From Chloroherpetonaceae bacterium (GTDB lineage: Bacteria > Bacteroidota > Chlorobiia > Chlorobiales > Thermochlorobacteraceae), in contig JANWWM010000063.1 of NCBI GenBank assembly GCA_025055975.1, positions 1 to 64,000 on the forward strand: 64,000 bases of DNA, written 5' to 3'. This document shows positions 1 through 64,000 of the stretch, piece after piece. The notes beneath the pieces are model-generated. The model did no database searches. It saw nothing but the letters and a program-made list of their open reading frames with translations, and was not told where the DNA came from. The number at the start of each line of letters is the position of its first letter. Position 1 is the stretch's first letter. Both the position numbers and the translations under genes were made by a program.

Positions 1-2
1 CG

Positions 3-356
3 CCGACGGATTTGAGGCTTGGGGGCAATGTCGTTCAGCCCGACATCGTCTTCGTGGCGACCGAACACTTGAACCGCGTCAAAGAACTGGAAATCGTCGG
101 CTACGCGGATTTGGTCGTGGAGATTCTCTCCAAAACCAGCGTCAAGCGCGACCGTCAGACGAAGTTTCGTTTGTATCAAGACGCGAAGATTCCGTCGTAT
201 TGGCTCGTCTCGCCCGACGCCAAGCAAGTTGAACTCTATCGCCTCGCCAAAGACGGCTACGATATGACCGCCGTCTATTCCAGCGACGAAACCCTAAAAC
301 ACGACTTCGGAAACGGGAAAATTCTCGAACTCAAATTGAACGCGATTTTTCAATAA
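3..356 (+). CDS. Uma2-family (DUF820) endonuclease, 5' truncated by window edge
   Basis: The reading frame is open from the first complete codon at base 3, so this is the C-terminal part of a gene that begins outside the window. The visible 117 residues carry the Uma2/DUF820 restriction-endonuclease-like core: QPDIVFV, then LVVEILSKTS about 30 residues later, KFRLYQDAKIPSYWLVSPD, and a YRL strand. The D in PDIV and the E in VVEILS fit the PD-(D/E)XK active-site acids of this family. Members are common in Cyanobacteria, Chloroflexota and FCB genomes, often in many copies, and their cellular role is not settled. It is followed 38 bases later by nuoD and shows no functional link to it. Confidence 0.75.
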   Translation, partial: PTDLRLGGNVVQPDIVFVATEHLNRVKELEIVGYADLVVEILSKTSVKRDRQTKFRLYQDAKIPSYWLVSPDAKQVELYRLAKDGYDMTAVYSSDETLKHDFGNGKILELKLNAIFQ

Positions 357-394
357 CGCTCCGATTTATTTCAACCTCTTAAACTTGAAGCGGT

Positions 395-1708
395 ATGTCC
401 TTGCACGCGAATTCCGAATTTGTCGACGGCGTTGAGCAACTGCCGAAGCCCAAGAAAGACGCGCAAGAGCGTCTCGTCGAGCGTCAGCGCAAAATCTATC
501 AAACGCTTGAAGACCGCGATACGACTTTGCTTGACGACCCGCTCGAATCCACGATGATTCTGAACATGGGTCCGCAACACCCTGCGACGCACGGCGTTTT
601 GCGCGTCGCGCTCAAACTCGACGGCGAAACGGTCGTAAGCGCCGTGCCCGAACTCGGCTACTTGCATCGCGCGATGGAAAAACTCGCCGAGAACAAAACC
701 TTCTACGAATGGATGCCCTACACCGACCGTTTGGACTATATGTCGCCCTACTCCAACAATACCGCGCTGTGTTTGGCAGTCGAGAAACTCGCGGGCATTG
801 AAGTCCCTGAACGCGCCACTTACATTCGCACGCTCGCTTGCGAGATGGCGCGCATTTCGTCGCACTTGCTCTGGCTCGGCACGATGGTGATGGATACGGG
901 CGCGGTCTCAATGTTCCTTTGGACGTTCCAAGAGCGCGAAAAAATCTACGACTTCTTCGATATGCTCACGGGCGCGCGCTTCACGATTTCGCACTGTCGC
1001 GTCGGCGGCGTGGCGAGCGACATCTCGACCGAGACCGTTCAATTCGTCAAAGATTGGGTTAAGCAGTTCCGTCCGAAAATCAAAGAGTGGCGCGGACTTT
1101 TAGACCGCAATCGCATTTTCATCGAGCGAATGGAAGGCATTGGCGTGATTTCAAAAGAAGACGCGATTGACATCGGACTCACAGGTCCAAACCTGCGCGC
1201 CAGCGGCGTTCCTTACGACATTCGCAAAGCCGAACCTTATCTCGCCTACAAAGATTTGCAATTCGATGTGCCAACGGCGGAAAACGGCGATTGCTACGCG
1301 CGCTACCTCGTGCGAATGGAAGAAATGGAGCAAAGCCTTCGCCTCATTGAGCAGTGCCTTCGCAAGATGCCCAAAGGCGACGTGCGCGTCGACAACGCCA
1401 AGCAGGCTTACGCTTGGAAGGGCGAAATCTATCACTCGATGGAAGCCCTCATTCACGACTTTATGATGACGCACGAAGGCTTGCAACTGCCGAAAGGCGA
1501 AGTCTATCACGCCATCGAAGCCCCGAAAGGCGAACTTGGATTTTACATTCAATCCGACGGAAGCGGTTTTCCGTGGCGCTTGAAAATTCGAAGTCCCTCG
1601 TTCTGCAACTTGCAAGCCTTGCCGCACCTGATTGAAGGCGGCTTGATTGCGGACGTCGTCGTCAACATCGGCTCCATTGATCCCGTGATGGGCGAAGCGG
1701 ACAAGTGA
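395..1708 (+). CDS. nuoD: NADH-quinone oxidoreductase subunit D
   Basis: A 437-residue full-length NuoD, the 49-kDa peripheral-arm subunit of respiratory complex I that helps form the quinone site. Diagnostic stretches are NMGPQHPATHGVLR (about residue 54), ELGYLHRAMEK, and the C-terminal SFCNLQALPHLIEGG and NIGSIDPVMGEADK, where the family ends in a near-identical GSIDPVxGExDR. An N-terminal extension of about 50 charged residues precedes the conserved core. No nuoC, nuoE or nuoI lies next to it; the only other nuo gene here is nuoH, 39 kb away on the other strand, so the complex I genes are dispersed. Its stop overlaps a possible GTG start of the following nuclease gene. Confidence 0.95.
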   Translation: MSLHANSEFVDGVEQLPKPKKDAQERLVERQRKIYQTLEDRDTTLLDDPLESTMILNMGPQHPATHGVLRVALKLDGETVVSAVPELGYLHRAMEKLAENKTFYEWMPYTDRLDYMSPYSNNTALCLAVEKLAGIEVPERATYIRTLACEMARISSHLLWLGTMVMDTGAVSMFLWTFQEREKIYDFFDMLTGARFTISHCRVGGVASDISTETVQFVKDWVKQFRPKIKEWRGLLDRNRIFIERMEGIGVISKEDAIDIGLTGPNLRASGVPYDIRKAEPYLAYKDLQFDVPTAENGDCYARYLVRMEEMEQSLRLIEQCLRKMPKGDVRVDNAKQAYAWKGEIYHSMEALIHDFMMTHEGLQLPKGEVYHAIEAPKGELGFYIQSDGSGFPWRLKIRSPSFCNLQALPHLIEGGLIADVVVNIGSIDPVMGEADK

Positions 1709-1710
1709 AA

Positions 1711-2712
1711 ATGGGAGCGCACGTTTTTATCGCAGATAGCGAAACATTCCCAATTCTTCGTGATAATGGCTTTCTTGCCGTTTATCGTGAAGACCAAACA
1801 AGAGATCTTTGGGAGAAAACTCGCGCCGATATTTTAGCGGATTTATGCTGTTTGAGAATCGGGGACAGGATTTTTTTCTATGAAACCAACAGAGGCTTTC
1901 ATGGCATCTACCGCGTGCGTAGCCTTCCATTTACTGACGAGACAAGATTCGGTTCTGTAGGCGCAGACGCGCCATACCGCGTTTTGATAGAGCCGCTTCA
2001 TTACTTCCCAAATCCTGTCTCTGAACTTCGGGTGTTGGGACTGAAAAACTCAGCAAACGAACTCCGTTCGCTTTTCTACAAAAAAGCTCTGCAAAGAGGA
2101 AAAGCCATCACGCATCTTTTTCCTGAAGAGGAAAGGAAACTCACGGAACTTCTCTTGAAAGCAAACGATGGAGAAGCCAAATTAGCAGTGAGTTTGTATG
2201 AGCCTCACGACAAGCCTCCTATCACATTCGATTTAGAGCCAAGCGAAAACGGCGAGGTGAAATACGAAAAAATCTTGGAGGGTTGGTTGATGCAGCACAT
2301 TGATAAGCCCGAATTCAAATGTGATTTATTTCTTAGGGATTTGAACGACATAGAAACCTTTGCAAACTATGTTCCGACCAACATCGCAGGCGGCAACATT
2401 GACGTGATAGTCTATCACAAACGCGCAATGAATGGCGTAGAGATGCGCTACAAAATATCAGTCATAGAGTTAAAGAAAGGAAAAATTGACGAGAGCGCAG
2501 TTATTGAGATTGAGGAATATGTCAAGTGGGCAGGCGAACATCTTGCCAACAATGACGTTGAAATGGTGCAACCTGTGCTTATTGGAAAGAAAGTTAACGA
2601 GCGAGCGATTGCGCGTTGCAAATGCTATGGAATCAGCGGTCGCAAGCCTATCCTAATTGAGTATGCGATCTTGCCGAACTACCAAATTAGTTTCTCGAGA
2701 AAGGACTACTGA
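1711..2712 (+). CDS. EVE-like domain plus NucS/DUF91-like endonuclease (putative restriction enzyme)
   Basis: A protein of 333 residues from ATG 1711; GTG 1705, overlapping the nuoD stop, is the alternative start. The N-terminal ~130 residues (HVFIADSETF, then CLRIGDRIFFYET and GFHGIYRVRS) look like an EVE/PUA-type fold, a domain known to read modified DNA bases. The C-terminal half has a NucS/DUF91-like PD-(D/E)XK pattern: an E-x-x-LEGWL helix near 190, GGNIDVIVYH (acidic residue) and VIELKKGKIDE (E-L-K). It overlaps the first methyltransferase by one base (TGATG), so the two are probably co-transcribed. The gene is clearly richer in AT and in AGA, AAT, TAT and GAT codons than its neighbours, which points to recent acquisition. 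Family assignment is by motif reading only. Confidence 0.6.
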   Translation: MGAHVFIADSETFPILRDNGFLAVYREDQTRDLWEKTRADILADLCCLRIGDRIFFYETNRGFHGIYRVRSLPFTDETRFGSVGADAPYRVLIEPLHYFPNPVSELRVLGLKNSANELRSLFYKKALQRGKAITHLFPEEERKLTELLLKANDGEAKLAVSLYEPHDKPPITFDLEPSENGEVKYEKILEGWLMQHIDKPEFKCDLFLRDLNDIETFANYVPTNIAGGNIDVIVYHKRAMNGVEMRYKISVIELKKGKIDESAVIEIEEYVKWAGEHLANNDVEMVQPVLIGKKVNERAIARCKCYGISGRKPILIEYAILPNYQISFSRKDY

Positions 2713-3593
2713 TGCTCAACAAGTTTCTCAACAAAATCATCTGTGGCGACGCGCTTCAAACGCTTGCGCTCCTTCCTGAAAATTCCGTCCACCTCATCAT
2801 CACCTCGCCGCCCTACAACTTGAACGTTCAATACGCCAATCATCACGACGAACTCCCCTACGAAGAATACCTCGCGTGGATGGCAAAAGTCTGGGCGGAG
2901 TGTCATCGCGTTCTGGTCGAGGGCGGCAGACTTTGCATCAACATCGGCGAAAACAAACGGCAGAACATCAGCGTCCCCACGTTCAGCGCGTTCATTCAGC
3001 AATGCGTCGAGCTTAAAATGCTCTACCGTGGCACGATCATTTGGAACAAGAACAGCGCCGCCAAACATTGCGCGTGGGGCAGTTGGAACAGCCCGTCGAA
3101 TCCGCATCTCGTTCCCCGACACGAATACATCATCGTTTTTTCGAAGGGCAGATACAAGTTAGATGGCAAAGAGAGCGACAACACGCTCGATAGCGACGGC
3201 AAAGAGTTTATGGAAAGCACGCGCAGCGTTTGGAGTTTTGGAACGGAAAGCCGCCAGCGCATCGGACATCCCGCGCCGTTTCCTGTCGCGCTTCCGCGCC
3301 GATTGATTCAATTCTATTCATACAAACGTCAAATCGTTTTGGATCCCTTTGCGGGAAGCGGCACGACGGGCGTTGCCGCGCTTCTCTTGGAACGACGATT
3401 CATTTTGATCGACAACTCGAAAACCTATTGCGATCTTGCTTGTTCGCGCCTGAACGAACTCGCCGCGCAACAACGATTGTTCGCCGATTCCATCTCTCGC
3501 GTCGAGACGATTGAGCTTTCCGACATCGCAAGCGATATTGCCATCAACGCAACGCTTCATGCCAATGGACTCCATAACTCCGACGCTTTTTGA
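2712..3593 (+). CDS. DNA methyltransferase, N6-adenine/N4-cytosine type (beta order)
   Basis: A 293-residue site-specific DNA methyltransferase. The catalytic motif IV TSPPYN is at residues 31-36, near the N terminus, and the SAM-binding motif I (LDPFAGSGTTG) near residue 212. This IV-before-I order is the beta class, whose members methylate adenine N6 or cytosine N4. The sequence also has NKNSAAKHCAWGSW and HEYIIVFSKG, typical of small restriction-associated enzymes. The start overlaps the nuclease stop, and a second methyltransferase follows with overlap. Base composition is closer to the genome average than that of the nuclease. The recognition sequence cannot be read from the protein. Confidence 0.88.
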   Translation: MLNKFLNKIICGDALQTLALLPENSVHLIITSPPYNLNVQYANHHDELPYEEYLAWMAKVWAECHRVLVEGGRLCINIGENKRQNISVPTFSAFIQQCVELKMLYRGTIIWNKNSAAKHCAWGSWNSPSNPHLVPRHEYIIVFSKGRYKLDGKESDNTLDSDGKEFMESTRSVWSFGTESRQRIGHPAPFPVALPRRLIQFYSYKRQIVLDPFAGSGTTGVAALLLERRFILIDNSKTYCDLACSRLNELAAQQRLFADSISRVETIELSDIASDIAINATLHANGLHNSDAF

Positions 3594-4683
3594 AAATGAC
3601 GCGGCATTGAACGCCTGCGACGACCCTCCGATCAAAAACGGCGAAAGCCTTTCATCGCTCGTGGAGCGGCTTTTGTCGCAAGAAAGTTTGGCGCATGTCA
3701 AGCGCGAGGTTTCCAACTTGCGTCAGCGATGCGAATCGGCTTGCGACCGCGCGCGGAACGGCGCGTCTGAACTCGCCGACGCGAGCGTCAGTCCGAGCGT
3801 TCTTCTGACGCAACTCGACCAAATTCTCGACGCGCAAACGCTGGAACGCGCGCGCTATTATCTCAAACGCCTCAAAAAATCGCTCACCGAAGTCAAGACG
3901 AGCGCCATCAACGACTTGAATCTCAATCAATGGCAGGAATACGACGACGTTTTGACCGACAGCCTGTGGTTGCTCGGCAAGCGCGATTCGTCGGGCGCGC
4001 ACCACGCGGGTTATTGGGGAAATTTCGTTCCTGAAATTCCGCGCCAATTTTTCAAACGCTACACGAAGAAAGGCGATTGGGTTTTAGATGCGTTTCTCGG
4101 AAGCGGCACGACCCTGATTGAATGTCGCAGGCAAGGCAGAAACGGCGTTGGCGTTGAACTGCAACCTCGCGTCGCGTCTCTTGCCGAATCCGCGATTGCG
4201 AGCGAGCCGAATCCGCGCGGCATTCAAACGCACGTCATCGTGGGCGATGCCGCAGCGCTGAATTACGAAGCGGAACTTGCGCGCATCGGCATCAAGCGCG
4301 TTCAACTTCTCATCATGCACCCGCCGTATTGGGACATCATCAAGTTCAGCGACGACGCGCGCGACCTTTCCAACGCCCAAAGCCTCGATGCGTTCTTGGC
4401 GATGTTGGGCAAGGTGATTGACGGAACTTATCCCGTCTTGGACGACGGTCGTTACTTTGCGCTCGTCATCGGCGACAAGTATTCGGGCGGCGAGTGGATT
4501 CCGCTCGGATTTTATTCGATGCAAGAAGCCTTGAAGCGCGGCTATAAACTCAAATCCATCATCGTCAAAAATTTTGAGGAAACCAGAGGCAAGCGCAATC
4601 AGCGAGAACTGTGGCGATACCGCGCGCTCGTTGGCGGTTTCTACGTGTTCAAGCACGAATACGTTTTTCTGTTCGTGAAATGA
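3559..4683 (+). CDS. Second DNA methyltransferase (HPPYW motif)
   Basis: A 374-residue protein from ATG 3559; the frame is open upstream to a TTG at 3511, but that would overlap the preceding gene by 83 bases and adds no conserved sequence. A helical N-terminal region of about 150 residues (SLVERLLSQESL, EVSNLRQRCESACDRAR) precedes motif I (VLDAFLGSGTTLIECR, about 174-189) and a catalytic motif IV written HPPYW instead of the usual (D/N/S)PPY (about 253). The order I then IV differs from the first methyltransferase, so the two are not duplicates. Paired methyltransferases next to one nuclease often serve asymmetric recognition sites, one enzyme per strand; that is inference here. The conserved end is GFYVFKHEYVFLFVK. 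Confidence 0.8.
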   Translation: MPMDSITPTLFENDAALNACDDPPIKNGESLSSLVERLLSQESLAHVKREVSNLRQRCESACDRARNGASELADASVSPSVLLTQLDQILDAQTLERARYYLKRLKKSLTEVKTSAINDLNLNQWQEYDDVLTDSLWLLGKRDSSGAHHAGYWGNFVPEIPRQFFKRYTKKGDWVLDAFLGSGTTLIECRRQGRNGVGVELQPRVASLAESAIASEPNPRGIQTHVIVGDAAALNYEAELARIGIKRVQLLIMHPPYWDIIKFSDDARDLSNAQSLDAFLAMLGKVIDGTYPVLDDGRYFALVIGDKYSGGEWIPLGFYSMQEALKRGYKLKSIIVKNFEETRGKRNQRELWRYRALVGGFYVFKHEYVFLFVK

Positions 4684-4718
4684 CGCTCCCGCGCTCGAAA
4701 CGACTTTTCCAAACTTTC

Positions 4719-4726
4719 TAACTTTT
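4719..4726 (+). promoter_or_regulatory. -7 element TAACTTTT upstream of tenA
   Basis: Matches TAnnTTTG at seven of eight positions, 29 bases before the tenA start. No clear -33 TTG is visible. It belongs to the recurrent series described in the findings. Confidence 0.35.
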
Positions 4727-4755
4727 CCAATTCAAACCTTCGCTTTTCTCCAACA

Positions 4756-5421
4756 ATGCGCTTTGCGACGACGCTTTGGAACGACATCGCGCCGATTTAC
4801 GAGGCGATTTTGGCGCATCCGTTCAACCAAGAACTGACGAGCGGAACGCTCTCGAAGGAGCGGTTCGAGTTCTACATCAAGCAAGACGCGCTTTACTTGA
4901 TGGATTTCGCCAAAGCGCTCTCCATCGTTGCGGCAAAGTCGGAGGGCGCGTCGCGCATCGTGGATTTCGTCAAGTTTGCGGAGGGGGCGATCGTCGCCGA
5001 GCGCGGCTTGCACGAGTTTTATTTGGAGTTTTACGGCACAACCCTCGACGTGAGTTACGCTCCCGCTTGCTTCGCCTATACGAACTATATGCTAGCGACA
5101 GCCGCGCTGCGCAGTTACGAGGAAGGCGTCGCTGCGCTTCTGCCATGTTTTTGGATTTACCGCGAAGTCGGAAATCACGTCTTCGCTCGCGCTTCCGCGC
5201 TTGCTGAATACGACAAGAACCCTTACAGGAAATGGATTGAGCAGTATTCCAGTCCCGAATTCAGCGCGGTCGTCGACAAAATGATCGCCATAACCGACGA
5301 GGTCGCTAGCGACGCGACGGAGAAAACGCGAGCCAAAATGCGCGACGCTTTCGTCGTCAGTTCGCGCTTGGAGTGGCTGTTTTGGGATAGCGCCTATCGC
5401 TTGGAAGCGTGGAAGCCGTAG
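4756..5421 (+). CDS. tenA: TenA-family aminopyrimidine aminohydrolase (thiaminase II)
   Basis: A 221-residue TenA, the usual family length. These enzymes hydrolyse the amino group of degraded thiamine pyrimidines, returning hydroxymethylpyrimidine to thiamine synthesis. Visible hallmarks are the N-terminal LWNDIAPIYEAILAHPFNQEL, the helix FYIKQDALYLMDF, the catalytic cysteine C131 in LLPCFWIY, and the C-terminal RLEWLFWDSAY with the conserved glutamate. The active-site cysteine places it in the TenA_C subclass. It stands alone: no other thi gene lies nearby, and it is convergent with the YfhO-like gene 13 bases downstream. ATG 4756 is the first start in frame and lies 29 bases after a plausible -7 element. 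Confidence 0.9.
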   Translation: MRFATTLWNDIAPIYEAILAHPFNQELTSGTLSKERFEFYIKQDALYLMDFAKALSIVAAKSEGASRIVDFVKFAEGAIVAERGLHEFYLEFYGTTLDVSYAPACFAYTNYMLATAALRSYEEGVAALLPCFWIYREVGNHVFARASALAEYDKNPYRKWIEQYSSPEFSAVVDKMIAITDEVASDATEKTRAKMRDAFVVSSRLEWLFWDSAYRLEAWKP

Positions 5422-5434
5422 CTCTTTTGCTCGC

Positions 5435-8011
5435 TCAATTCGTTTGGCGTTCTCGCCACGCCATCGCGCCCGACGTGACCAACGCCAGCGCGACCAAAGC
5501 GTTGGCGACGATCGCCAGAACTCTGCCAACATTAAACGCTTGCGATTCGTAAATGAACTTCACCTCTCGCGTTCCTTTGGGCACGACGACCCCGCGAAAC
5601 GCATAGTTGGTCTTGTAAATCGGCGTTTCTTGCCCGTCAATCAAGCATTTCCAGCCTTTGTCGTAAAAAATTTCGCTCACGAAAAGGAAGTTGTCGCCGC
5701 TCGCCTTCACGATGAAATCGAGATGATGAATCCCTGCGCTTTTGAGCGCGACGCTGGCGAGGCTATCAGGCGCGTCGATTTTTGGCGCGTCTTGTTCCAC
5801 GAAGGCTTTTTCTCGCGGATTGAAATCTTGATTCCGAATGTGGTTCAAAATTTCAGGAACGCTCGCCTTCTCGACGGATTTGACGAGCCAAGCGCGCGGC
5901 GTTGGATTTTCGCGTTCAAACACGATTCGGCTTCCTTCAAACGCCGTCTTGAAGCCCTCGAGCGACGTGGGCTTATCGACGATGACGTATTTCAGGTTGA
6001 GCAAATCCATCAAAACGGGATTCGTGAAAAATGTTGGCGTTTCGGCGTTGCCGCTGCCGAAGAGTTCGATGAGGTCTTGGTAAATCCGCATCTTCGCGCC
6101 TTGATAGCCGCCGACGGATTCCAAGCGGAAGTAGGCGTGCCAATTCGCGTCGTTGTCGCGCAGCAGCGGCAAGATTCGAAACTTCGTCGAGTCCTTTTCA
6201 AGAAAGGCGACGTAGTCGGGCTTCTCGAAGACTTTTTTCTCTTCCCGCTTCGGTTGCGCGCCTTGCATCAGTTGCGCATCGGCGCGCCAAAAGTCGATGA
6301 CGACCATCGCCATCAACGCGCCTCGAAATGCGTTCTTCGGGAGTTTGCGCTCGATGAAGAAATGCGCGAGCGTCATCAGCGCGCCGAGCATCAGAAGGGA
6401 AATCGTCATGTCCGATTTCGCCATTTCGAAGATTTTGAACTGCGATTCGTAGGCTTGAATGACGGCGGGATTTCGATATTGCGCCACGAGTTCCTTGCCT
6501 CTGTCGCTCCTTGCGATTTGCTCCACGTAACTTTGCTTGCACCCCGAAAAGCCCAAGATTCCAACGAGCGCGACGGCGACGCTGGCGTAAGCGAACTTCC
6601 GAAACATCGATTTCGCTTCTTCGCTCGCGTTTTCGCGCAGGTCGCCAATCGCTTTCAAGCCGTAGCCCGCGAGCGCGCACGCCGAAAGCGCCAAGAGAAT
6701 CAAAATCATCGACGGGGCGCGGAACTTGTTGAAGAACGGCGCGAAGTAAAAGAGCAAATCGTAGAGAAGCGGAAAGTGTTTGCCAAACGAGACGAGCAGC
6801 GAGAACGCGCCGACGATGCACAGCGCTTGGACGAACCTGTCGCGCCGCCAATAAACCGCGCCGATGAGCGCCAAGACGAGAATCGTCGCGCCAAAAAATT
6901 GCGGGCAAGCCGTGAACGGTTGCGGTCCCCAATAACTCGCGTTGCCGTAGCCGAAATACGACGGAACGAAAAAGGTCAGAACTTCTTCCACGCCAAATGA
7001 CCAACTGGTCGCGTAGTCATAACTCAATCCGCCCTTCGCGTCGGCTTTGTTTTGCGGGGGCTGTTTTTCGCTCGCAAGTTCGGGATAAAGCGTCGTAACG
7101 CTCGCCGAGCCGCGAATCGAGTAGGGAGAGTATTCGGCGACGGCAAGGTATGTGTCGGCATACATCGCCGCCGCAAGCAACGCCGCCACGGCAAATCCGC
7201 CCGCCGAGCGCAGCCACGGCGCGAGCGGCTCTTTCTTGACGAGCGCGTAGAGAAGCTCGACCAAAAGGCAGATTGCCACGAAAAGTCCGCCGTAGTAAAT
7301 CATCTGCACGTGCGTCGCGCCGAAAAGCATCGAGAGGACGCACGACAGGAGCGCGACGTTGAGCGAGAGCGATTTCCAATTCTCCGACCGCCGCAAACGC
7401 TCCGCGAAAACGAGCAAATACGGGTAGCATGCGGCGGAGACGATTTTCGTGTTGTGTCCGACCGTAATCCACACGACCGAGATGGTCGTAAGCAACGCGC
7501 CAACTGCGCCCACGAGCGCTTGAAACGGCGAGCATTCTTTCAATCGCAAGAGCCAATAAACGCCCGCGCCGTAGAGGAAATAGAAGAACGCGAGCGAAGA
7601 GCCTTCGGGGTTGGGCAGCGGCGCGGCGAGGACTTTCAGAACGCCTTTCCAAACGATTGCGTAGACGAGGTCATACCATCGGTCGCCCTGCACGAACAAA
7701 CTTCCGAGCGATGGCATGCCGCTGAAAATGTAGGGCGTCCACTGCGGTTGAACGCCTTGCGCTTTCGCGTCTTCGACGAACGTGCGCATCGCCAACGACG
7801 CGGTGTTGTCGGGCACGACGAACGTCTTGCCTTGAAAAACGACGGGCGCGAAAAAGGCGAGCGCGAGAATCAAAAGAAAGAGAACGGCGGCGAGGTCTTG
7901 ATATCTTTCGGGTATCAGGTCGGTTTCGGGCGCGAGCGATTTTTTCGGTTTCGATGTTTTGGCGGAGAACGCTTTTCCGCTTTGCGCTTTTGACGGCGTG
8001 GATTGCGACAT
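5435..8011 (-). CDS. YfhO-family polytopic membrane protein
   Basis: About 858 residues from ATG 8011; an open frame runs 24 codons further up, but a good -7 box at 8044-8051 lies inside that extension, so 8011 is preferred. A short charged N terminus is followed by a membrane segment (AAVLFLLILALAFFAPVVF) and the lumenal/periplasmic motif VPDNTASLAMRTF; about a dozen hydrophobic segments follow to residue ~560. After that comes a soluble domain (YVAFLEKDSTKFRILPLL, GYQGAKMRIYQDL, LKYVIVD) and a final membrane helix. This matches the YfhO/DUF family of GT-C-like membrane proteins, some of which glycosylate lipoteichoic acid in Firmicutes. The substrate in FCB bacteria is unknown. Confidence 0.8.
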   Translation of the reverse strand: MSQSTPSKAQSGKAFSAKTSKPKKSLAPETDLIPERYQDLAAVLFLLILALAFFAPVVFQGKTFVVPDNTASLAMRTFVEDAKAQGVQPQWTPYIFSGMPSLGSLFVQGDRWYDLVYAIVWKGVLKVLAAPLPNPEGSSLAFFYFLYGAGVYWLLRLKECSPFQALVGAVGALLTTISVVWITVGHNTKIVSAACYPYLLVFAERLRRSENWKSLSLNVALLSCVLSMLFGATHVQMIYYGGLFVAICLLVELLYALVKKEPLAPWLRSAGGFAVAALLAAAMYADTYLAVAEYSPYSIRGSASVTTLYPELASEKQPPQNKADAKGGLSYDYATSWSFGVEEVLTFFVPSYFGYGNASYWGPQPFTACPQFFGATILVLALIGAVYWRRDRFVQALCIVGAFSLLVSFGKHFPLLYDLLFYFAPFFNKFRAPSMILILLALSACALAGYGLKAIGDLRENASEEAKSMFRKFAYASVAVALVGILGFSGCKQSYVEQIARSDRGKELVAQYRNPAVIQAYESQFKIFEMAKSDMTISLLMLGALMTLAHFFIERKLPKNAFRGALMAMVVIDFWRADAQLMQGAQPKREEKKVFEKPDYVAFLEKDSTKFRILPLLRDNDANWHAYFRLESVGGYQGAKMRIYQDLIELFGSGNAETPTFFTNPVLMDLLNLKYVIVDKPTSLEGFKTAFEGSRIVFERENPTPRAWLVKSVEKASVPEILNHIRNQDFNPREKAFVEQDAPKIDAPDSLASVALKSAGIHHLDFIVKASGDNFLFVSEIFYDKGWKCLIDGQETPIYKTNYAFRGVVVPKGTREVKFIYESQAFNVGRVLAIVANALVALALVTSGAMAWRERQTN

Positions 8012-8043
8012 TTTGAAGCGACGGTGACATTTCAAATGAAGCG

Positions 8044-8051
8044 CAAATCTA
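8044..8051 (-). promoter_or_regulatory. -7 element TAGATTTG for the YfhO-like gene
   Basis: Read on the minus strand the octamer is a perfect TAnnTTTG, 32 bases before ATG 8011. It supports 8011 over the longer open frame. Confidence 0.5.
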
Positions 8052-8113
8052 CGAAAAGGAATCGACGCGCGCTCGCGGTTCAAGCGGGTTTTGATTTTTC
8101 GCGTTCATCGCTT

Positions 8114-8121
8114 TATCTTTG
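8114..8121 (+). promoter_or_regulatory. -7 element TATCTTTG upstream of tRNA-Gln
   Basis: Perfect TAnnTTTG on the plus strand. It is about 157 bases before the tRNA, so transcription from here would give a long 5' leader. No other candidate gene lies between. Confidence 0.35.
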
Positions 8122-8278
8122 CGCCACGATTTGAAGTTCGGACGCGACCGCTCGCCCCTCATTCGCGGGGAACAGCGAAAAACAATCCTGACTCTCTACT
8201 TGCGCAGCAATTGGCGACGCTTCCGAAGGAAGAAAACGACGTCGCCGCGAGCGAGCGTCCGCTTTTGACGCGGTTGAT

Positions 8279-8350
8279 TGGGGTGTCGCCAAGCGGTAAG
8301 GCATCGGCCTTTGGAGCCGACATTCCTAGGTTCGAATCCTAGCACCCCAG
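8279..8350 (+). tRNA. tRNA-Gln (anticodon TTG)
   Basis: The cloverleaf can be drawn by eye. The acceptor stem TGGGGTG pairs with CACCCCA and the discriminator is G at 8350. The D arm is GCC..GGC. The anticodon stem is TCGGC/GCCGA with loop CTTTGGA, giving anticodon TTG (Gln). The T arm carries the GGTTCGAATCC core. CCA is not encoded; cga follows. A rho-independent terminator begins 7 bases downstream. Confidence 0.95.
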
Positions 8351-8356
8351 CGAGCC

Positions 8357-8386
8357 AAGCCCGTTTCCGAGCGGGCTTTTTTGTTT
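8357..8386 (+). terminator. Rho-independent terminator after tRNA-Gln
   Basis: Perfect 7-bp stem AAGCCCG (8357-8363) and CGGGCTT (8372-8378), an 8-base loop and a run of T. It separates the tRNA from rlmN. Confidence 0.85.
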
Positions 8387-8404
8387 TCTTGGAGATTGAC
8401 CGCA

Positions 8405-9493
8405 ATGAACGCGCGCGACCTCAAATCATTCGCCATCGCCGAGCTGCAACGCGAATTTGTCTTGCTTGGCGAACCTGCCTTTCGCGCCGAACAGGCGTTG
8501 GAATGGGCGTATCGCGGCGTCGCGGATTTTTCGCAAATGACCAATCTCCCCAAAGCCCTGCGCCAAAAACTCTCCGAGCGTTTCTTCGTCTCGACCCTTT
8601 CGCCCAAGTCGGTTTCGGATTCGTCGGAAATCGAGACGGCGCGGACGGTCAAGTTTCTCTTCGCGTTGGAAGACGGCAAGGAAATCGAAACCGTGCTGAT
8701 TCCCGATTTCAAGAGCGAAACGCAACGACGGCTCACGGTTTGCGTCTCTTCGCAGGTCGGGTGCGCGATGGCGTGCAAATTTTGCGCGACGGGCTATATG
8801 GGTTTTACGCGCAATCTCACGGTTGGCGAAATCGTCGGGCAGGTCGAATGCGCGGCGAAGTGGGCGCGCGAGCGTTGGAATCAACGCATCACGAACGTCG
8901 TCTTTATGGGAATGGGCGAACCGATGCTCAATTACGAGCGCGTGATGGAAGCGGCTTACATTCTTTCGGCGCATCGCTACCCGTTCCAAATCGGCGAGCG
9001 ACGCATCACGCTCTCGACCGTTGGCGTGGTTGCGGGCATCGATCGCTTGGCGGAATCGCCCCTCAAAATCAATCTTGCCGTTTCGCTTCACTCGGCGATC
9101 GAAGAAAAGCGACGCGCCTTGATGCCCATCGCGCGAGAGTTTTCGCTTGCGCAGTTGCGCCGCTCGCTCATCGCCTACTACGCCAAAACGAAGCGCGAAA
9201 TTTTCATTGAGTATCTTTTGCTCGATGGCGTCAACGACGGCGAAGAGGACGCGACGGCTCTCGTCAAGTTCGCTCGCAGCGTTCCGAGCAAAATCAATTT
9301 GATAGATTACAACCCGATTGCTAATATCGATTACCGCCGCTCCGACGAGGCGCGCAAGACGCGATTCCGCGAGATTTTGCGTCAAGCGGGGCTTTTCGCG
9401 TCGGTGCGGCGCAGTCGCGGAAAAGACATCGACGCGGCGTGCGGACAACTGGCGACGCGCTCGATTTCCAAGAAGACCTTGAAGCCCGTTTGA
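8405..9493 (+). CDS. rlmN: Dual-specificity rRNA/tRNA adenine-C2 methyltransferase RlmN
   Basis: A radical-SAM enzyme of 362 residues that methylates C2 of A2503 in 23S rRNA and of A37 in some tRNAs. The iron-sulfur cluster motif CxxxCxxC is C120-C124-C127 (CAMACKFC), followed by ATGYMGF. Other family marks are FMGMGEPMLNY, RITLSTVGVV, LAVSLHS and the C-terminal GLFASVRRSRGKDIDAACGQL with the second catalytic cysteine (ACGQL). Start ATG 8405 is preferred because a GGAG ribosome site lies 11 bases upstream, after the terminator. It begins a small set rlmN-hypothetical-adk with close spacing. Confidence 0.95.
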   Translation: MNARDLKSFAIAELQREFVLLGEPAFRAEQALEWAYRGVADFSQMTNLPKALRQKLSERFFVSTLSPKSVSDSSEIETARTVKFLFALEDGKEIETVLIPDFKSETQRRLTVCVSSQVGCAMACKFCATGYMGFTRNLTVGEIVGQVECAAKWARERWNQRITNVVFMGMGEPMLNYERVMEAAYILSAHRYPFQIGERRITLSTVGVVAGIDRLAESPLKINLAVSLHSAIEEKRRALMPIAREFSLAQLRRSLIAYYAKTKREIFIEYLLLDGVNDGEEDATALVKFARSVPSKINLIDYNPIANIDYRRSDEARKTRFREILRQAGLFASVRRSRGKDIDAACGQLATRSISKKTLKPV

Positions 9494-9520
9494 ACCATCG
9501 CCAAATCATCGTTTGCGATT

Positions 9521-10102
9521 ATGCCGCTTCCGTTTGACATTAGCCCCGACGCGCTTTGGCGCAAAACGCTCCAAGCCTTCACGAAGAACGAAGCCGAAAC
9601 GTCCGAAAACCCCGAATACATCGAGCTGAAAACGCGCCGATACCGCGCCGCAATGCGCGACGTATATGAGGTCGCCTTGTCGCTTCCGCCGCGTTGGTTC
9701 GGTTGGCGCGTCGTCTCGCGCGAAAAAAACTTGGGCGGAATGTCGGCGTTCAAGTGCGAAATCACGTCCGCCGTGCTCGGCGGCAATCGCTTGGAACTTT
9801 CGGTTTGGATGATGGAAGAGCCAGACGCGAGCGGCGGCGTTGCGACGGTCGTCAACGCCAAGTGCGTTTCGCGCGCCCCGACGAAAGGCGACTTGGGCGA
9901 ATGTCGGCGCAACATCGCCTTCTTTCTCTTCGCGCTCGACGACGCTTTTGCGCCTGTCAGCGCACCCGCGCCCAAAAGCGAACCCGAACCGCTTCGCGCC
10001 GACGCAAAACCGTCTGAACAACCCGCGCCCCGTCCTCGCGTTACCATCAAGCAAGGCGGCGCGCAACGCATCGCCATCAAACAATCCACGCCCGAAAAAT
10101 GA
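9521..10102 (+). CDS. Conserved-looking hypothetical protein between rlmN and adk
   Basis: A 193-residue soluble protein of unknown function. Residues 1-145 look like a folded domain (YIELKTRRYRAAMRDVYEVAL, PRWFGWRVVSREKNL, LGGNRLELSVWMMEE, NAKCVSRAPTKGDLGECRRNI), rich in beta strands with two cysteines near the end. The shape recalls DUF1499/SRPBCC-like ligand proteins but no motif proves it. Residues 146-193 form a low-complexity Pro/Ala/Glu tail ending in a basic VTIKQGGAQRIAIK. The gene starts 27 bases after rlmN, and its last codons overlap the adk start by four bases (ATGA), so it is translated with adk. Confidence 0.7.
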   Translation: MPLPFDISPDALWRKTLQAFTKNEAETSENPEYIELKTRRYRAAMRDVYEVALSLPPRWFGWRVVSREKNLGGMSAFKCEITSAVLGGNRLELSVWMMEEPDASGGVATVVNAKCVSRAPTKGDLGECRRNIAFFLFALDDAFAPVSAPAPKSEPEPLRADAKPSEQPAPRPRVTIKQGGAQRIAIKQSTPEK

Positions 10103-10755
10103 GGTTGATTTTGTTTGGAATGCCCGGCGTCGGCAAGGGCACGCAAGCCAAAATCCTCTCGCAAAAGCACGGCGCGATTCACGTCTCGACGGGCGATATG
10201 CTTCGCTCCAACGTTCAAAACGGCACGCCGCTCGGCGCGATGGCGAAAACCTATATGGACAAAGGCGAACTCGTGCCCGACCATCTCATCATCGCAATGA
10301 TTGAGGAAGTTCTCTCGTCGCCCAAAGCCCGCAAAGGCTACGTGCTCGACGGCTTTCCGCGAACCGTCGCCCAAGCCGAAGCGTTGGAGACGATTCTCTG
10401 GCGGGCCAACGTGCCCATCGACAGAGCCATCAACATCGTCGTCGACGAGGAAGAAGTTGTTCGTCGGCTGTCGGGGCGAATGACCTGCCCGAACTGCGGC
10501 GCGATTTATCACAAATACAATCAACCGCCGAAAACCCCCGACATGTGCGACCAATGCGGACACGTCGGACTGGTTCAGCGCAACGACGACAAAGAAGAAA
10601 CCGTCCGACATCGCCTCGAAGTTTATCACAAAAACACCGAACCCGTCTTGGAATTCTATCGCAAGAAAGGCGCGATCGTCGATGTCGATGGCGCAAAGCC
10701 CGTCGAGGAAGTTACCGCGTCGATTGAAGCCCTCGTGCAGAACGGAAAAGCCTAA
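10099..10755 (+). CDS. adk: Adenylate kinase (zinc-lid type)
   Basis: A 218-residue adenylate kinase, which interconverts ATP+AMP and 2 ADP. The P-loop GMPGVGKGTQAK is at residues 6-17, followed by HVSTGDMLR and LDGFPRT, which bind AMP. The LID domain has a four-cysteine zinc site (CPNCG near 131 and CDQCG near 150), common in thermophiles and Gram-positives. ATG 10099 overlaps the stop of the preceding hypothetical in an ATGA junction. It is convergent with the FMN-binding gene beyond a 190-base spacer rich in inverted repeats. Confidence 0.96.
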   Translation: MRLILFGMPGVGKGTQAKILSQKHGAIHVSTGDMLRSNVQNGTPLGAMAKTYMDKGELVPDHLIIAMIEEVLSSPKARKGYVLDGFPRTVAQAEALETILWRANVPIDRAINIVVDEEEVVRRLSGRMTCPNCGAIYHKYNQPPKTPDMCDQCGHVGLVQRNDDKEETVRHRLEVYHKNTEPVLEFYRKKGAIVDVDGAKPVEEVTASIEALVQNGKA

Positions 10756-10778
10756 CCCCTTTATGCAGGCGACGAAAG

Positions 10779-10793
10779 TTTCGCAATGCGAAA
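10779..10793. repeat. 7-bp inverted repeat TTTCGCA-A-TGCGAAA
   Basis: Perfect inverted repeat with a single central base, 24 bases after the adk stop. It is too tight for an RNA hairpin and no T-run follows, so it looks more like a protein-binding palindrome than a terminator. Two further inverted repeats, 10871-10888 (imperfect) and 10896-10908, sit in the same spacer. Confidence 0.4.
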
Positions 10794-10923
10794 TTGATTG
10801 AGGGTAGCCCGCGCCGCGCTACAAGCGCAGTCGCCTCCAAGAGAATCTGCTCGCATTGTCGCTCGTCTACCGAAATCAACGATTTTCGCCCAATTGAGCC
10901 ATTGGCTCTCGCGGGCAAACGAG

Positions 10924-10944
10924 CATCGGGGAAATTTTCCGATG
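10924..10944 (-). terminator. Hairpin at the end of the FMN-binding gene
   Basis: CATCGG (10924-10929) and CCGATG (10939-10944) form a stem around an AT-rich 9-base centre. It lies directly after the minus-strand stop codon at 10947. No long T-run is seen, so its role as terminator is tentative. Confidence 0.4.
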
Positions 10945-10946
10945 AC

Positions 10947-11552
10947 TTACGGTGCGACCCAACTCGCGTCAAGTTCGCCGTCGCGCCAAACGAACCTCGC
11001 TCGCCGATGCCCCGTCGAGTTTAGCCAAAGCCAATCCAACGAATGAATGCGCGTCTCGACGACGGCGAAGTTTTCGCGTCCCGCTTCGCTTTCTTCGAGG
11101 GTTGGAATTCGATGCAATAGCCATTCGGGCAAGCCTGACGCGGCTTTATCGAGTTTGGTCAGCGGCGGAAGCGAAATGTAACAGCGTCGGCTCGTGAGTT
11201 TGGAATTTTTCCATTGCAAGTCAGCCAGTTCGTCGTCGAAGTGGAGCGTCGCCACGCCCGCAAGCCGCAGTTGCACGCGCAGGTTTGGGTCGTAGAATAG
11301 CCAACTGACGTTGGGATTGGCTCGAAGTTCGGCGATTTTCTCGGAGCGTTTGTCGCTGTGAAAGACGAGGGTTCTCGTTTCGGCGATCGCTTTGCGCAGC
11401 ACGACGGTTCTGACGCTTGGCGCGTCGCCTCGAACGGTCGCCACCACGCCCAAGTGGAACACGTGCTTGCGATTTCGCGCCCCCTCTTCCAGCGACCGCC
11501 ATGCGTTTGCCAGCAGCGCGTCTAACGACAGATCTTGTTCGAGCGTCAGCAT
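10947..11552 (-). CDS. Pyridoxamine 5'-phosphate oxidase-related FMN-binding protein
   Basis: About 201 residues from ATG 11552; a much longer open frame upstream lacks conserved sequence and overlaps the promoter of the next gene. The split-barrel flavin fold is visible: FHLGVVATVRGDAPSVRTVVLRK, LVFHSDKRSEKIAELRANP, VSWLFYDPNLRVQLRLAG, then a C-terminal SLDWLWLNSTGHRRARFVW. The last stretch matches the ending of PNPOx and of the Alr4036-like FMN proteins. Classic PdxH carries a longer substrate-binding C terminus, so this is more likely a general flavin-dependent oxidoreductase than the vitamin B6 enzyme. It is divergent from the peptide-binding lipoprotein. Confidence 0.75.
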   Translation of the reverse strand: MLTLEQDLSLDALLANAWRSLEEGARNRKHVFHLGVVATVRGDAPSVRTVVLRKAIAETRTLVFHSDKRSEKIAELRANPNVSWLFYDPNLRVQLRLAGVATLHFDDELADLQWKNSKLTSRRCYISLPPLTKLDKAASGLPEWLLHRIPTLEESEAGRENFAVVETRIHSLDWLWLNSTGHRRARFVWRDGELDASWVAP

Positions 11553-11594
11553 GGAATCAGAGAAAGTTTCGGCGAAAGTCGTTTCCGAAAGCGT

Positions 11595-11602
11595 TATATT
11601 TG
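11595..11602 (+). promoter_or_regulatory. -7 element TATATTTG for the peptide-binding lipoprotein
   Basis: Perfect TAnnTTTG, 40 bases before ATG 11643. It shares gcgttatatttg with the element at 54775. It supports 11643 as the start rather than the longer upstream frame. Confidence 0.6.
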
Positions 11603-11642
11603 CCGCGCCTTTCAACGCATCAACTTCAACTTCAAGCGACGA

Positions 11643-13403
11643 ATGCGGCTTGCTCGTTTCATTGCGGCGTTCTTTTTCGCGTCGGTCGTTCTTTCTTCTT
11701 GCGGCAAAAAAGAAATCAAAACGGAATTTCGTTCCGCAAATGGCGGCAAAGCCTACGGCGGCACGTTCGTTTATAGCGAAACCTCCGACTTGCCCACGCT
11801 CGACCCCGTTCAAATCGGCGACGTGGCGTCGCACCATGCGGCGCATCAAATTTACGAACTGCTCGTCGACCTCGACCCGAAGACGTTGCAAATCGTCCCC
11901 GAACTGGCGACGCGATGGGACATCTCGCCCGATGGCTTAACCTACACGTTCTATCTGCGCGACAGCGTCTATTTTCACGACGACGTGTGCTTTCCGCAAA
12001 GCGAGGGTCGCAAATTCACCGCCGACGACGTGAAGTTTTCCTTCGAGCGCGCCTGCAATCCCAAAACGCAAACCAAAGGCTTTTGGGTGTTCAAAGACAA
12101 GGTCGTTGGCGCAAACGAATACTTCGAGGCGCAACAATCCGCCGACCCCAAAATCACCGAAGTCAAGGGCTTCGAGGTTCTCGATGAACGCCGATTTCGG
12201 ATTCGTTTAATCAAGCCTTACGCGCCGTTTTTGATGTTGCTCACGACGGCGTTCTGCTATGTCGTGCCGCCCGAAGCGGTCAAGTATTACGGTCAGAATT
12301 TTCGCGTCCGTCCCGTTGGCACGGGCGCGTTTCAGTTTCAAGAGTTCAAGGACGGACAATATCTGCTGCTGAAACGCAATCCGAAGTATTGGCAAAAAGA
12401 CGAGTTCGGAAATCCGTTGCCGTTTTTGGACCACGTGAAGATGGTTTTTATCCGCGACCTTTCGACGCAACTGATGACCTTGAAGCAAGGCGGCGTTTCG
12501 GAAGCGTATCGCATTGAATCGGCGATGCGCGGCGAATGGCTCACGGAGCAAAACGAATTGGCGGAGAAATACCGCAACGAGTTCGTCTTGCATCGCTTGC
12601 CCGCGCTTTCGACGCAATTTTTCGGAATGAATTGCAAGGTTGCGCCCTTCAACGACAGGCGCGTGCGTCTCGCCTTCAATTACGCCATCGATCGCGAGAA
12701 GATTGAAAAGTATGTCCTCAAAGGCGAAGGCGTCGCCGCCACGAAAGGAATCGTGCCGCCGCTTATGCCGAACTACGACCCGTCAAAGGTCAAGGGCTAC
12801 AAGTTCGATGTTCAAAAGGCGCGGCAATTGCTCGCCGAAGCGGGCTATCCAAACGGCAAAGGCTTTCCCGAAACCACGCTTCAACTCAACGCGGGCGGCG
12901 GACGCAATCTCAAAATGGCGGAGGCGATTCAAGAAATGCTCCAACAAAATTTGAACGTCAAGGTCAATCTCGCGCAGGTCGAGTGGTCGATGCACTTGGA
13001 GACGGTCGAGACGAGCAAAGCGCCGTTCTATCGGCTCGGTTGGGTGGCGGATTATCCCGACGCGGAAAGTTTCCTCAATCAATTCTACGGCAAACTCGTC
13101 CCCGCGAAGTTGGAGGAGCGTAGTTATCCCAACTCGGCGCGCTATCAAAACCCGAAGTTCGACGAGCTTTACGAGAAAGCCTTGTCGACGATGAACGACG
13201 CGCAACGCAACGCGGTTTATTTGCAAGCGGAACAACTTGCGCTCGACGACGCGCCGCTCTTGCTTCTGATTTACGACATCGATGAGCGCATCGTGCGCAA
13301 AGACGTCCGCGATTACGCCGTGAACGCGATGGACAGACGCGATTACAAAACGGTTTGGCTCGAAAAGCCCGTTATGGCGACGCCAGAACCGAAAGAGCGA
13401 TGA
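11643..13403 (+). CDS. ABC-type oligopeptide/dipeptide-binding lipoprotein (SBP family 5)
   Basis: A 586-residue extracytoplasmic binding protein. The N terminus MRLARFIAAFFFASVVLSSC is a lipoprotein signal with lipobox LSSC. The SBP_bac_5 domain follows: GGTFVYSETSDLPTLDPV, ELATRWDISPDGLTYTFYLR, GRKFTADDVKFSFERA, PVGTGAFQFQEF, and late in the chain VEWSMHLETVETSKAPFYRLGWVADYPD. Proteins of this family deliver peptides or other solutes to Dpp/Opp permeases. No permease or ATPase gene is nearby, so it is an orphan component or acts with a system encoded elsewhere. The helicase gene starts 16 bases after its stop and may be co-transcribed. Confidence 0.9.
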   Translation: MRLARFIAAFFFASVVLSSCGKKEIKTEFRSANGGKAYGGTFVYSETSDLPTLDPVQIGDVASHHAAHQIYELLVDLDPKTLQIVPELATRWDISPDGLTYTFYLRDSVYFHDDVCFPQSEGRKFTADDVKFSFERACNPKTQTKGFWVFKDKVVGANEYFEAQQSADPKITEVKGFEVLDERRFRIRLIKPYAPFLMLLTTAFCYVVPPEAVKYYGQNFRVRPVGTGAFQFQEFKDGQYLLLKRNPKYWQKDEFGNPLPFLDHVKMVFIRDLSTQLMTLKQGGVSEAYRIESAMRGEWLTEQNELAEKYRNEFVLHRLPALSTQFFGMNCKVAPFNDRRVRLAFNYAIDREKIEKYVLKGEGVAATKGIVPPLMPNYDPSKVKGYKFDVQKARQLLAEAGYPNGKGFPETTLQLNAGGGRNLKMAEAIQEMLQQNLNVKVNLAQVEWSMHLETVETSKAPFYRLGWVADYPDAESFLNQFYGKLVPAKLEERSYPNSARYQNPKFDELYEKALSTMNDAQRNAVYLQAEQLALDDAPLLLLIYDIDERIVRKDVRDYAVNAMDRRDYKTVWLEKPVMATPEPKER

Positions 13404-13419
13404 CAATCCGACCGCGCCA

Positions 13420-15966
13420 ATGAACCGCATTCTCGATGGCTTGACGGAAGAACAGCGCGAGGCGGCGGAGCATCTTCGCGGCGGCTTGCTGACGCTTGCG
13501 CCCGTCGGCACGGGCAAAACGGAGACGATCGCGCGCCGAGCGGCGTTTGCGATTTCGAGCGGCGTCGCGCCCGAAAAAATACTCTGCCTCACCTTCACCA
13601 ACAAGGCGGCGAGCGAAATGAAAGCGCGCATTCAAAAACTGCTTGGCGATTCGGGCTACGGCGACCGCGCGCGCGACGTCACGGTTTCCACGTTTCACAG
13701 CCTTTGCGCCAAAATTCTGCGCCGCGAAGCCGAGTCGCTTGCGATATCGCCCGACTTTCTCATCTACGACGAAGAGGATTCCATCGCCGTCGTTTCGCGC
13801 GAGCGCGAGCGATTCGCGCTGAACGTCGCGCCGCATGCCGAGCGCAAACTTGACCGCGCGCTCTTCCACGCCATTCAACGCGCTAAAATCGAACCCTATC
13901 AAACCGATTCGCCCGAACCTCTCCAAAAAATTCTTTATCGTTGCCTGAACTCGTCGGGGCTGAAAGAAGACGAAATCGATCTCCGCCAAAACTTTTTCGC
14001 GCAAGAAATTTTCGATGGCTACCACAGCGCGCTCCGCGAAAGCGACGCGCTCGATTTCAACGACCTGCTTGCGAAAACGCTCGACCTTTTCAAAGGCAAT
14101 CCCGACGCGCTCTCCCGTTGGCAAGAAACTTACGAGTGGATTCAGGTCGATGAGGTTCAAGACACGTCCATACCCGAATACGAGATTCTTTCAAGGCTGG
14201 CGAGCGTTCACAAGAACCTTGCGTTTTTCGGCGACGCGCATCAAACCATTTTCGAGTGGCGCGATTCGAACCCAAGCGCGGTGCTATTGCGTTTCGAGCG
14301 CGACTTCGCCCCCATCAAAAAGGTAGAGCTTTCGCACAATCATCGCTCGACGGCGAACATTCTTCAAGCTGCGCTCTCCATCACGAACCCCGACATCGCG
14401 CGCCTTCTCGAAGACCTTTCGGAGCGCGAAATCAAGCGACGCGGCGAAAAGGTGAAACTTCGCATGGCGCAATCTCTCGCCGACGAATCGTATTGGATCG
14501 CGGGCGAAGTGCGTCGGCTGCACGAGAACGAAGGCGTCGCGTATAGCGATTTTGCCATCATCACGCGGCGACACGAACTCAACGAAAAAATCGCCGAATG
14601 CTTGCGCTTCTGCCAAATTCCGCACTATCTCGTCGAGGACTCCAAGTTTTTCGCTCGTCCCGAAGTCAAAGACGCGCTGGCGCACTTGCGCCTTCTGCTG
14701 AACCCCAACGACGAGCAAGCCTTTCGGCGCGTCGCGCTCGCCGTTCCCAGCGAGATGTCCGAAGACGCGCTCGACGACATTTCGCGGGCGATTCAGGAAA
14801 GCGGCTTGCGCTTGCGCGACTTTCTCAATCCCCAAGCGCGCGAGGGCGACGTGTTCAAGCCCTTGCTCGATGCCTTCGAGCGCGATGGTCTCGTCGCCAT
14901 CGATATGGAATCGACAGGGCTTAATCCCTATCAAGACGAGGCGATCGAAGTGGCGGCGGTCAAGTTCGGCAAATCGGGAAAGGTCGCCGAATTTCATCGT
15001 TTCATCAAGCCCACGAAGCCCGTCGGCGATTCGGAAAAGGTGCACGGCATTTCCGACGCTTTCTTGCAAGAGAACGGGCGCGACCCGAAAATCGTCTTTG
15101 GCGCGCTGCTGGATTTCATCGGCGATTCGGTTCTCGTCGGACATAACATCGGCTTCGACCTCGACCTGCTCAAGAGCAATCTGCGCCGATTGGAGCTCGA
15201 CCTCATTGATTTCGTCGCCTTCGATACGCTCGATCTTTCGCGCCGATACGCGAAACTGCGCGATTATAAGCTTCTGACGGTCTGCCGCCACTACGGCATT
15301 TCGCTTCCGACGCATCGCGCGATGGACGATGCCAACGCCGTCGCGGAACTTGTTCGCGCCCTCGCCCCAACGCTTCAAGAAGGCGCAAGGCTCCGCGAGC
15401 AACATCTCTTCGAGCATCGCGCTTCCTTCGACGCGCTCGCTCGACTATTCGAGCGATGGCAAAAACAACTGGAAGACTCTCGTCCGCAAGTCCTTTTGGA
15501 GCGCGTGCTTTCCGACAGAGAATTGCGCGAACATTGGCGAAGGCAAAAAGACGGCAACGAGCGCGTCGAAGCCTTGAACGCGCTCTCGCAACGGTTTTCG
15601 GTCTTGGATCTTGATCGCAAGGAAAACCCGAAGGAATCCCTCAAATTCATCCTCGAAAACGCGACGCTCGGATTCGGCGGCTCGTGGAGCGACCCGACGA
15701 AACTTCCCATTTTGACGGCGCATCAAGCCAAAGGAATGGAGTTTCAGGTGGTCTTCATCGCGGGCGCGACCGACCGCGAGTTCCCGCACTGGCTCAATCA
15801 CGACCCGAAGGGCGTTGAACAAGAACGCAAACTTTTGTATGTTGCGATGACGCGAGCCAAACGCCGGCTCTACATTTCCTACTTCGCCCGAAACGAGAAA
15901 GATTACAAGCAAAAACCGTCTCGTTTTATTCAGCAAATTCCTCATAAGCTCATAGAGCCAGTTTGA
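13420..15966 (+). CDS. UvrD/Rep-type helicase with embedded DnaQ-like 3'-5' exonuclease domain
   Basis: An 848-residue superfamily 1A helicase with an unusual insertion. Helicase parts: Walker A GTGKT at residues 30-34 (in LAPVGTGKTET), LTFTNKAASEM, TFHSLCAKIL, Walker B VDEVQD near 245, GDAHQTIFEWR and LSHNHRST; at the C-terminal end LTAHQAKGMEF (~765) and LLYVAMTRAKRRLYISY (~805). Between the motif IV region and motif V, residues ~490-645 are a DEDDh exonuclease: AIDMESTGLNP (first two acids), VGHNIGFDLDLL, and HRAMDDANAV (His and last Asp). All catalytic residues of both activities are present. The exonuclease sits about where the 2B subdomain of UvrD would be. It is likely a DNA repair enzyme that unwinds and trims; that is inference. 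Confidence 0.88.
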   Translation: MNRILDGLTEEQREAAEHLRGGLLTLAPVGTGKTETIARRAAFAISSGVAPEKILCLTFTNKAASEMKARIQKLLGDSGYGDRARDVTVSTFHSLCAKILRREAESLAISPDFLIYDEEDSIAVVSRERERFALNVAPHAERKLDRALFHAIQRAKIEPYQTDSPEPLQKILYRCLNSSGLKEDEIDLRQNFFAQEIFDGYHSALRESDALDFNDLLAKTLDLFKGNPDALSRWQETYEWIQVDEVQDTSIPEYEILSRLASVHKNLAFFGDAHQTIFEWRDSNPSAVLLRFERDFAPIKKVELSHNHRSTANILQAALSITNPDIARLLEDLSEREIKRRGEKVKLRMAQSLADESYWIAGEVRRLHENEGVAYSDFAIITRRHELNEKIAECLRFCQIPHYLVEDSKFFARPEVKDALAHLRLLLNPNDEQAFRRVALAVPSEMSEDALDDISRAIQESGLRLRDFLNPQAREGDVFKPLLDAFERDGLVAIDMESTGLNPYQDEAIEVAAVKFGKSGKVAEFHRFIKPTKPVGDSEKVHGISDAFLQENGRDPKIVFGALLDFIGDSVLVGHNIGFDLDLLKSNLRRLELDLIDFVAFDTLDLSRRYAKLRDYKLLTVCRHYGISLPTHRAMDDANAVAELVRALAPTLQEGARLREQHLFEHRASFDALARLFERWQKQLEDSRPQVLLERVLSDRELREHWRRQKDGNERVEALNALSQRFSVLDLDRKENPKESLKFILENATLGFGGSWSDPTKLPILTAHQAKGMEFQVVFIAGATDREFPHWLNHDPKGVEQERKLLYVAMTRAKRRLYISYFARNEKDYKQKPSRFIQQIPHKLIEPV

Positions 15967-16054
15967 TTCCGGAATTTGCTCTCCGCCACAAAGCGACGAC
16001 GCGAAAATCTTTAATCTCGTCAATATCGCGTCCATCAAACTTGTCGTTCAAACT

Positions 16055-17212
16055 ATGGACAAACTCTTTGACATCGATTATGTCTTTTATCTCGGCGTCG
16101 TTTTTCTGTTCGTTGCGGTTTTGGGGTCGTTTCGAAGGCTGTGGGTTTTGGGCTGGAAAAGCGCGATTGGGCGCATGACGCGGCTCGCCGTAAAGCCCGT
16201 CTCTGAAAATTCTTCTTCCCGCTCGCCGAAAACGGTTTATCACATCGAGATGGAATATGAATACGAGGTCGAGGGACAAATTCAAAAGGGACGTTCGTTT
16301 TACACCGGCGAGAAAGTCCACGTCGTCAAAACCGAGGCGGAGGCGCGGAAATTCGCAACCGATTACGCGCCCGAATCCCGAATCGTCGTCTACTACAATC
16401 CCCTGATTTATTCGGACTCCGCTCTGAAGCGCGGCAGGTTTTTGAGCGGCTTTTCTTTGACATTCATCGCGTTGAGCGCGTTGACGTTCTATGGATACTA
16501 CGTGCTTTGGCAACGCGACAATAGCCCCGAAGCCATCAAGGTCTACCGATCGACAATCAACTACTCGATTGAAGTCGCCAGCCGCAAGCGCGAGCGCGTC
16601 TATCAAATCGATCAATCGTGGCGCACGCTTCAGACCATTCCGCGAGAGTTGGAACGATTCCCGAACCTCGAAGTCCTCAATTTGAGCAACAACCTCATCT
16701 CCGAAATTCCGCGAGGATTCAAGTTTCCCGAATCGCTCGTCCGATTGAACCTTTCGCAAAACAAATTCTCTCGCTTTCCGACGGGCTTGGAGACGCTGCC
16801 ACACCTTCGCTATCTCGACCTTTCAAACAACAAAATCGAAACCGATAGCGGCGCGGCTCTGCCTCGATCGCTTCGCGTCTTGGATTTGAGCAACAATAAG
16901 CTCAAAACTCTCGGCGAATACTTGGTGCGCAATCCGCATCTCGATACCATCTACGCCCGCAACAATCAGATTGAGTTTCTGCCCGATAGGCTCTACTACG
17001 ACTCCTACTACGACAAAGAGCCGCCCTCGCTCAAAGTGCTCGATTTGCGCGGCAATCCGATTCCGCCGAAGGAGCGCAAACGCATTTTGGCTCAAATGCC
17101 CCAAACGCTCGTCGTGATGGACGAACTGCCCGAAGAGCCGCCTCCGCCGACCAAAAAACAAAAGCAAGCCTCGAAGCCAAAGCGCATCATTCGCAAACGG
17201 TGGGGCTTGTGA
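16055..17212 (+). CDS. DUF3592-like membrane domain fused to leucine-rich repeats
   Basis: A 385-residue membrane-anchored protein. A first hydrophobic segment (FYLGVVFLFVAVLGSF) is followed by a DUF3592-like region (YHIEMEYEYEVEGQ, GRSFYTGEKV, RIVVYYNPLIYSDSAL) and a second membrane helix (FSLTFIALSALTFYGYYVLW). From about residue 190 there are at least five leucine-rich repeats of the LxxLxLSNNxI type (FPNLEVLNLSNNLI, LVRLNLSQNKF, LRYLDLSNNKI, LRVLDLSNNKL, LKVLDLRGNPI). The C terminus is Pro- and Lys-rich and ends in KPKRIIRKRWGL. DUF3592 proteins usually lack LRRs. Function unknown; a protein-protein contact role at the membrane is likely. Confidence 0.75.
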   Translation: MDKLFDIDYVFYLGVVFLFVAVLGSFRRLWVLGWKSAIGRMTRLAVKPVSENSSSRSPKTVYHIEMEYEYEVEGQIQKGRSFYTGEKVHVVKTEAEARKFATDYAPESRIVVYYNPLIYSDSALKRGRFLSGFSLTFIALSALTFYGYYVLWQRDNSPEAIKVYRSTINYSIEVASRKRERVYQIDQSWRTLQTIPRELERFPNLEVLNLSNNLISEIPRGFKFPESLVRLNLSQNKFSRFPTGLETLPHLRYLDLSNNKIETDSGAALPRSLRVLDLSNNKLKTLGEYLVRNPHLDTIYARNNQIEFLPDRLYYDSYYDKEPPSLKVLDLRGNPIPPKERKRILAQMPQTLVVMDELPEEPPPPTKKQKQASKPKRIIRKRWGL

Positions 17213-17292
17213 GCGTCGTCGCTCGCAACGTCCTGAATCTACCTTGTTTTTCGAGCGGGTTTTCCTTACTATTGCGGTTCGTTCTCGCGCCG

Positions 17293-17300
17293 TAACTTTC
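17293..17300 (+). promoter_or_regulatory. -7 element TAACTTTC for the parvulin operon
   Basis: Fits TAnnTTTG except for the last base, 35 bases before ATG 17336. A strong AAAAGGAGGA ribosome-binding site (17317-17326) lies between. Confidence 0.45.
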
Positions 17301-17335
17301 GTTTTTAACCATCAAAAAAGGAGGAATAAACCCAA

Positions 17336-19576
17336 ATGAAACGTCTGTTCTCTGCGCCTGCCCTCTTTGTCGCCTCCACGTTTGCTCTCCTGCTCGTTTC
17401 TTGCGGCAGCTCGCGCGATCCCCTCGTCGCCGAACTCAAACAGGGCGAGTGGAAAGAAACGATTACGCTCGGAGAATTTGAAAAACGCTACGCCGAAAAC
17501 AATCGGACGATCGAATCCGCAAAGCGCGATTCCTTGCCGCAATACCGCGAATTTTTGGAACGCTACATCGATTTTCGCTTGAAGGTCAAAGACGCGCGCG
17601 ACATGGGCTTGGACAAATCGTCCGACGTGCGAAGCGAGTTGGAGCAGTATCGCCAAACCATGGCGCCGGCGTATCTAACCGAAAAGGAAGTGATGGAAGA
17701 CGCCATCAGAACGCTCTACAAGCGTCGCCAAGAAGAAATCAACGCCTCGCATCTCTTGATTCGGACAGGCTTCAACAGCCCGCCAAGCGACACGCTTGCC
17801 GCTTATCAAAAAATTATGGGCATCAAGAGCGAGATTCTTTCCAAGAGCATTTCGTTTGATTCCGCCGCCGTCAAATACTCCGAAGATCCCAGCGCGCAAC
17901 AAAACAAGGGCAACTTGGGCTACTTCACCGCAGGCGTGATGGTGCATCAATTCGAGGACGCTTGCTACGAGGCAAAGAAAGGCGACTTGGTCGGACCCGT
18001 GCGCACGCGCTTCGGCTATCATCTCATTGAAGTTCGAGACCGCCGTCCCAGAGAGCAGATTTTCGTTTCGCACATTATGGCGTTCTGCACGCCGCAATCT
18101 TCGCCCGACGACACGCTCAAAGCCTACAACAAAATTCTCGACGCGCAAAAACGTTTGATGGAGGGCGAGCCTTTCGCGGACGTGGCGCGCGATATGTCCG
18201 ATGACCGCCAAACCGCCGTCAACGGCGGCGACTTGGGAGCGGTCGGACGCGGGCAGTTCGCCAACATCGCCCCCGAATTCGAAGAAGCCGCCTTCGCCCT
18301 CAAAAAGAAAGGCGACATTTCCCCAATCGTGCGCACCAACTACGGCTATCACCTCATTCAACTCACGCACAAAGGCTTCAAGTCGCTCGATGAAGAACGC
18401 GAGACGCTCAAATCGCTCTTGAAGCGCAACCCCGAAAAAATGAACGCCGAAGACGACAAACTCATCGCGCGCTTGAAGAAGGAATATCTTTATGTCGAGA
18501 CCCCCGCCAACGCGCTCGTTCTCGCCGCCAAAGCCGACAGCGGAACGACCTTCGCCCAGGTCGATAGCCTCAATCTTTCCGACAAGGAAAAATCCGCCGT
18601 CATTTTTTCTTTCGCCAATCGCGTCTTCACGCTCGATAGCCTCATTCGCTACATAAAGGACAACAGCGTCGGCGTTCCCATCACGCGAGAAAGCGTCGCC
18701 GAGCAACTCAAAGCCTACGCCAAGCAAGCCTTGAAGAACCACGAAATCTCGCAGTTGGAAAATCGCTCGCCTGAATTTGCCCGTCTGATGCGCGACTATC
18801 TTGACGGCATCTTGCTTTTTAACGCATCGGAGAAGAAGGTTTGGGGTCCCGCCATGCCCAACGACACGGTGGCGCGTCCCTACTACGAAGCTCACCGAGA
18901 GCGATACCAATTCGGCGAGCGCGTCGGAATCTCGCAGATCGTCGTGAGCAACAAAGAACTTGCCGATAAGCTTTACGAGGAAATTACGCAAGGCAAACGC
19001 TCGCTTGACGTCGTAACGGCGCAAGACGTCAAGAAGCAAACCGCCGAACTCAAACGCCAACTCTCGCGCTTGAAGCGCAAGGACAAGGACTACGCCAAAA
19101 AGCGCGAGGAACTCGAAGCCAAACTCGCCGCGCTGAAAGTCGATGACAAGGTCAGAACCTTTGAGGAACTCTCGAAACGCTACGGTCAACGCTTCGCCGA
19201 CGACGACACGCTCAAAACGGGCTACGTGGGCTTGTTTCAAAAAGGCGAGAACAAAGCGGCGGATTTGGCGTTCAATCAGCCCGTTGGCTACGTGATGGCG
19301 CCGACGGAATTGGACGGCGCGTTTGTCATCGCGCGCGTCGACAAACGAGAAGCTCCTCGAGCCAAAACCTTCGAAGAGGCGCGTCCCGAAGTCTATTCGC
19401 AGTATCAAGAGGAAACCTCGAAACGCTTGGAATCGCAGTGGATTTCGTCGCTTCGCGCCAAGACGGAAATCTCCATCTACGAGGAGCATCTCGCCAAAGC
19501 GTTCCGATTCGTCGAGCCGAAATCGCGCGAATCGAGCGCCTCGAGCGCGACGGCGGCTCTTGAAACCCAAAATTAA
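17336..19576 (+). CDS. Periplasmic peptidyl-prolyl isomerase lipoprotein, multi-parvulin (PpiD/SurA-like)
   Basis: A 746-residue folding factor. The signal peptide ends in a lipobox (LLVSC at about residue 23), so it is membrane-anchored. Two clear parvulin domains lie between residues ~135 and 350: the first with SHLLIRTG, NKGNLGYFTAG and FGYHLIEVRD, the second with VSHIMAF, GGDLGAVGRGQFA and YGYHLIQLTH. A third, degenerate one may be at ~600-700 (LKTGYVGLFQKGENKAAD). A coiled, charged segment (KRQLSRLKRKDKDYAKKREELEAKL) lies in the linker. It is first in a three-gene operon with two more periplasmic chaperone-type proteins, and probably helps outer-membrane proteins fold. Confidence 0.88.
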   Translation: MKRLFSAPALFVASTFALLLVSCGSSRDPLVAELKQGEWKETITLGEFEKRYAENNRTIESAKRDSLPQYREFLERYIDFRLKVKDARDMGLDKSSDVRSELEQYRQTMAPAYLTEKEVMEDAIRTLYKRRQEEINASHLLIRTGFNSPPSDTLAAYQKIMGIKSEILSKSISFDSAAVKYSEDPSAQQNKGNLGYFTAGVMVHQFEDACYEAKKGDLVGPVRTRFGYHLIEVRDRRPREQIFVSHIMAFCTPQSSPDDTLKAYNKILDAQKRLMEGEPFADVARDMSDDRQTAVNGGDLGAVGRGQFANIAPEFEEAAFALKKKGDISPIVRTNYGYHLIQLTHKGFKSLDEERETLKSLLKRNPEKMNAEDDKLIARLKKEYLYVETPANALVLAAKADSGTTFAQVDSLNLSDKEKSAVIFSFANRVFTLDSLIRYIKDNSVGVPITRESVAEQLKAYAKQALKNHEISQLENRSPEFARLMRDYLDGILLFNASEKKVWGPAMPNDTVARPYYEAHRERYQFGERVGISQIVVSNKELADKLYEEITQGKRSLDVVTAQDVKKQTAELKRQLSRLKRKDKDYAKKREELEAKLAALKVDDKVRTFEELSKRYGQRFADDDTLKTGYVGLFQKGENKAADLAFNQPVGYVMAPTELDGAFVIARVDKREAPRAKTFEEARPEVYSQYQEETSKRLESQWISSLRAKTEISIYEEHLAKAFRFVEPKSRESSASSATAALETQN

Positions 19577-19590
19577 GCCTCCGTCAAACG

Positions 19591-20463
19591 TTGCCGATTT
19601 CTTGGACTCTTGATGGGGTCAAGGCGGCGAGCGAAAGGCGATGGCTTTGGCTCGCCGCTTTGCTCTTTTTGTGCGGTTGCGCAAGGCCGGAGCCGAAGGA
19701 AACGCCCATCTTGACGATTGGCAACAGCAGTCTTTTGCCGTCCGAACTGGCTCGCGCCACGCGCGCCCTTTCGCCCAAAGACAGCGCGACCGTCGCCGCG
19801 CTTTTCATTGAAGATTGGCGACGCGCCACGTCGCTCTACGAACAAGCCATCGCCGAGGGCGAAGACCAAGACGAAGAAACGCGCATCATCGTCGAGAAAT
19901 CGCGCCGACGCATCATCGCCGAGCGTTTCGTCGAGCGCAAACTCCGCGAAGCCTTGACGCAGGGGAAGTTTCTCGTCGATTCTGCCGAAGTCGAAGCCTA
20001 CTACGAGAAATTGGGCTCGACGTTGCTTTTTTCCGCGCCGACGTTCAAGCTTACGCGCCTTTACGCCGCCAATGCCGACACGGCGTTGCGTTTTCGTCAG
20101 TTCTTGACGATGAAACTTTCGCTCGATTCGCTTTTCGCGCTCGCCTTGGCGCGCTCGCCCGAAACCGCCGAACTCAATCAACGCGCTTTCGAGAGCGCGA
20201 TGACGCTCAAAACGTTGCCAGAGTTGCATTTGGAATCCGAAAATCTGCGAGCGATTTTGGAGCGCATGAAGCCCAACGACGTTTCGCCCGCGATGAAACT
20301 TTCGGATTCGCTCTTTGTCGTGATGCGTTTGGAAGAAATCGCCTTGCCAAATCAACCCAAAACGCTGGCGCAAGCCTATCCTGAAATCGTCGCTCGCCTG
20401 AACGCGATGAAGCAAAAGCGTTTCATCGATAGCCTTGCGTCGCTCTTGAAACCATCTTTCTGA
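19591..20463 (+). CDS. SurA-like lipoprotein without a clear parvulin catalytic domain
   Basis: A 290-residue exported protein. No ATG is available, so a TTG start (19591) is taken; the signal WLWLAALLFLCGC contains a lipobox LCGC. The body resembles the N-terminal chaperone module of SurA/PpiC proteins: LTIGNSSLLPSELARATRAL, long helices with IAERFVERKLREAL and DSAEVEAYYEKLGS, and a final HELIX MKQKRFIDSLASLL. The loop motifs that mark parvulin domains (GGDLG, FGYHLI) are absent, so it may be a chaperone without isomerase activity. It follows the multi-parvulin gene by 14 bases and precedes surA by 4. Confidence 0.7.
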   Translation: MPISWTLDGVKAASERRWLWLAALLFLCGCARPEPKETPILTIGNSSLLPSELARATRALSPKDSATVAALFIEDWRRATSLYEQAIAEGEDQDEETRIIVEKSRRRIIAERFVERKLREALTQGKFLVDSAEVEAYYEKLGSTLLFSAPTFKLTRLYAANADTALRFRQFLTMKLSLDSLFALALARSPETAELNQRAFESAMTLKTLPELHLESENLRAILERMKPNDVSPAMKLSDSLFVVMRLEEIALPNQPKTLAQAYPEIVARLNAMKQKRFIDSLASLLKPSF

Positions 20464-20467
20464 AACG

Positions 20468-21772
20468 ATGAAGCGCCTTTGTCTGCTTGCGTTTTTTTTG
20501 ACGATGGCTCTGTCGGCTCGCTCGCAACTGCTCGATGGCGTCGTCGCCGTCGTCGGAGACGAAGTCATCTTGAAATCCGAAATTGACGAGCAACTCAAAT
20601 TCTACGCCTACCAAAACCGCATTCCGCCCGACGACGAGCGTCTGCCGTTGATGTGGCGGCAGATTTTGGAAGAAGCCATCAATCTGAAAATTCTTTTCAC
20701 CAAGGCGAAAATCGATAGCGTCAATGTTCCAAGCGAGGAAATCGACGCGCAAGTCGAGCGCCGAATGGAGTTCATTCGTCAGCGGCTTGGCAACGACGAG
20801 GCGATTGGCGAATACTTCGGCAAATCGATTTCGCAGTTGCGCGCCGATATGCGCGAGGAAATTCGCGCGGGGCTGATGGTCGAGCAGTTGCGCCGCAAAA
20901 AGTTTGGCAACCTGACGGTTTCAAACGAGGAGGTGGCGCGATTCTACGAAACCTACAAGGATTCTCTGCCCGAAATTCCCGCCGAGTTCGAAGCCGCCTT
21001 CATCGCCATTCGTCCGAAAGTCGATTCCTTGGCGAAAAAGCCCGCCTACGAGAAGATTCTCGACATTCAGCGCCGACTCAAAGAGGGCGCGGATTTCGCC
21101 GAGATGGCGAAACGCTATTCCGAAGACGGCTCGGCGCAGAACGGCGGCGACTTGGGCTTCGCCAAACGCGGCGAATTCGTCAAGCCCTTTGAAGAGGCGG
21201 CGTTCTCTCTGCGCGAAGGTCAAATCTCGAAAATCGTCGAGACCATCTTCGGCTATCACCTCATTCAACTGCTCGAAAAACGCGGCGAATCCGTCCGCGT
21301 CCGACACATTCTCGTCAAGTTCGATCGCTCCAAGCTCAACGACGCGGACGCGATCGCGCAACTGAACGCCATCCGCGAGCGCGTTCAAACGGGCAAAACG
21401 AGTTTCGGATTGGAAGCGCGGCTTTTTTCCGAAGACGAAGAATCGGCGCAACACGGCGGCGACATCATCTCGCCGCAAACGGGTTCGAACCGCGTCGCCT
21501 TCGACGAAATCAAGGGCGACCCCGAACTCAAACGCCTCTTGGAAACGATGAACGTCGGGGAAATTTCCGAGCCGCAACGCTATCAAATTTCAGGGGGCGA
21601 ATATGCGTATCGAATCGTGTGGCTGAAATATCGCGCCGAAGCCCACAAAATGAACTTGAAGCAAGATTACGCCCGAATCCGAAACCTCGCCTTGCAAAAG
21701 CGTCAGAGCGAACTCTATCAGGCATGGCTTGGCGAACTGCGCAAGCAGGTTTTTTGGAAAATAACGCTATGA
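20468..21772 (+). CDS. surA: SurA-type periplasmic chaperone / peptidyl-prolyl isomerase
   Basis: 434 residues with a cleavable signal peptide (LLAFFLTMALSARSQ). The SurA N-terminal module begins LLDGVVAVVGDEVILKSEIDEQL, the standard opening of the family. Two parvulin domains follow: residues ~170-275 (AEMAKRYSEDGSAQNGGDLG, FAKRGEFVKPFEEAAF, FGYHLIQLLE) and a second starting RVRHILVKFD with QHGGDIISPQTG. SurA carries unfolded outer-membrane proteins across the periplasm to the BAM machinery. It is last in the three-gene parvulin operon, and four bases after its stop the convergent ArsA gene ends. Confidence 0.9.
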   Translation: MKRLCLLAFFLTMALSARSQLLDGVVAVVGDEVILKSEIDEQLKFYAYQNRIPPDDERLPLMWRQILEEAINLKILFTKAKIDSVNVPSEEIDAQVERRMEFIRQRLGNDEAIGEYFGKSISQLRADMREEIRAGLMVEQLRRKKFGNLTVSNEEVARFYETYKDSLPEIPAEFEAAFIAIRPKVDSLAKKPAYEKILDIQRRLKEGADFAEMAKRYSEDGSAQNGGDLGFAKRGEFVKPFEEAAFSLREGQISKIVETIFGYHLIQLLEKRGESVRVRHILVKFDRSKLNDADAIAQLNAIRERVQTGKTSFGLEARLFSEDEESAQHGGDIISPQTGSNRVAFDEIKGDPELKRLLETMNVGEISEPQRYQISGGEYAYRIVWLKYRAEAHKMNLKQDYARIRNLALQKRQSELYQAWLGELRKQVFWKITL

Positions 21773-21775
21773 CGT

Positions 21776-22975
21776 TCAGACGGCGATTCGCTCTGGCGTT
21801 TTGAAATCAATGCAGAGCCATTGTCCCTCAAAATACGCCTCGTCGGATTTCATTCCCGCCAGAAACACGGGCAAGGTGATGGTCTTTTGATTGTCGCCGA
21901 TGCGAATCGTCATGTCGTCGCCTTGTTGTTGAAGGGCGATGCTCATATTGACGTCGTGCAGAAAGGGGAGTTTGACGCGCATCTGAAAATGCCCTTCGGG
22001 CATCTTCTTGATGTCGATGGGATTTTCCTTGAAGAAAATTTCCATCGGGTTTTGGTCGCCATAGACTTCGTTTGCCATCAGGCGCAACATATCCATTCCG
22101 ACGACTTCGGTCGGGAAGTAGGGCACTTTTGAAATCGGAATCGGCGAGAAGGCGTGATGAATTTCGTCGACGTATTTGTGCTGAACCTTCTTCCATTCGT
22201 TGAGGTAGCCCGAATCCTTGTCTTCGGCGAGCACGCGGTTGATGATGACGCGGTCGACCGTGATGCCGTAGAGGTTGAGATAGGTGAGCGCGCGCATTGA
22301 TTCCTTGATGACCATCTTTTCGGGGTTCATCACGAGGCGCACGGTGGTTTTGGAGTTGTCGCCGAGCAAATCGATGATGCCTTCGGTGGCGGTGAAGAGG
22401 TTATCGATCGCGTTGAAGACTTCGGGCGGCGCGACCATTTTTTCCGTCTTGCTCGAGACTTTGGAGAGCGGGCGAATGATGGGTTTGACGGCGTATTTTT
22501 CCACGTTGCGAATCAATCGCATCACCCAGCCGAACGTTTCGGGCAACGAGAGCAAGCGCAAGGTTTCGCCCGTCGGCGCGCAATCGACGACGAGCAAATC
22601 GTATTTGCCCGATTCGTTGTATTGCTTGATGTAGGAGAGCGAGAAGAGTTCTTCCATTCCGGGCAGGATGCCGATTTCTTCGGCGTAGACGCCTTCAACG
22701 CCTTTGTTGCGCATCAGTTCGGCGAAATGGGCGCGCACGACCTCCCAATTGTGATTGAGGTCGCTGAACACGCTCACTTCTTGCGCGTCCAAATTCGGCG
22801 CGACGTTCATCGGCGACGGACCAAGTTCCCTATCCAACGAGTCGCCCAAACTGTGCGCGGGGTCGGTGGACATAATCAGCGTGCGATAGCCCATTTCAGC
22901 GGCGCGCAGGGCTGTGGACGCGGCAACCGACGTTTTGCCAACGCCGCCTTTGCCTGTGAAGACGAGGATTCTCAT
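21776..22975 (-). CDS. ArsA/GET3-family ATPase (paralogue 1)
   Basis: A 399-residue single-domain member of the ArsA/GET3 (TRC40) class. The deviant Walker [14 protein letters not shown] is at residues 8-20, with [13 protein letters not shown] as switch [15 protein letters not shown] as switch II and [11 protein letters not shown] further on. The last ~90 residues form an HSP20-like beta domain ([35 protein letters not shown]), as in cyanobacterial and Chlorobi homologues. The arsenite-binding cysteines of plasmid ArsA are not evident, and no arsenic gene is near, so a membrane-protein targeting or maturation role is more likely than arsenite efflux. A second paralogue is at 47086-48015. Confidence 0.88.
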
Positions 22976-23030
22976 TTTTTCGGCGCGTTAGGAACTGCTT
23001 GATGCAAGGAACTTTCGCTTTTGTGCCGAG

Positions 23031-23038
23031 GCAATTTA
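23031..23038 (-). promoter_or_regulatory. Possible -7 element TAAATTGC for the ArsA paralogue 1 gene
   Basis: Same octamer as at 29330 (minus) and 50019 (plus), about 55 bases before the start codon. A weak match to TAnnTTyG. Confidence 0.3.
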
Positions 23039-23056
23039 CGAAGAACGTCGCGCTTT

Positions 23057-23677
23057 TTAGTGGCGCAGCTTGGGCTTCGAGGACGCGCGCGACTTGGTTT
23101 CGCCCGCTCGCGCCGCGCCGCTCGCGCTTTGCGTGGCGGACTTTTTCATCGGTCGTTGTTGGCGCATCGTCTTGATGCAATGCGGAATCGCGGGCAGCAC
23201 CGATTCCAGCGCCATCTGCGCGTTTTCGGGATTGCCCGGCAAATTGAACACCAGCGTTTGATTGCGTATGCCGCTCACGCCCCGCGAGAGAATCATATTT
23301 GGGTTTTTGTCTCGATTCGCAAGGCGTATGACTTCCGAGATGCCGACCACTTCGCGTTGAATCACGTTGCGCGTCGCTTCGGGCGTTACGTCGCGCGCCG
23401 AACAGCCCGTTCCGCCCGTCGTTACGACCACATCGACGCGCTCCGAATCGACGCATCGAACAATCTCGTTGGAAATCGCAAACACCTCGTCGGGCACGAT
23501 TCTTTTGACCACCACGTCATACTGATCCGAAGGGAAAGTCGCGGCAACTTTCGGACCCGATTCGTCCTTGTAAATGCCTTGATAGGCGCGGTCGCTGACG
23601 GTGATGACGGCGACGCGAATCAGGCGTTTTTCCTGCGTCGTTTTCGTTGAACTCCCATTTGCTTCTTGGCTATTCAC
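23057..23677 (-). CDS. mogA: Molybdopterin adenylyltransferase MogA/MoaB-type
   Basis: A 206-residue protein of the MogA/MoaB family, which adenylates molybdopterin before metal insertion. Family marks are RVAVITVSDRAYQGIYKDESGP near residue 20, the substrate loop VVTTGGTGCSARDVTPEAT (~85), and LVFNLPGNPENAQMALE (~141). The start is a GTG; no ATG lies between it and the conserved core. The ~35-residue basic tail (RQQRPMKKSATQSAS onward) is extra to the family. No other moa or moe gene is in the window. It is upstream of, and in the same direction as, the ArsA paralogue 1 gene. Confidence 0.88.
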   Translation of the reverse strand: MNSQEANGSSTKTTQEKRLIRVAVITVSDRAYQGIYKDESGPKVAATFPSDQYDVVVKRIVPDEVFAISNEIVRCVDSERVDVVVTTGGTGCSARDVTPEATRNVIQREVVGISEVIRLANRDKNPNMILSRGVSGIRNQTLVFNLPGNPENAQMALESVLPAIPHCIKTMRQQRPMKKSATQSASGAARAGETKSRASSKPKLRH

Positions 23678-23803
23678 GGTTGGCGACGGTTTTATACTGC
23701 GGTTCAGAGATGACCTTACTCCTTCATTGCGTTGCGTTCCGAATATACGATTCTTTCGCGCTTTGCGAGAACGTTTTGGCGGAAGGCGGCGCGAGGCGCT
23801 CGC

Positions 23804-24679
23804 TCAATAAATCAACTTGTTGATTTCATACTCAAAGATGCCTTCCGCGCCCAACCGTTTGAGTTCGGGAATGAGTTTGCGCGCGACTTTTTCTTCGACG
23901 ATGATTTCGACGGCGACCCATCGCTCGTCGGAAAGCGGCGAGACGGTCGGATTGCGAAGCGCGGGCAATTTGGGGGTCATCGCGCCCAAATCCTCTCGCC
24001 TGACGTTGAACTTCAAGCCGACTTTGCCCATCGCGTTGATGGCGCCTTGCAAGAGCATAGCGATGTTTTCAATTTTTTCGCGCTTCCACGGATCGCGCAT
24101 CGCGTCTTCGTTGGCGATGAACCTCGTGGTCGATTCCAAGATGGTTTCCACGACGCGCAGTTTGTTGGCGCGCAGCGACGCGCCCGTTTCCGTCACCTCC
24201 ACGATGGCGTCGGCAAGTTCGGGCGGTTTGACTTCCGTCGCGCCCCAACTGTATTCGACATCCGCCACGACGCCGTGCCGCTCCAAGTATGCTTTCGTGA
24301 TGTTGACGACTTCGGTCGCAATGCGCTTGCCTTGCAAATCTTTTGGCGAGTTGATGTCGGAATTTTCGGGCACGGCGAGCACCCAGCGCACGGGACGCAT
24401 CGAGGCTTTGGAATAGACGAGGTCGGCGACTTCGATCACTTTTGCGCCCGTCTCGATGATCCAATCTTTGCCCGTCAAGCCGCAATCAAACGCGCCTTGC
24501 TCGACATAGCGCGCCATTTCTTGCGCCCTGATGAGAATCGCCGAAAGCTCGTCGTCGTCGGTCGAGGGAAAGTAGGAGCGCTCGCGCACGATGAAGTGGA
24601 AGCCCGCTTTGGCGAACAAATCCAGAGTGGCTTCCTGCAAAGAACCTTTGGGAAGACCGAGTTTGAGCTGTCGTGGCAT
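23804..24679 (-). CDS. hisG: ATP phosphoribosyltransferase, long form
   Basis: A 291-residue HisG, the first and feedback-controlled step of histidine synthesis. The start [19 protein letters not shown] at ATG 24679 is the standard opening; the open frame upstream is not conserved. Later marks are [11 protein letters not shown], the phosphate-binding [19 protein letters not shown] and a C-terminal regulatory ACT-like domain ([35 protein letters not shown] is split across the last 40 residues). The presence of this domain makes it the long, HisZ-independent type. It is isolated from other his genes and may be read from the upstream HAS-barrel/NurA run or from its own promoter in the 76-base gap. 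Confidence 0.94.
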
Positions 24680-24755
24680 TGATGAAAGACGATGAGAATT
24701 GAAGTTAACGCAAAATAACTTGCGCTTGCCCCATCGCAAAGATTTTCTCCCAACG

Positions 24756-25334
24756 CTATTCGTGAACGCGGAGCAAGATGGATTCCAAGCGACGATGGTC
24801 GTCGCCGAACAGGTAGGCAAGTTCTTTTCCGATTTCGACGAGGCGAGGGCGCGACAGGCGCGGCAGATGATTTCGCAAGCAAGCGACGATGAGTTCGTCG
24901 GGCGCGACGTCGCGGCTGTTCAGAAGCATTCGCAAGAACGCGGGCGGTTTTGAAAAGAACGCTTCCTGTTCGTCGTCGGTCGTCGGGTAGGCGAAGTCGT
25001 GCAAGTCGGGCGGCGCGGGCGGAAACGATTGCGTAAGCGCGCCACGATGGGCGTAGCCGACGATGAGGGCGCGACACTCGGTTTGCAACAGCTCGAAGAC
25101 CTGCGGCATTTCGCGTTTGAGCGCATCTTTGGGTTTGCCGTGCGGCGCGATTTTGCGATTTGGCTCCGTTGGCGCGTGTTCAATCAAGGCGACCACGCCA
25201 AAGATTTTCAGCCCATTCGTCTCGGTTTTGACGAGCGAGCCGAACTTGACGGGCAGCTCGTCGCCAAAGCGACCAGACATCACGAGGCTGAACGCCGTCG
25301 TGTTGGCGGCGATCACTTCGCCGATAGGGGTCAT
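24756..25334 (-). CDS. HAS-barrel (HerA/ATP-synthase barrel) domain protein
   Basis: A 192-residue protein. Residues 1-100 look like the HAS barrel found at the N terminus of the DNA translocase Her[39 protein letters not shown], then [15 protein letters not shown]. No P-loop follows, so it is a stand-alone barrel with a helical tail ([43 protein letters not shown]). Its ATG overlaps the stop of the thioredoxin/TPR gene by four bases, and NurA lies one gene further up, which matches the known HerA-NurA association and suggests a DNA end-processing link. Domain assignment is by resemblance only. Confidence 0.6.
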
Positions 25335-27343
25335 CGTCGCGGCTTTTTTTTCGTGGTCGATTCGGTTGCGAAAAATTGTTGCACGTCGGCTTCGAGGCGC
25401 GAGACGAAATCGCGCTCGTAGCCCGAATGGCGCGCCACCACGGCGCCGTTGCGAATCACGATGGCGGAGGGCAAGTAGGCGACGCGATACGCCATCAGCG
25501 TGGCTTTGTCCGCCGTCGCAAACGGGAAACTGTATCCGTAGTCCGCCGGCGCGGCTTTGACGGTCGAAAGCGCGCTATCGGCATCGATGGCGTATAGCTC
25601 CACGCCGCGCGCTCGATACTTGGCGTGCAAGAGCTGCAAATCCGAGAAGAGCAATCGGCTCAACGTGGAAGCGGGCGACCAAAAGTAGAGCACGATGATT
25701 TTTTCGCCTTGCGCGTTGACGACGCTCGTCGAGCCATCGATGAACTTGAGCGAAAAGTTCGGCGCGTTTTCGGGCATCGAGGCGCGGATTTGCTCGATTT
25801 TGTCTTGCAAGGTTTCCTTCGGGCGCAAGCGCGGCTTGAAGTTTCGGACGAGCCATTCGCGTCGTTCAGGCGAAGCGTTGTAGGCAAGAGAGCGATAGGC
25901 GTAATCTTGCGCGTCGCTCCTGTCGATGTTCATCAGCGCGTTGGCGAGTTCGTAGTAAATCTCGGCGCGGCGCGACAGGCACGTTTTCGCGGCTTGTCGC
26001 AAATTGGAAATGGCGTTGTTCAGTTCGCCCACGCGCCGATACGCCTTGCCGATGCAGTAATAGGCTCGCCCGATGAGGTCGTTCTTGGCTTCGCCGCTTT
26101 CGATCGCCGACGAGACGAACTCGCGCTCCGCGCCGACGTTCAAAAACGACGTTGGCTCTTTGCTCTCCAAAACTTGCATCGCTTTCGCCGCCAGCTCGAT
26201 CGCCAAGCCGCCGTATTCTTGCGACTCGGCGAAGCGTTCCGCGAACAGCAAGATGGTTTGCGCGTCGTAGACCTGCTTGTCGTAATCGAGCCGCAAGAGC
26301 TCCTTCACGTAGGGCATCGCGCGGGAAAGGTCGATTTTGCCGTAGTAGTCGAAAAGGTAACGCGCGGCGGCGGTCATTACGCCGTTTTGGCGCAGGCTTG
26401 GCAGGTTGCGTCGCCACACTTTTTCCGCGAAGATTGCGGCGCGGTCGGCATAGACCTTTTGATTGGCGATGTAGTAGAAAAGCATCTCTTGATACATCTT
26501 GGGCGTGAGCGGGTGCGAGGGGTATTTGTCCGTCATCACGCCGAGCGCCAGTTCGCGTTTGTCGACATCGAGCTCGATTGAGAAGCGGTTGTAGAGATTG
26601 AGCGGGTGCAGATACGAATCGGGCGAATCTTGCAGAACGCGATTGGCTTTGACCTTGTCGCCAATGCCGTAGATGTAAGTGAGCGCGATGGCTTGAAGCA
26701 AATCGGCGTTGTTGCGGCGCAGGCGACGCGCCTCCGCCATCTGCGCTTCGATTTCCGCGAGGGCTTCGTCGGTTCGCCCTTTCGAGTCGTAGTAGAGCGA
26801 CCAATAGAGAATGTAAGCGTCGTAGGTGTCGGGATAGCGTTCGAGTTCGGCGCGGAGTTTGGCGAGCACGGAATCGACGGGCGCTTTGGAGCGCAGCATC
26901 GCTTGCGCGACGCGGTAGAACGTGGCTTTGACGGGTCGTTTGGTTCGATTGTCCAGAATCGGAAAGTTCTTCGTGGCGAGCGTGTCTTCGTCGGGAACGC
27001 CCTTGACGTAGTAAGACATCAGTTGCGCGTTGCGCGGCACGAACACATTAGCGAACCAAATCGTGTCGTTGAGCCGTTGGAGCGGCGCGCTTCTCACGTT
27101 GGGCGAAGCGTATTCGAAAAACGTGGGCGACCAAAAGTTGAGCGCATAAACGGCGACGGGAGAGAGATTTTTCGCGTCCTTCGGCGCGCGATAAACGAGG
27201 CTGAACGAATCCTCGACGATCGCCGAATCGGCTTTGAGCATATCGAGAGGATTGACTTCCTCCGCCTCTTCTTCAAGCGTGATGCAAGCCGACAGCGAAA
27301 GCAGAAACAAGACGGGAACGAACAGCAGAACGCGAAGCGGCAT
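25331..27343 (-). CDS. TPR lipoprotein with cysteine-less thioredoxin-like C-terminal domain
   Basis: About 670 residues from ATG 27343 (27379 is an alternative). The signal MPLRVLLFVPVLFLLSLSAC has lipobox LSAC, so the protein is lipid-anchored. The middle is helical with tetratricopeptide-like segments (IGRAYYCIGKAYRRVGELNNAISNL, KTCLSRRAEIYYELANALMNI). The last ~140 residues are a TlpA/AhpC-like thioredoxin fold: IIVLYFWSPASTLSRLLFS, ARGVELYAIDADS, YRVAYLPSAIVI (the cis-proline region). Where redox members have CxxC after FW, this one has none, so it cannot act as a disulfide reductase. Possibly a scaffold. It overlaps the HAS-barrel gene by four bases. Confidence 0.72.
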   Translation of the reverse strand: MPLRVLLFVPVLFLLSLSACITLEEEAEEVNPLDMLKADSAIVEDSFSLVYRAPKDAKNLSPVAVYALNFWSPTFFEYASPNVRSAPLQRLNDTIWFANVFVPRNAQLMSYYVKGVPDEDTLATKNFPILDNRTKRPVKATFYRVAQAMLRSKAPVDSVLAKLRAELERYPDTYDAYILYWSLYYDSKGRTDEALAEIEAQMAEARRLRRNNADLLQAIALTYIYGIGDKVKANRVLQDSPDSYLHPLNLYNRFSIELDVDKRELALGVMTDKYPSHPLTPKMYQEMLFYYIANQKVYADRAAIFAEKVWRRNLPSLRQNGVMTAAARYLFDYYGKIDLSRAMPYVKELLRLDYDKQVYDAQTILLFAERFAESQEYGGLAIELAAKAMQVLESKEPTSFLNVGAEREFVSSAIESGEAKNDLIGRAYYCIGKAYRRVGELNNAISNLRQAAKTCLSRRAEIYYELANALMNIDRSDAQDYAYRSLAYNASPERREWLVRNFKPRLRPKETLQDKIEQIRASMPENAPNFSLKFIDGSTSVVNAQGEKIIVLYFWSPASTLSRLLFSDLQLLHAKYRARGVELYAIDADSALSTVKAAPADYGYSFPFATADKATLMAYRVAYLPSAIVIRNGAVVARHSGYERDFVSRLEADVQQFFATESTTKKKPRR

Positions 27344-27389
27344 CTGCGACGTGGCGAATGGACAAGGGTTCAATCGCATTTGGCGGTTT

Positions 27390-28544
27390 TTAGATGATTG
27401 CGGCGCGTTTCGAGGCGACCTTCGCGGAATCGGAAATTCTGACCCCTCTTTTGAGGCACTGTTTTTCCAAGAGTTCAAAGAACCGCTTTTCGTCGTCCTT
27501 TTTGACGGCGGCAAGCTCGTGCGCTTCCATCAACGTCATTGGATACCCTTTGCCTTTCTCCAAATCGTCCATCACGACGGAATGCATCAAATCCACGTGA
27601 CCTTTCTCGTAGCACCATGCGGGGAACTCGACGCGCGCGATTTCATTGCCTGCGTGAAGATAGAAAAAATAAACCTTATCGGGATTGGAATAATGCTTCT
27701 CGACGATGTCGGAGCGGCTTTGGAAGATGGCGGAACGCTCGCCTTTGCGCAAGTAGGCTCGGAAAATCTCCGCGTCCGAGAGCGTTTCGGGGCGAATGCC
27801 CGCGCGTTGCAAATCGTCCGCCGCCAAACATTCCACCGCTTTGGCGACGCTTTCCGTTTCGGGCAGGCTTTTGTAGGCGAGAACGGGAATGTTGGCTTGA
27901 CGAAACTCGGCGAGTTTTTCGATGAACTCTTTGCGCAGCGCCTCGGCGTTTTTGAGCGTCCAACAAATGAGCGTTCCATCGGCGATGGCGAGAATGGGTC
28001 GCGCTTCGACGCGGTGATTTTTCGCCACGTGCAATAGCGCGGAAAGCTCTTTCGTTTGTCGCAGCGCGTTGACTTGGTCGTTGGCGATGCGCATTAAGCT
28101 CGTTTCGCTCCCCTTGTCCTCAATGTCTTTTGGCGGCGCGCCTTTGAAGTAATTTTTGAAAAACGTCTCCGCGTCGTAGAGTTTGGCGTAGGCGTTCATT
28201 GCGGGCTTTTCGCTCGCGCCGATGTGAAAGCAAATTTGGCTGAAATTCAAGAGGCAGAAGTTGAGCAGTCGGTCGGGGTAAATTTGCGAGCCGTCGGCGG
28301 AGCAAATCGTGAAGACGTCGGGGCGCTTCGGGCAAGGAACGCGCTTGCTGGGCGACTCCACGAGGCGCGGCGCGATGGTGCTTTGGAGCGTTTCGGGAAA
28401 GTCGCGCCATTGCTTGACGAAGAGAGAATCGTCGCGGAACAATCGCTCCAACAAGGGTTTCAATTCGCCAAGGCGTTTATGCTCGGCTGCGACCTTTTCG
28501 GCGAAGCGTTCAAGGGTTGGATAAATCGCTTGCAGTTGAAGCAT
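27390..28544 (-). CDS. nurA: NurA-domain nuclease
   Basis: 384 residues from ATG 28544, just 7 bases after the TPR gene. The NurA fold is recognised by ICSADGSQIYPD (D84, G85, S86), LAIADGTLICWTL about 140 residues later and the C-terminal YLHAGNEIARVEFPAWC. These three blocks hold the manganese-binding acids of NurA 5'-3' nucleases. In archaea NurA works with the HerA translocase to resect DNA double-strand breaks; many bacteria have NurA-domain proteins of less certain role. A HAS-barrel protein lies two genes downstream, while a full HerA ATPase is not in the window. Confidence 0.75.
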   Translation of the reverse strand: MLQLQAIYPTLERFAEKVAAEHKRLGELKPLLERLFRDDSLFVKQWRDFPETLQSTIAPRLVESPSKRVPCPKRPDVFTICSADGSQIYPDRLLNFCLLNFSQICFHIGASEKPAMNAYAKLYDAETFFKNYFKGAPPKDIEDKGSETSLMRIANDQVNALRQTKELSALLHVAKNHRVEARPILAIADGTLICWTLKNAEALRKEFIEKLAEFRQANIPVLAYKSLPETESVAKAVECLAADDLQRAGIRPETLSDAEIFRAYLRKGERSAIFQSRSDIVEKHYSNPDKVYFFYLHAGNEIARVEFPAWCYEKGHVDLMHSVVMDDLEKGKGYPMTLMEAHELAAVKKDDEKRFFELLEKQCLKRGVRISDSAKVASKRAAII

Positions 28545-28551
28545 TCGCGGG

Positions 28552-29295
28552 TTAGTTGAGTTCCGAGAGAAGCGCGAAGGCTTCTTGTTTTCGGGCTTCG
28601 TCGCCAAACTCCGTCGCAGGCATTTGCGAAATGAGCGCGAGTTCTTTTTTCGCCTCGTCAATCTGCTTCTTCTTCGCAAGGGCGCGGGCGTAATCCAAGT
28701 GGAACATAATGTATCCTTTTCTCAACTCGGTCGCCTTTTTGAGATGCGCGAGCGCCTCGTCGAGATTGCCCCAATCCAGCCCCAAGGGTTTGCGCACGAC
28801 TTTGGGCTGTTCGGCGAGTTTGAGATGCGCCCTGCCCAAGATGTAGTGCGCGGAAGCGAGAACCTGCTCGCCCGCGTTGTTGAGCTTGATGGCTTTTTCC
28901 GCGTCGTCTCGCGTGGCTTTGACCATATCGGCGACCGACAGCACGCCTTTGAACAGCGCGACCTTTCCGCGCGCCGCCGCTCGACGCACATAGCCCAACG
29001 CATGATTCGGATTCTGCGCGACGGCTTCTTCGGCAAGTTCCAACGCTTTGAGATAAATTTTCTCCTGCTCGCTTTCTTTCTGCTCGTCGCCATAGAGAAT
29101 GAGCGCGCGCGAGTAGCGACACAGCACGTCGTAATCCTTCGGCGCGAGCTTGTAGGCTTCCTCAATGGCTTTTTTGGCTTCGGCGAGATTGCGCGCTTCA
29201 AGCATCGCGTCGGTCTTTTCGCACAAGGCTTTCACGTCTTGCGCCGCAAGGCGAAGCGGCGCAAGGAGCAACAGCACGACGAGCAGACGGTTCAT
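28552..29295 (-). CDS. Exported TPR protein
   Basis: A 247-residue protein with a signal peptide (LLVVLLLLAPLRLAAQ). The mature part is made of tetratricopeptide helices: DAMLEARNLAEAKKAIEEAYKLAPKDYDVLCRYSRAL is spread over the first 60 residues, then AEEAVAQNPNHALGYVRRAAARG and HYILGRAHLKLAE, with FHLDYARALAKKKQIDEAKKEL near the end. The spacing resembles the RMD/FAP-type TPR proteins of mitochondria and FCB bacteria. It is the first gene of the minus-strand run that continues with NurA. Function unknown; probably a periplasmic adaptor. Confidence 0.75.
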   Translation of the reverse strand: MNRLLVVLLLLAPLRLAAQDVKALCEKTDAMLEARNLAEAKKAIEEAYKLAPKDYDVLCRYSRALILYGDEQKESEQEKIYLKALELAEEAVAQNPNHALGYVRRAAARGKVALFKGVLSVADMVKATRDDAEKAIKLNNAGEQVLASAHYILGRAHLKLAEQPKVVRKPLGLDWGNLDEALAHLKKATELRKGYIMFHLDYARALAKKKQIDEAKKELALISQMPATEFGDEARKQEAFALLSELN

Positions 29296-29329
29296 TGAGC
29301 GGTTTGATTGGGTTTTGTTAATTTGACCC

Positions 29330-29337
29330 GCAATTTA
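29330..29337 (-). promoter_or_regulatory. Possible -7 element TAAATTGC for the TPR-NurA run
   Basis: On the minus strand, 34 bases before the TPR gene start. The same octamer appears at 23031 (minus) and 50019 (plus), in similar positions. Confidence 0.35.
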
Positions 29338-29361
29338 CGCAAACGCAAAAAACTTCTTTCA

Positions 29362-30276
29362 ATGAAACGCGCCGTCTTCGCGCTTTTGTGCGTTTTGCTT
29401 TCGCCCGCTCTTCTGGCGCAACGCGAGCAAGCGAGTTTTCGCTACGAAGAATTCGGAACGACGACGTTTTCAAATCCCGAACCGCAACGACTATCTCCCA
29501 GCGCGCGATTCGGCGCAAGACAAGCGCAACTGAATTTGAGCTTTCGAACCCTTTTGGGCGAAGAGGGCGAAACGGTCATTCACAACGGATTTCAATACCG
29601 CTACCTTTTGGCAGATTTTGCGAATGTTCTGCTAAACGCGGGTTCGCTTCCCCCCGAACCATACCCCAGCAAAGAATTCCATTTCCTCTTCTACGACTTT
29701 CTTGCGCTTCATTCGCTTTCGGACGCATACACGCTCGTGGCGGCGTTTCGCCCTGGCATTTTCTCCGACTTCAAAAACGTTGCGAGCGAGCACTTTCGCA
29801 TCGAGGGCGCGGTCTTCATCGATCGGCAGATGAGCGAATCGCTCACGATGGGGCTTGGCGTGGCGCGATCGAGCAATTTCGGGCGCGTCTTGATTCTGCC
29901 GATTCTGCACGTGCTCTACTTTGGCGGCTCGACCTTTATGCTCGATATGTTGATTCCGTCGCGGGCGGAACTGTGGTTTTATCCGACGAAATCGCTTGAA
30001 GCGGGCGTGAGCCTTTCGCTGTCGGGCAGTCAATACGCGATTGGCGAGAAAAATCCTTTTTCCGCGAATCAGTTTGGCTTTGCAAACGCGACCATCAGCC
30101 CGATTCTTCGCTACAATCTTTTCGCCAAACTTTATCTCTCGGCGGAATTGGGCTACGCGTTTGTGCGTCGCGCGGAGCTTGTGAACAATCGGCTTGAAGG
30201 CGATTTGCGCTTCGTTCAGCGCTTCAACCCCGCGAACGTTTGGCTCATGCGCTTTGGCTTGCAAACGACGTATTGA
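29362..30276 (+). CDS. Outer-membrane beta-barrel protein, DUF6268-like
   Basis: A 304-residue exported protein starting at ATG 29362 with signal peptide AVFALLCVLLSPALLAQ. The rest has alternating aromatic beta strands ending in RFGLQTTY, a typical outer-membrane terminus. Segments such as YTLVAAFRPGIFSDF, FRIEGAVFIDRQMSESLTMGLGVAR and SRAELWFYPTKSLEAGVSLSLSGSQY resemble the DUF6268 family of Bacteroidota. Function unknown. It is divergent from the TPR-NurA run and convergent with the protoporphyrinogen oxidase gene. Confidence 0.7.
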   Translation: MKRAVFALLCVLLSPALLAQREQASFRYEEFGTTTFSNPEPQRLSPSARFGARQAQLNLSFRTLLGEEGETVIHNGFQYRYLLADFANVLLNAGSLPPEPYPSKEFHFLFYDFLALHSLSDAYTLVAAFRPGIFSDFKNVASEHFRIEGAVFIDRQMSESLTMGLGVARSSNFGRVLILPILHVLYFGGSTFMLDMLIPSRAELWFYPTKSLEAGVSLSLSGSQYAIGEKNPFSANQFGFANATISPILRYNLFAKLYLSAELGYAFVRRAELVNNRLEGDLRFVQRFNPANVWLMRFGLQTTY

Positions 30277-30365
30277 AGCGAGAAGCGCGGAGCGAGAACT
30301 CGAGATTCAACTCGCAATTTTCGGGGTTCTTCGCCATGCTCGGATCGACAACGGAAAACGCCCAT

Positions 30366-31712
30366 TTATCCTTTGGCGGCGAGCAGTTTTCGGGCGATTT
30401 CTTCGGCTTGCGCGACCGTGTCGGGAACGGAAACGCCGCCGCGCCAATTGCCCGCGAAGGCAAGCGTTTTTTCTCGCGCCTCAAACGCTTCGACTTTGGC
30501 TAAAATCTCCGAGTGCCCCACGCGATACTGCGGAATGGCGCGCTCCCACTTGGCGACGCTTTCCACGACGGGACGCGCTTTGAGGTTCAAAATCGATTGC
30601 AGTTCCGACGTTGCCACTTCAATGAGCGTGCCGTCGCTGTATTTGACGAGTTCGGGCTTGCGCGAACCGCCGAGAAAGACCGTGAAGGCGACGGTTTGGT
30701 AGCGCGATGGAAAAATCGCGCTATTGTAGACCGCGCCCAAAATCTGCCGCTCTTCCTTTTCGGGCGCAAGAAACCCAAAGCCTTGCGGTTGCGGAACTTC
30801 CTCTCGCGTAAAGCACAAGAAGACTTGCGCGACGGGCGAGTATCGAATCGCGGCGAGCGCGTCAGCCAGCGTTCGATCGAGCGGCTGAACGAGAGCCGCC
30901 GTCGCGTCGGCAGGCGTGGCGAAAACCACGTGCGTCGCCTCGATGGATCTCATCTCGTTTTGTTGCGCGTAGAAGACGCGCCATTTTCCGTCTTCGCGCT
31001 GAATGTCTTGCGCTTCCGCGCCGCGCTCGATCGACGCGCCCAGAGCGGACGAGAGTTTTTGAATCATCGCGTAAATGCCGCCCGCAAACGAAAACATTTT
31101 TCCCGAATAAGATTTCGGTTCGCGCTTTGCGGCTTTCGCTTTCGCCAACGCGCCTTTGACGACGCTTCCGCATTCCGACTCCAACTCGTAGAGCGTTTTG
31201 AACGCGGCGCGCGCCGAAAGGTCTTCGGGCTTTGCGGCATAGACGCCGACGAGAAACGGGTTCAGGGCGTAATCCAAAATCTCTCTGCCGAAGCGCCGCT
31301 CCGCAAACTCGGCGAGGGTTTCTTCGCGCGTGGCTTTGGCGATGAAGGGTTCGCGCAGCAGCCGAAGTTTCGCGCCCAGCGAGAAGAGCCGCGTCGAAAG
31401 AAAGGCTATCGGGGAATCGGGGAACGGAAGAAGTTTGCCGCGCTTCAAAATCCATCGCGCGTTGGCTTGCGGCGAGGCGAAGAGCATTTCGCCGCGCAGT
31501 CCCAAATCGTCGATGAGTCGACGAATCGCGTCGTTGGATTCGAGCACGGTGTTGGCGCCGATGTCGAAAGGCTCTCCGCCCGCTTTGCGCGCGCCGATTT
31601 TTCCGCCCACGGCTTTCGAGGCTTCGAGCAATTTGACCTCCGCGCCGCCTTGTTTCAAGCGATAAGCGACCGTCAAGCCCGCAAGCCCGCCTCCAATGAC
31701 GACGACATTCAT
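30366..31712 (-). CDS. hemY: Protoporphyrinogen oxidase (HemY-type, FAD)
   Basis: A 448-residue flavoprotein that oxidises protoporphyrinogen IX in haem and chlorophyll synthesis. The FAD-binding GGGLAGLTVAYRL is at residues 7-19, followed by EASKAVGGKIGA and FDIGANTVLES. The central NPFLVGVYAAKPEDLSARAAF is a hallmark of this family, and the end (RVGHSEILAKVEAFEAREKTLAFAGNWRGGVSVPDTV in pieces) gives the last FAD contact. This is the oxygen-dependent class as known from mitochondria and aerobic bacteria, though homologues occur in anaerobes. It ends the opposite way from the outer-membrane gene and is 13 bases downstream of rodA, so the two may be co-transcribed. Confidence 0.88.
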   Translation of the reverse strand: MNVVVIGGGLAGLTVAYRLKQGGAEVKLLEASKAVGGKIGARKAGGEPFDIGANTVLESNDAIRRLIDDLGLRGEMLFASPQANARWILKRGKLLPFPDSPIAFLSTRLFSLGAKLRLLREPFIAKATREETLAEFAERRFGREILDYALNPFLVGVYAAKPEDLSARAAFKTLYELESECGSVVKGALAKAKAAKREPKSYSGKMFSFAGGIYAMIQKLSSALGASIERGAEAQDIQREDGKWRVFYAQQNEMRSIEATHVVFATPADATAALVQPLDRTLADALAAIRYSPVAQVFLCFTREEVPQPQGFGFLAPEKEERQILGAVYNSAIFPSRYQTVAFTVFLGGSRKPELVKYSDGTLIEVATSELQSILNLKARPVVESVAKWERAIPQYRVGHSEILAKVEAFEAREKTLAFAGNWRGGVSVPDTVAQAEEIARKLLAAKG

Positions 31713-31725
31713 CTTGAAACGCGAA

Positions 31726-32976
31726 CTATGAAAAACTCACGTCGCGCCGATGCTTGTAGAAATTCAGCGCGATTCCGACGGCGACCATATTCGCCAACAT
31801 CGATGAGCCGCCGTAGGAAAGAAACGGCAACGGAATGCCAATCACGGGCAGAAGCCCAAGCGTCATTCCAAGATTGATGATCACGTGCCCAAGCAGGAGC
31901 GAGACGAATCCCGTGAGGACGAGAATGGCGAACCTGTTTTTGATTTTTTCCGCGAGACGAACCCATCGAAGCGAAAGCAACAGATACGCCCCAATCACGA
32001 GGCTCGCGCCCCAAAAGCCAAACTCTTCGCCGATGACGCAAAAGATGAAATCCGTCCACTGCGCGGGAATGAAGCGCAGTTGCGTTTGCGTGCCGCGCAA
32101 AAAGCCTTTGCCCCACAAGCCGCCCGACCCGATGGCGATTTTCGCTTGAAGCGCGTTGTAGCCCGCGCCCTGCGGATCGCTCATCGGATCCAAAAAGGTT
32201 TGAATGCGTTTGAGTTGATGCGGCTTCAAAATTTTCGCGGCGTAAAGATTCGATGCGATTCCCAAGCCCGCGCCCGACAGAAGCGACGCAATTGACCAAC
32301 CCCAATCGCGTCGCAACGCGAGCATCAAAATGGCAAGGAAAATTTCGAGCGCGAGAAATCCAAACAGACTGATGAAGCCCAACAGCGCGCATGCCAGCGG
32401 CAAGCCCAAAAGCAAGACATAGTAGAAATCGAACCCCGCCACGACGATCATTGGCACGACGAAGGTCAGATACGTCAGCGCCGTGCCCGCGTCGGGTTGA
32501 AGCAACACCAGAACGCACGGCAACGCCACGATGCCAATGGCGATGACGAACGTTTTGACTTGGCGAATGTCGTTGTCTTTGTTGGAAAGAAATCTTGCGA
32601 GCGCGAGAATCGTAGTGATTTTGGCGATCTCCGATGGTTGAAAACTCGCGCCGCCAATTTGAAGCCAAGCCGCGTTGCCCGCGACTTTGCGAGCGAAGAA
32701 GAGCGCCAATATCAGCGCGACGATGGAGAGCGCGTAAGCGAGGTAGGCGAAATCTTGAAACGTTCGAAGCGGCACGTAAAAAATGACGATCGCCGCCAAC
32801 GCGCCAATCAAAACCCAAGCGACTTGCTTGTGAAAGTTCGAGAGGTTGTCGATGCCGTTGGACGCGCTGTAAATCGCCAACAATCCAAACGCGAGGAGCG
32901 TGATGACGGAAAGCGCGACGCTCCAATCCACGCTCTTCCAAAACTCGCTTCGCTCCGCGTATTCGCCTCGTGGCAT
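31726..32976 (-). CDS. rodA: Peptidoglycan glycosyltransferase RodA (SEDS)
   Basis: A 416-residue SEDS polymerase of the cell-wall elongation complex. The start [13 protein letters not shown] at ATG 32976 precedes the first membrane helix; the longer open frame runs into era and is rejected. About ten membrane segments are seen. Conserved marks are [16 protein letters not shown]-like [68 protein letters not shown] and the terminal [14 protein letters not shown]. The partner transpeptidase and mre genes are not in the window. It is divergent from era, 63 bases apart. Confidence 0.93.
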
Positions 32977-32996
32977 AACGCGCTTTGATTTTTCGG

Positions 32997-33004
32997 TATA
33001 TTCG
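32997..33004 (+). promoter_or_regulatory. -7 element TATATTCG for era
   Basis: 36 bases before the era start; identical octamer at 45175. It lies in the rodA-era divergent spacer. Confidence 0.5.
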
Positions 33005-33039
33005 ATTTTCTGAATCGCGTTGCGAAAATAGCGTTTCTG

Positions 33040-33993
33040 ATGAACGAATCCGAACTCTTGGGCGACAAGCCTTATCCTTTCAAATCGGGCTACGCATGCA
33101 TTTTGGGCGAGCCAAACGCGGGCAAATCCACCTTGCTCAACGCGATTTTGGGCGAGAAACTTTCCATCGTTACGCCAAAGCCGCAAACGACGCGCAAGCA
33201 AGTGCTCGGCATTTTCACCGACGAAAAGGGCGAGCGACCTTGCCAAATCATCTTCATCGATACGCCCGGCATTATGAAGCCCAAATACAAACTCCACAAG
33301 GCGATGCTCAAATTCGCCGACGACGCGCTCGACGACGCGGACGCGCTCGCGCTCGTCATCGACGCGAAACTCTATTCCGAAAAGCGTCGCTCGCTCAAAG
33401 ACGACTTGGCGTTTCAGCGCCTTGCCGACGTTCAAAAGCCCAAAATTCTGACGCTGAACAAAATCGACTTGCTCCGCAAGGAAGACGTTTTGCTCTTGAT
33501 TGATAGGCTTTCCAAAGAAGCCGCGTTCGATGAAATCGTGCCGCTCTCCGCGCTCAAAGCGTTCAACGTGAGCGAACTCATCAAGGCGATTTATCCCTAC
33601 TTGCCTTGCGACAAGCCGTTTTATCCGAGCGACATTTTGAGCGTCGCGCCTGAACGCTTTTTCGTGAGCGAAATCGCGCGCGAAAAAATTTTCACGTTTT
33701 TCCGCAAGGAAATCCCATACTCGACGGAAGTCGTCGTCGAGGCTTTCGAGGAAAACCACGAAAAAAATCCGAAGCGCAAAGACGTGATTCGGTGCGCCAT
33801 CGTGGTCGAGCGCGAGTCGCAAAAAGCCATTCTCATTGGCGAGGGCGGCGCGGCGATTCGCAAAATCGGCGAGGCGGCGCGGCGCGACATCGAGGCGTTT
33901 CTGCGCCGACCCGTCTATCTCGAACTTTTCGTCAAGGTGCGCGAAAATTGGCGCGAGCGCGAAGCGCAACTGCGCGAGTTCGGTTATCGCTAA
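33040..33993 (+). CDS. era: GTPase Era
   Basis: A 317-residue ribosome-assembly GTPase that binds the 3' end of 16S rRNA. G1 is GEPNAGKST (residues 22-30), G2 [14 protein letters not shown]3 [10 protein letters not shown]4 LNKIDLL, then a C-terminal KH domain with [39 protein letters not shown] in pieces, and the final [14 protein letters not shown]. Length and order are standard. It begins after a TATATTCG element and is followed 24 bases later by the large subtilase. Confidence 0.96.
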
Positions 33994-34016
33994 CGCCGCA
34001 AGCGAACCTCTCCGCA

Positions 34017-36917
34017 ATGAAACCCTTTCTCGCTCTCTCGTTTTCCGTTTTTTTTCTTTCGTCGCTTGCGCAGGCTCAACCGCAAGAGACGGCGTCAGGC
34101 GTTCTGATGGTGAAGTTCAAGCCAAGCGACGCGCGGCGAGGGTTTTCTCCGACGAGTTTGCTTGCGAGTTTGGGCGATGAGTTTCGGCTCTCGCCCGTCT
34201 GGACCGAGGGTCACGAGCGAGCGTTTCAACGAACCGCCTTGCGCAACGCGCCACGTCAAATCGAGTCCGCTTCGCTCGAATCGCTTTCGCGCATTTACGC
34301 CCTGACGTTTCCCGAACGTCTCGATGCGACGCTCATCGCCGCCCGTCTTCGCAAGCTGGACGCGGTGGAATGGGTAGAGCCGAAATTCATTCGTCGGTTT
34401 CACGTCGTTCCAAACGACCCGCTCATCGGCGCGTCGTTTTCGTCTCAAAACTATCTCGACTTTCACAGGCTTTTTCAAGCGTGGGACCTTTCGCAAGGAA
34501 GCCGCGACGTCGTCATCGCCATCATCGATAGCGGCGTGGATTACCTTCACCCCGACCTTGCGAACAAAATGTGGCTCAACGAAGACGAAATACCCGACAA
34601 TCGTCTCGACGACGACGGCAACGGGTTCATCGACGATGTCATCGGTTGGGATTTTTGGCAGTCGGGCACGGTCGCCAATCCCGTTCAGGACAACGATCCG
34701 CGCGGCGAGTTTTTCGTTCACGGCACGCACGTGGCGGGCATTGCGACCGCCGAGACGAACAACGGCGTAGGCATTGCGGGCGTGGGCTACAAGTGTCGGT
34801 ATATGAACCTCAAAGCGGGCGGCACGGAGGCGCAACCCAGCGCCGTCGGCTTCGGCTTTGAAGCGATGCTTTATGCGGTCGCCAATGGCGCGAGCGTCGT
34901 CAATTGCAGTTGGGGCGCGGAAGGCTTCTCGTCGTTTGAAAACGAGGTTGTCAATTTCGCAACGGCGCAAGGCGTGGTGGTGATTGCGTCGGCGGGCAAC
35001 GGCGGCGGCACGACGGCGGAGACCGACCCGATTTATCCCGCGGCGTATCAGAACGCGCTCTCGGTTGGCTCGGTCAATCACTTCGGCGCGCTTCTCAATC
35101 AGCGCTCGTCGTTTTCGAGTTATGGCGCGACGCTCGATGTTTTGGCGGCGGGCAACGGCGTGTTGAGCGCGGTCTTTCAAGGGCAATACGGTTTGCTGTC
35201 GGGAACATCGATGTCCGCGCCCATCGCGTCCGGCGTTGCGGGTTTGCTCAAAGCCCTTCGTCCGAACTGGTCGGCGGCGCGGATTCGTTTGCAACTGCGC
35301 TCGACGGCGGACGCGCTCGATGCCTTCAATCCCGCCAATGCCAATCTCCTTGGCAAAGGACGGCTCAACGCCCTGCAAGCCTTGACGCGCGTCGTTCCAG
35401 GGCTTGAAGTCGTCCGCTACGACTACGACCCGCTTTCGCAATCGCTTTTCGTCGAGCTCGTCAATCATGGCGCGCCGACGTCAAACGCCGTTTCGTTTCA
35501 ATTGCGCTCGCTCGATGGCGGCGCGACCGTCTCGAATCCGTTTCAGTCGTCGACGCGGCTCAATTCGGGCGATACGCTTCGGCTCACGTTTCGCGTTTCC
35601 GTCTCTGCGCTCGATCCGTCGCCTCGGCCGCTCAAACTTTCGTTCATTGACGCGGCGACGGGCTACGACGATTTTTCGCTGATGCGCGTCTCGAATTCGA
35701 GTTGGAAATTTCTCTCGTCGGTTTCGGGGCGAGCGCGCGCGATGAGCCTCGCCTCCGACGGCTCGATTTGGGTCGTGGGCGAAGGCGGCAAAATTTTTCG
35801 CTCGCTCGATGGCGGCGCGTCGTTTCAGCGATGCGCTTCGCCAACGCTGGAAAACTTGGACGCGGTGGCGGCGCTCGATTCGCTCGCGGCAATCGTTGGC
35901 GAAGGCGAAAGCGTCGGTTCGGGCGCAATCGCCGCACGGCTTTTCAAAACCAGCGATGGCGGACGCAGTTGGCGCGTCGTTTATCAGGGCGACTTGGGCG
36001 CGTGGTGGAACGGCATCGCATTGGCGGGGCGCGAGATCGGCTTTGCCGTTAGCGACGCGCCCCAAAACCGCCAACGCTTTCTCGTCGTCAAAACCACCGA
36101 CGGCGGCGACTCTTGGAAAGCGCTTCCAAACGCGCCCCTGACGAATGGCGACTTTGGGTGGACGCGCTCGGTCTATTTCCTCGATTCGCTCGTCGGATTT
36201 TTCGGCGGCGCTTCAAACGGCAACGTGTATTCCACTTTCGACGGCGGCGCGTCGTGGCAAGCGGAATCGACGGGCGGCGGCTATGTCGGAAGCGTCTTTT
36301 TCCGCGACGCGCAAAACGGGCTTCGCGTCTCCAACGCGCCGCCTTACTTGCGACGCTTCGCGCAGAACGCTTGGCAGACCGTTCAAAGCGTTGGCGCGTC
36401 GCTCGAAGCCTCGACCGGCATTCGCTCGACGCATCGCGTTTGGGTCGGCGGCAATCAAAGCGTTTGGAGTTCTCTCGACGGCGGACGCTCCTTCCGCGAA
36501 GAAGCCCTGCCTCTCGAAGGCGGCGACGGCGTGATTCAACTTGCGGCGACGACCGAGGGGCGAAACGCGCGCGTCTACGCGCTCACGAAAGGCGGGCAAC
36601 TTTTCGCGCAACTGACCGACTTGGAAACGGGACGTCCCGTCTCGCGCGAACCGCAGGTTTTGGAACTCTCGCAAAATTTTCCCAATCCCTTCAACGCAAC
36701 GACTACGATACCGTATCGCGTTTTGGAGGCGGGCTTCGTTACGCTGAAAATCTACGACCTCTTGGGACGCGAAGTCGCCATGCTCGTAAATGCCTTTCAA
36801 GAGCCAAACGCCTATCAGGCGACGTTCGACGCAAGCCGCTTGGCGAGCGGAATGTATTTCTATCGCTTGCGGATTGGTCGATTTTCAGCGACGCGGAAAA
36901 TGGTCGTGGCGAAATAA
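34017..36917 (+). CDS. Secreted subtilase (S8) with BNR-like repeats and T9SS sorting domain
   Basis: 966 residues from ATG 34017 (signal [17 protein letters not shown]); the frame is open further up inside era but that is not coding. An inhibitor-like prodomain spans ~25-140. The S8 catalytic triad is visible: D171 ([13 protein letters not shown]), H235 ([11 protein letters not shown]) and S398 ([11 protein letters not shown]). After a beta region, several BNR/Ycf48-like strands occur ([51 protein letters not shown]) and probably form a propeller. The last ~85 residues are a type A sorting domain ([38 protein letters not shown]), the C-terminal signal read by the type IX secretion system. 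So it is secreted or surface-held. Confidence 0.92.
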
Positions 36918-36941
36918 ACGCTTGATGGCGAAGAAACCCAT

Positions 36942-37385
36942 TTATTGCCTCTCCGACGCGCCAAGTCGTCTCGTCATCTCTCTGAAATAAAGCGATCGCC
37001 ACTCGTCGCCGCTTTCCACATCACTCTCGCTTCTGATTTTTTCAGCCCAAAATTTTGGAGAGACCATTGGAATCTCCACAGTTCTTGGGCTTTTATGCGC
37101 GACGCGAAGCGTAATCGTGCCAAAATCAAACAATCTTCCTATGAAGCTTTGGTGGTAGCCGACGCTTTTGATTCTCTTCAACTCGATGATTTCCACATGG
37201 CGAGAAAAAATCCCGAACTGAATCTCGATGCGGCGCGTGGTGATTTTTATTTTCAACTGACGCGACTTGATGAAGGCATACGCGAGACCGATTCCATAGA
37301 AAACGTTGGAGAAAAAGACCATCGGGTTCGAGAACAAGAAATATCTGATGGGCGCGTAGGTCTCGATTATCGTCGTCTCTCTCAT
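36942..37385 (-). CDS. Small membrane-associated bacterial PH-domain protein
   Basis: 147 residues from ATG 37385, with an AAAGGAA ribosome site just upstream (read on the minus strand). After YAPIRYFLFSNPM there is one hydrophobic segment (FFSNVFYGIGLAYAFI) and then a bPH2-type domain: IKITTRRIEIQFGIFSRHVEIIELKRIKSVGYHQ, split over residues ~55-90, then LFDFGTITLRVAHKSPRTVEIPMV. This IxxxRIxxxxGIFSR..EIELxxI pattern is typical of YdbS/YdbT-like proteins. Codon use is less GC-rich than in neighbouring genes. It follows the phosphoesterase gene by 50 bases on the same strand. Function unknown. Confidence 0.72.
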   Translation of the reverse strand: MRETTIIETYAPIRYFLFSNPMVFFSNVFYGIGLAYAFIKSRQLKIKITTRRIEIQFGIFSRHVEIIELKRIKSVGYHQSFIGRLFDFGTITLRVAHKSPRTVEIPMVSPKFWAEKIRSESDVESGDEWRSLYFREMTRRLGASERQ

Positions 37386-37435
37386 ATTCGTTCCTTTCGG
37401 CGATTTGAGTTCTTTGGGCGTCTGGGCGCTCCCAT

Positions 37436-38668
37436 TCAAGCGCGTTCAAGCGTGATGAGGGCGATTTCGGCTTGGACGGTTCGGAGCGGGGTGCCCGTTA
37501 CGCCAACGCCAAGGCTGACATAAAGTTTCCGCGATTTTCGTTCGCCTTCTTCGTAAAGCCCTCGCGGATACTTGTAGAACAGGTCGATCGGGTAAAATTC
37601 AAAGCCGCCAAACTCGATTGAAATTTGCCCGCCGTGCGTGTGTCCCGCGAGCGTCAAATCCACGCCGCGTTCTTTTGCGTGAATGAAGAAATCGGGGTGA
37701 TGACACAACAGCAACTTGAAGCCTTCCTTATCCGCCGATTTCAAGGCGCGGTCGAGGTAATGTTTTTTCTCGCGTCCAAAGTCAATTCCAATCACGTTGA
37801 GTTTTGCGCCGTCGATGTTGAGCACGTGCGAGCGATTGCGAAGCAGGTTGAGGCGTTTTTCGTTCATCGCCGCTTCGATGGGCGCGATGCCCGCCCATTC
37901 GTCGTGATTGCCCGCGCACGAATACGCGCCGAAGGTCGTCTTCAAGCCTTGAAACGCTTTCGTCAGGGGCTCGATTTCTTCGATGTAGCTCGAGACGAAA
38001 TCGCCCGTGAGCGCGACGATGTCGGGCGAGAGCGCGTTGACGACCTCGACGATTTCCTCCATTTTGCGTTGCGGCATATAGGCGCCCGAATGAATGTCGC
38101 TCAAATGCGCGATTTTCAGCCCGCGCAGTTCCGTCGGCAAGTTCGGAAAGCGAAGCGTCATCGAGTTGACGACGTAATCGGAGCGATGATTGGCGACGCT
38201 ATACGCCGTAATCACGCTGGGGAAGCCAAAGCCAACGGCGAGCGGCGCGATCGTCGTGGCGGTTTTGGTCAAAAACTCCCGACGCGACAGGTCGACGGGT
38301 TCTTCTTCGCCCGCAAACTTGGGTCGCCTCGCAAACCTTTGAACGACCCTTCCGACGAAACCACACGCATCGAGCAGAGCGAAAACGACGACGGTCAAGA
38401 GAACCCACATCGCCCAAACGCTCGAAAGCGTGAAGAGCGCATACATCGCCTCTTCTTCGCGCAAATCCATCTCGAAGCGCAAAAAGAGCGTGAGCGCGGG
38501 CGTGGTCATCAACGCGCCGACTAAAACGGCGACGAAAATCCGAATCGGCTTCGGATGGCGAGGCTTGAACGCATCGACGAGTTTCAGCAGTTTGAAACAA
38601 ACATATGCGCCCGCCAGCAGCGAAAGGAGCAGCACGAGCAAAAGACGCGCAAGGGTTATCGGCGGCAT
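37436..38668 (-). CDS. Membrane-anchored calcineurin-like metallophosphoesterase
   Basis: A 410-residue protein with three N-terminal membrane helices (LLLVLLLSLLAGAYV, IFVAVLVGALMTTPALTLF, VWAMWVLLTVVVFALLDA), a linker that includes a twin-arginine-like SRREFLTKTA, and a catalytic domain. Metal ligands are all present: SDIHSG, LTGDFV, GNHDEW, LLCHHPD and AGHTHGGQ. The order and the closing GVGVTGTPLRTVQAEIALITL match the YaeI/YkuE group, for which UDP-diacylglucosamine-type or other phosphodiester lipids have been proposed. The substrate here is unknown. It is divergent from the Cys-rich gene. Confidence 0.88.
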   Translation of the reverse strand: MPPITLARLLLVLLLSLLAGAYVCFKLLKLVDAFKPRHPKPIRIFVAVLVGALMTTPALTLFLRFEMDLREEEAMYALFTLSSVWAMWVLLTVVVFALLDACGFVGRVVQRFARRPKFAGEEEPVDLSRREFLTKTATTIAPLAVGFGFPSVITAYSVANHRSDYVVNSMTLRFPNLPTELRGLKIAHLSDIHSGAYMPQRKMEEIVEVVNALSPDIVALTGDFVSSYIEEIEPLTKAFQGLKTTFGAYSCAGNHDEWAGIAPIEAAMNEKRLNLLRNRSHVLNIDGAKLNVIGIDFGREKKHYLDRALKSADKEGFKLLLCHHPDFFIHAKERGVDLTLAGHTHGGQISIEFGGFEFYPIDLFYKYPRGLYEEGERKSRKLYVSLGVGVTGTPLRTVQAEIALITLERA

Positions 38669-38711
38669 CTGGAATTAGGGAACGGTTAAAAAATCGTCGG
38701 GTTAAACGAAC

Positions 38712-38719
38712 TACTTTGG
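38712..38719 (+). promoter_or_regulatory. Possible -7 element TACTTTGG upstream of the Cys-rich gene
   Basis: 35 bases before ATG 38755. Partial match to TAnnTTyG; a near-identical TACTTTGC precedes the gene at 41512. Confidence 0.3.
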
Positions 38720-38754
38720 ACAAACGTTATCAATCGCGTCAGGCTTCGCTTCCA

Positions 38755-39246
38755 ATGAAAAAAATTCGGGTAAAGTTTCTGAACTGGCTTTTGCGCATAG
38801 CGGGCAATCACCAAGCGGCGCGAAGAGCCGTAACTTCGTTGCTCGTTGCCGAAACGCTTGGCATCAGTTGGTATAACCCGCTTTGGCATCTGCGCAACTC
38901 GGTCGTCATCGTTCAGCGCGCTTGGCTTGCGATGCGCCGCGAAATGCGCGGCTATCGCAAACCCATTCCGCACCCGAATCCAAACGTAAGAATCTGCGAG
39001 GACTTTCTATGCCGATGGCACGAAGACCGAGGGTGCGAAAAAGGCAAATTCACGGAAGCCTGTCTCGTCAATTGTTTCGGCATTCGCAAGGACGAGAACG
39101 GCAAAATCGTTCCCGCTTGGACGGACTACGAAGGCAAGCCCGATTGGCTTGAACTTGGTTGCCGCGATTGCAAGTTCTATCTTTCCTCTTGCAAAGGCGT
39201 CGCGCCCGCGAAACCCGTCCCCTTCGAAACCGTTGAGACCCAATAA
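38755..39246 (+). CDS. Cysteine-rich hypothetical protein
   Basis: A 163-residue protein from ATG 38755, without a signal peptide or clear membrane helix. The N-terminal half is basic (KKIRVKFLNWLLRIAGN, WLAMRREMRGYRK). The C-terminal half holds eight cysteines in clusters: ICEDFLCRWHEDRGCEKG, ACLVNCFG and LGCRDCKFYLSSCKG, spaced like a metal- or iron-sulfur-binding site. No known family was recognised. It lies alone between the phosphoesterase (divergent) and folE. It may be a small redox or zinc protein; this is inference from the cysteines only. Confidence 0.6.
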   Translation: MKKIRVKFLNWLLRIAGNHQAARRAVTSLLVAETLGISWYNPLWHLRNSVVIVQRAWLAMRREMRGYRKPIPHPNPNVRICEDFLCRWHEDRGCEKGKFTEACLVNCFGIRKDENGKIVPAWTDYEGKPDWLELGCRDCKFYLSSCKGVAPAKPVPFETVETQ

Positions 39247-39392
39247 GGCGCGCCGATGACGTTTGGAACGAACTGGCGGTCAAAATTCTTTCTACGGCAG
39301 GCTCCAACTTCGGATTGATGTCGCCATTCGCAACATTTGGCAGTAAAACTCGCAAACGACAACTCAACATCTAACGAAAGGAAACGCTCTCA

Positions 39393-40214
39393 ATGCAATC
39401 GCATCTTGCAAAGTTCATCGCAACCGCTTCGTCCATTGACGCCAGCAACGCCAATGGCAACGGCTCGCATAACGAAGACGCGCTGGTCGTCGTCAGCGGC
39501 GTTAGTCCCGATTTGGACTTGGACGACGAGCCGATTCAGCGCAGTCAAAAAACCGATCCCGATCTTGGCAGGCGCGTCGCGCAGTTTTTGATTGAAAAAG
39601 GCGTCGCCACGCCGCAAATCGAAACGGGGCTCGACGACGCGGAAAAGCGAACCATCATCGCGCGCAACTTCGCCGAAATCATGCGCGCCCTCGGTTTGGA
39701 CCTTTCCGACGATAGCCTCGCCGATACGCCACGGCGCGTGGCGCAAATGTATGTCGACGAAATTTTCTATGGCTTGGATTGGCGCAATTTTCCCAAGTGC
39801 ACGACCGTCGAAAACAAGATGGGATATAGCTCAATGGTCATTGAGCGCAACATCAACGTGCAGAGCAATTGCGAGCATCATTTCGTCATCATCGATGGGC
39901 GCGCGCACGTGGCTTACATTCCCAAGAAGAAAGTTCTTGGGCTTTCCAAAATCAATCGCGTCGTGGAATACTTCGCCAAGCGTCCGCAGATTCAAGAGCG
40001 ACTAACGGAGCAAATTTTTTACGCCCTCTCCTACATTTTGGAAACGGAAGACATCGCCGTGCTCATTCACGCCAAGCATTATTGCGTCAAATCGCGCGGC
40101 GTGGAAGACGTCAATTCCGATACGGTTACGAGCAAACTTGGCGGCGTCTTTCTCACGAACAGCGCGACGCGCTCCGAGTTTATGCGCGCCGTCAATAGCA
40201 TCGCCGCCGCTTGA
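39393..40214 (+). CDS. folE: GTP cyclohydrolase I with N-terminal extension
   Basis: A 273-residue FolE, which converts GTP to dihydroneopterin triphosphate for folate. The core begins near residue 85 (IIARNFAEIMRALGLDL, ADTPRRVAQMYVDEIFYGLDW) and includes the zinc site NCEHHFV (Cys, His) and HYCVKSRGVED (Cys). VAYIPKKKVLGLSKINRVVEYFAKRPQIQERLTEQI, in pieces, is the conserved helix-strand stretch. The first ~85 residues, Asn/Ser/Asp-rich then EPIQRSQKTDPDLGRRVAQFLIEKG, are longer than in most FolE proteins. A ribosome site GAAAGGAAA precedes ATG 39393. A strong terminator follows. Confidence 0.93.
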   Translation: MQSHLAKFIATASSIDASNANGNGSHNEDALVVVSGVSPDLDLDDEPIQRSQKTDPDLGRRVAQFLIEKGVATPQIETGLDDAEKRTIIARNFAEIMRALGLDLSDDSLADTPRRVAQMYVDEIFYGLDWRNFPKCTTVENKMGYSSMVIERNINVQSNCEHHFVIIDGRAHVAYIPKKKVLGLSKINRVVEYFAKRPQIQERLTEQIFYALSYILETEDIAVLIHAKHYCVKSRGVEDVNSDTVTSKLGGVFLTNSATRSEFMRAVNSIAAA

Positions 40215-40230
40215 TTCGCGCTCGAAACGC

Positions 40231-40265
40231 AAAGCCCTTCTCGCAAGAAGGGCTTTTTCGTTTTC
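40231..40265 (+). terminator. Rho-independent terminator after folE
   Basis: Perfect 9-bp stem AAGCCCTTC (40232-40240) with GAAGGGCTT (40247-40255), 6-base loop, then TTTTTCGTTTTCG. Because the stem starts with AAA on the far side, it may also act on the convergent nuoH transcript. Confidence 0.88.
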
Positions 40266-40291
40266 GTTGACTTTCCGCGAGAGCGGTCGTT

Positions 40292-41341
40292 TCAGCGGTT
40301 TCCGAACATCAAAACGCCGACCGACACGAGAAGCAAGTTGAACAGCGCGAGCGGCATCAGTTTTCGCCACCCCAAATCCATCAGTTGATTGTATTTGAAA
40401 CGCGGAATCGTCCAGCGCACCCAGATGAAGACGAATATCATAAAGAGCGTTTTTGCGATGAACGCGCTCGCTTGCGCCCACCATGGCGCTTGGCTCCAAA
40501 ACGGAACTTGGTAGCCGCCCAAAAAGAGCGTCGCAATCACGCTGGACGCGACGATCATGTTCGCGTATTCGGCAAGGAAAAACATTGCGAATTTCATCGA
40601 GCCATATTCCGTGTTGTAACCGCCGACCAGCTCCTGCTCGGCTTCGGGCAAATCAAACGGAGCGCGATTGCATTCGGCAAACGAGGCGACCACGAAGCAG
40701 ATAAAGCCCAAAAAGTTCCGAAAGCAGTTCCAATAAAGCGGGTTGGCGGTCTGCGACTCGACGATTTCTGACATTGAGAGCGAGTTGGCGAGAACGACGA
40801 CGCTCACGATGGCAAGCCCCATGGCGATTTCGTAACTAATCATCTGCGCCGACGAGCGCAAGCCGCCCAATAGCGAATACTTCGAGTTCGATGCCCAGCC
40901 CGCGATGGTGATGCCATACACGCCCAGCGACGTGATCGCCAAAACATACAGCACGCCAACATCGATGTCGGCGATGACGATCCCCGACGCGATGGGCACG
41001 ACGGCGATCGTCGTGAGCGCGGCAAAGAGCGAAATCATCGGCGCAAGCACGTGATAAAACTTGCTGGACGCGGCGGGCACGACGTCTTCTTTGAAGAGCA
41101 GTTTCACCACGTCGGCGATGGGCTGACCCAGTCCTGCCATTCCTTTCAGGAATCCGAGTTGCGGAATGAAATCAAAGCCGACGCGATTCGGACCGATGCG
41201 ATTTTGAATGGCGGCGGCGATTTTGCGCTCCGCATACACCGCGTAAGCGACGCTCGTGAGCAAAACGAAAAGAATCGCGCCCATTAGCGCGAGCCGTTCT
41301 CCAAGCGTCAAGGAAAGCGCGATGGGAAAAAGCAAGGTCAT
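40292..41341 (-). CDS. nuoH: NADH-quinone oxidoreductase subunit H
   Basis: A 349-residue NuoH, the membrane subunit at the quinone site of complex I. Eight or so membrane helices are visible. Family marks: VYAERKIAAAIQNRIGPNRVG near residue 35, LKEDVVP-like KLLFKEDVVPAAS, GWASNSKYSLLGGLRSSAQMISYE, AECNRAPFDLPEAEQELVGGYNTEY and RWTIPRFKYNQLMDLGWR. It stands alone between folE (convergent) and the large outer-membrane gene (divergent), far from nuoD. The -7-like TATCTTCG at 41361-41368 (minus) is 20 bases before the start. Confidence 0.95.
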   Translation of the reverse strand: MTLLFPIALSLTLGERLALMGAILFVLLTSVAYAVYAERKIAAAIQNRIGPNRVGFDFIPQLGFLKGMAGLGQPIADVVKLLFKEDVVPAASSKFYHVLAPMISLFAALTTIAVVPIASGIVIADIDVGVLYVLAITSLGVYGITIAGWASNSKYSLLGGLRSSAQMISYEIAMGLAIVSVVVLANSLSMSEIVESQTANPLYWNCFRNFLGFICFVVASFAECNRAPFDLPEAEQELVGGYNTEYGSMKFAMFFLAEYANMIVASSVIATLFLGGYQVPFWSQAPWWAQASAFIAKTLFMIFVFIWVRWTIPRFKYNQLMDLGWRKLMPLALFNLLLVSVGVLMFGNR

Positions 41342-41462
41342 TTGCGTCGCGTTTTGACGGCGAAGATACGCAATCGCAAACGCTCGAAAAATCGCTCCCG
41401 ATATTCATCGCCCTCGAACTTGCCCCGCGGCGACGGGCTTGATAATCATTTTGGGCTTTCGC

Positions 41463-41470
41463 TACTTTGC
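41463..41470 (+). promoter_or_regulatory. Possible -7 element TACTTTGC for the large outer-membrane gene
   Basis: 41 bases before the TTG start at 41512; partial match to TAnnTTyG. Confidence 0.3.
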
Positions 41471-41511
41471 CCTCGCTTTGAACGACATCGCGTCACGAAA
41501 CATCCGTTCAT

Positions 41512-44500
41512 TTGCCTCGACTCGCGCTCTACATCGCAACGTTCTTCTTTTCCATCGCGTCGCTTTCGGCGCAGGTCGTCGAACGCGCCGTCGATTCGCT
41601 CTCCGTTCAGAGAACGCTGAGCGGCGAAACCATCGTCAAGCTTCGCGCGTCGTTCATTGATTCGCTCAAACTGCCCGACGAATCGCTCCTGCGCGGCTCG
41701 GTCAAAATTTTTCTCGACAACCTTCAACTCGATTCGGCGCGTTTTCGCATCGACCATCAAAACGGCGTCATCTATCTGCGCTACATTTTTCTTGACGAGA
41801 AACCGCGCGAGATCGAGGTGCGCTATCGAACCTTGCCGTTCAAGTTCAAGTCGGAATACGCGCGACGCGAACTCGTGGCGCGATTGGATTCCATAGCGGG
41901 CGGCGCGACTCCGACGCGAGCCATTGAGCCGAAACGACGCGCGCCTCTCGACGACATCTTCGAGGGCGCGAAACTGCGCAAGTCGGGAAGCATCGTGCGC
42001 GGCGTGAGCGTCGGCTCGAATCAAGACCTCAACGTCACGTCGGGCTTTCGCTTGCAACTCGAAGGCGAAATCGCCGACGGCGTGGAAGTTTCCGCGGCGC
42101 TGACCGACGAGAACGCCCCCATTCAGCCCGAAGGCGCGACGCAAACGATTCAAGAGTTCGATCGCGTCTTCGTCGAGGTTCGCTCCAAAAACGCGACGGC
42201 GACGCTTGGCGACTTCAATCTCGACCTTTCGGGAACGGAGTTCGCCAACCTTTCGCGTCGCTTGCAGGGCGGCAAAGTCGAGGGACGCTACGACGCTGGC
42301 GCGCTCCATTCCGAAGCGTCGCTGAGCTTTGCGACGGCGCGCGGACGTTTTGCCATCAACAACTTCAACGGACAGGACGGCGTGCAAGGACCTTATCGGC
42401 TCGCTTCGCCCGAAGGCAGAACGTTCATCGTCGTGCTCGCAGGTTCGGAGCGCGTCTATGTCGACGGACAATTGCAGACGCGCGGACAAAACAACGACTA
42501 CATCATCGAATACGGCACGGGCGAAATTTATTTCCAGCCACGACGGCTCATCACGGCGCAGAGCCGCATCGTCGTGGATTTTCAATTCACGGAGCGCATT
42601 TTTCCGCGCAATTTTCTTGCCGCCAAAGCCAAAACCGATTGGCTTGATGGCAAAATTTCTCTGCAAACGACCTACCTTTCCGAATCCGACGACGAAGGCT
42701 CGCCCATCGACTTCAATCTCACCGACGAACAGCGTCGGCGCGTCGCCGAAGCGGGCGCGAATCGACTGCTAGCGCGAGACACGTCGGCTTTCGTCGGCGC
42801 TGACGACGCGGGACGCGCGCGAGGCAGTTACGCGCGCGTCGACACCGTCGTCAACGGCGAGCCGATTCAAATTTTTCGATATGTCGGGCAAGGCGCCGAG
42901 GGCGCGCTGTGGAGTCCGTCGTTTAGCCTCGTGAGCGAAGGGCAGGGCAGTTATCGCCGCGTCTCGTTTGGAATTTTCGAGTTCGTGGGCGAAGGACGCG
43001 GCAACTACGCGCCGTTTCGATTGCTCCCGATTCCGACGGCGCAAAGCGTCTTGGATGTCGGTCTGAAAGCCGCGCCGATTGAGTCGCTCAAACTCGAAGC
43101 CGAAGGCGCGTTCTCCAACAACGACCTCAACAAGTTCTCCGCGCTCGACGATTCGCTCAGGCAAGGCGGCGCGTATCGCATCGGATTTTCCTTCGCGTCG
43201 AAAGACTTTGCGCTCTTTGGGCGACGCTTGGGTCGGCTTGAACTTTCCGCCTCGCAACGCTTGACCGACCGCCGATTCGCCTTCATCGATAGAACCCTTC
43301 CCGTCGAATTCGAGCGCGACTTCAACTTGATTGATTTCGACGGGCGCGCGCTTTTCGCGGCGAAAACGTCGGAGCGCATTCGCAACGCTTCAATGCTTTG
43401 CGCGCCCAGCTCGAACCTGCAATTGCGCTATGGCTTTGGCAACGTCGCCCGCGACGCGCTCTTTTCCTCGACGCGACATACCTTTGAGCTTCAAGCGCGG
43501 AAAGATTCGCTCGGACGCATCGCCTACAACGCCGCCTTGACGCAAAGCCGAAACGCGCAAACCAACGAGCGCGCCAAGTGGCTTCGCCAAAACGCGCAGT
43601 TCGAACTCTCGCTTTTTCCGACCTCTCGACTCGCCCTCGTTCCGTTCTTGAACATCGAGCGCAGCGACAAAATCACGCGCTCGATTTCCGCCGACACGCT
43701 CCGCGTCGATAGCCACGCGATTCTCGACCTTTCGGGCGGAGCGCGCTTGCCCAATTTTTTCGGACAAAGCGCGACGCTCTCGCTCGGCTACCGCGCCGAC
43801 AAACTTTTCGATTCGCGTTTCTTCGGCGACGCGCGCCTCGTTCCCGCCTCGATAGCGCGAACCGTCTCGCTCGATTGGCGATTGCTTCCAACGGAAGAGT
43901 GGCTCGCGCAACTCAATTTCACGAATCGCTTGCGAACCTTCTCGACGCGCTTCAAGGAAAAAGGCAATCTTGACGCGGAAACGTTTTTGTTGCGCTTTCA
44001 AATCCGCTACTCGCCCCTTCGCGCCGCGCTCGAAGCCGAGTGGCTCTACGACGCGCAGACCGAAAAAGCCGCCCGAACCGAGCGACAGTTTTTCGCCGTG
44101 CCCAACGGCGCGGGCAACTACGTCTGGCGCGATCGCAACCGCAACGGCTTGAAAGAATTTGACGAGTTCGTTCCCATCGCCTTCATCGGCGACGTGGGCG
44201 ACGACACGTTGCAATACGTTTTGCGCTCGTTTCCTTCCGACAAACTTTTTCCGACCATCGACCTCAAAACGAGTTTTCGCCTGCGCCTGCGTCCCGCGAG
44301 AATCATTCGCGAAAAAACGACCTTTTCGCGCAACTTGCTCGCCGCGCTTTCGAGCGAGACGCTTTTGCGCATTGAGGAACGAAGCTCGGAGAGCGATTTG
44401 CGCTCGATATATCTCTTGAACCTCTCGAAGTTTCTTAGCGACCAAACCACCATCGCGGGCAACTTCACGATTCAGCAAGATTTGTTTTTGTTCGAGAACG

Positions 44501-45138
44501 ACATCACGAATCTGCGTTTTCGATTTCAACAGCGCGTTTCGCAGAATCAATACAGTTTGGGCATCGAGAAGCGGCTCTTCGCGGAGCGGAGCGCGCGGTT
44601 CGTTACGCGCGTTGGCTACGAGCTTGGCTTCGAGATGAATTTGATTTCCGCCTACAATCGCTCGAAAGCGTCGGGGCTTGAAGGCGCGGCGTTTTCGGAG
44701 ACGGGACGGCAGTTCGAGATTCATTCGGTCGCGGTTTCGCCCGACATTTCGTATCGCCCGTTTCAAGATTTGGAGTTTGGCTTTCGCGCCAACTTCGAAT
44801 CGCGCATCGACGAGCGCCCCGCCAAACAACGCGGCGGCGCGAGCGCCAAGGCGTTCATCAGCTCGCAACAACTTCGCGCCACTTACTCCTTTCGCGGCAA
44901 AGGGCGACTCAACGCGCAACTTGAACGAGCGCAGACCACGCTGCGCGACGCGGACGCTCTTGGCGCCGTCTATGAACTTACGAGCGGCAATCCCGTCGGC
45001 GCGACGCTCATCTGGCGCATCGACGCGGATTATCGCGTCAGCAACTACATCACCGCCTCAGGCGGCTACGACGGCAGAGCCTTGCCCATTGGACGCGCGC
45101 TCCACGCCGCGCGCGCCGAAGTGCGCGCGATTTTCTGA
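41512..45138 (+). CDS. Very large outer-membrane beta-barrel protein, family not identified
   Basis: 1208 residues. The start must be a TTG (41512), since no ATG lies before the signal peptide LALYIATFFFSIASLSAQ. After an N-terminal beta domain (IEVRYRTLPFKF near 105) comes GSIVRGVSVGSNQDLNVTSGFRLQLEGEIADGVEVSAALTDENAPIQPEGATQ in pieces (~160-220). Next are GVQGPYRLASPEGRTFIVV, VYVDGQLQTRG and YGTGEIYFQPRRL. From ~390 on there are many alternating beta strands rich in F, Y and R, like a large TonB- or LptD-like barrel. A calcium-type NRNGLKEFDEF is near 880. Homologues appear to be large hypothetical proteins of Chlorobi and Ignavibacteria. Function unknown; alone between two promoters. Confidence 0.72.
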   Translation: MPRLALYIATFFFSIASLSAQVVERAVDSLSVQRTLSGETIVKLRASFIDSLKLPDESLLRGSVKIFLDNLQLDSARFRIDHQNGVIYLRYIFLDEKPREIEVRYRTLPFKFKSEYARRELVARLDSIAGGATPTRAIEPKRRAPLDDIFEGAKLRKSGSIVRGVSVGSNQDLNVTSGFRLQLEGEIADGVEVSAALTDENAPIQPEGATQTIQEFDRVFVEVRSKNATATLGDFNLDLSGTEFANLSRRLQGGKVEGRYDAGALHSEASLSFATARGRFAINNFNGQDGVQGPYRLASPEGRTFIVVLAGSERVYVDGQLQTRGQNNDYIIEYGTGEIYFQPRRLITAQSRIVVDFQFTERIFPRNFLAAKAKTDWLDGKISLQTTYLSESDDEGSPIDFNLTDEQRRRVAEAGANRLLARDTSAFVGADDAGRARGSYARVDTVVNGEPIQIFRYVGQGAEGALWSPSFSLVSEGQGSYRRVSFGIFEFVGEGRGNYAPFRLLPIPTAQSVLDVGLKAAPIESLKLEAEGAFSNNDLNKFSALDDSLRQGGAYRIGFSFASKDFALFGRRLGRLELSASQRLTDRRFAFIDRTLPVEFERDFNLIDFDGRALFAAKTSERIRNASMLCAPSSNLQLRYGFGNVARDALFSSTRHTFELQARKDSLGRIAYNAALTQSRNAQTNERAKWLRQNAQFELSLFPTSRLALVPFLNIERSDKITRSISADTLRVDSHAILDLSGGARLPNFFGQSATLSLGYRADKLFDSRFFGDARLVPASIARTVSLDWRLLPTEEWLAQLNFTNRLRTFSTRFKEKGNLDAETFLLRFQIRYSPLRAALEAEWLYDAQTEKAARTERQFFAVPNGAGNYVWRDRNRNGLKEFDEFVPIAFIGDVGDDTLQYVLRSFPSDKLFPTIDLKTSFRLRLRPARIIREKTTFSRNLLAALSSETLLRIEERSSESDLRSIYLLNLSKFLSDQTTIAGNFTIQQDLFLFENDITNLRFRFQQRVSQNQYSLGIEKRLFAERSARFVTRVGYELGFEMNLISAYNRSKASGLEGAAFSETGRQFEIHSVAVSPDISYRPFQDLEFGFRANFESRIDERPAKQRGGASAKAFISSQQLRATYSFRGKGRLNAQLERAQTTLRDADALGAVYELTSGNPVGATLIWRIDADYRVSNYITASGGYDGRALPIGRALHAARAEVRAIF

Positions 45139-45174
45139 ACGCGCCAAAATCTTCAAAGCATTCGCGTTTTGTTT

Positions 45175-45182
45175 TATATTCG
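45175..45182 (+). promoter_or_regulatory. -7 element TATATTCG for the HTH-sbtA-sbtB-arsA operon
   Basis: 25 bases before ATG 45208. Identical to the element of era at 32997. Confidence 0.5.
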
Positions 45183-45207
45183 ACTTCTCAAAAATTTTCG
45201 ACGCGAT

Positions 45208-45789
45208 ATGACCGACATTTACATGCTGCGCGAGCTCGAACAAATCAGAGCCATCGCCGATCCGCTCCGCTTGAAAATTCTGCACGCGCTTTCCGAACAA
45301 TCCATGACCACCAAGCAAGTCGCCGAGCGCTTGGGCGAAAACGTCAACAAGCTCTATCACCACGTCGAGACGCTCGAATCGGTCGGCTTGATCAAGCTCA
45401 CGGGCACGAAGCAAAATCGCGGCACGTTGGAAAAGTATTATCAAGCCATCGCCAAGCATTTTACGCTCTCGCCCGTGCTCTTCGAGGTGCGGCTCGATGC
45501 CGACGACGCGCGCTCTTCCACGACGGAATTGACTTTCTCTTCCGCTTTGCAAGCCACGCTCACCGAACTCAAAGAAAGCCTCAGAAAACGACTCATCAAG
45601 CCCGCCGCGTCGCACCCGTTCTTTCGTCGCCTGCACATTCGCACGTCGCGCGAGAAAGCGGCGAAATTGCAAGCGCAGTTCGAAGAGTGGATCGCGGAGT
45701 GCGAAAAAGCGCATCAAGAAAACGGCGAGCGGCTCTACGGCGTGACGGCGACCTTCTACCCCGTTGCCGAACCAAAGCAGCGCGATTAA
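45208..45789 (+). CDS. ArsR/HTH_20-type winged-helix regulator
   Basis: A 193-residue transcription factor from ATG 45208 (a longer open frame would swallow the -7 element). The ArsR-type winged helix is RELEQIRAIADPLRLKILHALSE (start of the fold), then TTKQVAERLGENVNKLYHHVETLESVGLIKLTGTKQ in two pieces and GTLEKYYQAIAKHF. The C-terminal ~110 residues form a dimerisation/effector domain with HIRTSREKAAKLQAQFEEWIAECEK; no metal-binding cysteines are seen. It is 4 bases upstream of sbtA, the first of four closely packed genes, so it probably regulates its own operon. The signal is unknown. Confidence 0.85.
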   Translation: MTDIYMLRELEQIRAIADPLRLKILHALSEQSMTTKQVAERLGENVNKLYHHVETLESVGLIKLTGTKQNRGTLEKYYQAIAKHFTLSPVLFEVRLDADDARSSTTELTFSSALQATLTELKESLRKRLIKPAASHPFFRRLHIRTSREKAAKLQAQFEEWIAECEKAHQENGERLYGVTATFYPVAEPKQRD

Positions 45790-45793
45790 GCCG

Positions 45794-46765
45794 ATGGATT
45801 TTCAAGCCATCCTTTCCAACTTGCTCTCGCCGATGATTTTAGGCTTTCTGCTCGGCGTGACGGCGACCTTGCTCAAAAGCGACTTGAAGTTTCCCGAAGA
45901 ACTATATCTCTCGCTGACGATTTACTTGCTCATCGCCATCGGGCTGAAAGGCGGTTATAAACTTTCTCTCGTGCCTTTTTCGGCGGTCTACAAGCCGCTC
46001 GGAATGGCGATTTTGATTGGCTCGCTAATTCCCGTTTGGTCGTTTTTCATTTTGCGACGTTTGGGCAAATTCGACGTGCCCAACGCGGCGGCGATCGCGG
46101 CGCATTACGGCTCGGTGTCGGCGGCGACGTTCAGCGCGACGTTGGCGTTTTTGGACGAGCACGAAACCTCTTACGAAGGCTTTATGCCCGGCTTGCTCGC
46201 CGTTTTGGAAGTGCCCGCGATTTTGATTGCGATATTTTTGGCAAAGTCGCTCGACAGAAGCGGCAAAACCGGTTCGCTCCGCGAGGTGATGCGCGAACTT
46301 CTGACGAGCAAGAGCACGATTTTGCTCGTAGGGTGCTTGGCGATTGGCTTGCTGGCGGGAAAGAGCGGGTGGGAGCAAGTCGCGCCGTTTTTCGATGCGC
46401 CCTTTCGCGGCGTTCTGATGCTCTTTCTGCTTGAAGCGGGCTTGGTTACGGGGCGGCGTTTGAGCGACTTGAAGCGCGTCGGATTTTTTCTCATCGGCTT
46501 CGGAATCGCAATGCCCATTTTGCATGCCGTTTTGGGCTTGATCGTTGCGAAGTGGTCGGGGCTGTCGATGGGCGGCGCGATGATTTTCGCCGCGCTGATG
46601 GCGAGCGCTTCCTACATCGCCGCGCCCGCCGCTTGTCGCGTCGCTCTGCCGCAAGCCTCTCCGACATACTACCTGACCGCGTCGCTTGCCGTTACCTTCC
46701 CGTTCAACATTATTTTCGGACTGCCGATTTACTACGAACTTGCCGAATGGCTCTACAATCATTGA
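45794..46765 (+). CDS. sbtA: Sodium-dependent bicarbonate transporter SbtA-family permease
   Basis: A 323-residue inner-membrane protein with about ten hydrophobic segments, from ATG 45794. It matches the SbtA (DUF897) family: ILSNLLSPMILGFLLGVTAT, LKFPEELYLSLTIYLLIAIGLKGGYKL, AAIAAHYGSVSAATFSATLAFLDEH and ALMASASYIAAPAACRVALP, each in the expected order of the two inverted halves. In cyanobacteria SbtA takes up bicarbonate with sodium for carbon concentration. The PII-like SbtB partner follows 15 bases later, which strengthens the call. Whether the cargo here is bicarbonate is inferred from the family. Confidence 0.88.
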   Translation: MDFQAILSNLLSPMILGFLLGVTATLLKSDLKFPEELYLSLTIYLLIAIGLKGGYKLSLVPFSAVYKPLGMAILIGSLIPVWSFFILRRLGKFDVPNAAAIAAHYGSVSAATFSATLAFLDEHETSYEGFMPGLLAVLEVPAILIAIFLAKSLDRSGKTGSLREVMRELLTSKSTILLVGCLAIGLLAGKSGWEQVAPFFDAPFRGVLMLFLLEAGLVTGRRLSDLKRVGFFLIGFGIAMPILHAVLGLIVAKWSGLSMGGAMIFAALMASASYIAAPAACRVALPQASPTYYLTASLAVTFPFNIIFGLPIYYELAEWLYNH

Positions 46766-46780
46766 GAAAGGAGTTCAGCG

Positions 46781-47083
46781 ATGCGAACCTTCCCGCTCAA
46801 ACTCGTAACCATCATCGCCGATGAAGCGCTCGAAAGGAAGTTGGTCGCCGACATCAAAAGGCTCGGCGCGAAGGGCTACACCGTCGGCAAAGCGCACGGC
46901 GAGGGCGCCAAAGGCGAGCGAATAAGCGAATGGGAGGGCGAAAACTTGCGCCTCGAAACCATCGTCAGCGAAAGCGTCGCCGAAAAAATTTTGACGCACT
47001 TGGCGAGCGAGTATTTTCCCAACTACACCATCATCGCCTACCTTTCCGACGTGGCGGTGCTTCGAGGCGACAAGTTCGTTTAG
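46781..47083 (+). CDS. sbtB: SbtB-type PII-like regulator
   Basis: A 100-residue PII-superfamily protein with a good ribosome site (AAAGGAG). The ferredoxin-like core is visible as LKLVTIIADEALERKLVADIKRLGAKGYTV, a T-loop region KAHGEGAKGERISEWEGENLRLETIV, and KILTHLASEYFPNYTIIAYLSDVAVLR. SbtB binds adenine nucleotides, including cAMP, AMP and ADP, and controls SbtA. The C-terminal disulfide R-loop (CGPxGC) known from cyanobacterial SbtB is missing; the protein ends RGDKFV, so redox control of that kind is not expected. It sits between sbtA and the ArsA paralogue, 2 bases before the latter. Confidence 0.88.
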   Translation: MRTFPLKLVTIIADEALERKLVADIKRLGAKGYTVGKAHGEGAKGERISEWEGENLRLETIVSESVAEKILTHLASEYFPNYTIIAYLSDVAVLRGDKFV

Positions 47084-47085
47084 CG

Positions 47086-48015
47086 ATGTTCGAAACGCAA
47101 CGGCTCGTCTTCGTGGGCGGCAAAGGCGGCGTGGGCAAAACGACTGTCGCTTGCGCGCTTGGGATTCATCTTTCCGAGCGCTTCAAGACCCTCCTCGTCT
47201 CCACCGACCCCGCGCATTCCGTCTCCGATAGCCTTCAACGGCGCATCGGCGACCGCGTCGCCAACGTCGACGGCGTAGACCGGCTCTTCGCCCTCGAACT
47301 CAACGCCGAGCGACTTTACCGCGATTTCCTCGCCCAGAAACGCGACCAACTCAAACGCTTGATGGACACGACGACCAACTTCGACGACGAAGACATCGAC
47401 GCGATGCTCGAAACCACGATTCCCGGTCTCGACGAGGTGATGGGCTTGAAGAGCATAGCGGACTTCGCGCTCCAAGACGAATGGGAGAAGGTCGTCGTCG
47501 ACACCGCGCCGACGGGACACGCGCTTCGCTTGCTGGCGATGCCCGACTTGCTCGACGATTGGATAAAGGTGATGGCGAAACTGCGCTGGAAATACCGCGA
47601 AGTTATGCTCGCCTTCAAAGGCGCTTACGAACCCGATTCCGCCGACGATTTGCTCGTCGAGATGAAGAAAACCGTCAAGCGCATCGAGACGCTCTTGCGC
47701 GATTCTTCTCGGTGCGAATTTCTGCCCGTAACGATCCTTGCCGAAATGGCGATCGCCGAAACCGAGCGTCTCGCCAAAACCCTATCGGACTACGGCGTTG
47801 CGGCGCGATTCTTGGTCTTGAACCAAGTTTTGAACGAAACGCACGACGGCGCGTTTTTCCAAAAGCGCAAGGCGGAACAGGAACGCTTCAAGGCGCGGAT
47901 TCGCGCTTCGTTCCCAACCCTCCGTCTCATTGAGATTCCGCTTTACGCCGAAGAGGTCAAGGGTTTGGACGCGCTGCGCAGCGTCGCCGAAATCCTCGCC
48001 GCCATCGGCTCTTGA
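47086..48015 (+). CDS. ArsA/GET3-family ATPase (paralogue 2)
   Basis: 309 residues from ATG 47086, directly after sbtB. The deviant Walker [14 protein letters not shown] is at residues 10-22, with STDPAHSVSDSLQ, VVVDTAPTGHALRLLAMP and LNQVLNETHDGAFF. It is shorter than paralogue 1 and lacks the HSP20-like C-terminal domain. The closing IPLYAEEVKGLDALRSVAE is the usual family end. ArsA/GET3 proteins use ATP to target or release membrane proteins, or to push arsenite through ArsB. Nothing here points to arsenic. The tight four-gene operon suggests a role with the SbtA permease or its regulator. Confidence 0.88.
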   Translation: MFETQRLVFVGGKGGVGKTTVACALGIHLSERFKTLLVSTDPAHSVSDSLQRRIGDRVANVDGVDRLFALELNAERLYRDFLAQKRDQLKRLMDTTTNFDDEDIDAMLETTIPGLDEVMGLKSIADFALQDEWEKVVVDTAPTGHALRLLAMPDLLDDWIKVMAKLRWKYREVMLAFKGAYEPDSADDLLVEMKKTVKRIETLLRDSSRCEFLPVTILAEMAIAETERLAKTLSDYGVAARFLVLNQVLNETHDGAFFQKRKAEQERFKARIRASFPTLRLIEIPLYAEEVKGLDALRSVAEILAAIGS

Positions 48016-48041
48016 CATTTCTATTTTTGACGCGAGGGCTT

Positions 48042-48049
48042 TAACTTCA
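48042..48049 (+). promoter_or_regulatory. -7 element TAACTTCA for the Fur-family gene
   Basis: 37 bases before ATG 48087. Same octamer as for recA (53552). A perfect TATTTTTG also lies at 48022-48029 and is an alternative. Confidence 0.4.
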
Positions 48050-48086
48050 AGACGTAGTTGCGGCGACAACCTAACGACGACATGCG

Positions 48087-48611
48087 ATGAAAGGCACGAA
48101 AACGGCGACCCCGAAAGCTTCAAACGCAAAGACGACGAAAAAAAGCGAGAAAAACATGCTGACGGTGGAGGAAATCTTCGCCGAGTTTCTCAAAAAGAAA
48201 GGCTATCGCTCCACGCCCGAACGCGCATTGGTCTTGAAGGAAATTTATTCTTCGCCCGGACACTTCGACGCGGACGAGATCTTCATCAGAATGAAGCAAA
48301 AAGGGAGCAACGTCTCGCGCGCGACGGTCTACAACACGCTCGAACTGCTCGTCGAGTGCAACCTCGTCAGCCAAAATAGTTTCGGGCACAAGCATCTGCA
48401 TTACGAGCGCATTTACGGCTACGAGCATCACGACCACATCATTTGCGAGGATTGCGGCAAGGTCTTCGAATTCACTTGCGACACAATCGAAAACGAGCAG
48501 GAATCCATCTGTCAAAAAATGGGCTTCGAAATCGAGCGGCACACGCTTCAAATTTTCGCTCGATGCGTCAAACCAAACTGCGAGAACAAAGCCGCAAGCC
48601 AACGCGACTAA
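48087..48611 (+). CDS. Fur/PerR-family metalloregulator
   Basis: A 174-residue Fur-superfamily repressor. A lysine-rich N-terminal tail of ~23 residues precedes the winged helix (VEEIFAEFLKKKGYRSTPERALVLKEI, DADEIFIRMKQKGSNVSRATVYNTLELL, each in the usual place). The metal sites are EHHDHIICEDC (~108) and a second cysteine pair ARCVKPNC, which has four residues between the Cys instead of the usual two. The exact ligand set does not decide between Fur, PerR and Zur. It starts 71 bases after the ArsA gene, with its own promoter. Confidence 0.88.
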   Translation: MKGTKTATPKASNAKTTKKSEKNMLTVEEIFAEFLKKKGYRSTPERALVLKEIYSSPGHFDADEIFIRMKQKGSNVSRATVYNTLELLVECNLVSQNSFGHKHLHYERIYGYEHHDHIICEDCGKVFEFTCDTIENEQESICQKMGFEIERHTLQIFARCVKPNCENKAASQRD

Positions 48612-48662
48612 ACCGACGGCGCTCGCCGATTTTTTGAGATTCACCAACGAGACGGCGCGACA

Positions 48663-49256
48663 ATGGACTTTTTAAGACGCTTAAATCTTCTACCGATGGG
48701 TCAAAATGAAACTCCGCAGGCGGGAACGCTTTTGATTGCCAACGTTGAATTGCGCGACCCGAACTTTCGTCGCTCGGTCGTTCTGCTGTGCGAACACAAC
48801 GAACGCGGCTCATTCGGCTTGATTTTGAACCGTCCGCTCGAACTTGGCATCGCCGACGTGATGGAAGATTACATGGGCGAGAACTTTCCGCTCCATTGGG
48901 GCGGACCCGTTCAGACCAACACGCTTCACGTCTTGCATCGCTACGGCGACATCATCGGCGATTGCGCCGAAGTCGCCGACGGCGTTTATTGGGGCGGCGA
49001 TTACGAGCAAATCAAATCCTTGCTTGCCACGCGCCAAATCGATCCGTCGGGCATCAAGTTTTATCTCGGTTATTCGGGCTGGGGCGAAGGTCAACTGGAC
49101 GACGAAATGCAAGGCAACTCGTGGTATCTGGCTCCTGCCGACGCTCGCACGGTCTTCGAAGAGGACGCGGAGCGAATGTGGAGTCGCGTCCTGCGCCGAA
49201 AAGGCGGCGATTACGCCATCGTCGCCACGTTCCCGCAAGACCCGCAACTCAATTAG
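48663..49256 (+). CDS. YqgE/AlgH family protein
   Basis: A 197-residue YqgE-like protein of the standard length. The family marks are clear: GTLLIANVELRDPNFRRSVVLLCEHN, FGLILNRPLE, FPLHWGGPVQTNTLHVLH, YWGGDYEQIKSLL, KFYLGYSGWGEGQLDDEM and WYLAPAD. The crystal structures show a two-domain alpha/beta protein; its function is not settled (AlgH was linked to alginate control in Pseudomonas). It precedes tRNA-Ser. No direct functional partner nearby. Confidence 0.92.
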   Translation: MDFLRRLNLLPMGQNETPQAGTLLIANVELRDPNFRRSVVLLCEHNERGSFGLILNRPLELGIADVMEDYMGENFPLHWGGPVQTNTLHVLHRYGDIIGDCAEVADGVYWGGDYEQIKSLLATRQIDPSGIKFYLGYSGWGEGQLDDEMQGNSWYLAPADARTVFEEDAERMWSRVLRRKGGDYAIVATFPQDPQLN

Positions 49257-49280
49257 GTTTGCGCGCGAAGGGCGGCTTCG

Positions 49281-49288
49281 TATATTTG
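49281..49288 (+). promoter_or_regulatory. -7 element TATATTTG for tRNA-Ser
   Basis: Perfect TAnnTTTG only 15 bases before the tRNA start, so the transcript begins next to the tRNA 5' end. Confidence 0.6.
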
Positions 49289-49303
49289 CCGCCCGACCGC
49301 GAA

Positions 49304-49389
49304 GGAGGAATCGCCTAATTGGTATGGCAGCAGTCTTGAAAACTGCCGGGCGCAAGCCTGTGGGGGTTCGAGTCCCTCTTCCTCCGCCA
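49304..49389 (+). tRNA. tRNA-Ser (anticodon TGA)
   Basis: Class II tRNA. The acceptor stem GGAGGAA pairs with TTCCTCC. The D arm is GCC..GGC. The anticodon stem GCAGT/ACTGC has loop CTTGAAA, giving anticodon TGA (Ser). A long variable arm (CGGGCGCAAGCCTG) and the T arm GGGGGTTCGAGTCCC follow. Discriminator G and an encoded CCA end the gene. A -7 element lies just upstream. Confidence 0.95.
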
Positions 49390-49432
49390 CCTTTTTCGGA
49401 CTTTTCCTTCTCGCCCCTCAAACCGAAAGCCG

Positions 49433-49996
49433 ATGAACAAAACTTACTTTGAACTTTTCGGTCTGGAAGAAAAACTCAATCTCGACGCGAAGACGCTTCA
49501 AAAGCGCTTCTACGCCCTCTCCAAAGAACTTCACCCCGACTTCCATCAAGGCGGAACGAAAGCCGAACAAGCCCAAAGCCTCGAAGCCTCGGCGCAAATC
49601 AATCAAGCCTTTTTGACGCTCAAAGACAAAGAAAAACGCCTCAACTACCTCATGTCGCTTCGCTTGGGCGAACTTTCCGAAGCCGAAAAAAAACAAACGC
49701 CGCCCGAACTGCTCGCGGAACTGATGGAAATCCGCGAGCGGCTCGATGACTTCAAACGCTCGCCCGCCGATGAGGCGCTCCGCGCCTCGCTTGAATCGTC
49801 TCTTTCCGACTTGCGAGCGCGAGAGAAAACGCTCGACGCGGAAATCGACGCGCTCTCGGAAACCTTCGACGCGCAACCAAACCGCGACGCGCAAAACGAA
49901 ATCCTCGCGCGCATTCGCCAAACGACGCTCAAAAGAAATTTTCTGCGCTCGCTCTGCCGCTCCATAGAAGCCGAACTGCGCCCCGAAGAATTTTGA
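49433..49996 (+). CDS. hscB: Iron-sulfur assembly co-chaperone HscB
   Basis: A 187-residue J-domain protein. The N terminus NKTYFELFGLEEKLNLDAKTLQKRFYALSKELHPDF (in pieces) carries the HPD motif, followed by INQAFLTLKDKEKRLNYLMSL. The C-terminal half is a charged helical bundle, the HscB part that binds the scaffold IscU. Length and architecture match HscB/Jac1 and not general DnaJ. hscA, iscU and iscS are not nearby. The gene begins 43 bases after tRNA-Ser. Confidence 0.88.
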   Translation: MNKTYFELFGLEEKLNLDAKTLQKRFYALSKELHPDFHQGGTKAEQAQSLEASAQINQAFLTLKDKEKRLNYLMSLRLGELSEAEKKQTPPELLAELMEIRERLDDFKRSPADEALRASLESSLSDLRAREKTLDAEIDALSETFDAQPNRDAQNEILARIRQTTLKRNFLRSLCRSIEAELRPEEF

Positions 49997-50063
49997 CCAA
50001 ACGTCGCTCGGAAAAGCGTAAATTGCGCGCAACGATCGACGTTCAAGCATTCGCTCTTCCGCT

Positions 50064-50555
50064 ATGAAATACCAAGTTGCCATCGACAAAACCGTCTTCG
50101 ATGTCGAAACGCTCGGCGGCGATTCCATCAGCCTTAACGGCGTGAAAAAAGACGCACGGCTCGTTCAGCTTTCGGAGCGCTTCTATCATTTCATCTGCGA
50201 CGGGAAGGTCTTTCGCGTCGAGGCGACGAAGACCGACGAAGGGTTCAACTTCAAAATCAACGGCGAGCCTGTTTCGGTCGAGGTGAAAGACGAATTGCAA
50301 CTGTTGCTCGACAAGATGGGCGGCGCGAAAAAGAAATCCGCTTCGGGCGACGTTAGGGCGCCAATGCCCGGCTTGGTCGTCAAGGTTGCCGTCTCGGTCG
50401 GCGAGCGCGTTCGGAAGGGGCAAGGCTTGCTCATCTTGGAAGCGATGAAAATGCAAAACGAAATCAAGTCGCCCGTCGATGGGGTCGTCAAGGAAATCCT
50501 CGTTTCCGAAAAACAAGCCGTTGAAAAGAACTTTCTGTTGGCGAAACTTGAGTAA
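50064..50555 (+). CDS. Biotin carboxyl carrier protein-type biotinyl domain
   Basis: A 163-residue protein. The first ~90 residues are a beta-rich region (KYQVAIDKTVFDVETLGGDS, RFYHFICDGKVFRVEA). A linker of K, S and G leads to a biotinyl domain: VRAPMPGLVVKVAVSVGERVRKGQGLLILEAMKMQNEI in pieces, with the biotinyl lysine K129 in EAMKMQN. This layout is typical of carrier subunits of propionyl-/acetyl-CoA carboxylases and oxaloacetate-type decarboxylases in FCB bacteria, in contrast to AccB. The carboxylase subunits are not adjacent. An SDR gene follows two bases later. TAAATTGC at 50019-50026 could be its -7 element. Confidence 0.88.
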   Translation: MKYQVAIDKTVFDVETLGGDSISLNGVKKDARLVQLSERFYHFICDGKVFRVEATKTDEGFNFKINGEPVSVEVKDELQLLLDKMGGAKKKSASGDVRAPMPGLVVKVAVSVGERVRKGQGLLILEAMKMQNEIKSPVDGVVKEILVSEKQAVEKNFLLAKLE

Positions 50556-50557
50556 GC

Positions 50558-51556
50558 GTGTCCAAAGAGACGGTTTTAATCACGGGCGCGACGGGCTACC
50601 TTGGCTCGGCGCTCGCGCATCATCTTCATCGGCGTTACGGTGATTCCATCAAGCTCAAAGCCCTTGTTCGCGCCTCTTCTTCTCGCCGCTTTTTAGCCAA
50701 CCTTCCGATAGACTTTGTTTTGGGCGACGTGAGAAACCCCGCGTCGCTGTGGGACGCGACCGAGGGCGCGGACGTGGTTTTTCATTGCGCCGCGCTCGTG
50801 TCGTTCCGACAAAAAGACTATCGCAATCTGTATCGCGCCAACGTCGTGGGGACGCGCAACCTTGTGAACGCCTGTCTCAAAAACCGCGTCAAGCGGCTTG
50901 TCCACATTAGCTCGACGGCGGCGATTGGCGCGAGCGGCTTGGGCGAATGGAGCGACGAGCAAACGCCCTTTCAGGCATGGCAACAGCGAATCGGCTACTT
51001 CGCCTCGAAGCGTCTCTCGGAGTTTGAAATTTGGCGCGGCGTCGCCGAGGGTCTCGACGCGGTTATCGTCAATCCGTCGGTCGCGCTTGGCGATTGGAAC
51101 GGTTGGCTTTGCGGCTCCTCCGAATTCATCGCCGATTTGTTTCGCGGCAAAATTCCTTTCGCGCCCAAAGGCTCGACGGGCTTTGTCGACCTGCGCGACG
51201 TCGTCGATGCGATCGAGCGGGCTTGGAAGTTTGGCGAGACGGGCGAGCGCTACATCGTCAGCTCGGAGAGCCTTTCTTACCAATCGCTTGTCGAGCGCGT
51301 CGCTCGATTTCGCGGCGCGCGTTGCCGAAACGTTCTCGAGCTACCTTCGTCCGTTGGCGTTTTGCTTGGCGCGGCGAGCGACGCCTTGGCGTATCTTTTC
51401 AACTTTAGCTCGCCCATCGCGCTTGATTCCGTCAGGATTTCCGCGCTTTCGCTTCGATACTCGAATCAAAAATCCATCGCTCGTCTTGGCGCGTCGTATC
51501 GCCCGCTGGACGAGACGATCGAGCGCATTTTGATTCGGCGCAATCTTCTGCGTTAA
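50558..51556 (+). CDS. NAD(P)-dependent epimerase/dehydratase (extended SDR)
   Basis: A 332-residue extended short-chain dehydrogenase with a GTG start. The dinucleotide-binding ITGATGYLGSAL is at residues 8-19, then VLGDVRNP, VVFHCAALVSF, and the active-site pair in GYFASKRLSE (Y and K). The C-terminal part (FVDLRDVVDAIERAWKFGETGERYIVSSE in pieces) matches the NAD-dependent epimerase family and is close to dihydroflavonol-4-reductase-like proteins of FCB bacteria. Substrate unknown; a sugar nucleotide or lipid intermediate is possible. It is two bases after the biotin carrier gene. Confidence 0.82.
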   Translation: MSKETVLITGATGYLGSALAHHLHRRYGDSIKLKALVRASSSRRFLANLPIDFVLGDVRNPASLWDATEGADVVFHCAALVSFRQKDYRNLYRANVVGTRNLVNACLKNRVKRLVHISSTAAIGASGLGEWSDEQTPFQAWQQRIGYFASKRLSEFEIWRGVAEGLDAVIVNPSVALGDWNGWLCGSSEFIADLFRGKIPFAPKGSTGFVDLRDVVDAIERAWKFGETGERYIVSSESLSYQSLVERVARFRGARCRNVLELPSSVGVLLGAASDALAYLFNFSSPIALDSVRISALSLRYSNQKSIARLGASYRPLDETIERILIRRNLLR

Positions 51557-51594
51557 ATTTTCGTTAAAGCCAAGCCTCGCCTCAAAGCCCGCGC

Positions 51595-51602
51595 TATATT
51601 TG
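51595..51602 (+). promoter_or_regulatory. -7 element TATATTTG for pstS
   Basis: Perfect TAnnTTTG, 23 bases before ATG 51626. No PhoB-type box could be recognised upstream. Confidence 0.6.
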
Positions 51603-51625
51603 TCGCTTAAACTCCTTTTTTCGCA

Positions 51626-52501
51626 ATGCGAGTTTTCCAACGAGCGCTCGCGCTTCTTGCGCTTTTGGCGACGAGTTCCTGCTCCTCCGACTCGGAGCGA
51701 CCCATCACGGTTCGCGGCTCCGACACGATGGTCGCCATTGGGCAGAAGTGGGCGGAGATTTACATGGCGAAAAATCCCGAAGCAACCATTCAAGTCAACG
51801 GCGGCGGCAGCGGCACGGGCATTTCCGCGCTCATCAATCGCATCGCCGACATCTGCCAATCCTCTCGCCCGATGAAAAAACGCGAGCGCGACATCATCAA
51901 GCACAGATACGGGCGCGACGCGATCGAAATTCCCGTCGCCAAAGACGGCATCGTGATTTACGTGCACGAATCCAATCCCATCTCCGAATTGAGCATCGCG
52001 CAAATGAAAGCCATCTACACGGGCAAAATTCGCAACTGGAAGGAATTGGGTTGGGAAGATCGAAACATCGTCGTGTATGGACGCGAGAACAGTTCGGGCA
52101 CATATGAATTTTTCAAAAAGCGCGTGCTGAACGGCGAAGATTTCGCCGCGGACGTGCAAACTCTTCCAGGCACGGGCGCGATCGCCAACGCCGTCGCGCA
52201 AGACAAATACTCCATCGGTTACGGGGGCATCGCGTATTCGCGCGGCATCAAGTTTTTGGCGGCGAAAGAAACCGACGATTCGCCCGCCGTCGCCGCCTCC
52301 GAACAAACCATCGCCGACAATTCCTATCCCATCGCGCGCGATCTTTATTTTTACCTTGTCAAAGAGCCAAAAGGCAGAACGAAAGATTTTATCGATTGGG
52401 TGCTCAGCGACGAAGGGCAATCGCTTGCGATTGAAGAAGGCTACTTTCCCGTTCGTCCGCTTGCCAAAACCGAAAACTCCGCAACCGTTTTAGCGAAATG
52501 A
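51626..52501 (+). CDS. pstS: Phosphate ABC transporter substrate-binding lipoprotein
   Basis: A 291-residue PstS-type protein. The signal RALALLALLATSSCSSD has a lipobox (TSSC). The phosphate-binding fold is shown by ITVRGSDTMVAIGQKWAE, NGGGSGTGISALINRIADIC, VAKDGIVIYVHESNPI, IYTGKIRNWKELG, RENSSGTYEFFKKRVLNG and YPIARDLYFYLVKEP. The N-terminal GSDT and GGGSGTG loops are standard phosphate contacts. The length is within the usual range. It overlaps pstC by four bases. Confidence 0.92.
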   Translation: MRVFQRALALLALLATSSCSSDSERPITVRGSDTMVAIGQKWAEIYMAKNPEATIQVNGGGSGTGISALINRIADICQSSRPMKKRERDIIKHRYGRDAIEIPVAKDGIVIYVHESNPISELSIAQMKAIYTGKIRNWKELGWEDRNIVVYGRENSSGTYEFFKKRVLNGEDFAADVQTLPGTGAIANAVAQDKYSIGYGGIAYSRGIKFLAAKETDDSPAVAASEQTIADNSYPIARDLYFYLVKEPKGRTKDFIDWVLSDEGQSLAIEEGYFPVRPLAKTENSATVLAK

Positions 52502-53439
52502 CGTCCGCAACGACCGCGATAGCCGCGCTGAAATCGCATCGAAGGGCGAAGCGATTGGATAGCCTCGCCAAGAACGTCATTCTCGGCGTTTCGCTCGTCT
52601 CGATTACCATCATCTTGCTGATTTTGATTTTCACCTTCAAGGAAGCGCAAAACGTCTTCTTCGACGCTCGCGTTCGGGAAGAAGTATTGCCGACGCTGTT
52701 CGGCGCGAATTGGCAACCCGTTTCCGACTCGCCGAAATACGGCGTGATTCCGCTTTTCGTGGGCACGCTCAAAACGACGCTCGTGGCGATGTTGATTGCC
52801 GTGCCCGTTGGCGTGCTCTCGGCGCTCTACTCGGTGATGTTCGCGCCGAAATGGACGAAAGAAGTCTTGAAGCCCGCCGTGGAACTCGTGGCGGGCTTGC
52901 CGTCGGTGGTCATTGGGTTTTTCGCGCTCGTCGTGCTTTCGGATTGGTTGCAGAGTTTGACGGGTTCGTCTTCTCGCCTGACGGCTCTCGTGGGCGGCGT
53001 GGCGATTTCGCTCACGGCGATTCCCATCATTTTCACCATCTCCGAAGAAGCGCTTTCCGCCGTGCCGCAATCCATCAAGGAAGCCAGCTACGCGCTCGGC
53101 GCGACGGAGTGGGAGACGGCGTTCTACGTCGTGCTGCCCGCCGCCTATCCGGGCATCTTTGCCGCCGTGCTCTTGGGGCTTGGGCGCGCTTTCGGCGAAA
53201 CGCTCATCGTGTTGATGGCGACGGGCAACGCCGCGATTACGTCGTGGAGTTTGCTCGATTCCACGCGCACGCTCACGGCGACCATCGGCGCGGAAATGGC
53301 GGAAGTGGTTTTCGGCGACCCGCACTACAACGTGCTCTTTCTCATTGGCACGTTTCTCTTTCTGTTCTCGATGACGCTCAATCTCGTCGCGGAGTTCTAT
53401 GTCAAGGCGAAATTGATGAAGAAGTTTCGCGGCGGATAA
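52498..53439 (+). CDS. pstC: Phosphate ABC transporter permease PstC
   Basis: A 313-residue permease with six membrane helices. The large periplasmic loop with FFDARVREEVLPTLFGANWQP and the following YGVIPLFVGTLKTTLVAMLIAVPVGV identify PstC. The ABC-contact EAA loop is EASYALGATEWETAFYVVLPAAYPGI. It shares the ATGA junction with pstS. The pstA and pstB genes that normally follow are missing: after a 169-base spacer comes recA on its own promoter. The other half of the transporter must be encoded elsewhere or be absent. Confidence 0.88.
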   Translation: MTSATTAIAALKSHRRAKRLDSLAKNVILGVSLVSITIILLILIFTFKEAQNVFFDARVREEVLPTLFGANWQPVSDSPKYGVIPLFVGTLKTTLVAMLIAVPVGVLSALYSVMFAPKWTKEVLKPAVELVAGLPSVVIGFFALVVLSDWLQSLTGSSSRLTALVGGVAISLTAIPIIFTISEEALSAVPQSIKEASYALGATEWETAFYVVLPAAYPGIFAAVLLGLGRAFGETLIVLMATGNAAITSWSLLDSTRTLTATIGAEMAEVVFGDPHYNVLFLIGTFLFLFSMTLNLVAEFYVKAKLMKKFRGG

Positions 53440-53551
53440 AAGCCGTCGCCAGAATGGCTCAAACCGCCTTTGCCGCCAATTTTTCCGCCCTCGCCAACGC
53501 TTTGCGACTTTCCGCCACGACGCCCGATGCTCGAATTTGACGAGAAGCGCT

Positions 53552-53559
53552 TAACTTCA
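53552..53559 (+). promoter_or_regulatory. -7 element TAACTTCA for recA
   Basis: 49 bases before ATG 53609, same octamer as at 48042. No LexA/SOS box was recognised. Confidence 0.4.
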
Positions 53560-53608
53560 AGCGAACTCTGATTCAACGCTCTCTCAAACTTTAACCGTCC
53601 GTCCAGCT

Positions 53609-54724
53609 ATGGCAAAGGAAAAAAGCGCAACCAAAGACAAGGAGCATTTTTCGAACATCGATCCCGAAAAGAAAAAGCAGTTGGAGCTTGCCGTCGAGAC
53701 GCTCGAAAAACAGTTTGGCAAAGGCACGATTATGCGGCTTGGCGACGAGGCGATGATGCAAGTGCAAGCCGTCTCGACTGGCTCGATTACGCTTGATTTC
53801 GCGCTGGGCGTGGGCGGACTTCCCAAAGGCAGAATCGTGGAAATTTTCGGTCCAGAATCGTCGGGCAAAACGACCATCGCCTTGCACACCATCGCCGAAA
53901 CGCAAAAAGAGGGCGGCGTGGCGGCGTTTGTCGATGCCGAACATGCCTTCGACCCGCAATACGCGCGCAAAATCGGCGTCAACACGCGCGACCTTTTGCT
54001 CTCTCAACCCGAATCAGGCGAGCAAGCCCTGACGATCGTCGATACCCTCGTGCGCAGCAACGCGGTCGACATCGTCGTCATTGACTCCGTCGCCGCGCTG
54101 GTGCCGCAAGCCGAATTGGAGGGCGAAATGGGTGACGCGACCGTCGGTTTGCAAGCGCGCCTGATGTCGCAAGCGTTGCGCAAACTGACGGGCGTGATCT
54201 CAAAATCGAGTTGCCTCGTCATCTTCATCAACCAACTGCGCGACAAAATCGGCGTGTCATACGGCAACCCCGAAACCACGACGGGCGGCAAAGCCCTCAA
54301 ATTTTACTCGTCGGTTCGCCTCGATATCCGCCGCGTCGGACAAATCAAGGAAGGCACGGAAATCATTGGCAATCGCACCAAAGTCAAAGTCGTCAAAAAC
54401 AAGGTCGCCCCTCCGTTCAAAGAGGTCGAGTTCGACATCGTCTATGGCGAAGGCATCTCCAAACTCGGCGAACTCATCGACCTTGCCGTAGAGTTTGGCA
54501 TCATCAAAAAATCGGGCGCATGGTTTAGCTACGAAGGCGAAAAAATCGCGCAAGGACGCGAAAACGTCAAGGCGCACCTGAAAGAAAACAAAGACCTGCA
54601 CGACAAAATCTACGCCCAAGTGCGCGAAATGATGGCGCAAGCGGGTAGCGACAAATTCGCCAGTTCGCCCGAACCCGAAGACGATGGCGCGCCCGAAGAA
54701 GAAGGGAGCGTCGCCCAAGCCTGA
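53609..54724 (+). CDS. recA: Recombinase RecA
   Basis: A 371-residue RecA, full length. Marks: [19 protein letters not shown], the Walker [69 protein letters not shown] (Walker B) and [28 protein letters not shown]. The DNA-binding L1 and L2 loops are conserved. The acidic tail ends [15 protein letters not shown]. RecA forms ATP-dependent filaments for recombination and SOS control. Its transcription seems monocistronic: own promoter upstream, hairpin over the stop. Confidence 0.98.
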
Positions 54725-54744
54725 AGCGCAAAACTTTGCGCTTC
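54723..54744 (+). terminator. Hairpin at the recA stop codon
   Basis: Perfect 10-bp stem GAAGCGCAAA (54723-54732) with TTTGCGCTTC (54735-54744) and a 2-base centre, overlapping the recA stop. Only a short T-run (GCTTTTATTT) lies ~8 bases beyond. Probably a terminator. Confidence 0.55.
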
Positions 54745-54774
54745 TCGACCGCTTTTATTTCCGCCCGAAAGCGT

Positions 54775-54782
54775 TATATTTG
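54775..54782 (+). promoter_or_regulatory. -7 element TATATTTG for the lipid cluster
   Basis: Perfect TAnnTTTG, 38 bases before ATG 54821; TTT (54753-54755) stands 19 bases upstream in the -33 position. Likely drives DUF177-rpmF-plsX and perhaps the fab genes. Confidence 0.6.
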
Positions 54783-54820
54783 CGGCTCTTTTTTGCGAAG
54801 CGACGAAGACGGCGCCAACC

Positions 54821-55369
54821 ATGACGCTCGGACAAGACGACTTGGGGCGCAAGCCAATCGCCCAAATCAACGTCTCCAACCTGAAAAGCGGCGTTCATCG
54901 CTATGCGTTTGAATGCGAAACGCGCCAGTTTGGCGACGAGAGCCTCGATGAAACGCGCTTTTCCGCGCCGATTCACGTCGCCGTTACGCTGACCAAAACC
55001 GTCGGCGAAATCGTCGCCGAACTTTCGGTGCGAACCGTCGTTTCGCTCGAATGCGACCGATGCCTCGCGCCCATTCGGAAAACGATCCAAGGCGACTATC
55101 GCATCGTCTTTTTGCGATCGGCAACGACCCTTCCCGACGACGATGGCGACGACGTGCGCCTGCTCGCAAAGAATGAAACGCGCATCGATTTGACCGAAGA
55201 CGTCCGCGAAACCTTGTTGCTCGCCGTGCCGATGAAAAACGTTTGCGGCTCGGCATGCGCCGAAAACGACGCGCCCATCGCAAGCGAGTTTCGCCAAGCG
55301 TCGAGCAGCCCCGTAGCGAGCGAGTGGCAACGCCAACTCGCCGAAATCGGCAAGAAATTCAGGTTTTAA
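54821..55369 (+). CDS. DUF177 (YceD-like) protein
   Basis: A 182-residue YceD/DUF177 protein, recognised by IHVAVTLTKTVGEIVAELSVRT, the cysteine pair LECDRCLAP and the later strand YRIVFLR, plus a C-terminal FRQASSSPVASEWQRQLAEIG. The second Cys pair (CGSAC) is conserved as in zinc-binding members. The family is nearly always next to rpmF and is thought to take part in 23S rRNA maturation or ribosome assembly. It opens the conserved DUF177-rpmF-plsX-fab cluster, 33 bases before rpmF. Confidence 0.85.
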   Translation: MTLGQDDLGRKPIAQINVSNLKSGVHRYAFECETRQFGDESLDETRFSAPIHVAVTLTKTVGEIVAELSVRTVVSLECDRCLAPIRKTIQGDYRIVFLRSATTLPDDDGDDVRLLAKNETRIDLTEDVRETLLLAVPMKNVCGSACAENDAPIASEFRQASSSPVASEWQRQLAEIGKKFRF

Positions 55370-55402
55370 TTCGCAATCCATCACGCGCATTCAAACGAGA
55401 CC

Positions 55403-55600
55403 ATGCCAAATCCGAAACGCAAAATGTCACGCTCGCGCCGCGACAAGCGCCGCGCCCAATTCAACGCTCGGACGAAAGTTCCCACGATGATTGTCTGCCC
55501 AAATTGCGGCGCGACCACCTTGATGCATCGCGCTTGCCACAACTGCGGTTACTACCGCGGCAGAATCGTCGCCCAATCCGCCGAGAAAGCCGCCGAGTAA
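55403..55600 (+). CDS. rpmF: 50S ribosomal protein L32
   Basis: A 65-residue L32. The opening [20 protein letters not shown] is the family signature; the zinc ribbon is CPNCGA and [10 protein letters not shown], so it is the four-cysteine, zinc-binding form. A C-terminal tail AQSAEKAAE follows. It sits in the standard place between DUF177 and plsX. Confidence 0.97.
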
Positions 55601-55639
55601 TCGCGCCAGTCTCTCAACGATATTTCGTTCGTCGCCACG

Positions 55640-56647
55640 ATGAAAATCGTCGTCGATGCGATGGGCGGAGATTTTCCGCTTCAAAACCCGATTGCGGGCG
55701 CGGTGATGTCGCTTCGTCAATCGAACCGACGTTTTGAAATCATTTTGACGGGCAGATCGTCGCTCATCGAGTCCGAACTTCGCAAGCACGACGCGCTGTC
55801 TCTGCCGATTGAAATCGTCGATGCGCCCGACGTCATCGAGATGAACGAGCCGCCCGCCTCCGCCGTCAAGTCGAAGCCAAATTCCTCGATGATGCTTGGG
55901 CTTCGGCTCTGCAAGGAGGGCAAAGCCGACGCTTTCGTGAGCGCGGGAAGCACGGGGGCGCAGATGGCGGGGTCGCTTCTCACGCTGGGGCGCGTGCCTG
56001 GGGTTCAACGCCCAACCATCGGCGCGTATTTCCCCTCGCCAAAAGGCGTTACGATGGTCTTCGATGTTGGCGCCAGCATCGATTGCAAGCCCGAACACTA
56101 CGTTCAGTTCGCGGAGATGGGTTCGATTTATCTCAAATACGCCAAAGGCATTCCGTCGCCGAAAGTCGGCTTGCTCAACATCGGCGAAGAAGACACCAAA
56201 GGCACGGAGACCGTCAAGGAAGCCCATCTGGCGATGCGCGCAGCTCATCAACGCGGCAAAATCAATTTCATCGGCAACGTCGAGGGGCGCGACATGCTCA
56301 AAGGCGACGCGGACGTCATCGTTTGCGATGGGTTCGTCGGCAATTGCATCCTCAAATTCGGCGAGAGCATTCCGTCGTTTCTGAAAGCGCAAGCCAAACT
56401 ATACGCCGAGAAAAGCCTGCTCAACAAACTGCTCATCGCCATCGCGCAAAAGCCGCTCAAAACGATGCTCAAAGGAATGGATTACGAGCGTTATGGCGGC
56501 GTGCCGCTCTTGGGCGTCAATGGCGTTTCCATCGTCTGCCACGGCAAATCCACGCCGACGGCGATTATGAACGCCATTTTCCGCGCCGAAGAGATGGTCG
56601 AGCGCGAGGTCAACGCGCACATTGCCGAAGTCTTAAAATCTGCGTAA
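55640..56647 (+). CDS. plsX: Phosphate acyltransferase PlsX
   Basis: A 335-residue PlsX, which converts acyl-ACP to acyl phosphate for phospholipid synthesis. Marks: MKIVVDAMGGDFPLQNPIAGAV at the start, FVSAGSTGAQMAGSLLTLGRVPGVQRP, the DVGASIDCKPEHYVQFAEMG stretch, LLNIGEEDTKGTE and NVEGRDMLKGDADVIVCDGFVGN. The C-terminal part ends in a helix with MDYERYGGVPLLGVNG and ICHGKS-like VCHGKSTPTAI. It has the usual place between rpmF and fabH. Confidence 0.96.
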   Translation: MKIVVDAMGGDFPLQNPIAGAVMSLRQSNRRFEIILTGRSSLIESELRKHDALSLPIEIVDAPDVIEMNEPPASAVKSKPNSSMMLGLRLCKEGKADAFVSAGSTGAQMAGSLLTLGRVPGVQRPTIGAYFPSPKGVTMVFDVGASIDCKPEHYVQFAEMGSIYLKYAKGIPSPKVGLLNIGEEDTKGTETVKEAHLAMRAAHQRGKINFIGNVEGRDMLKGDADVIVCDGFVGNCILKFGESIPSFLKAQAKLYAEKSLLNKLLIAIAQKPLKTMLKGMDYERYGGVPLLGVNGVSIVCHGKSTPTAIMNAIFRAEEMVEREVNAHIAEVLKSA

Positions 56648-56702
56648 ATTTCGAGACCATTTTTTGTCTTTTTGAGTTCAAGCTGAACGAGAACGCTTGC
56701 GA

Positions 56703-57689
56703 ATGAAAGCGGCTATCACTGCCACCGCCAAATATCTCCCTCCCGATCGCCTCACGAATCACGATTTCGTTCACTTGAACACGAGCGACGAGTGGATACG
56801 AGAACGCACGGGCATCGTAGAACGACGCATTCTCAAAGATCCCTCGAAAGCGACCGCCTATATGTGCGGCGAAGTCGCAAAGCAAATTCTTGAAAAACGC
56901 GGCGCGAAAGCCGACGAGATCGATTGCATCATCGTCGCCACGATTACGCCCGATATGGTTTTTCCGTCGACGGCTTGTTTGGTTCAGGACTTGATTGGCG
57001 CAAAGAACGCTTGGGGATTCGACCTCTCCGCCGCGTGTTCGGGATTTTTATACGCGCTCGTCGTGGGCGCGCAGTTCATTGAAACGGGCGCATGTCAAAA
57101 AGTCCTCGTTCTTGGCGGGGACAAAATGAGCGCGATTACCGATATGCAAGACCGCAACACCGCCATCTTGTTCGGCGACGCGGCGGGCGGCGTTTTGCTC
57201 GAACCCGCCAAAGAGGGCTATGGGCTACTCGATTTCCGTCTCTACGCCGACGGCACGAGCGGCAAAAACCACCTCTACTTGAAAGCGGGGGGCAGTTTGA
57301 TGCCCGCCTCGCACGAAACGGTCGACAAACGCCTGCATTACCTCTACCAAGACGGCAGAACGGTTTTCAAATCCGCCGTCATCGGAATGGCGGACGTGGC
57401 GGCGGAGATTATGAAGCGCAACAACCTTTCGGCAGACGACGTCGCTTATTTGGTGCCGCATCAAGCCAACTTGCGCATCATCAGCGCGACCGCCGAGAGA
57501 ATGGGCATCGGAATGGAAAAAGTCGTCGTTAACATCGACAAATACGGCAACACCACCGCCGCAACCGTTCCGATTTGCCTTGCCGAGCTCGAAGAGGAGA
57601 GCAAACTCAAAGATGGCGACAATCTCGTCATCGCCACCTACGGCGCGGGCTACACGTGGGGCGGCGCGCTCCTAAGGTGGCAAGCCTAA
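56703..57689 (+). CDS. fabH: 3-oxoacyl-ACP synthase III
   Basis: A 328-residue KAS III, which starts fatty-acid synthesis by joining acetyl-CoA and malonyl-ACP. The catalytic Cys is in [15 protein letters not shown], the His in [10 protein letters not shown] and the Asn in [13 protein letters not shown]; the N-terminal [16 protein letters not shown] is the substrate-side motif. ATG 56703 is chosen over the TTG two codons upstream. A 230-base spacer with a hairpin and an AT-rich palindrome separates it from fabD. Confidence 0.95.
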
Positions 57690-57812
57690 TCGTTGCGAAG
57701 CAAAAGTTTAGCGACCCGCGATTTTCTTGTTCTTTCCGATGATTGAAGGAAACCGAGCGATGAACAGGAACTTCAACGATGACCAGAAACCGAGTCAGGC
57801 AAGCGTTAAAGG

Positions 57813-57827
57813 CGTGGCTGCGCCACG
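57813..57827 (+). other. Hairpin in the fabH-fabD spacer
   Basis: Perfect 6-bp stem CGTGGC (57813-57818) with GCCACG (57822-57827) and a 3-base loop. No T-run follows, so it is not an evident terminator. Function unknown. Confidence 0.35.
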
Positions 57828-57882
57828 ACGGAGACGCGACGACATTTTGCTTGACGGAGTTTCGCAGCAGAGAGAGCCGAAG

Positions 57883-57909
57883 AATTTTAATTCTCAAACA
57901 ATTAAAATT
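57883..57909. promoter_or_regulatory. AT-rich 10-bp palindrome directly upstream of fabD
   Basis: AATTTTAATT (57883-57892) and AATTAAAATT (57900-57909) are exact inverted repeats with a 7-base spacer. The right arm ends 10 bases before the fabD ATG at 57920, where a ribosome site would lie. In this GC-rich window such an element stands out. It may be an operator or an mRNA stem that controls fabD translation. Confidence 0.45.
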
Positions 57910-57919
57910 ACGTTCAGCG

Positions 57920-58858
57920 ATGAAAGCTCTCGTTTTTCCTGGTCAAGGGTCTCAGTATCGCGGAATGGGCAGAGACCTTTGCGAGCGGTTCGCCGAAGCG
58001 CGCGAACTTGCCGAAGTCGCCAACTCCATTCTCGGTTATCGCCTGACCGACATTATGTTTGAGGGCGACGAAGACACGCTCAAACAAACGCGCTACACGC
58101 AGCCCGCCATTTTCCTGCACAGCGTCCTTGCCGCCAAATTCATCGACCGCGCCGACGTGATGATGACCGCAGGACACAGCCTCGGCGAATACACCGCCGT
58201 CTATTTCGCGGGAGCGTTGAGTTTCGAAGACGCGCTCTATCTCGTTCAAAAACGCGGCGACTTGATGCAAAAAGCGGGCGAAGAACTTTCAGGCGCGATG
58301 GCGGCTATCATCGGTTTGCCCGACGATCGATTGGAAACCGTTCTCGCCCAAGCTCGTCCTTACGGCGTCATTCAAGCCGCCAACTTCAACTCGCCTGGTC
58401 AAGTCGTTCTGTCGGGCGCGGTTCCCGCCATCAAGCAAGCGGTCTCTTTGGCGAAAACGCACGGCGCGAAGATCGCCAAAGAACTCGCCGTTTCGGGCGC
58501 GTTCCACTCTCCTTTGATGAAACCTGCCGAAGAAGAACTCGCCAAAACCCTGAACGAGATCGACTTCCGAAACGCGGAAATCCCAATTTGCATGAACGTG
58601 AGCGCGACTTTGACGCGCGACGCGGAGGAGATCCGCGAAAACCTCATTCTGCAACTCACTCGCCCCGTGCTGTGGACGCAATCGATTCAAACGATGATTC
58701 GAAGCGGCATTCGGGAGTTCGTGGAAGTCGGTCCGCAAAAAGTCCTTCAAGGCTTAATCAAGCGCATTGATTCGAGCGTCTCGGTTTCGGGCGTTGAGAC
58801 CGCCGAAGACGCGCTGAAACTTCAATCCGAAGTTCGCCTGAATGCAAATTACGCTTAG
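57920..58858 (+). CDS. fabD: Malonyl-CoA:ACP transacylase
   Basis: A 312-residue FabD from ATG 57920 ([17 protein letters not shown], the family opening). The catalytic Ser is in [16 protein letters not shown] and the His in [28 protein letters not shown] and [17 protein letters not shown] complete the pattern. The frame is open 47 codons further up, across the AT-rich palindrome, but this part is not conserved. The 3' end overlaps fabG by 17 bases. Confidence 0.95.
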
Positions 58859-59591
58859 CGGAAAAACCGCGTTGGTTACGGGCGCGTCTCGAGGCATCGG
58901 ACGCGCCATAGCCACGCGCCTCGCCCAAGCGGGCGCCAACGTGGGCTTCACCTACAAATCGTCGGAAGACAAGGCGCTCGCTCTGCAAAAGGAATTGGAA
59001 TCTTTCGGCGTTAAAGCGCTGGCGATGAAAGCCGACGCTTCCTCTTTCAGCGAGGCGCAAGCCGCCGTTGACGCGACGCTCTCGCAATTGGGCGGGTTGC
59101 ACATTCTCGTCAACAACGCGGGCATCGCGCGCGACGGACTCTTGGTGCGCATGAGCGAAGCGCAATGGGACGAAGTCATCGCCAACAACCTCAAAAGCGC
59201 GTTCAATTACGCCAAAGCCGCCGCGCGTCCGATGATGCAACAGCGCGACGGGCGCATCATCAACATCACGTCCGTCATCGGTCTGATGGGCAACGCGGGA
59301 CAAGCCAACTACGCCGCCTCCAAAGCGGGATTGATTGGCTTCACGAAGTCGCTCGCCAAAGAACTCGCCTCGCGCAACATCTTGGTCAACGCCGTCGCGC
59401 CTGGCTGGATCGAGACCGACATGACCGAAGGGCTAAACGACGAACTCAAAAAGCAGATGGAAGCCTTGATTCCGCTCAAGCGTTCTGGCAAAGCCGAAGA
59501 CGTCGCCGACGCGGTTCTCTTTCTTTCAAGCTCGCTCGCCAATTACATCACGGGCGAGTGCTTGCGCGTCGATGGCGGAATGGCGATGTGA
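58842..59591 (+). CDS. fabG: 3-oxoacyl-ACP reductase
   Basis: A 249-residue FabG of standard length that reduces 3-oxoacyl-ACP with NADPH. Marks: [23 protein letters not shown] (cofactor), [17 protein letters not shown], and the catalytic S/Y/K in [26 protein letters not shown] (in two pieces). The C-terminal VDGGMAM is typical. Starts inside the fabD stop region, so the two are translationally coupled. Confidence 0.95.
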
Positions 59592-59614
59592 GCCAAACTC
59601 AAACGGACATTCCG

Positions 59615-59622
59615 TATATTCA
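59615..59622 (+). promoter_or_regulatory. -7 element TATATTCA for acpP
   Basis: 72 bases before ATG 59695, so acpP can be expressed on its own at a higher level than the fab genes around it. Confidence 0.4.
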
Positions 59623-59694
59623 CGAAATTTTTTCCGAAACGCCAAGTTTTTTCCAAACAGCAACTTACCAAAACAACCTTTCTCGGAGGAAAAA

Positions 59695-59937
59695 ATGACC
59701 GTCGACGAAGTGAGAACCAAAGTCTACGACATTATCGTCAGCAAAATGGGCGTCGCCAAAGATCAAATCAAGGACGACTCCAAATTTACCGACGATTTGG
59801 GCGCAGACTCGCTCGACACCGTCGAACTCGTGATGGAATTTGAAAATCAGTTCCAAATTCAAATTCCCGACGAAGACGCCGAAAAAATTTCCACGGTGAA
59901 AAACGCCATCGATTACATTTTGGAGAAGAAAAAGTAA
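59695..59937 (+). CDS. acpP: Acyl carrier protein
   Basis: An 80-residue ACP with a strong CGGAGGA ribosome site. The phosphopantetheine serine is S39 in [14 protein letters not shown]. The acidic composition and helices ([28 protein letters not shown]) are normal. It carries growing acyl chains for fatty-acid synthesis. It is preceded by its own -7 element and followed by a terminator-like hairpin, so expression is likely higher than for its neighbours. Confidence 0.97.
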
Positions 59938-59950
59938 GCGCGGCAACGCG

Positions 59951-60006
59951 ACGCAAAACCCAATTTTGACGTTCCGACGCGGACAAAGTTGGGTTTTCGC
60001 GTTTTT
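59951..60006 (+). terminator. Terminator between acpP and fabF
   Basis: AAAACCCAA (59955-59963) pairs with TTGGGTTTT (59989-59997), a 25-base loop that can itself fold, and CGCGTTTTT follows. It probably ends much acpP transcription while letting some read into fabF. Confidence 0.65.
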
Positions 60007-60055
60007 GAACCTTTGCCCGATGCATGCGTCGGGCGAAGCAACGCCAAAAGAATCT

Positions 60056-61297
60056 ATGCGAGAAAAGAAACGAATCGTCGTAAGCGGAATGGGCGTCATT
60101 ACGCCCATCGGCATCGGCAACGACGCTTACTGGCAGGCTCTCTCGACGGGCAAGAGCGGCGCCGCTCCCATTACCCTCTTCGACACGACGGGCTACGAGA
60201 CGCGATTCGCCTGCGAAGTCAAAGATTTCGACGTTACGCAGTTCATCGACAAGAAAAGTTCGCTCCGAATGGATAGGTTCTGCCAATTTGGCGTGGCGGC
60301 GGGCGAAATGGCGCTCAAAGACGCCAACATCACAAAAGACAACTCGGACTTGCGGCGCGTCGGCGTAGTGTTTGGTTCGGGCATCGGCGGCATGCACATC
60401 TACGACGCTCAATTCAGAACCCTCGTCGAGAAAAGCCCCGACCGCGTTAGCCCGTTTTTCATTCCGATGATGATTTCCAACATTGCGGCGGGCTACATCT
60501 CGATTCGCAACGGTCTGCAAGGTGCCAACTACGGCACGGTGTCGGCTTGCGCGACCTCGCTACACGCCATCATTGATGCGTATATGATTTTGCAGTTAGG
60601 CTACGCCGACGCGATGGTCTGCGGCGGCTCGGAAGCCTCCATCACGCCGATGGGCATCGCGGGCTTCAACGCGATGAAGGCGATGTCGACGCGCAACGAT
60701 TCGCCCGAAACCGCTTCGCGCCCCTACGACCGCGATCGAGACGGGTTCGTGATGGGCGAAGGCGCGGGCGCGCTCGTGATCGAACCTTACGAAAACGCCG
60801 TCAGACGCGGCGCGAAAATCTACGCCGAAATCGCAGGCGTGGGCATGAGCGCCGACGCTTACCATTTGAGCGCTCCTCACCCCGAAGGCGACGCCGTCGT
60901 CGCCGCTATGAAGATGGCGATGGACGACGCGGGCATTTCGCCCTACGACATTCAATACATCAACGCGCACGGCACATCCACGCCGCTTGGCGACGTCGCG
61001 GAACTCAAAGCCATCAAAAAATGCTTCGGCGACGCCGTCAAGAACATCAACATCAGCGCGACGAAATCGATGACGGGGCACTTGCTCGGCGCGGCAGGCG
61101 TGATTGAATCCATCGCTTGCGTGCTGGCGATTCAACATCAAACCGTGCCGCCCACCATCAACATCGAAAATCTCGATCCCGAAGTCGACCTGAACGTTAC
61201 GCCGAACCACGCCGTCAAGCGCGACATCCACTACGCGCTCAACAACGGGTTCGGCTTTGGCGGACACAACGCAACCGTTATCTTTAAGAAAGTTTGA
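60056..61297 (+). CDS. fabF: 3-oxoacyl-ACP synthase II
   Basis: A 413-residue KAS II. ATG 60056 gives [19 protein letters not shown], the family opening; the open frame further up crosses the terminator. The catalytic Cys is in [16 protein letters not shown] and the two His in [11 protein letters not shown] and [18 protein letters not shown]. The end [14 protein letters not shown] is standard. It lengthens acyl-ACP by two carbons. Followed by rnc after 75 bases. Confidence 0.96.
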
Positions 61298-61372
61298 CGC
61301 AAGCGCGATGAGGCGCCAGCTTCGTCGCGCCGAGCAGATCCAACTTCACGACGAGACGATGAAGCAAACGCT

Positions 61373-62221
61373 ATGCTGATTTGGTCGAATGTTTTGTCCC
61401 CCTTTCTCCGCCGACTGTTCAGGAAAAATGAACGGCAGCGTTCATCGCCCCTTCTCTCCGAATCCGCCAAGCTCGCCCTCGAAGCCATCGTCGCCACGCG
61501 CATTTGCGACGAAACGCTGTTTGCGACCGCGCTCACGCATCGCTCCGCGTTGGATTTTTTGGGCAAGGATAGGTTCGTCTCCAACGAGCGCTTGGAGTTT
61601 TTGGGCGACGCGGTGCTGGACTTGGTCATCGCCGAACATCTCTACAAATTGTATCCCGACTTCAACGAGGGCGCGCTGACGAAACTGCGCTCGCAACTCG
61701 TGAACGCGAAAGTGCTGGCGCAATACGCTCGGCGATTCGATTTGGGCAAGTTGCTCATCGTGAGCGACTCCGCCGAGCAGAACGGCGTGCGCGAAAGCGA
61801 GACCGCTCTCGCCGACGCTTTCGAAGCTTTGATTGGCGCGGTCTACCTCGATAGCGGCTACGAAAGGGCGCGCGCTTTCTTGGAAAAGACGATGATTCAA
61901 GGGACGAACTTCGCCGCGCTCGTCGTCTCCGACCAAAATTTCAAGAGCGCGCTCTTGGAATACGCGCAAGGCGAGCGATTGCCGTTGCCCTCTTACTTCG
62001 TCATCTCCGAAGAAGGTCCGCCGCACAAAAAAATTTTCAAGGTCGGCGTGCGAATGGGCGACGAGGTGCTTGGCGAAGGCACGGGCAAGAGCAAAAAAGC
62101 CGCCGAACAGCTCGCCGCCAAAGAAGCCTACGAAAAAATCGTAGCGCGCCGCAACCTTCAAACCGCCAAGAAGCCCGAAGCCGTCGAAACGAATTCGCCA
62201 ACGAGCGCCGAGCCTTTTTGA
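61373..62221 (+). CDS. rnc: Ribonuclease III
   Basis: A 282-residue RNase III, which cuts double-stranded RNA in rRNA maturation. The catalytic signature NERLEFLGDAVLDLVIAEHL is near residue 70, with ALTHRSALDFLG before and SETALADAFEALIGAVYLDSGY after (second metal site). The C-terminal double-stranded RNA domain has FKSALLEYAQGERLPLPSYFV and GKSKKAAEQLAAKEAYEKI. A ~30-residue N-terminal extension and a ~20-residue tail add to the usual length. It closes the lipid cluster, as in many bacteria. Confidence 0.95.
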   Translation: MLIWSNVLSPFLRRLFRKNERQRSSPLLSESAKLALEAIVATRICDETLFATALTHRSALDFLGKDRFVSNERLEFLGDAVLDLVIAEHLYKLYPDFNEGALTKLRSQLVNAKVLAQYARRFDLGKLLIVSDSAEQNGVRESETALADAFEALIGAVYLDSGYERARAFLEKTMIQGTNFAALVVSDQNFKSALLEYAQGERLPLPSYFVISEEGPPHKKIFKVGVRMGDEVLGEGTGKSKKAAEQLAAKEAYEKIVARRNLQTAKKPEAVETNSPTSAEPF

Positions 62222-62262
62222 GCGCCAACGGCGATGGGGTTTAACGGCGATTAAAAAAGCGT

Positions 62263-63960
<1,698 letters not shown>

Positions 63961-64000
63961 CGGTTGATAGCGGACGCAATCCACCGATAGCTGTTCTTGC

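Follow-up and report, generated by a model that had tools for sequence, protein, structure and literature searches.

Three overlapping genes behind nuoD

The window, that is, the whole stretch of 64,000 nucleotides that was analysed, corresponds to contig C85:1-64000 of a 2.68-Mb draft genome (G000). Directly after nuoD, three overlapping open reading frames (P0001, P0002 and P0003) were observed on the + strand, spanning 1711-4683, in agreement with the first-pass annotation of this DNA. In the following feature list and in the text, residue numbers of P0001 (D233, E255, K257, E268 and the domain limits) are counted from the GTG at 1705.

395-1708, + strand: nuoD, the gene directly before the island
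1704-1711, + strand: left junction; at 1704 (nuoD stop codon), the match to G079, a congeneric genome, ends
1711-2712, + strand: P0001, EVE-NucS nuclease, 333 aa, start ATG 1711
1711-2175, + strand: EVE (PUA superfamily) domain of P0001, residues 3-157 (PF01878 and Foldseek)
2257-2709, + strand: NucS-like PD-(D/E)XK nuclease domain of P0001, residues 185-335 (Foldseek and A4 profile)
2401-2403, 2467-2469 and 2473-2475, + strand: putative catalytic residues D233, E255 and K257 (alignment)
2712-3593, + strand: P0002, beta-order (IV...I) N6/N4 amino-methyltransferase (PF01555, 180 bits)
2805-2816 and 3342-3368, + strand: P0002 motifs SPPY (in SPPYN) and DPFAGSGTT, order IV then I
3559-4683, + strand: P0003, permuted (I...IV) amino-methyltransferase of a widespread family (PADLOC PDLC03351, 456 bits)
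4087-4113 and 4318-4329, + strand: P0003 motifs DAFLGSGTT and HPPY (in HPPYW), order I then IV

The reading frame of P0001 is open from the GTG at 1705. All homologues begin with M-x-x-H-[VI]-F (alignment A7), and therefore the ATG at 1711, which had already been proposed, is taken as the start of P0001. The start of P0002 overlaps the P0001 stop codon by one nucleotide (TGATG), and P0003 in turn overlaps P0002. The longest P0003 frame runs from a TTG at 3511; an ATG at 3559 or 3565 is in better agreement with the homologues, and the stop lies at 4683.

The congeneric genome G079 aligns to the window with 85.8% identity over 1709 bp, ending at 1704, and carries different genes after nuoD. Restriction systems seem to accumulate on the 3' side of nuoD, which has the appearance of an insertion point. 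P0001 has a GC content of 44.3% (GC3 47%) compared to 53-56% for P0002, P0003 and the flanks, which confirms the earlier remark that the nuclease gene is AT-richer than its surroundings. Since its composition is unlike that of P0002 and P0003, the trio may be a recent assembly. In the relative G125, a restriction enzyme of the MjaI family (PF09568, 236 bits) and its methyltransferase are located shortly downstream of nuoD (L175, reverse complement, 2662-4532).

Domains of the nuclease and the two methyltransferases

For P0001, an N-terminal EVE/PUA-like region and a C-terminal PD-(D/E)XK domain like that of NucS had been proposed, and both were recovered. The PF01878 score of P0001 is borderline, with 22.2 bits on the protein (cut-off 23) and 23.9 bits, over the cut-off, in the genome scan, where model positions 24-108 align at 1807-2022. 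The NucS profile match of P0001 alone is also borderline and limited to the C-terminal part. Within the homologue set, PRK00809, a UPF0310/EVE model, matched 11 of 15 sequences, NucS 8 of 15 and PF01878 1 of 15. The best PDB sequence matches of the family profile were NucS 2vld and the EVE proteins PH1033 and MJECL36, each in the expected half (A4 profile against 2vld, E=0.008). An AlphaFold2 model of P0001 was built on A4, an alignment of 16 sequences (mean pLDDT 74.6, pTM 0.76). In Foldseek, the top six matches of this model were all EVE proteins (E 6.6e-7 to 5.5e-5), and the EVE matches comprised PH1033 (E=6.6e-7), MJECL36, Atu2648, Rpa0253 and the EVE-HNH enzyme VcaM4I (6yex, E=5.1e-5). 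Thus, the EVE/PUA fold, whose absence would have spoken against the first-pass annotation, is present in the N-terminal half of the structure model. NucS/EndoMS structures were matched with E 8.6e-4 to 2.4e-3 (EndoMS 5gkj, E=8.6e-4; NucS 2vld, E=1.1e-3, prob 1.00).

The residues D233, E255 and K257 are unchanged in all 17 aligned homologues (17/17), and the Q of the Q-x-x-x-Y motif is replaced by E268 in P0001 only. P0001 shares with NucS/EndoMS (PDB 2vld, 5gkj) the C-terminal nuclease fold and the D..ExK motif; however, NucS/EndoMS possesses its own N-terminal DNA-binding/dimerisation domain in place of EVE, and the genomic context of this mismatch endonuclease is unlike that of P0001. No P0001 relatives were detected among phages (tblastn) or in viral contigs searched with the single sequence and with A1 as queries.

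Motifs I and IV were found in both methyltransferases by reading the sequence, in the two different orders noted previously, and PF01555 (N6_N4_Mtase, cut-off 26.7) gave 72 bits for P0003 in addition to the match of P0002. In the P0003 family, H, P, P and Y of the unusual HPPYW are invariant in 11/11 aligned members and the following W is found in at least 90%. The motif had been pointed out before, and judged from this alignment it is not degenerate. The closest relatives of P0002 in the phylum share about 47% identity with it, and several of them have a ThaI-family nuclease as partner; no EVE-NucS gene was found near P0002 relatives in the ten loci examined. At one locus (L206:2327-3166), a protein with weak B3-domain and HNH matches lies beside a P0002-like methyltransferase, whose match contains a stop codon in G237.

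Gene neighbourhoods of the nuclease and P0003 families

A search of genome contigs with profile A3 gave more than 550 P0003 relatives from many phyla including archaea, of which the best 80 were kept and 79 loci were scorable. An EVE-NucS gene is located directly downstream on the same strand in 17 of the 79 loci, and in 7 of these 17 it overlaps the methyltransferase gene by 4 nt. These nucleases belong to another subfamily (A) than P0001. In 23 of the 79, the P0003-type methyltransferase is accompanied on the same strand by a second protein, cl1 (21 downstream and 2 upstream, L125 and L131). EVE-NucS and cl1 never occur together (0/79; hypergeometric P 0.0012 for fixed totals, with relatedness ignored), and neither is found in 39/79, 3 of which end within 400 bp. 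The cl1 proteins exist in forms of ~212 aa and ~277 aa with conserved E, D and D-x-K (e.g., L067:6038-6697 and L081:2452-3285). The members tested against Pfam and PADLOC gave no convincing match, and a PDB search with a cl1 fold model (pLDDT 88.5) gave no significant one (best EcoO109I, E=0.09). Position and the D-x-K (D..DxK) motif suggest that cl1 is a putative restriction enzyme. In L045, L062, L085 and L087, methyltransferase and cl1 are separated by a small gene, whose product of 138-139 aa is a putative lipoprotein-like protein (META/HslJ-like by eye). At four loci (L064, L097, L113 and L124), a protein of one cluster is found downstream; three members of this cluster were scanned, and all exceed the cut-off of the IceA family (PF05315). 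L064 carries both the IceA-type and the EVE-NucS gene.

Mapped onto the methyltransferase tree, the loci whose partner is known require at least 10 switches between partners. L109 (cl1b) and L118 (EVE-NucS) form a fully supported sister pair, and their methyltransferases are 85.9% identical. Provided that these near-identical enzymes still share a specificity, each of the two nucleases has to cope with the same mark, most simply by being blocked by it.

Since these loci had been collected via the methyltransferase, 391 genomes of the class of G288 were in turn searched with A4 in order to remove this bias. Five subfamily-A nucleases are intact (L268, L270, L271, L272 and L273), and directly upstream of each lies an intact P0003-type methyltransferase. 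Of the broken nucleases, L269 and L274 occur together with an intact methyltransferase, L276 and L050 with a broken one and L277 with none; a broken nuclease beside an intact methyltransferase, as in G611 and G486, is what decay should leave behind if the methyltransferase serves as protection from the nuclease. A viral remnant (L254) adjoins a type I-like methyltransferase, as judged by reading the sequence. In their behaviour, subfamily-A nucleases therefore resemble a type II restriction subunit, which is at odds with the published type IV prediction. Since they occupy a restriction slot and are swapped with unrelated nucleases, methylation in subfamily-A systems is most simply explained as protective. 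The first-pass annotation had set its proposal against the case that homologues of the nuclease never occur with methyltransferases; in the wider nuclease family, such a link is found repeatedly. Broken nucleases are frequent in the EVE-NucS family (G288, G611, G486 and G325). This, together with the E at the conserved Q of P0001, would fit a remnant island in which P0001 is inactive or uncoupled and the methyltransferases alone act; however, P0001 has a full-length frame and retains D233, E255, K257 and the EVE core, and we consider a remnant very improbable.

It is conceivable that P0001 and P0002 form one type II-like system which P0003 happens to follow as an orphan methyltransferase. The direct adjacency of P0001 and P0002 would fit this arrangement, and neither the closest relative of P0003 (70%, G125) nor its relatives in two congeneric genomes (55-59%) are accompanied by a nuclease. 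On the other hand, P0003 overlaps P0002, and it is the P0003 family and not the P0002 family that recurs with EVE-NucS nucleases. We regard P0002 as the sole partner as unlikely; being a variant of the preferred type II-like explanation, this account overlaps with it in confidence.

P0001 itself is a distant member of the nuclease family. It is 38.8% identical over 309 aa to L275 in G429, 32.5% to a plasmid protein of Halobaculum limi and about 26% to subfamily A, and its own subfamily (B) consists of these three genes as known here. Within 8 kb of the Halobaculum limi gene, no DNA methyltransferase is annotated, only an arsenite methyltransferase. G407 carries an intact pair of methyltransferase and nuclease A; in G429, the subfamily-B nuclease has taken the place of most of this pair, between flanks that are 92-95% identical. 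The P0003-type methyltransferase of G429 is truncated at about codon 141, and a further intact P0003-type gene was not detected in this genome. A P0002-like gene (47%) is present in G429 and also in its congeners. Thus, an intact adjoining methyltransferase is found in one of the three members, P0001, where the nuclease gene comes first and an extra methyltransferase is present compared to subfamily A. Subfamily B may not need a P0003-type partner, and a type IV reading of P0001 is thus conceivable.

According to such a reading, P0001 would be modification-dependent, its EVE domain flipping out a phage-type modified base (e.g., 5hmC) and its NucS domain cutting, and the methyltransferases would be defence-island neighbours whose marks EVE does not read. 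Fusions of EVE with PD-(D/E)XK domains, the architecture class of P0001, have been reported and predicted to be modification-dependent type IV enzymes (Bell, Wolf and Koonin 2020, PMC7641849); NucS or DUF91 is not mentioned there. VcaM4I, the solved EVE-HNH nuclease, depends on 5mC/5hmC (PDB 6yex, PMC7897488). Its modified-base pocket includes P24, W82 and Y130. It shares the N-terminal EVE domain with P0001; however, its nuclease domain is HNH and not PD-(D/E)XK, and a 5mC/5hmC dependence of P0001 would be hypothetical. The distinct composition of P0001 and the two subfamily-B members without an intact adjoining methyltransferase would also fit a type IV enzyme. Against it speak the coupling of the subfamily-A homologues to one methyltransferase family and their exchange with other nucleases, the overlaps of P0001 with P0002 and of P0002 with P0003, and the self-destruction to be expected of a nuclease that reads marks set by its own operon. 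We consider modification-dependent cutting somewhat unlikely.

A proposed type II-like model and its implications

We favour a compact type II-like restriction-modification system in which EVE reads the target and is blocked by methylation, and assign this reading a probability of roughly 0.58; it is thus likelier than modification-dependent restriction, with the reservation that the subfamily of P0001 numbers three genes only. EVE and SRA domains are known to flip bases. In the proposed system, the EVE domain of the nuclease P0001 would read the target, probably by flipping a base, and the NucS-like domain would cut the DNA. P0002 and/or P0003 would methylate an exocyclic amino group (N6-A or N4-C) within this target and thereby protect self DNA from P0001; the presence of two such enzymes would be in keeping with an asymmetric site. 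We infer that P0001 cuts unmodified DNA and that its EVE domain is the target reader, and P0002, P0003 or both would presumably be cognate to it. The fold, the invariant D, E and K, the nuclease gene adjoining methyltransferases, and the coupling and nuclease exchange of subfamily A all support a type II-like system. Arguments against it are that P0001 belongs to a distant subfamily with another gene order, an extra methyltransferase and nearest relatives without an intact methyltransferase, that its composition is distinct and that E268 replaces the family Q. Earlier, it was proposed that the nuclease senses modification made or hindered by its own methyltransferases. The restriction context and the paired methyltransferases of this proposal stand, but sensing in the sense of modification-dependent (type IV) cutting is not what the subfamily-A relatives in their restriction slot suggest.

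Modification-dependent architectures turned to unmodified DNA have a precedent in LlaJI, a McrBC-like GTPase system with two methyltransferases directed at an unmodified asymmetric site (PMC12707154); in contrast to P0001, LlaJI is GTPase-based, has a B3 DNA-binding domain and lacks EVE. According to the same 2025 review (PMC12707154), modification-dependent enzymes have recruited PUA domains. A literature search that covered mainly freely available papers yielded no type II EVE enzyme. To our knowledge, all characterised EVE nucleases are modification-dependent, which is a further argument against a type II-like system.

In a few loci, IceA-family nucleases (PF05315), as in the IceA/NlaIII-HpyIM type II systems (CATG), share the slot behind P0003-family methyltransferases; these are HNH nucleases, whereas P0001 is an EVE-NucS enzyme. 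IceA1 has been placed with the CATG-specific methyltransferase HpyIM (PMC2749054, PMC13340068), and by analogy CATG might be the target of P0003, which is only a lead. CATG is under-represented in G000 (O/E 0.37; 415 kb of sampled stretches including the window). Deriving the target site from tetranucleotide avoidance was rejected, since CATG is equally low in G125 and many palindromes are avoided. In the same sampled stretches, GGCC is almost absent (24 copies, O/E 0.01) and GTAC, CTAG and CCGG are strongly avoided; avoidance in the congeneric G079 is alike (GGCC O/E 0.02).

In summary, new in this study is the recurrent coupling of EVE-NucS nucleases to P0003-type methyltransferases, with exchange against other nucleases. 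It is tempting to speculate, at slightly less than even odds, that EVE, a domain for reading modified bases, has been repurposed to recognise the target of a type II enzyme acting on unmodified DNA. This would take place within a modular system, in which at least three nucleases (EVE-NucS, cl1 and an IceA/NlaIII-like HNH enzyme) can replace each other beside one methyltransferase family, and the window would hold a second EVE-NucS subfamily with two methyltransferases. EVE nucleases are currently classed as enzymes directed against modified phage DNA. Should a large branch of them indeed provide the restriction activity in type II systems, this annotation would be wrong for that branch, and the pair L109 and L118, with nearly the same methyltransferase and different nucleases, would offer a direct view of how a PUA-type domain shifts from reading a modification to being blocked by it.
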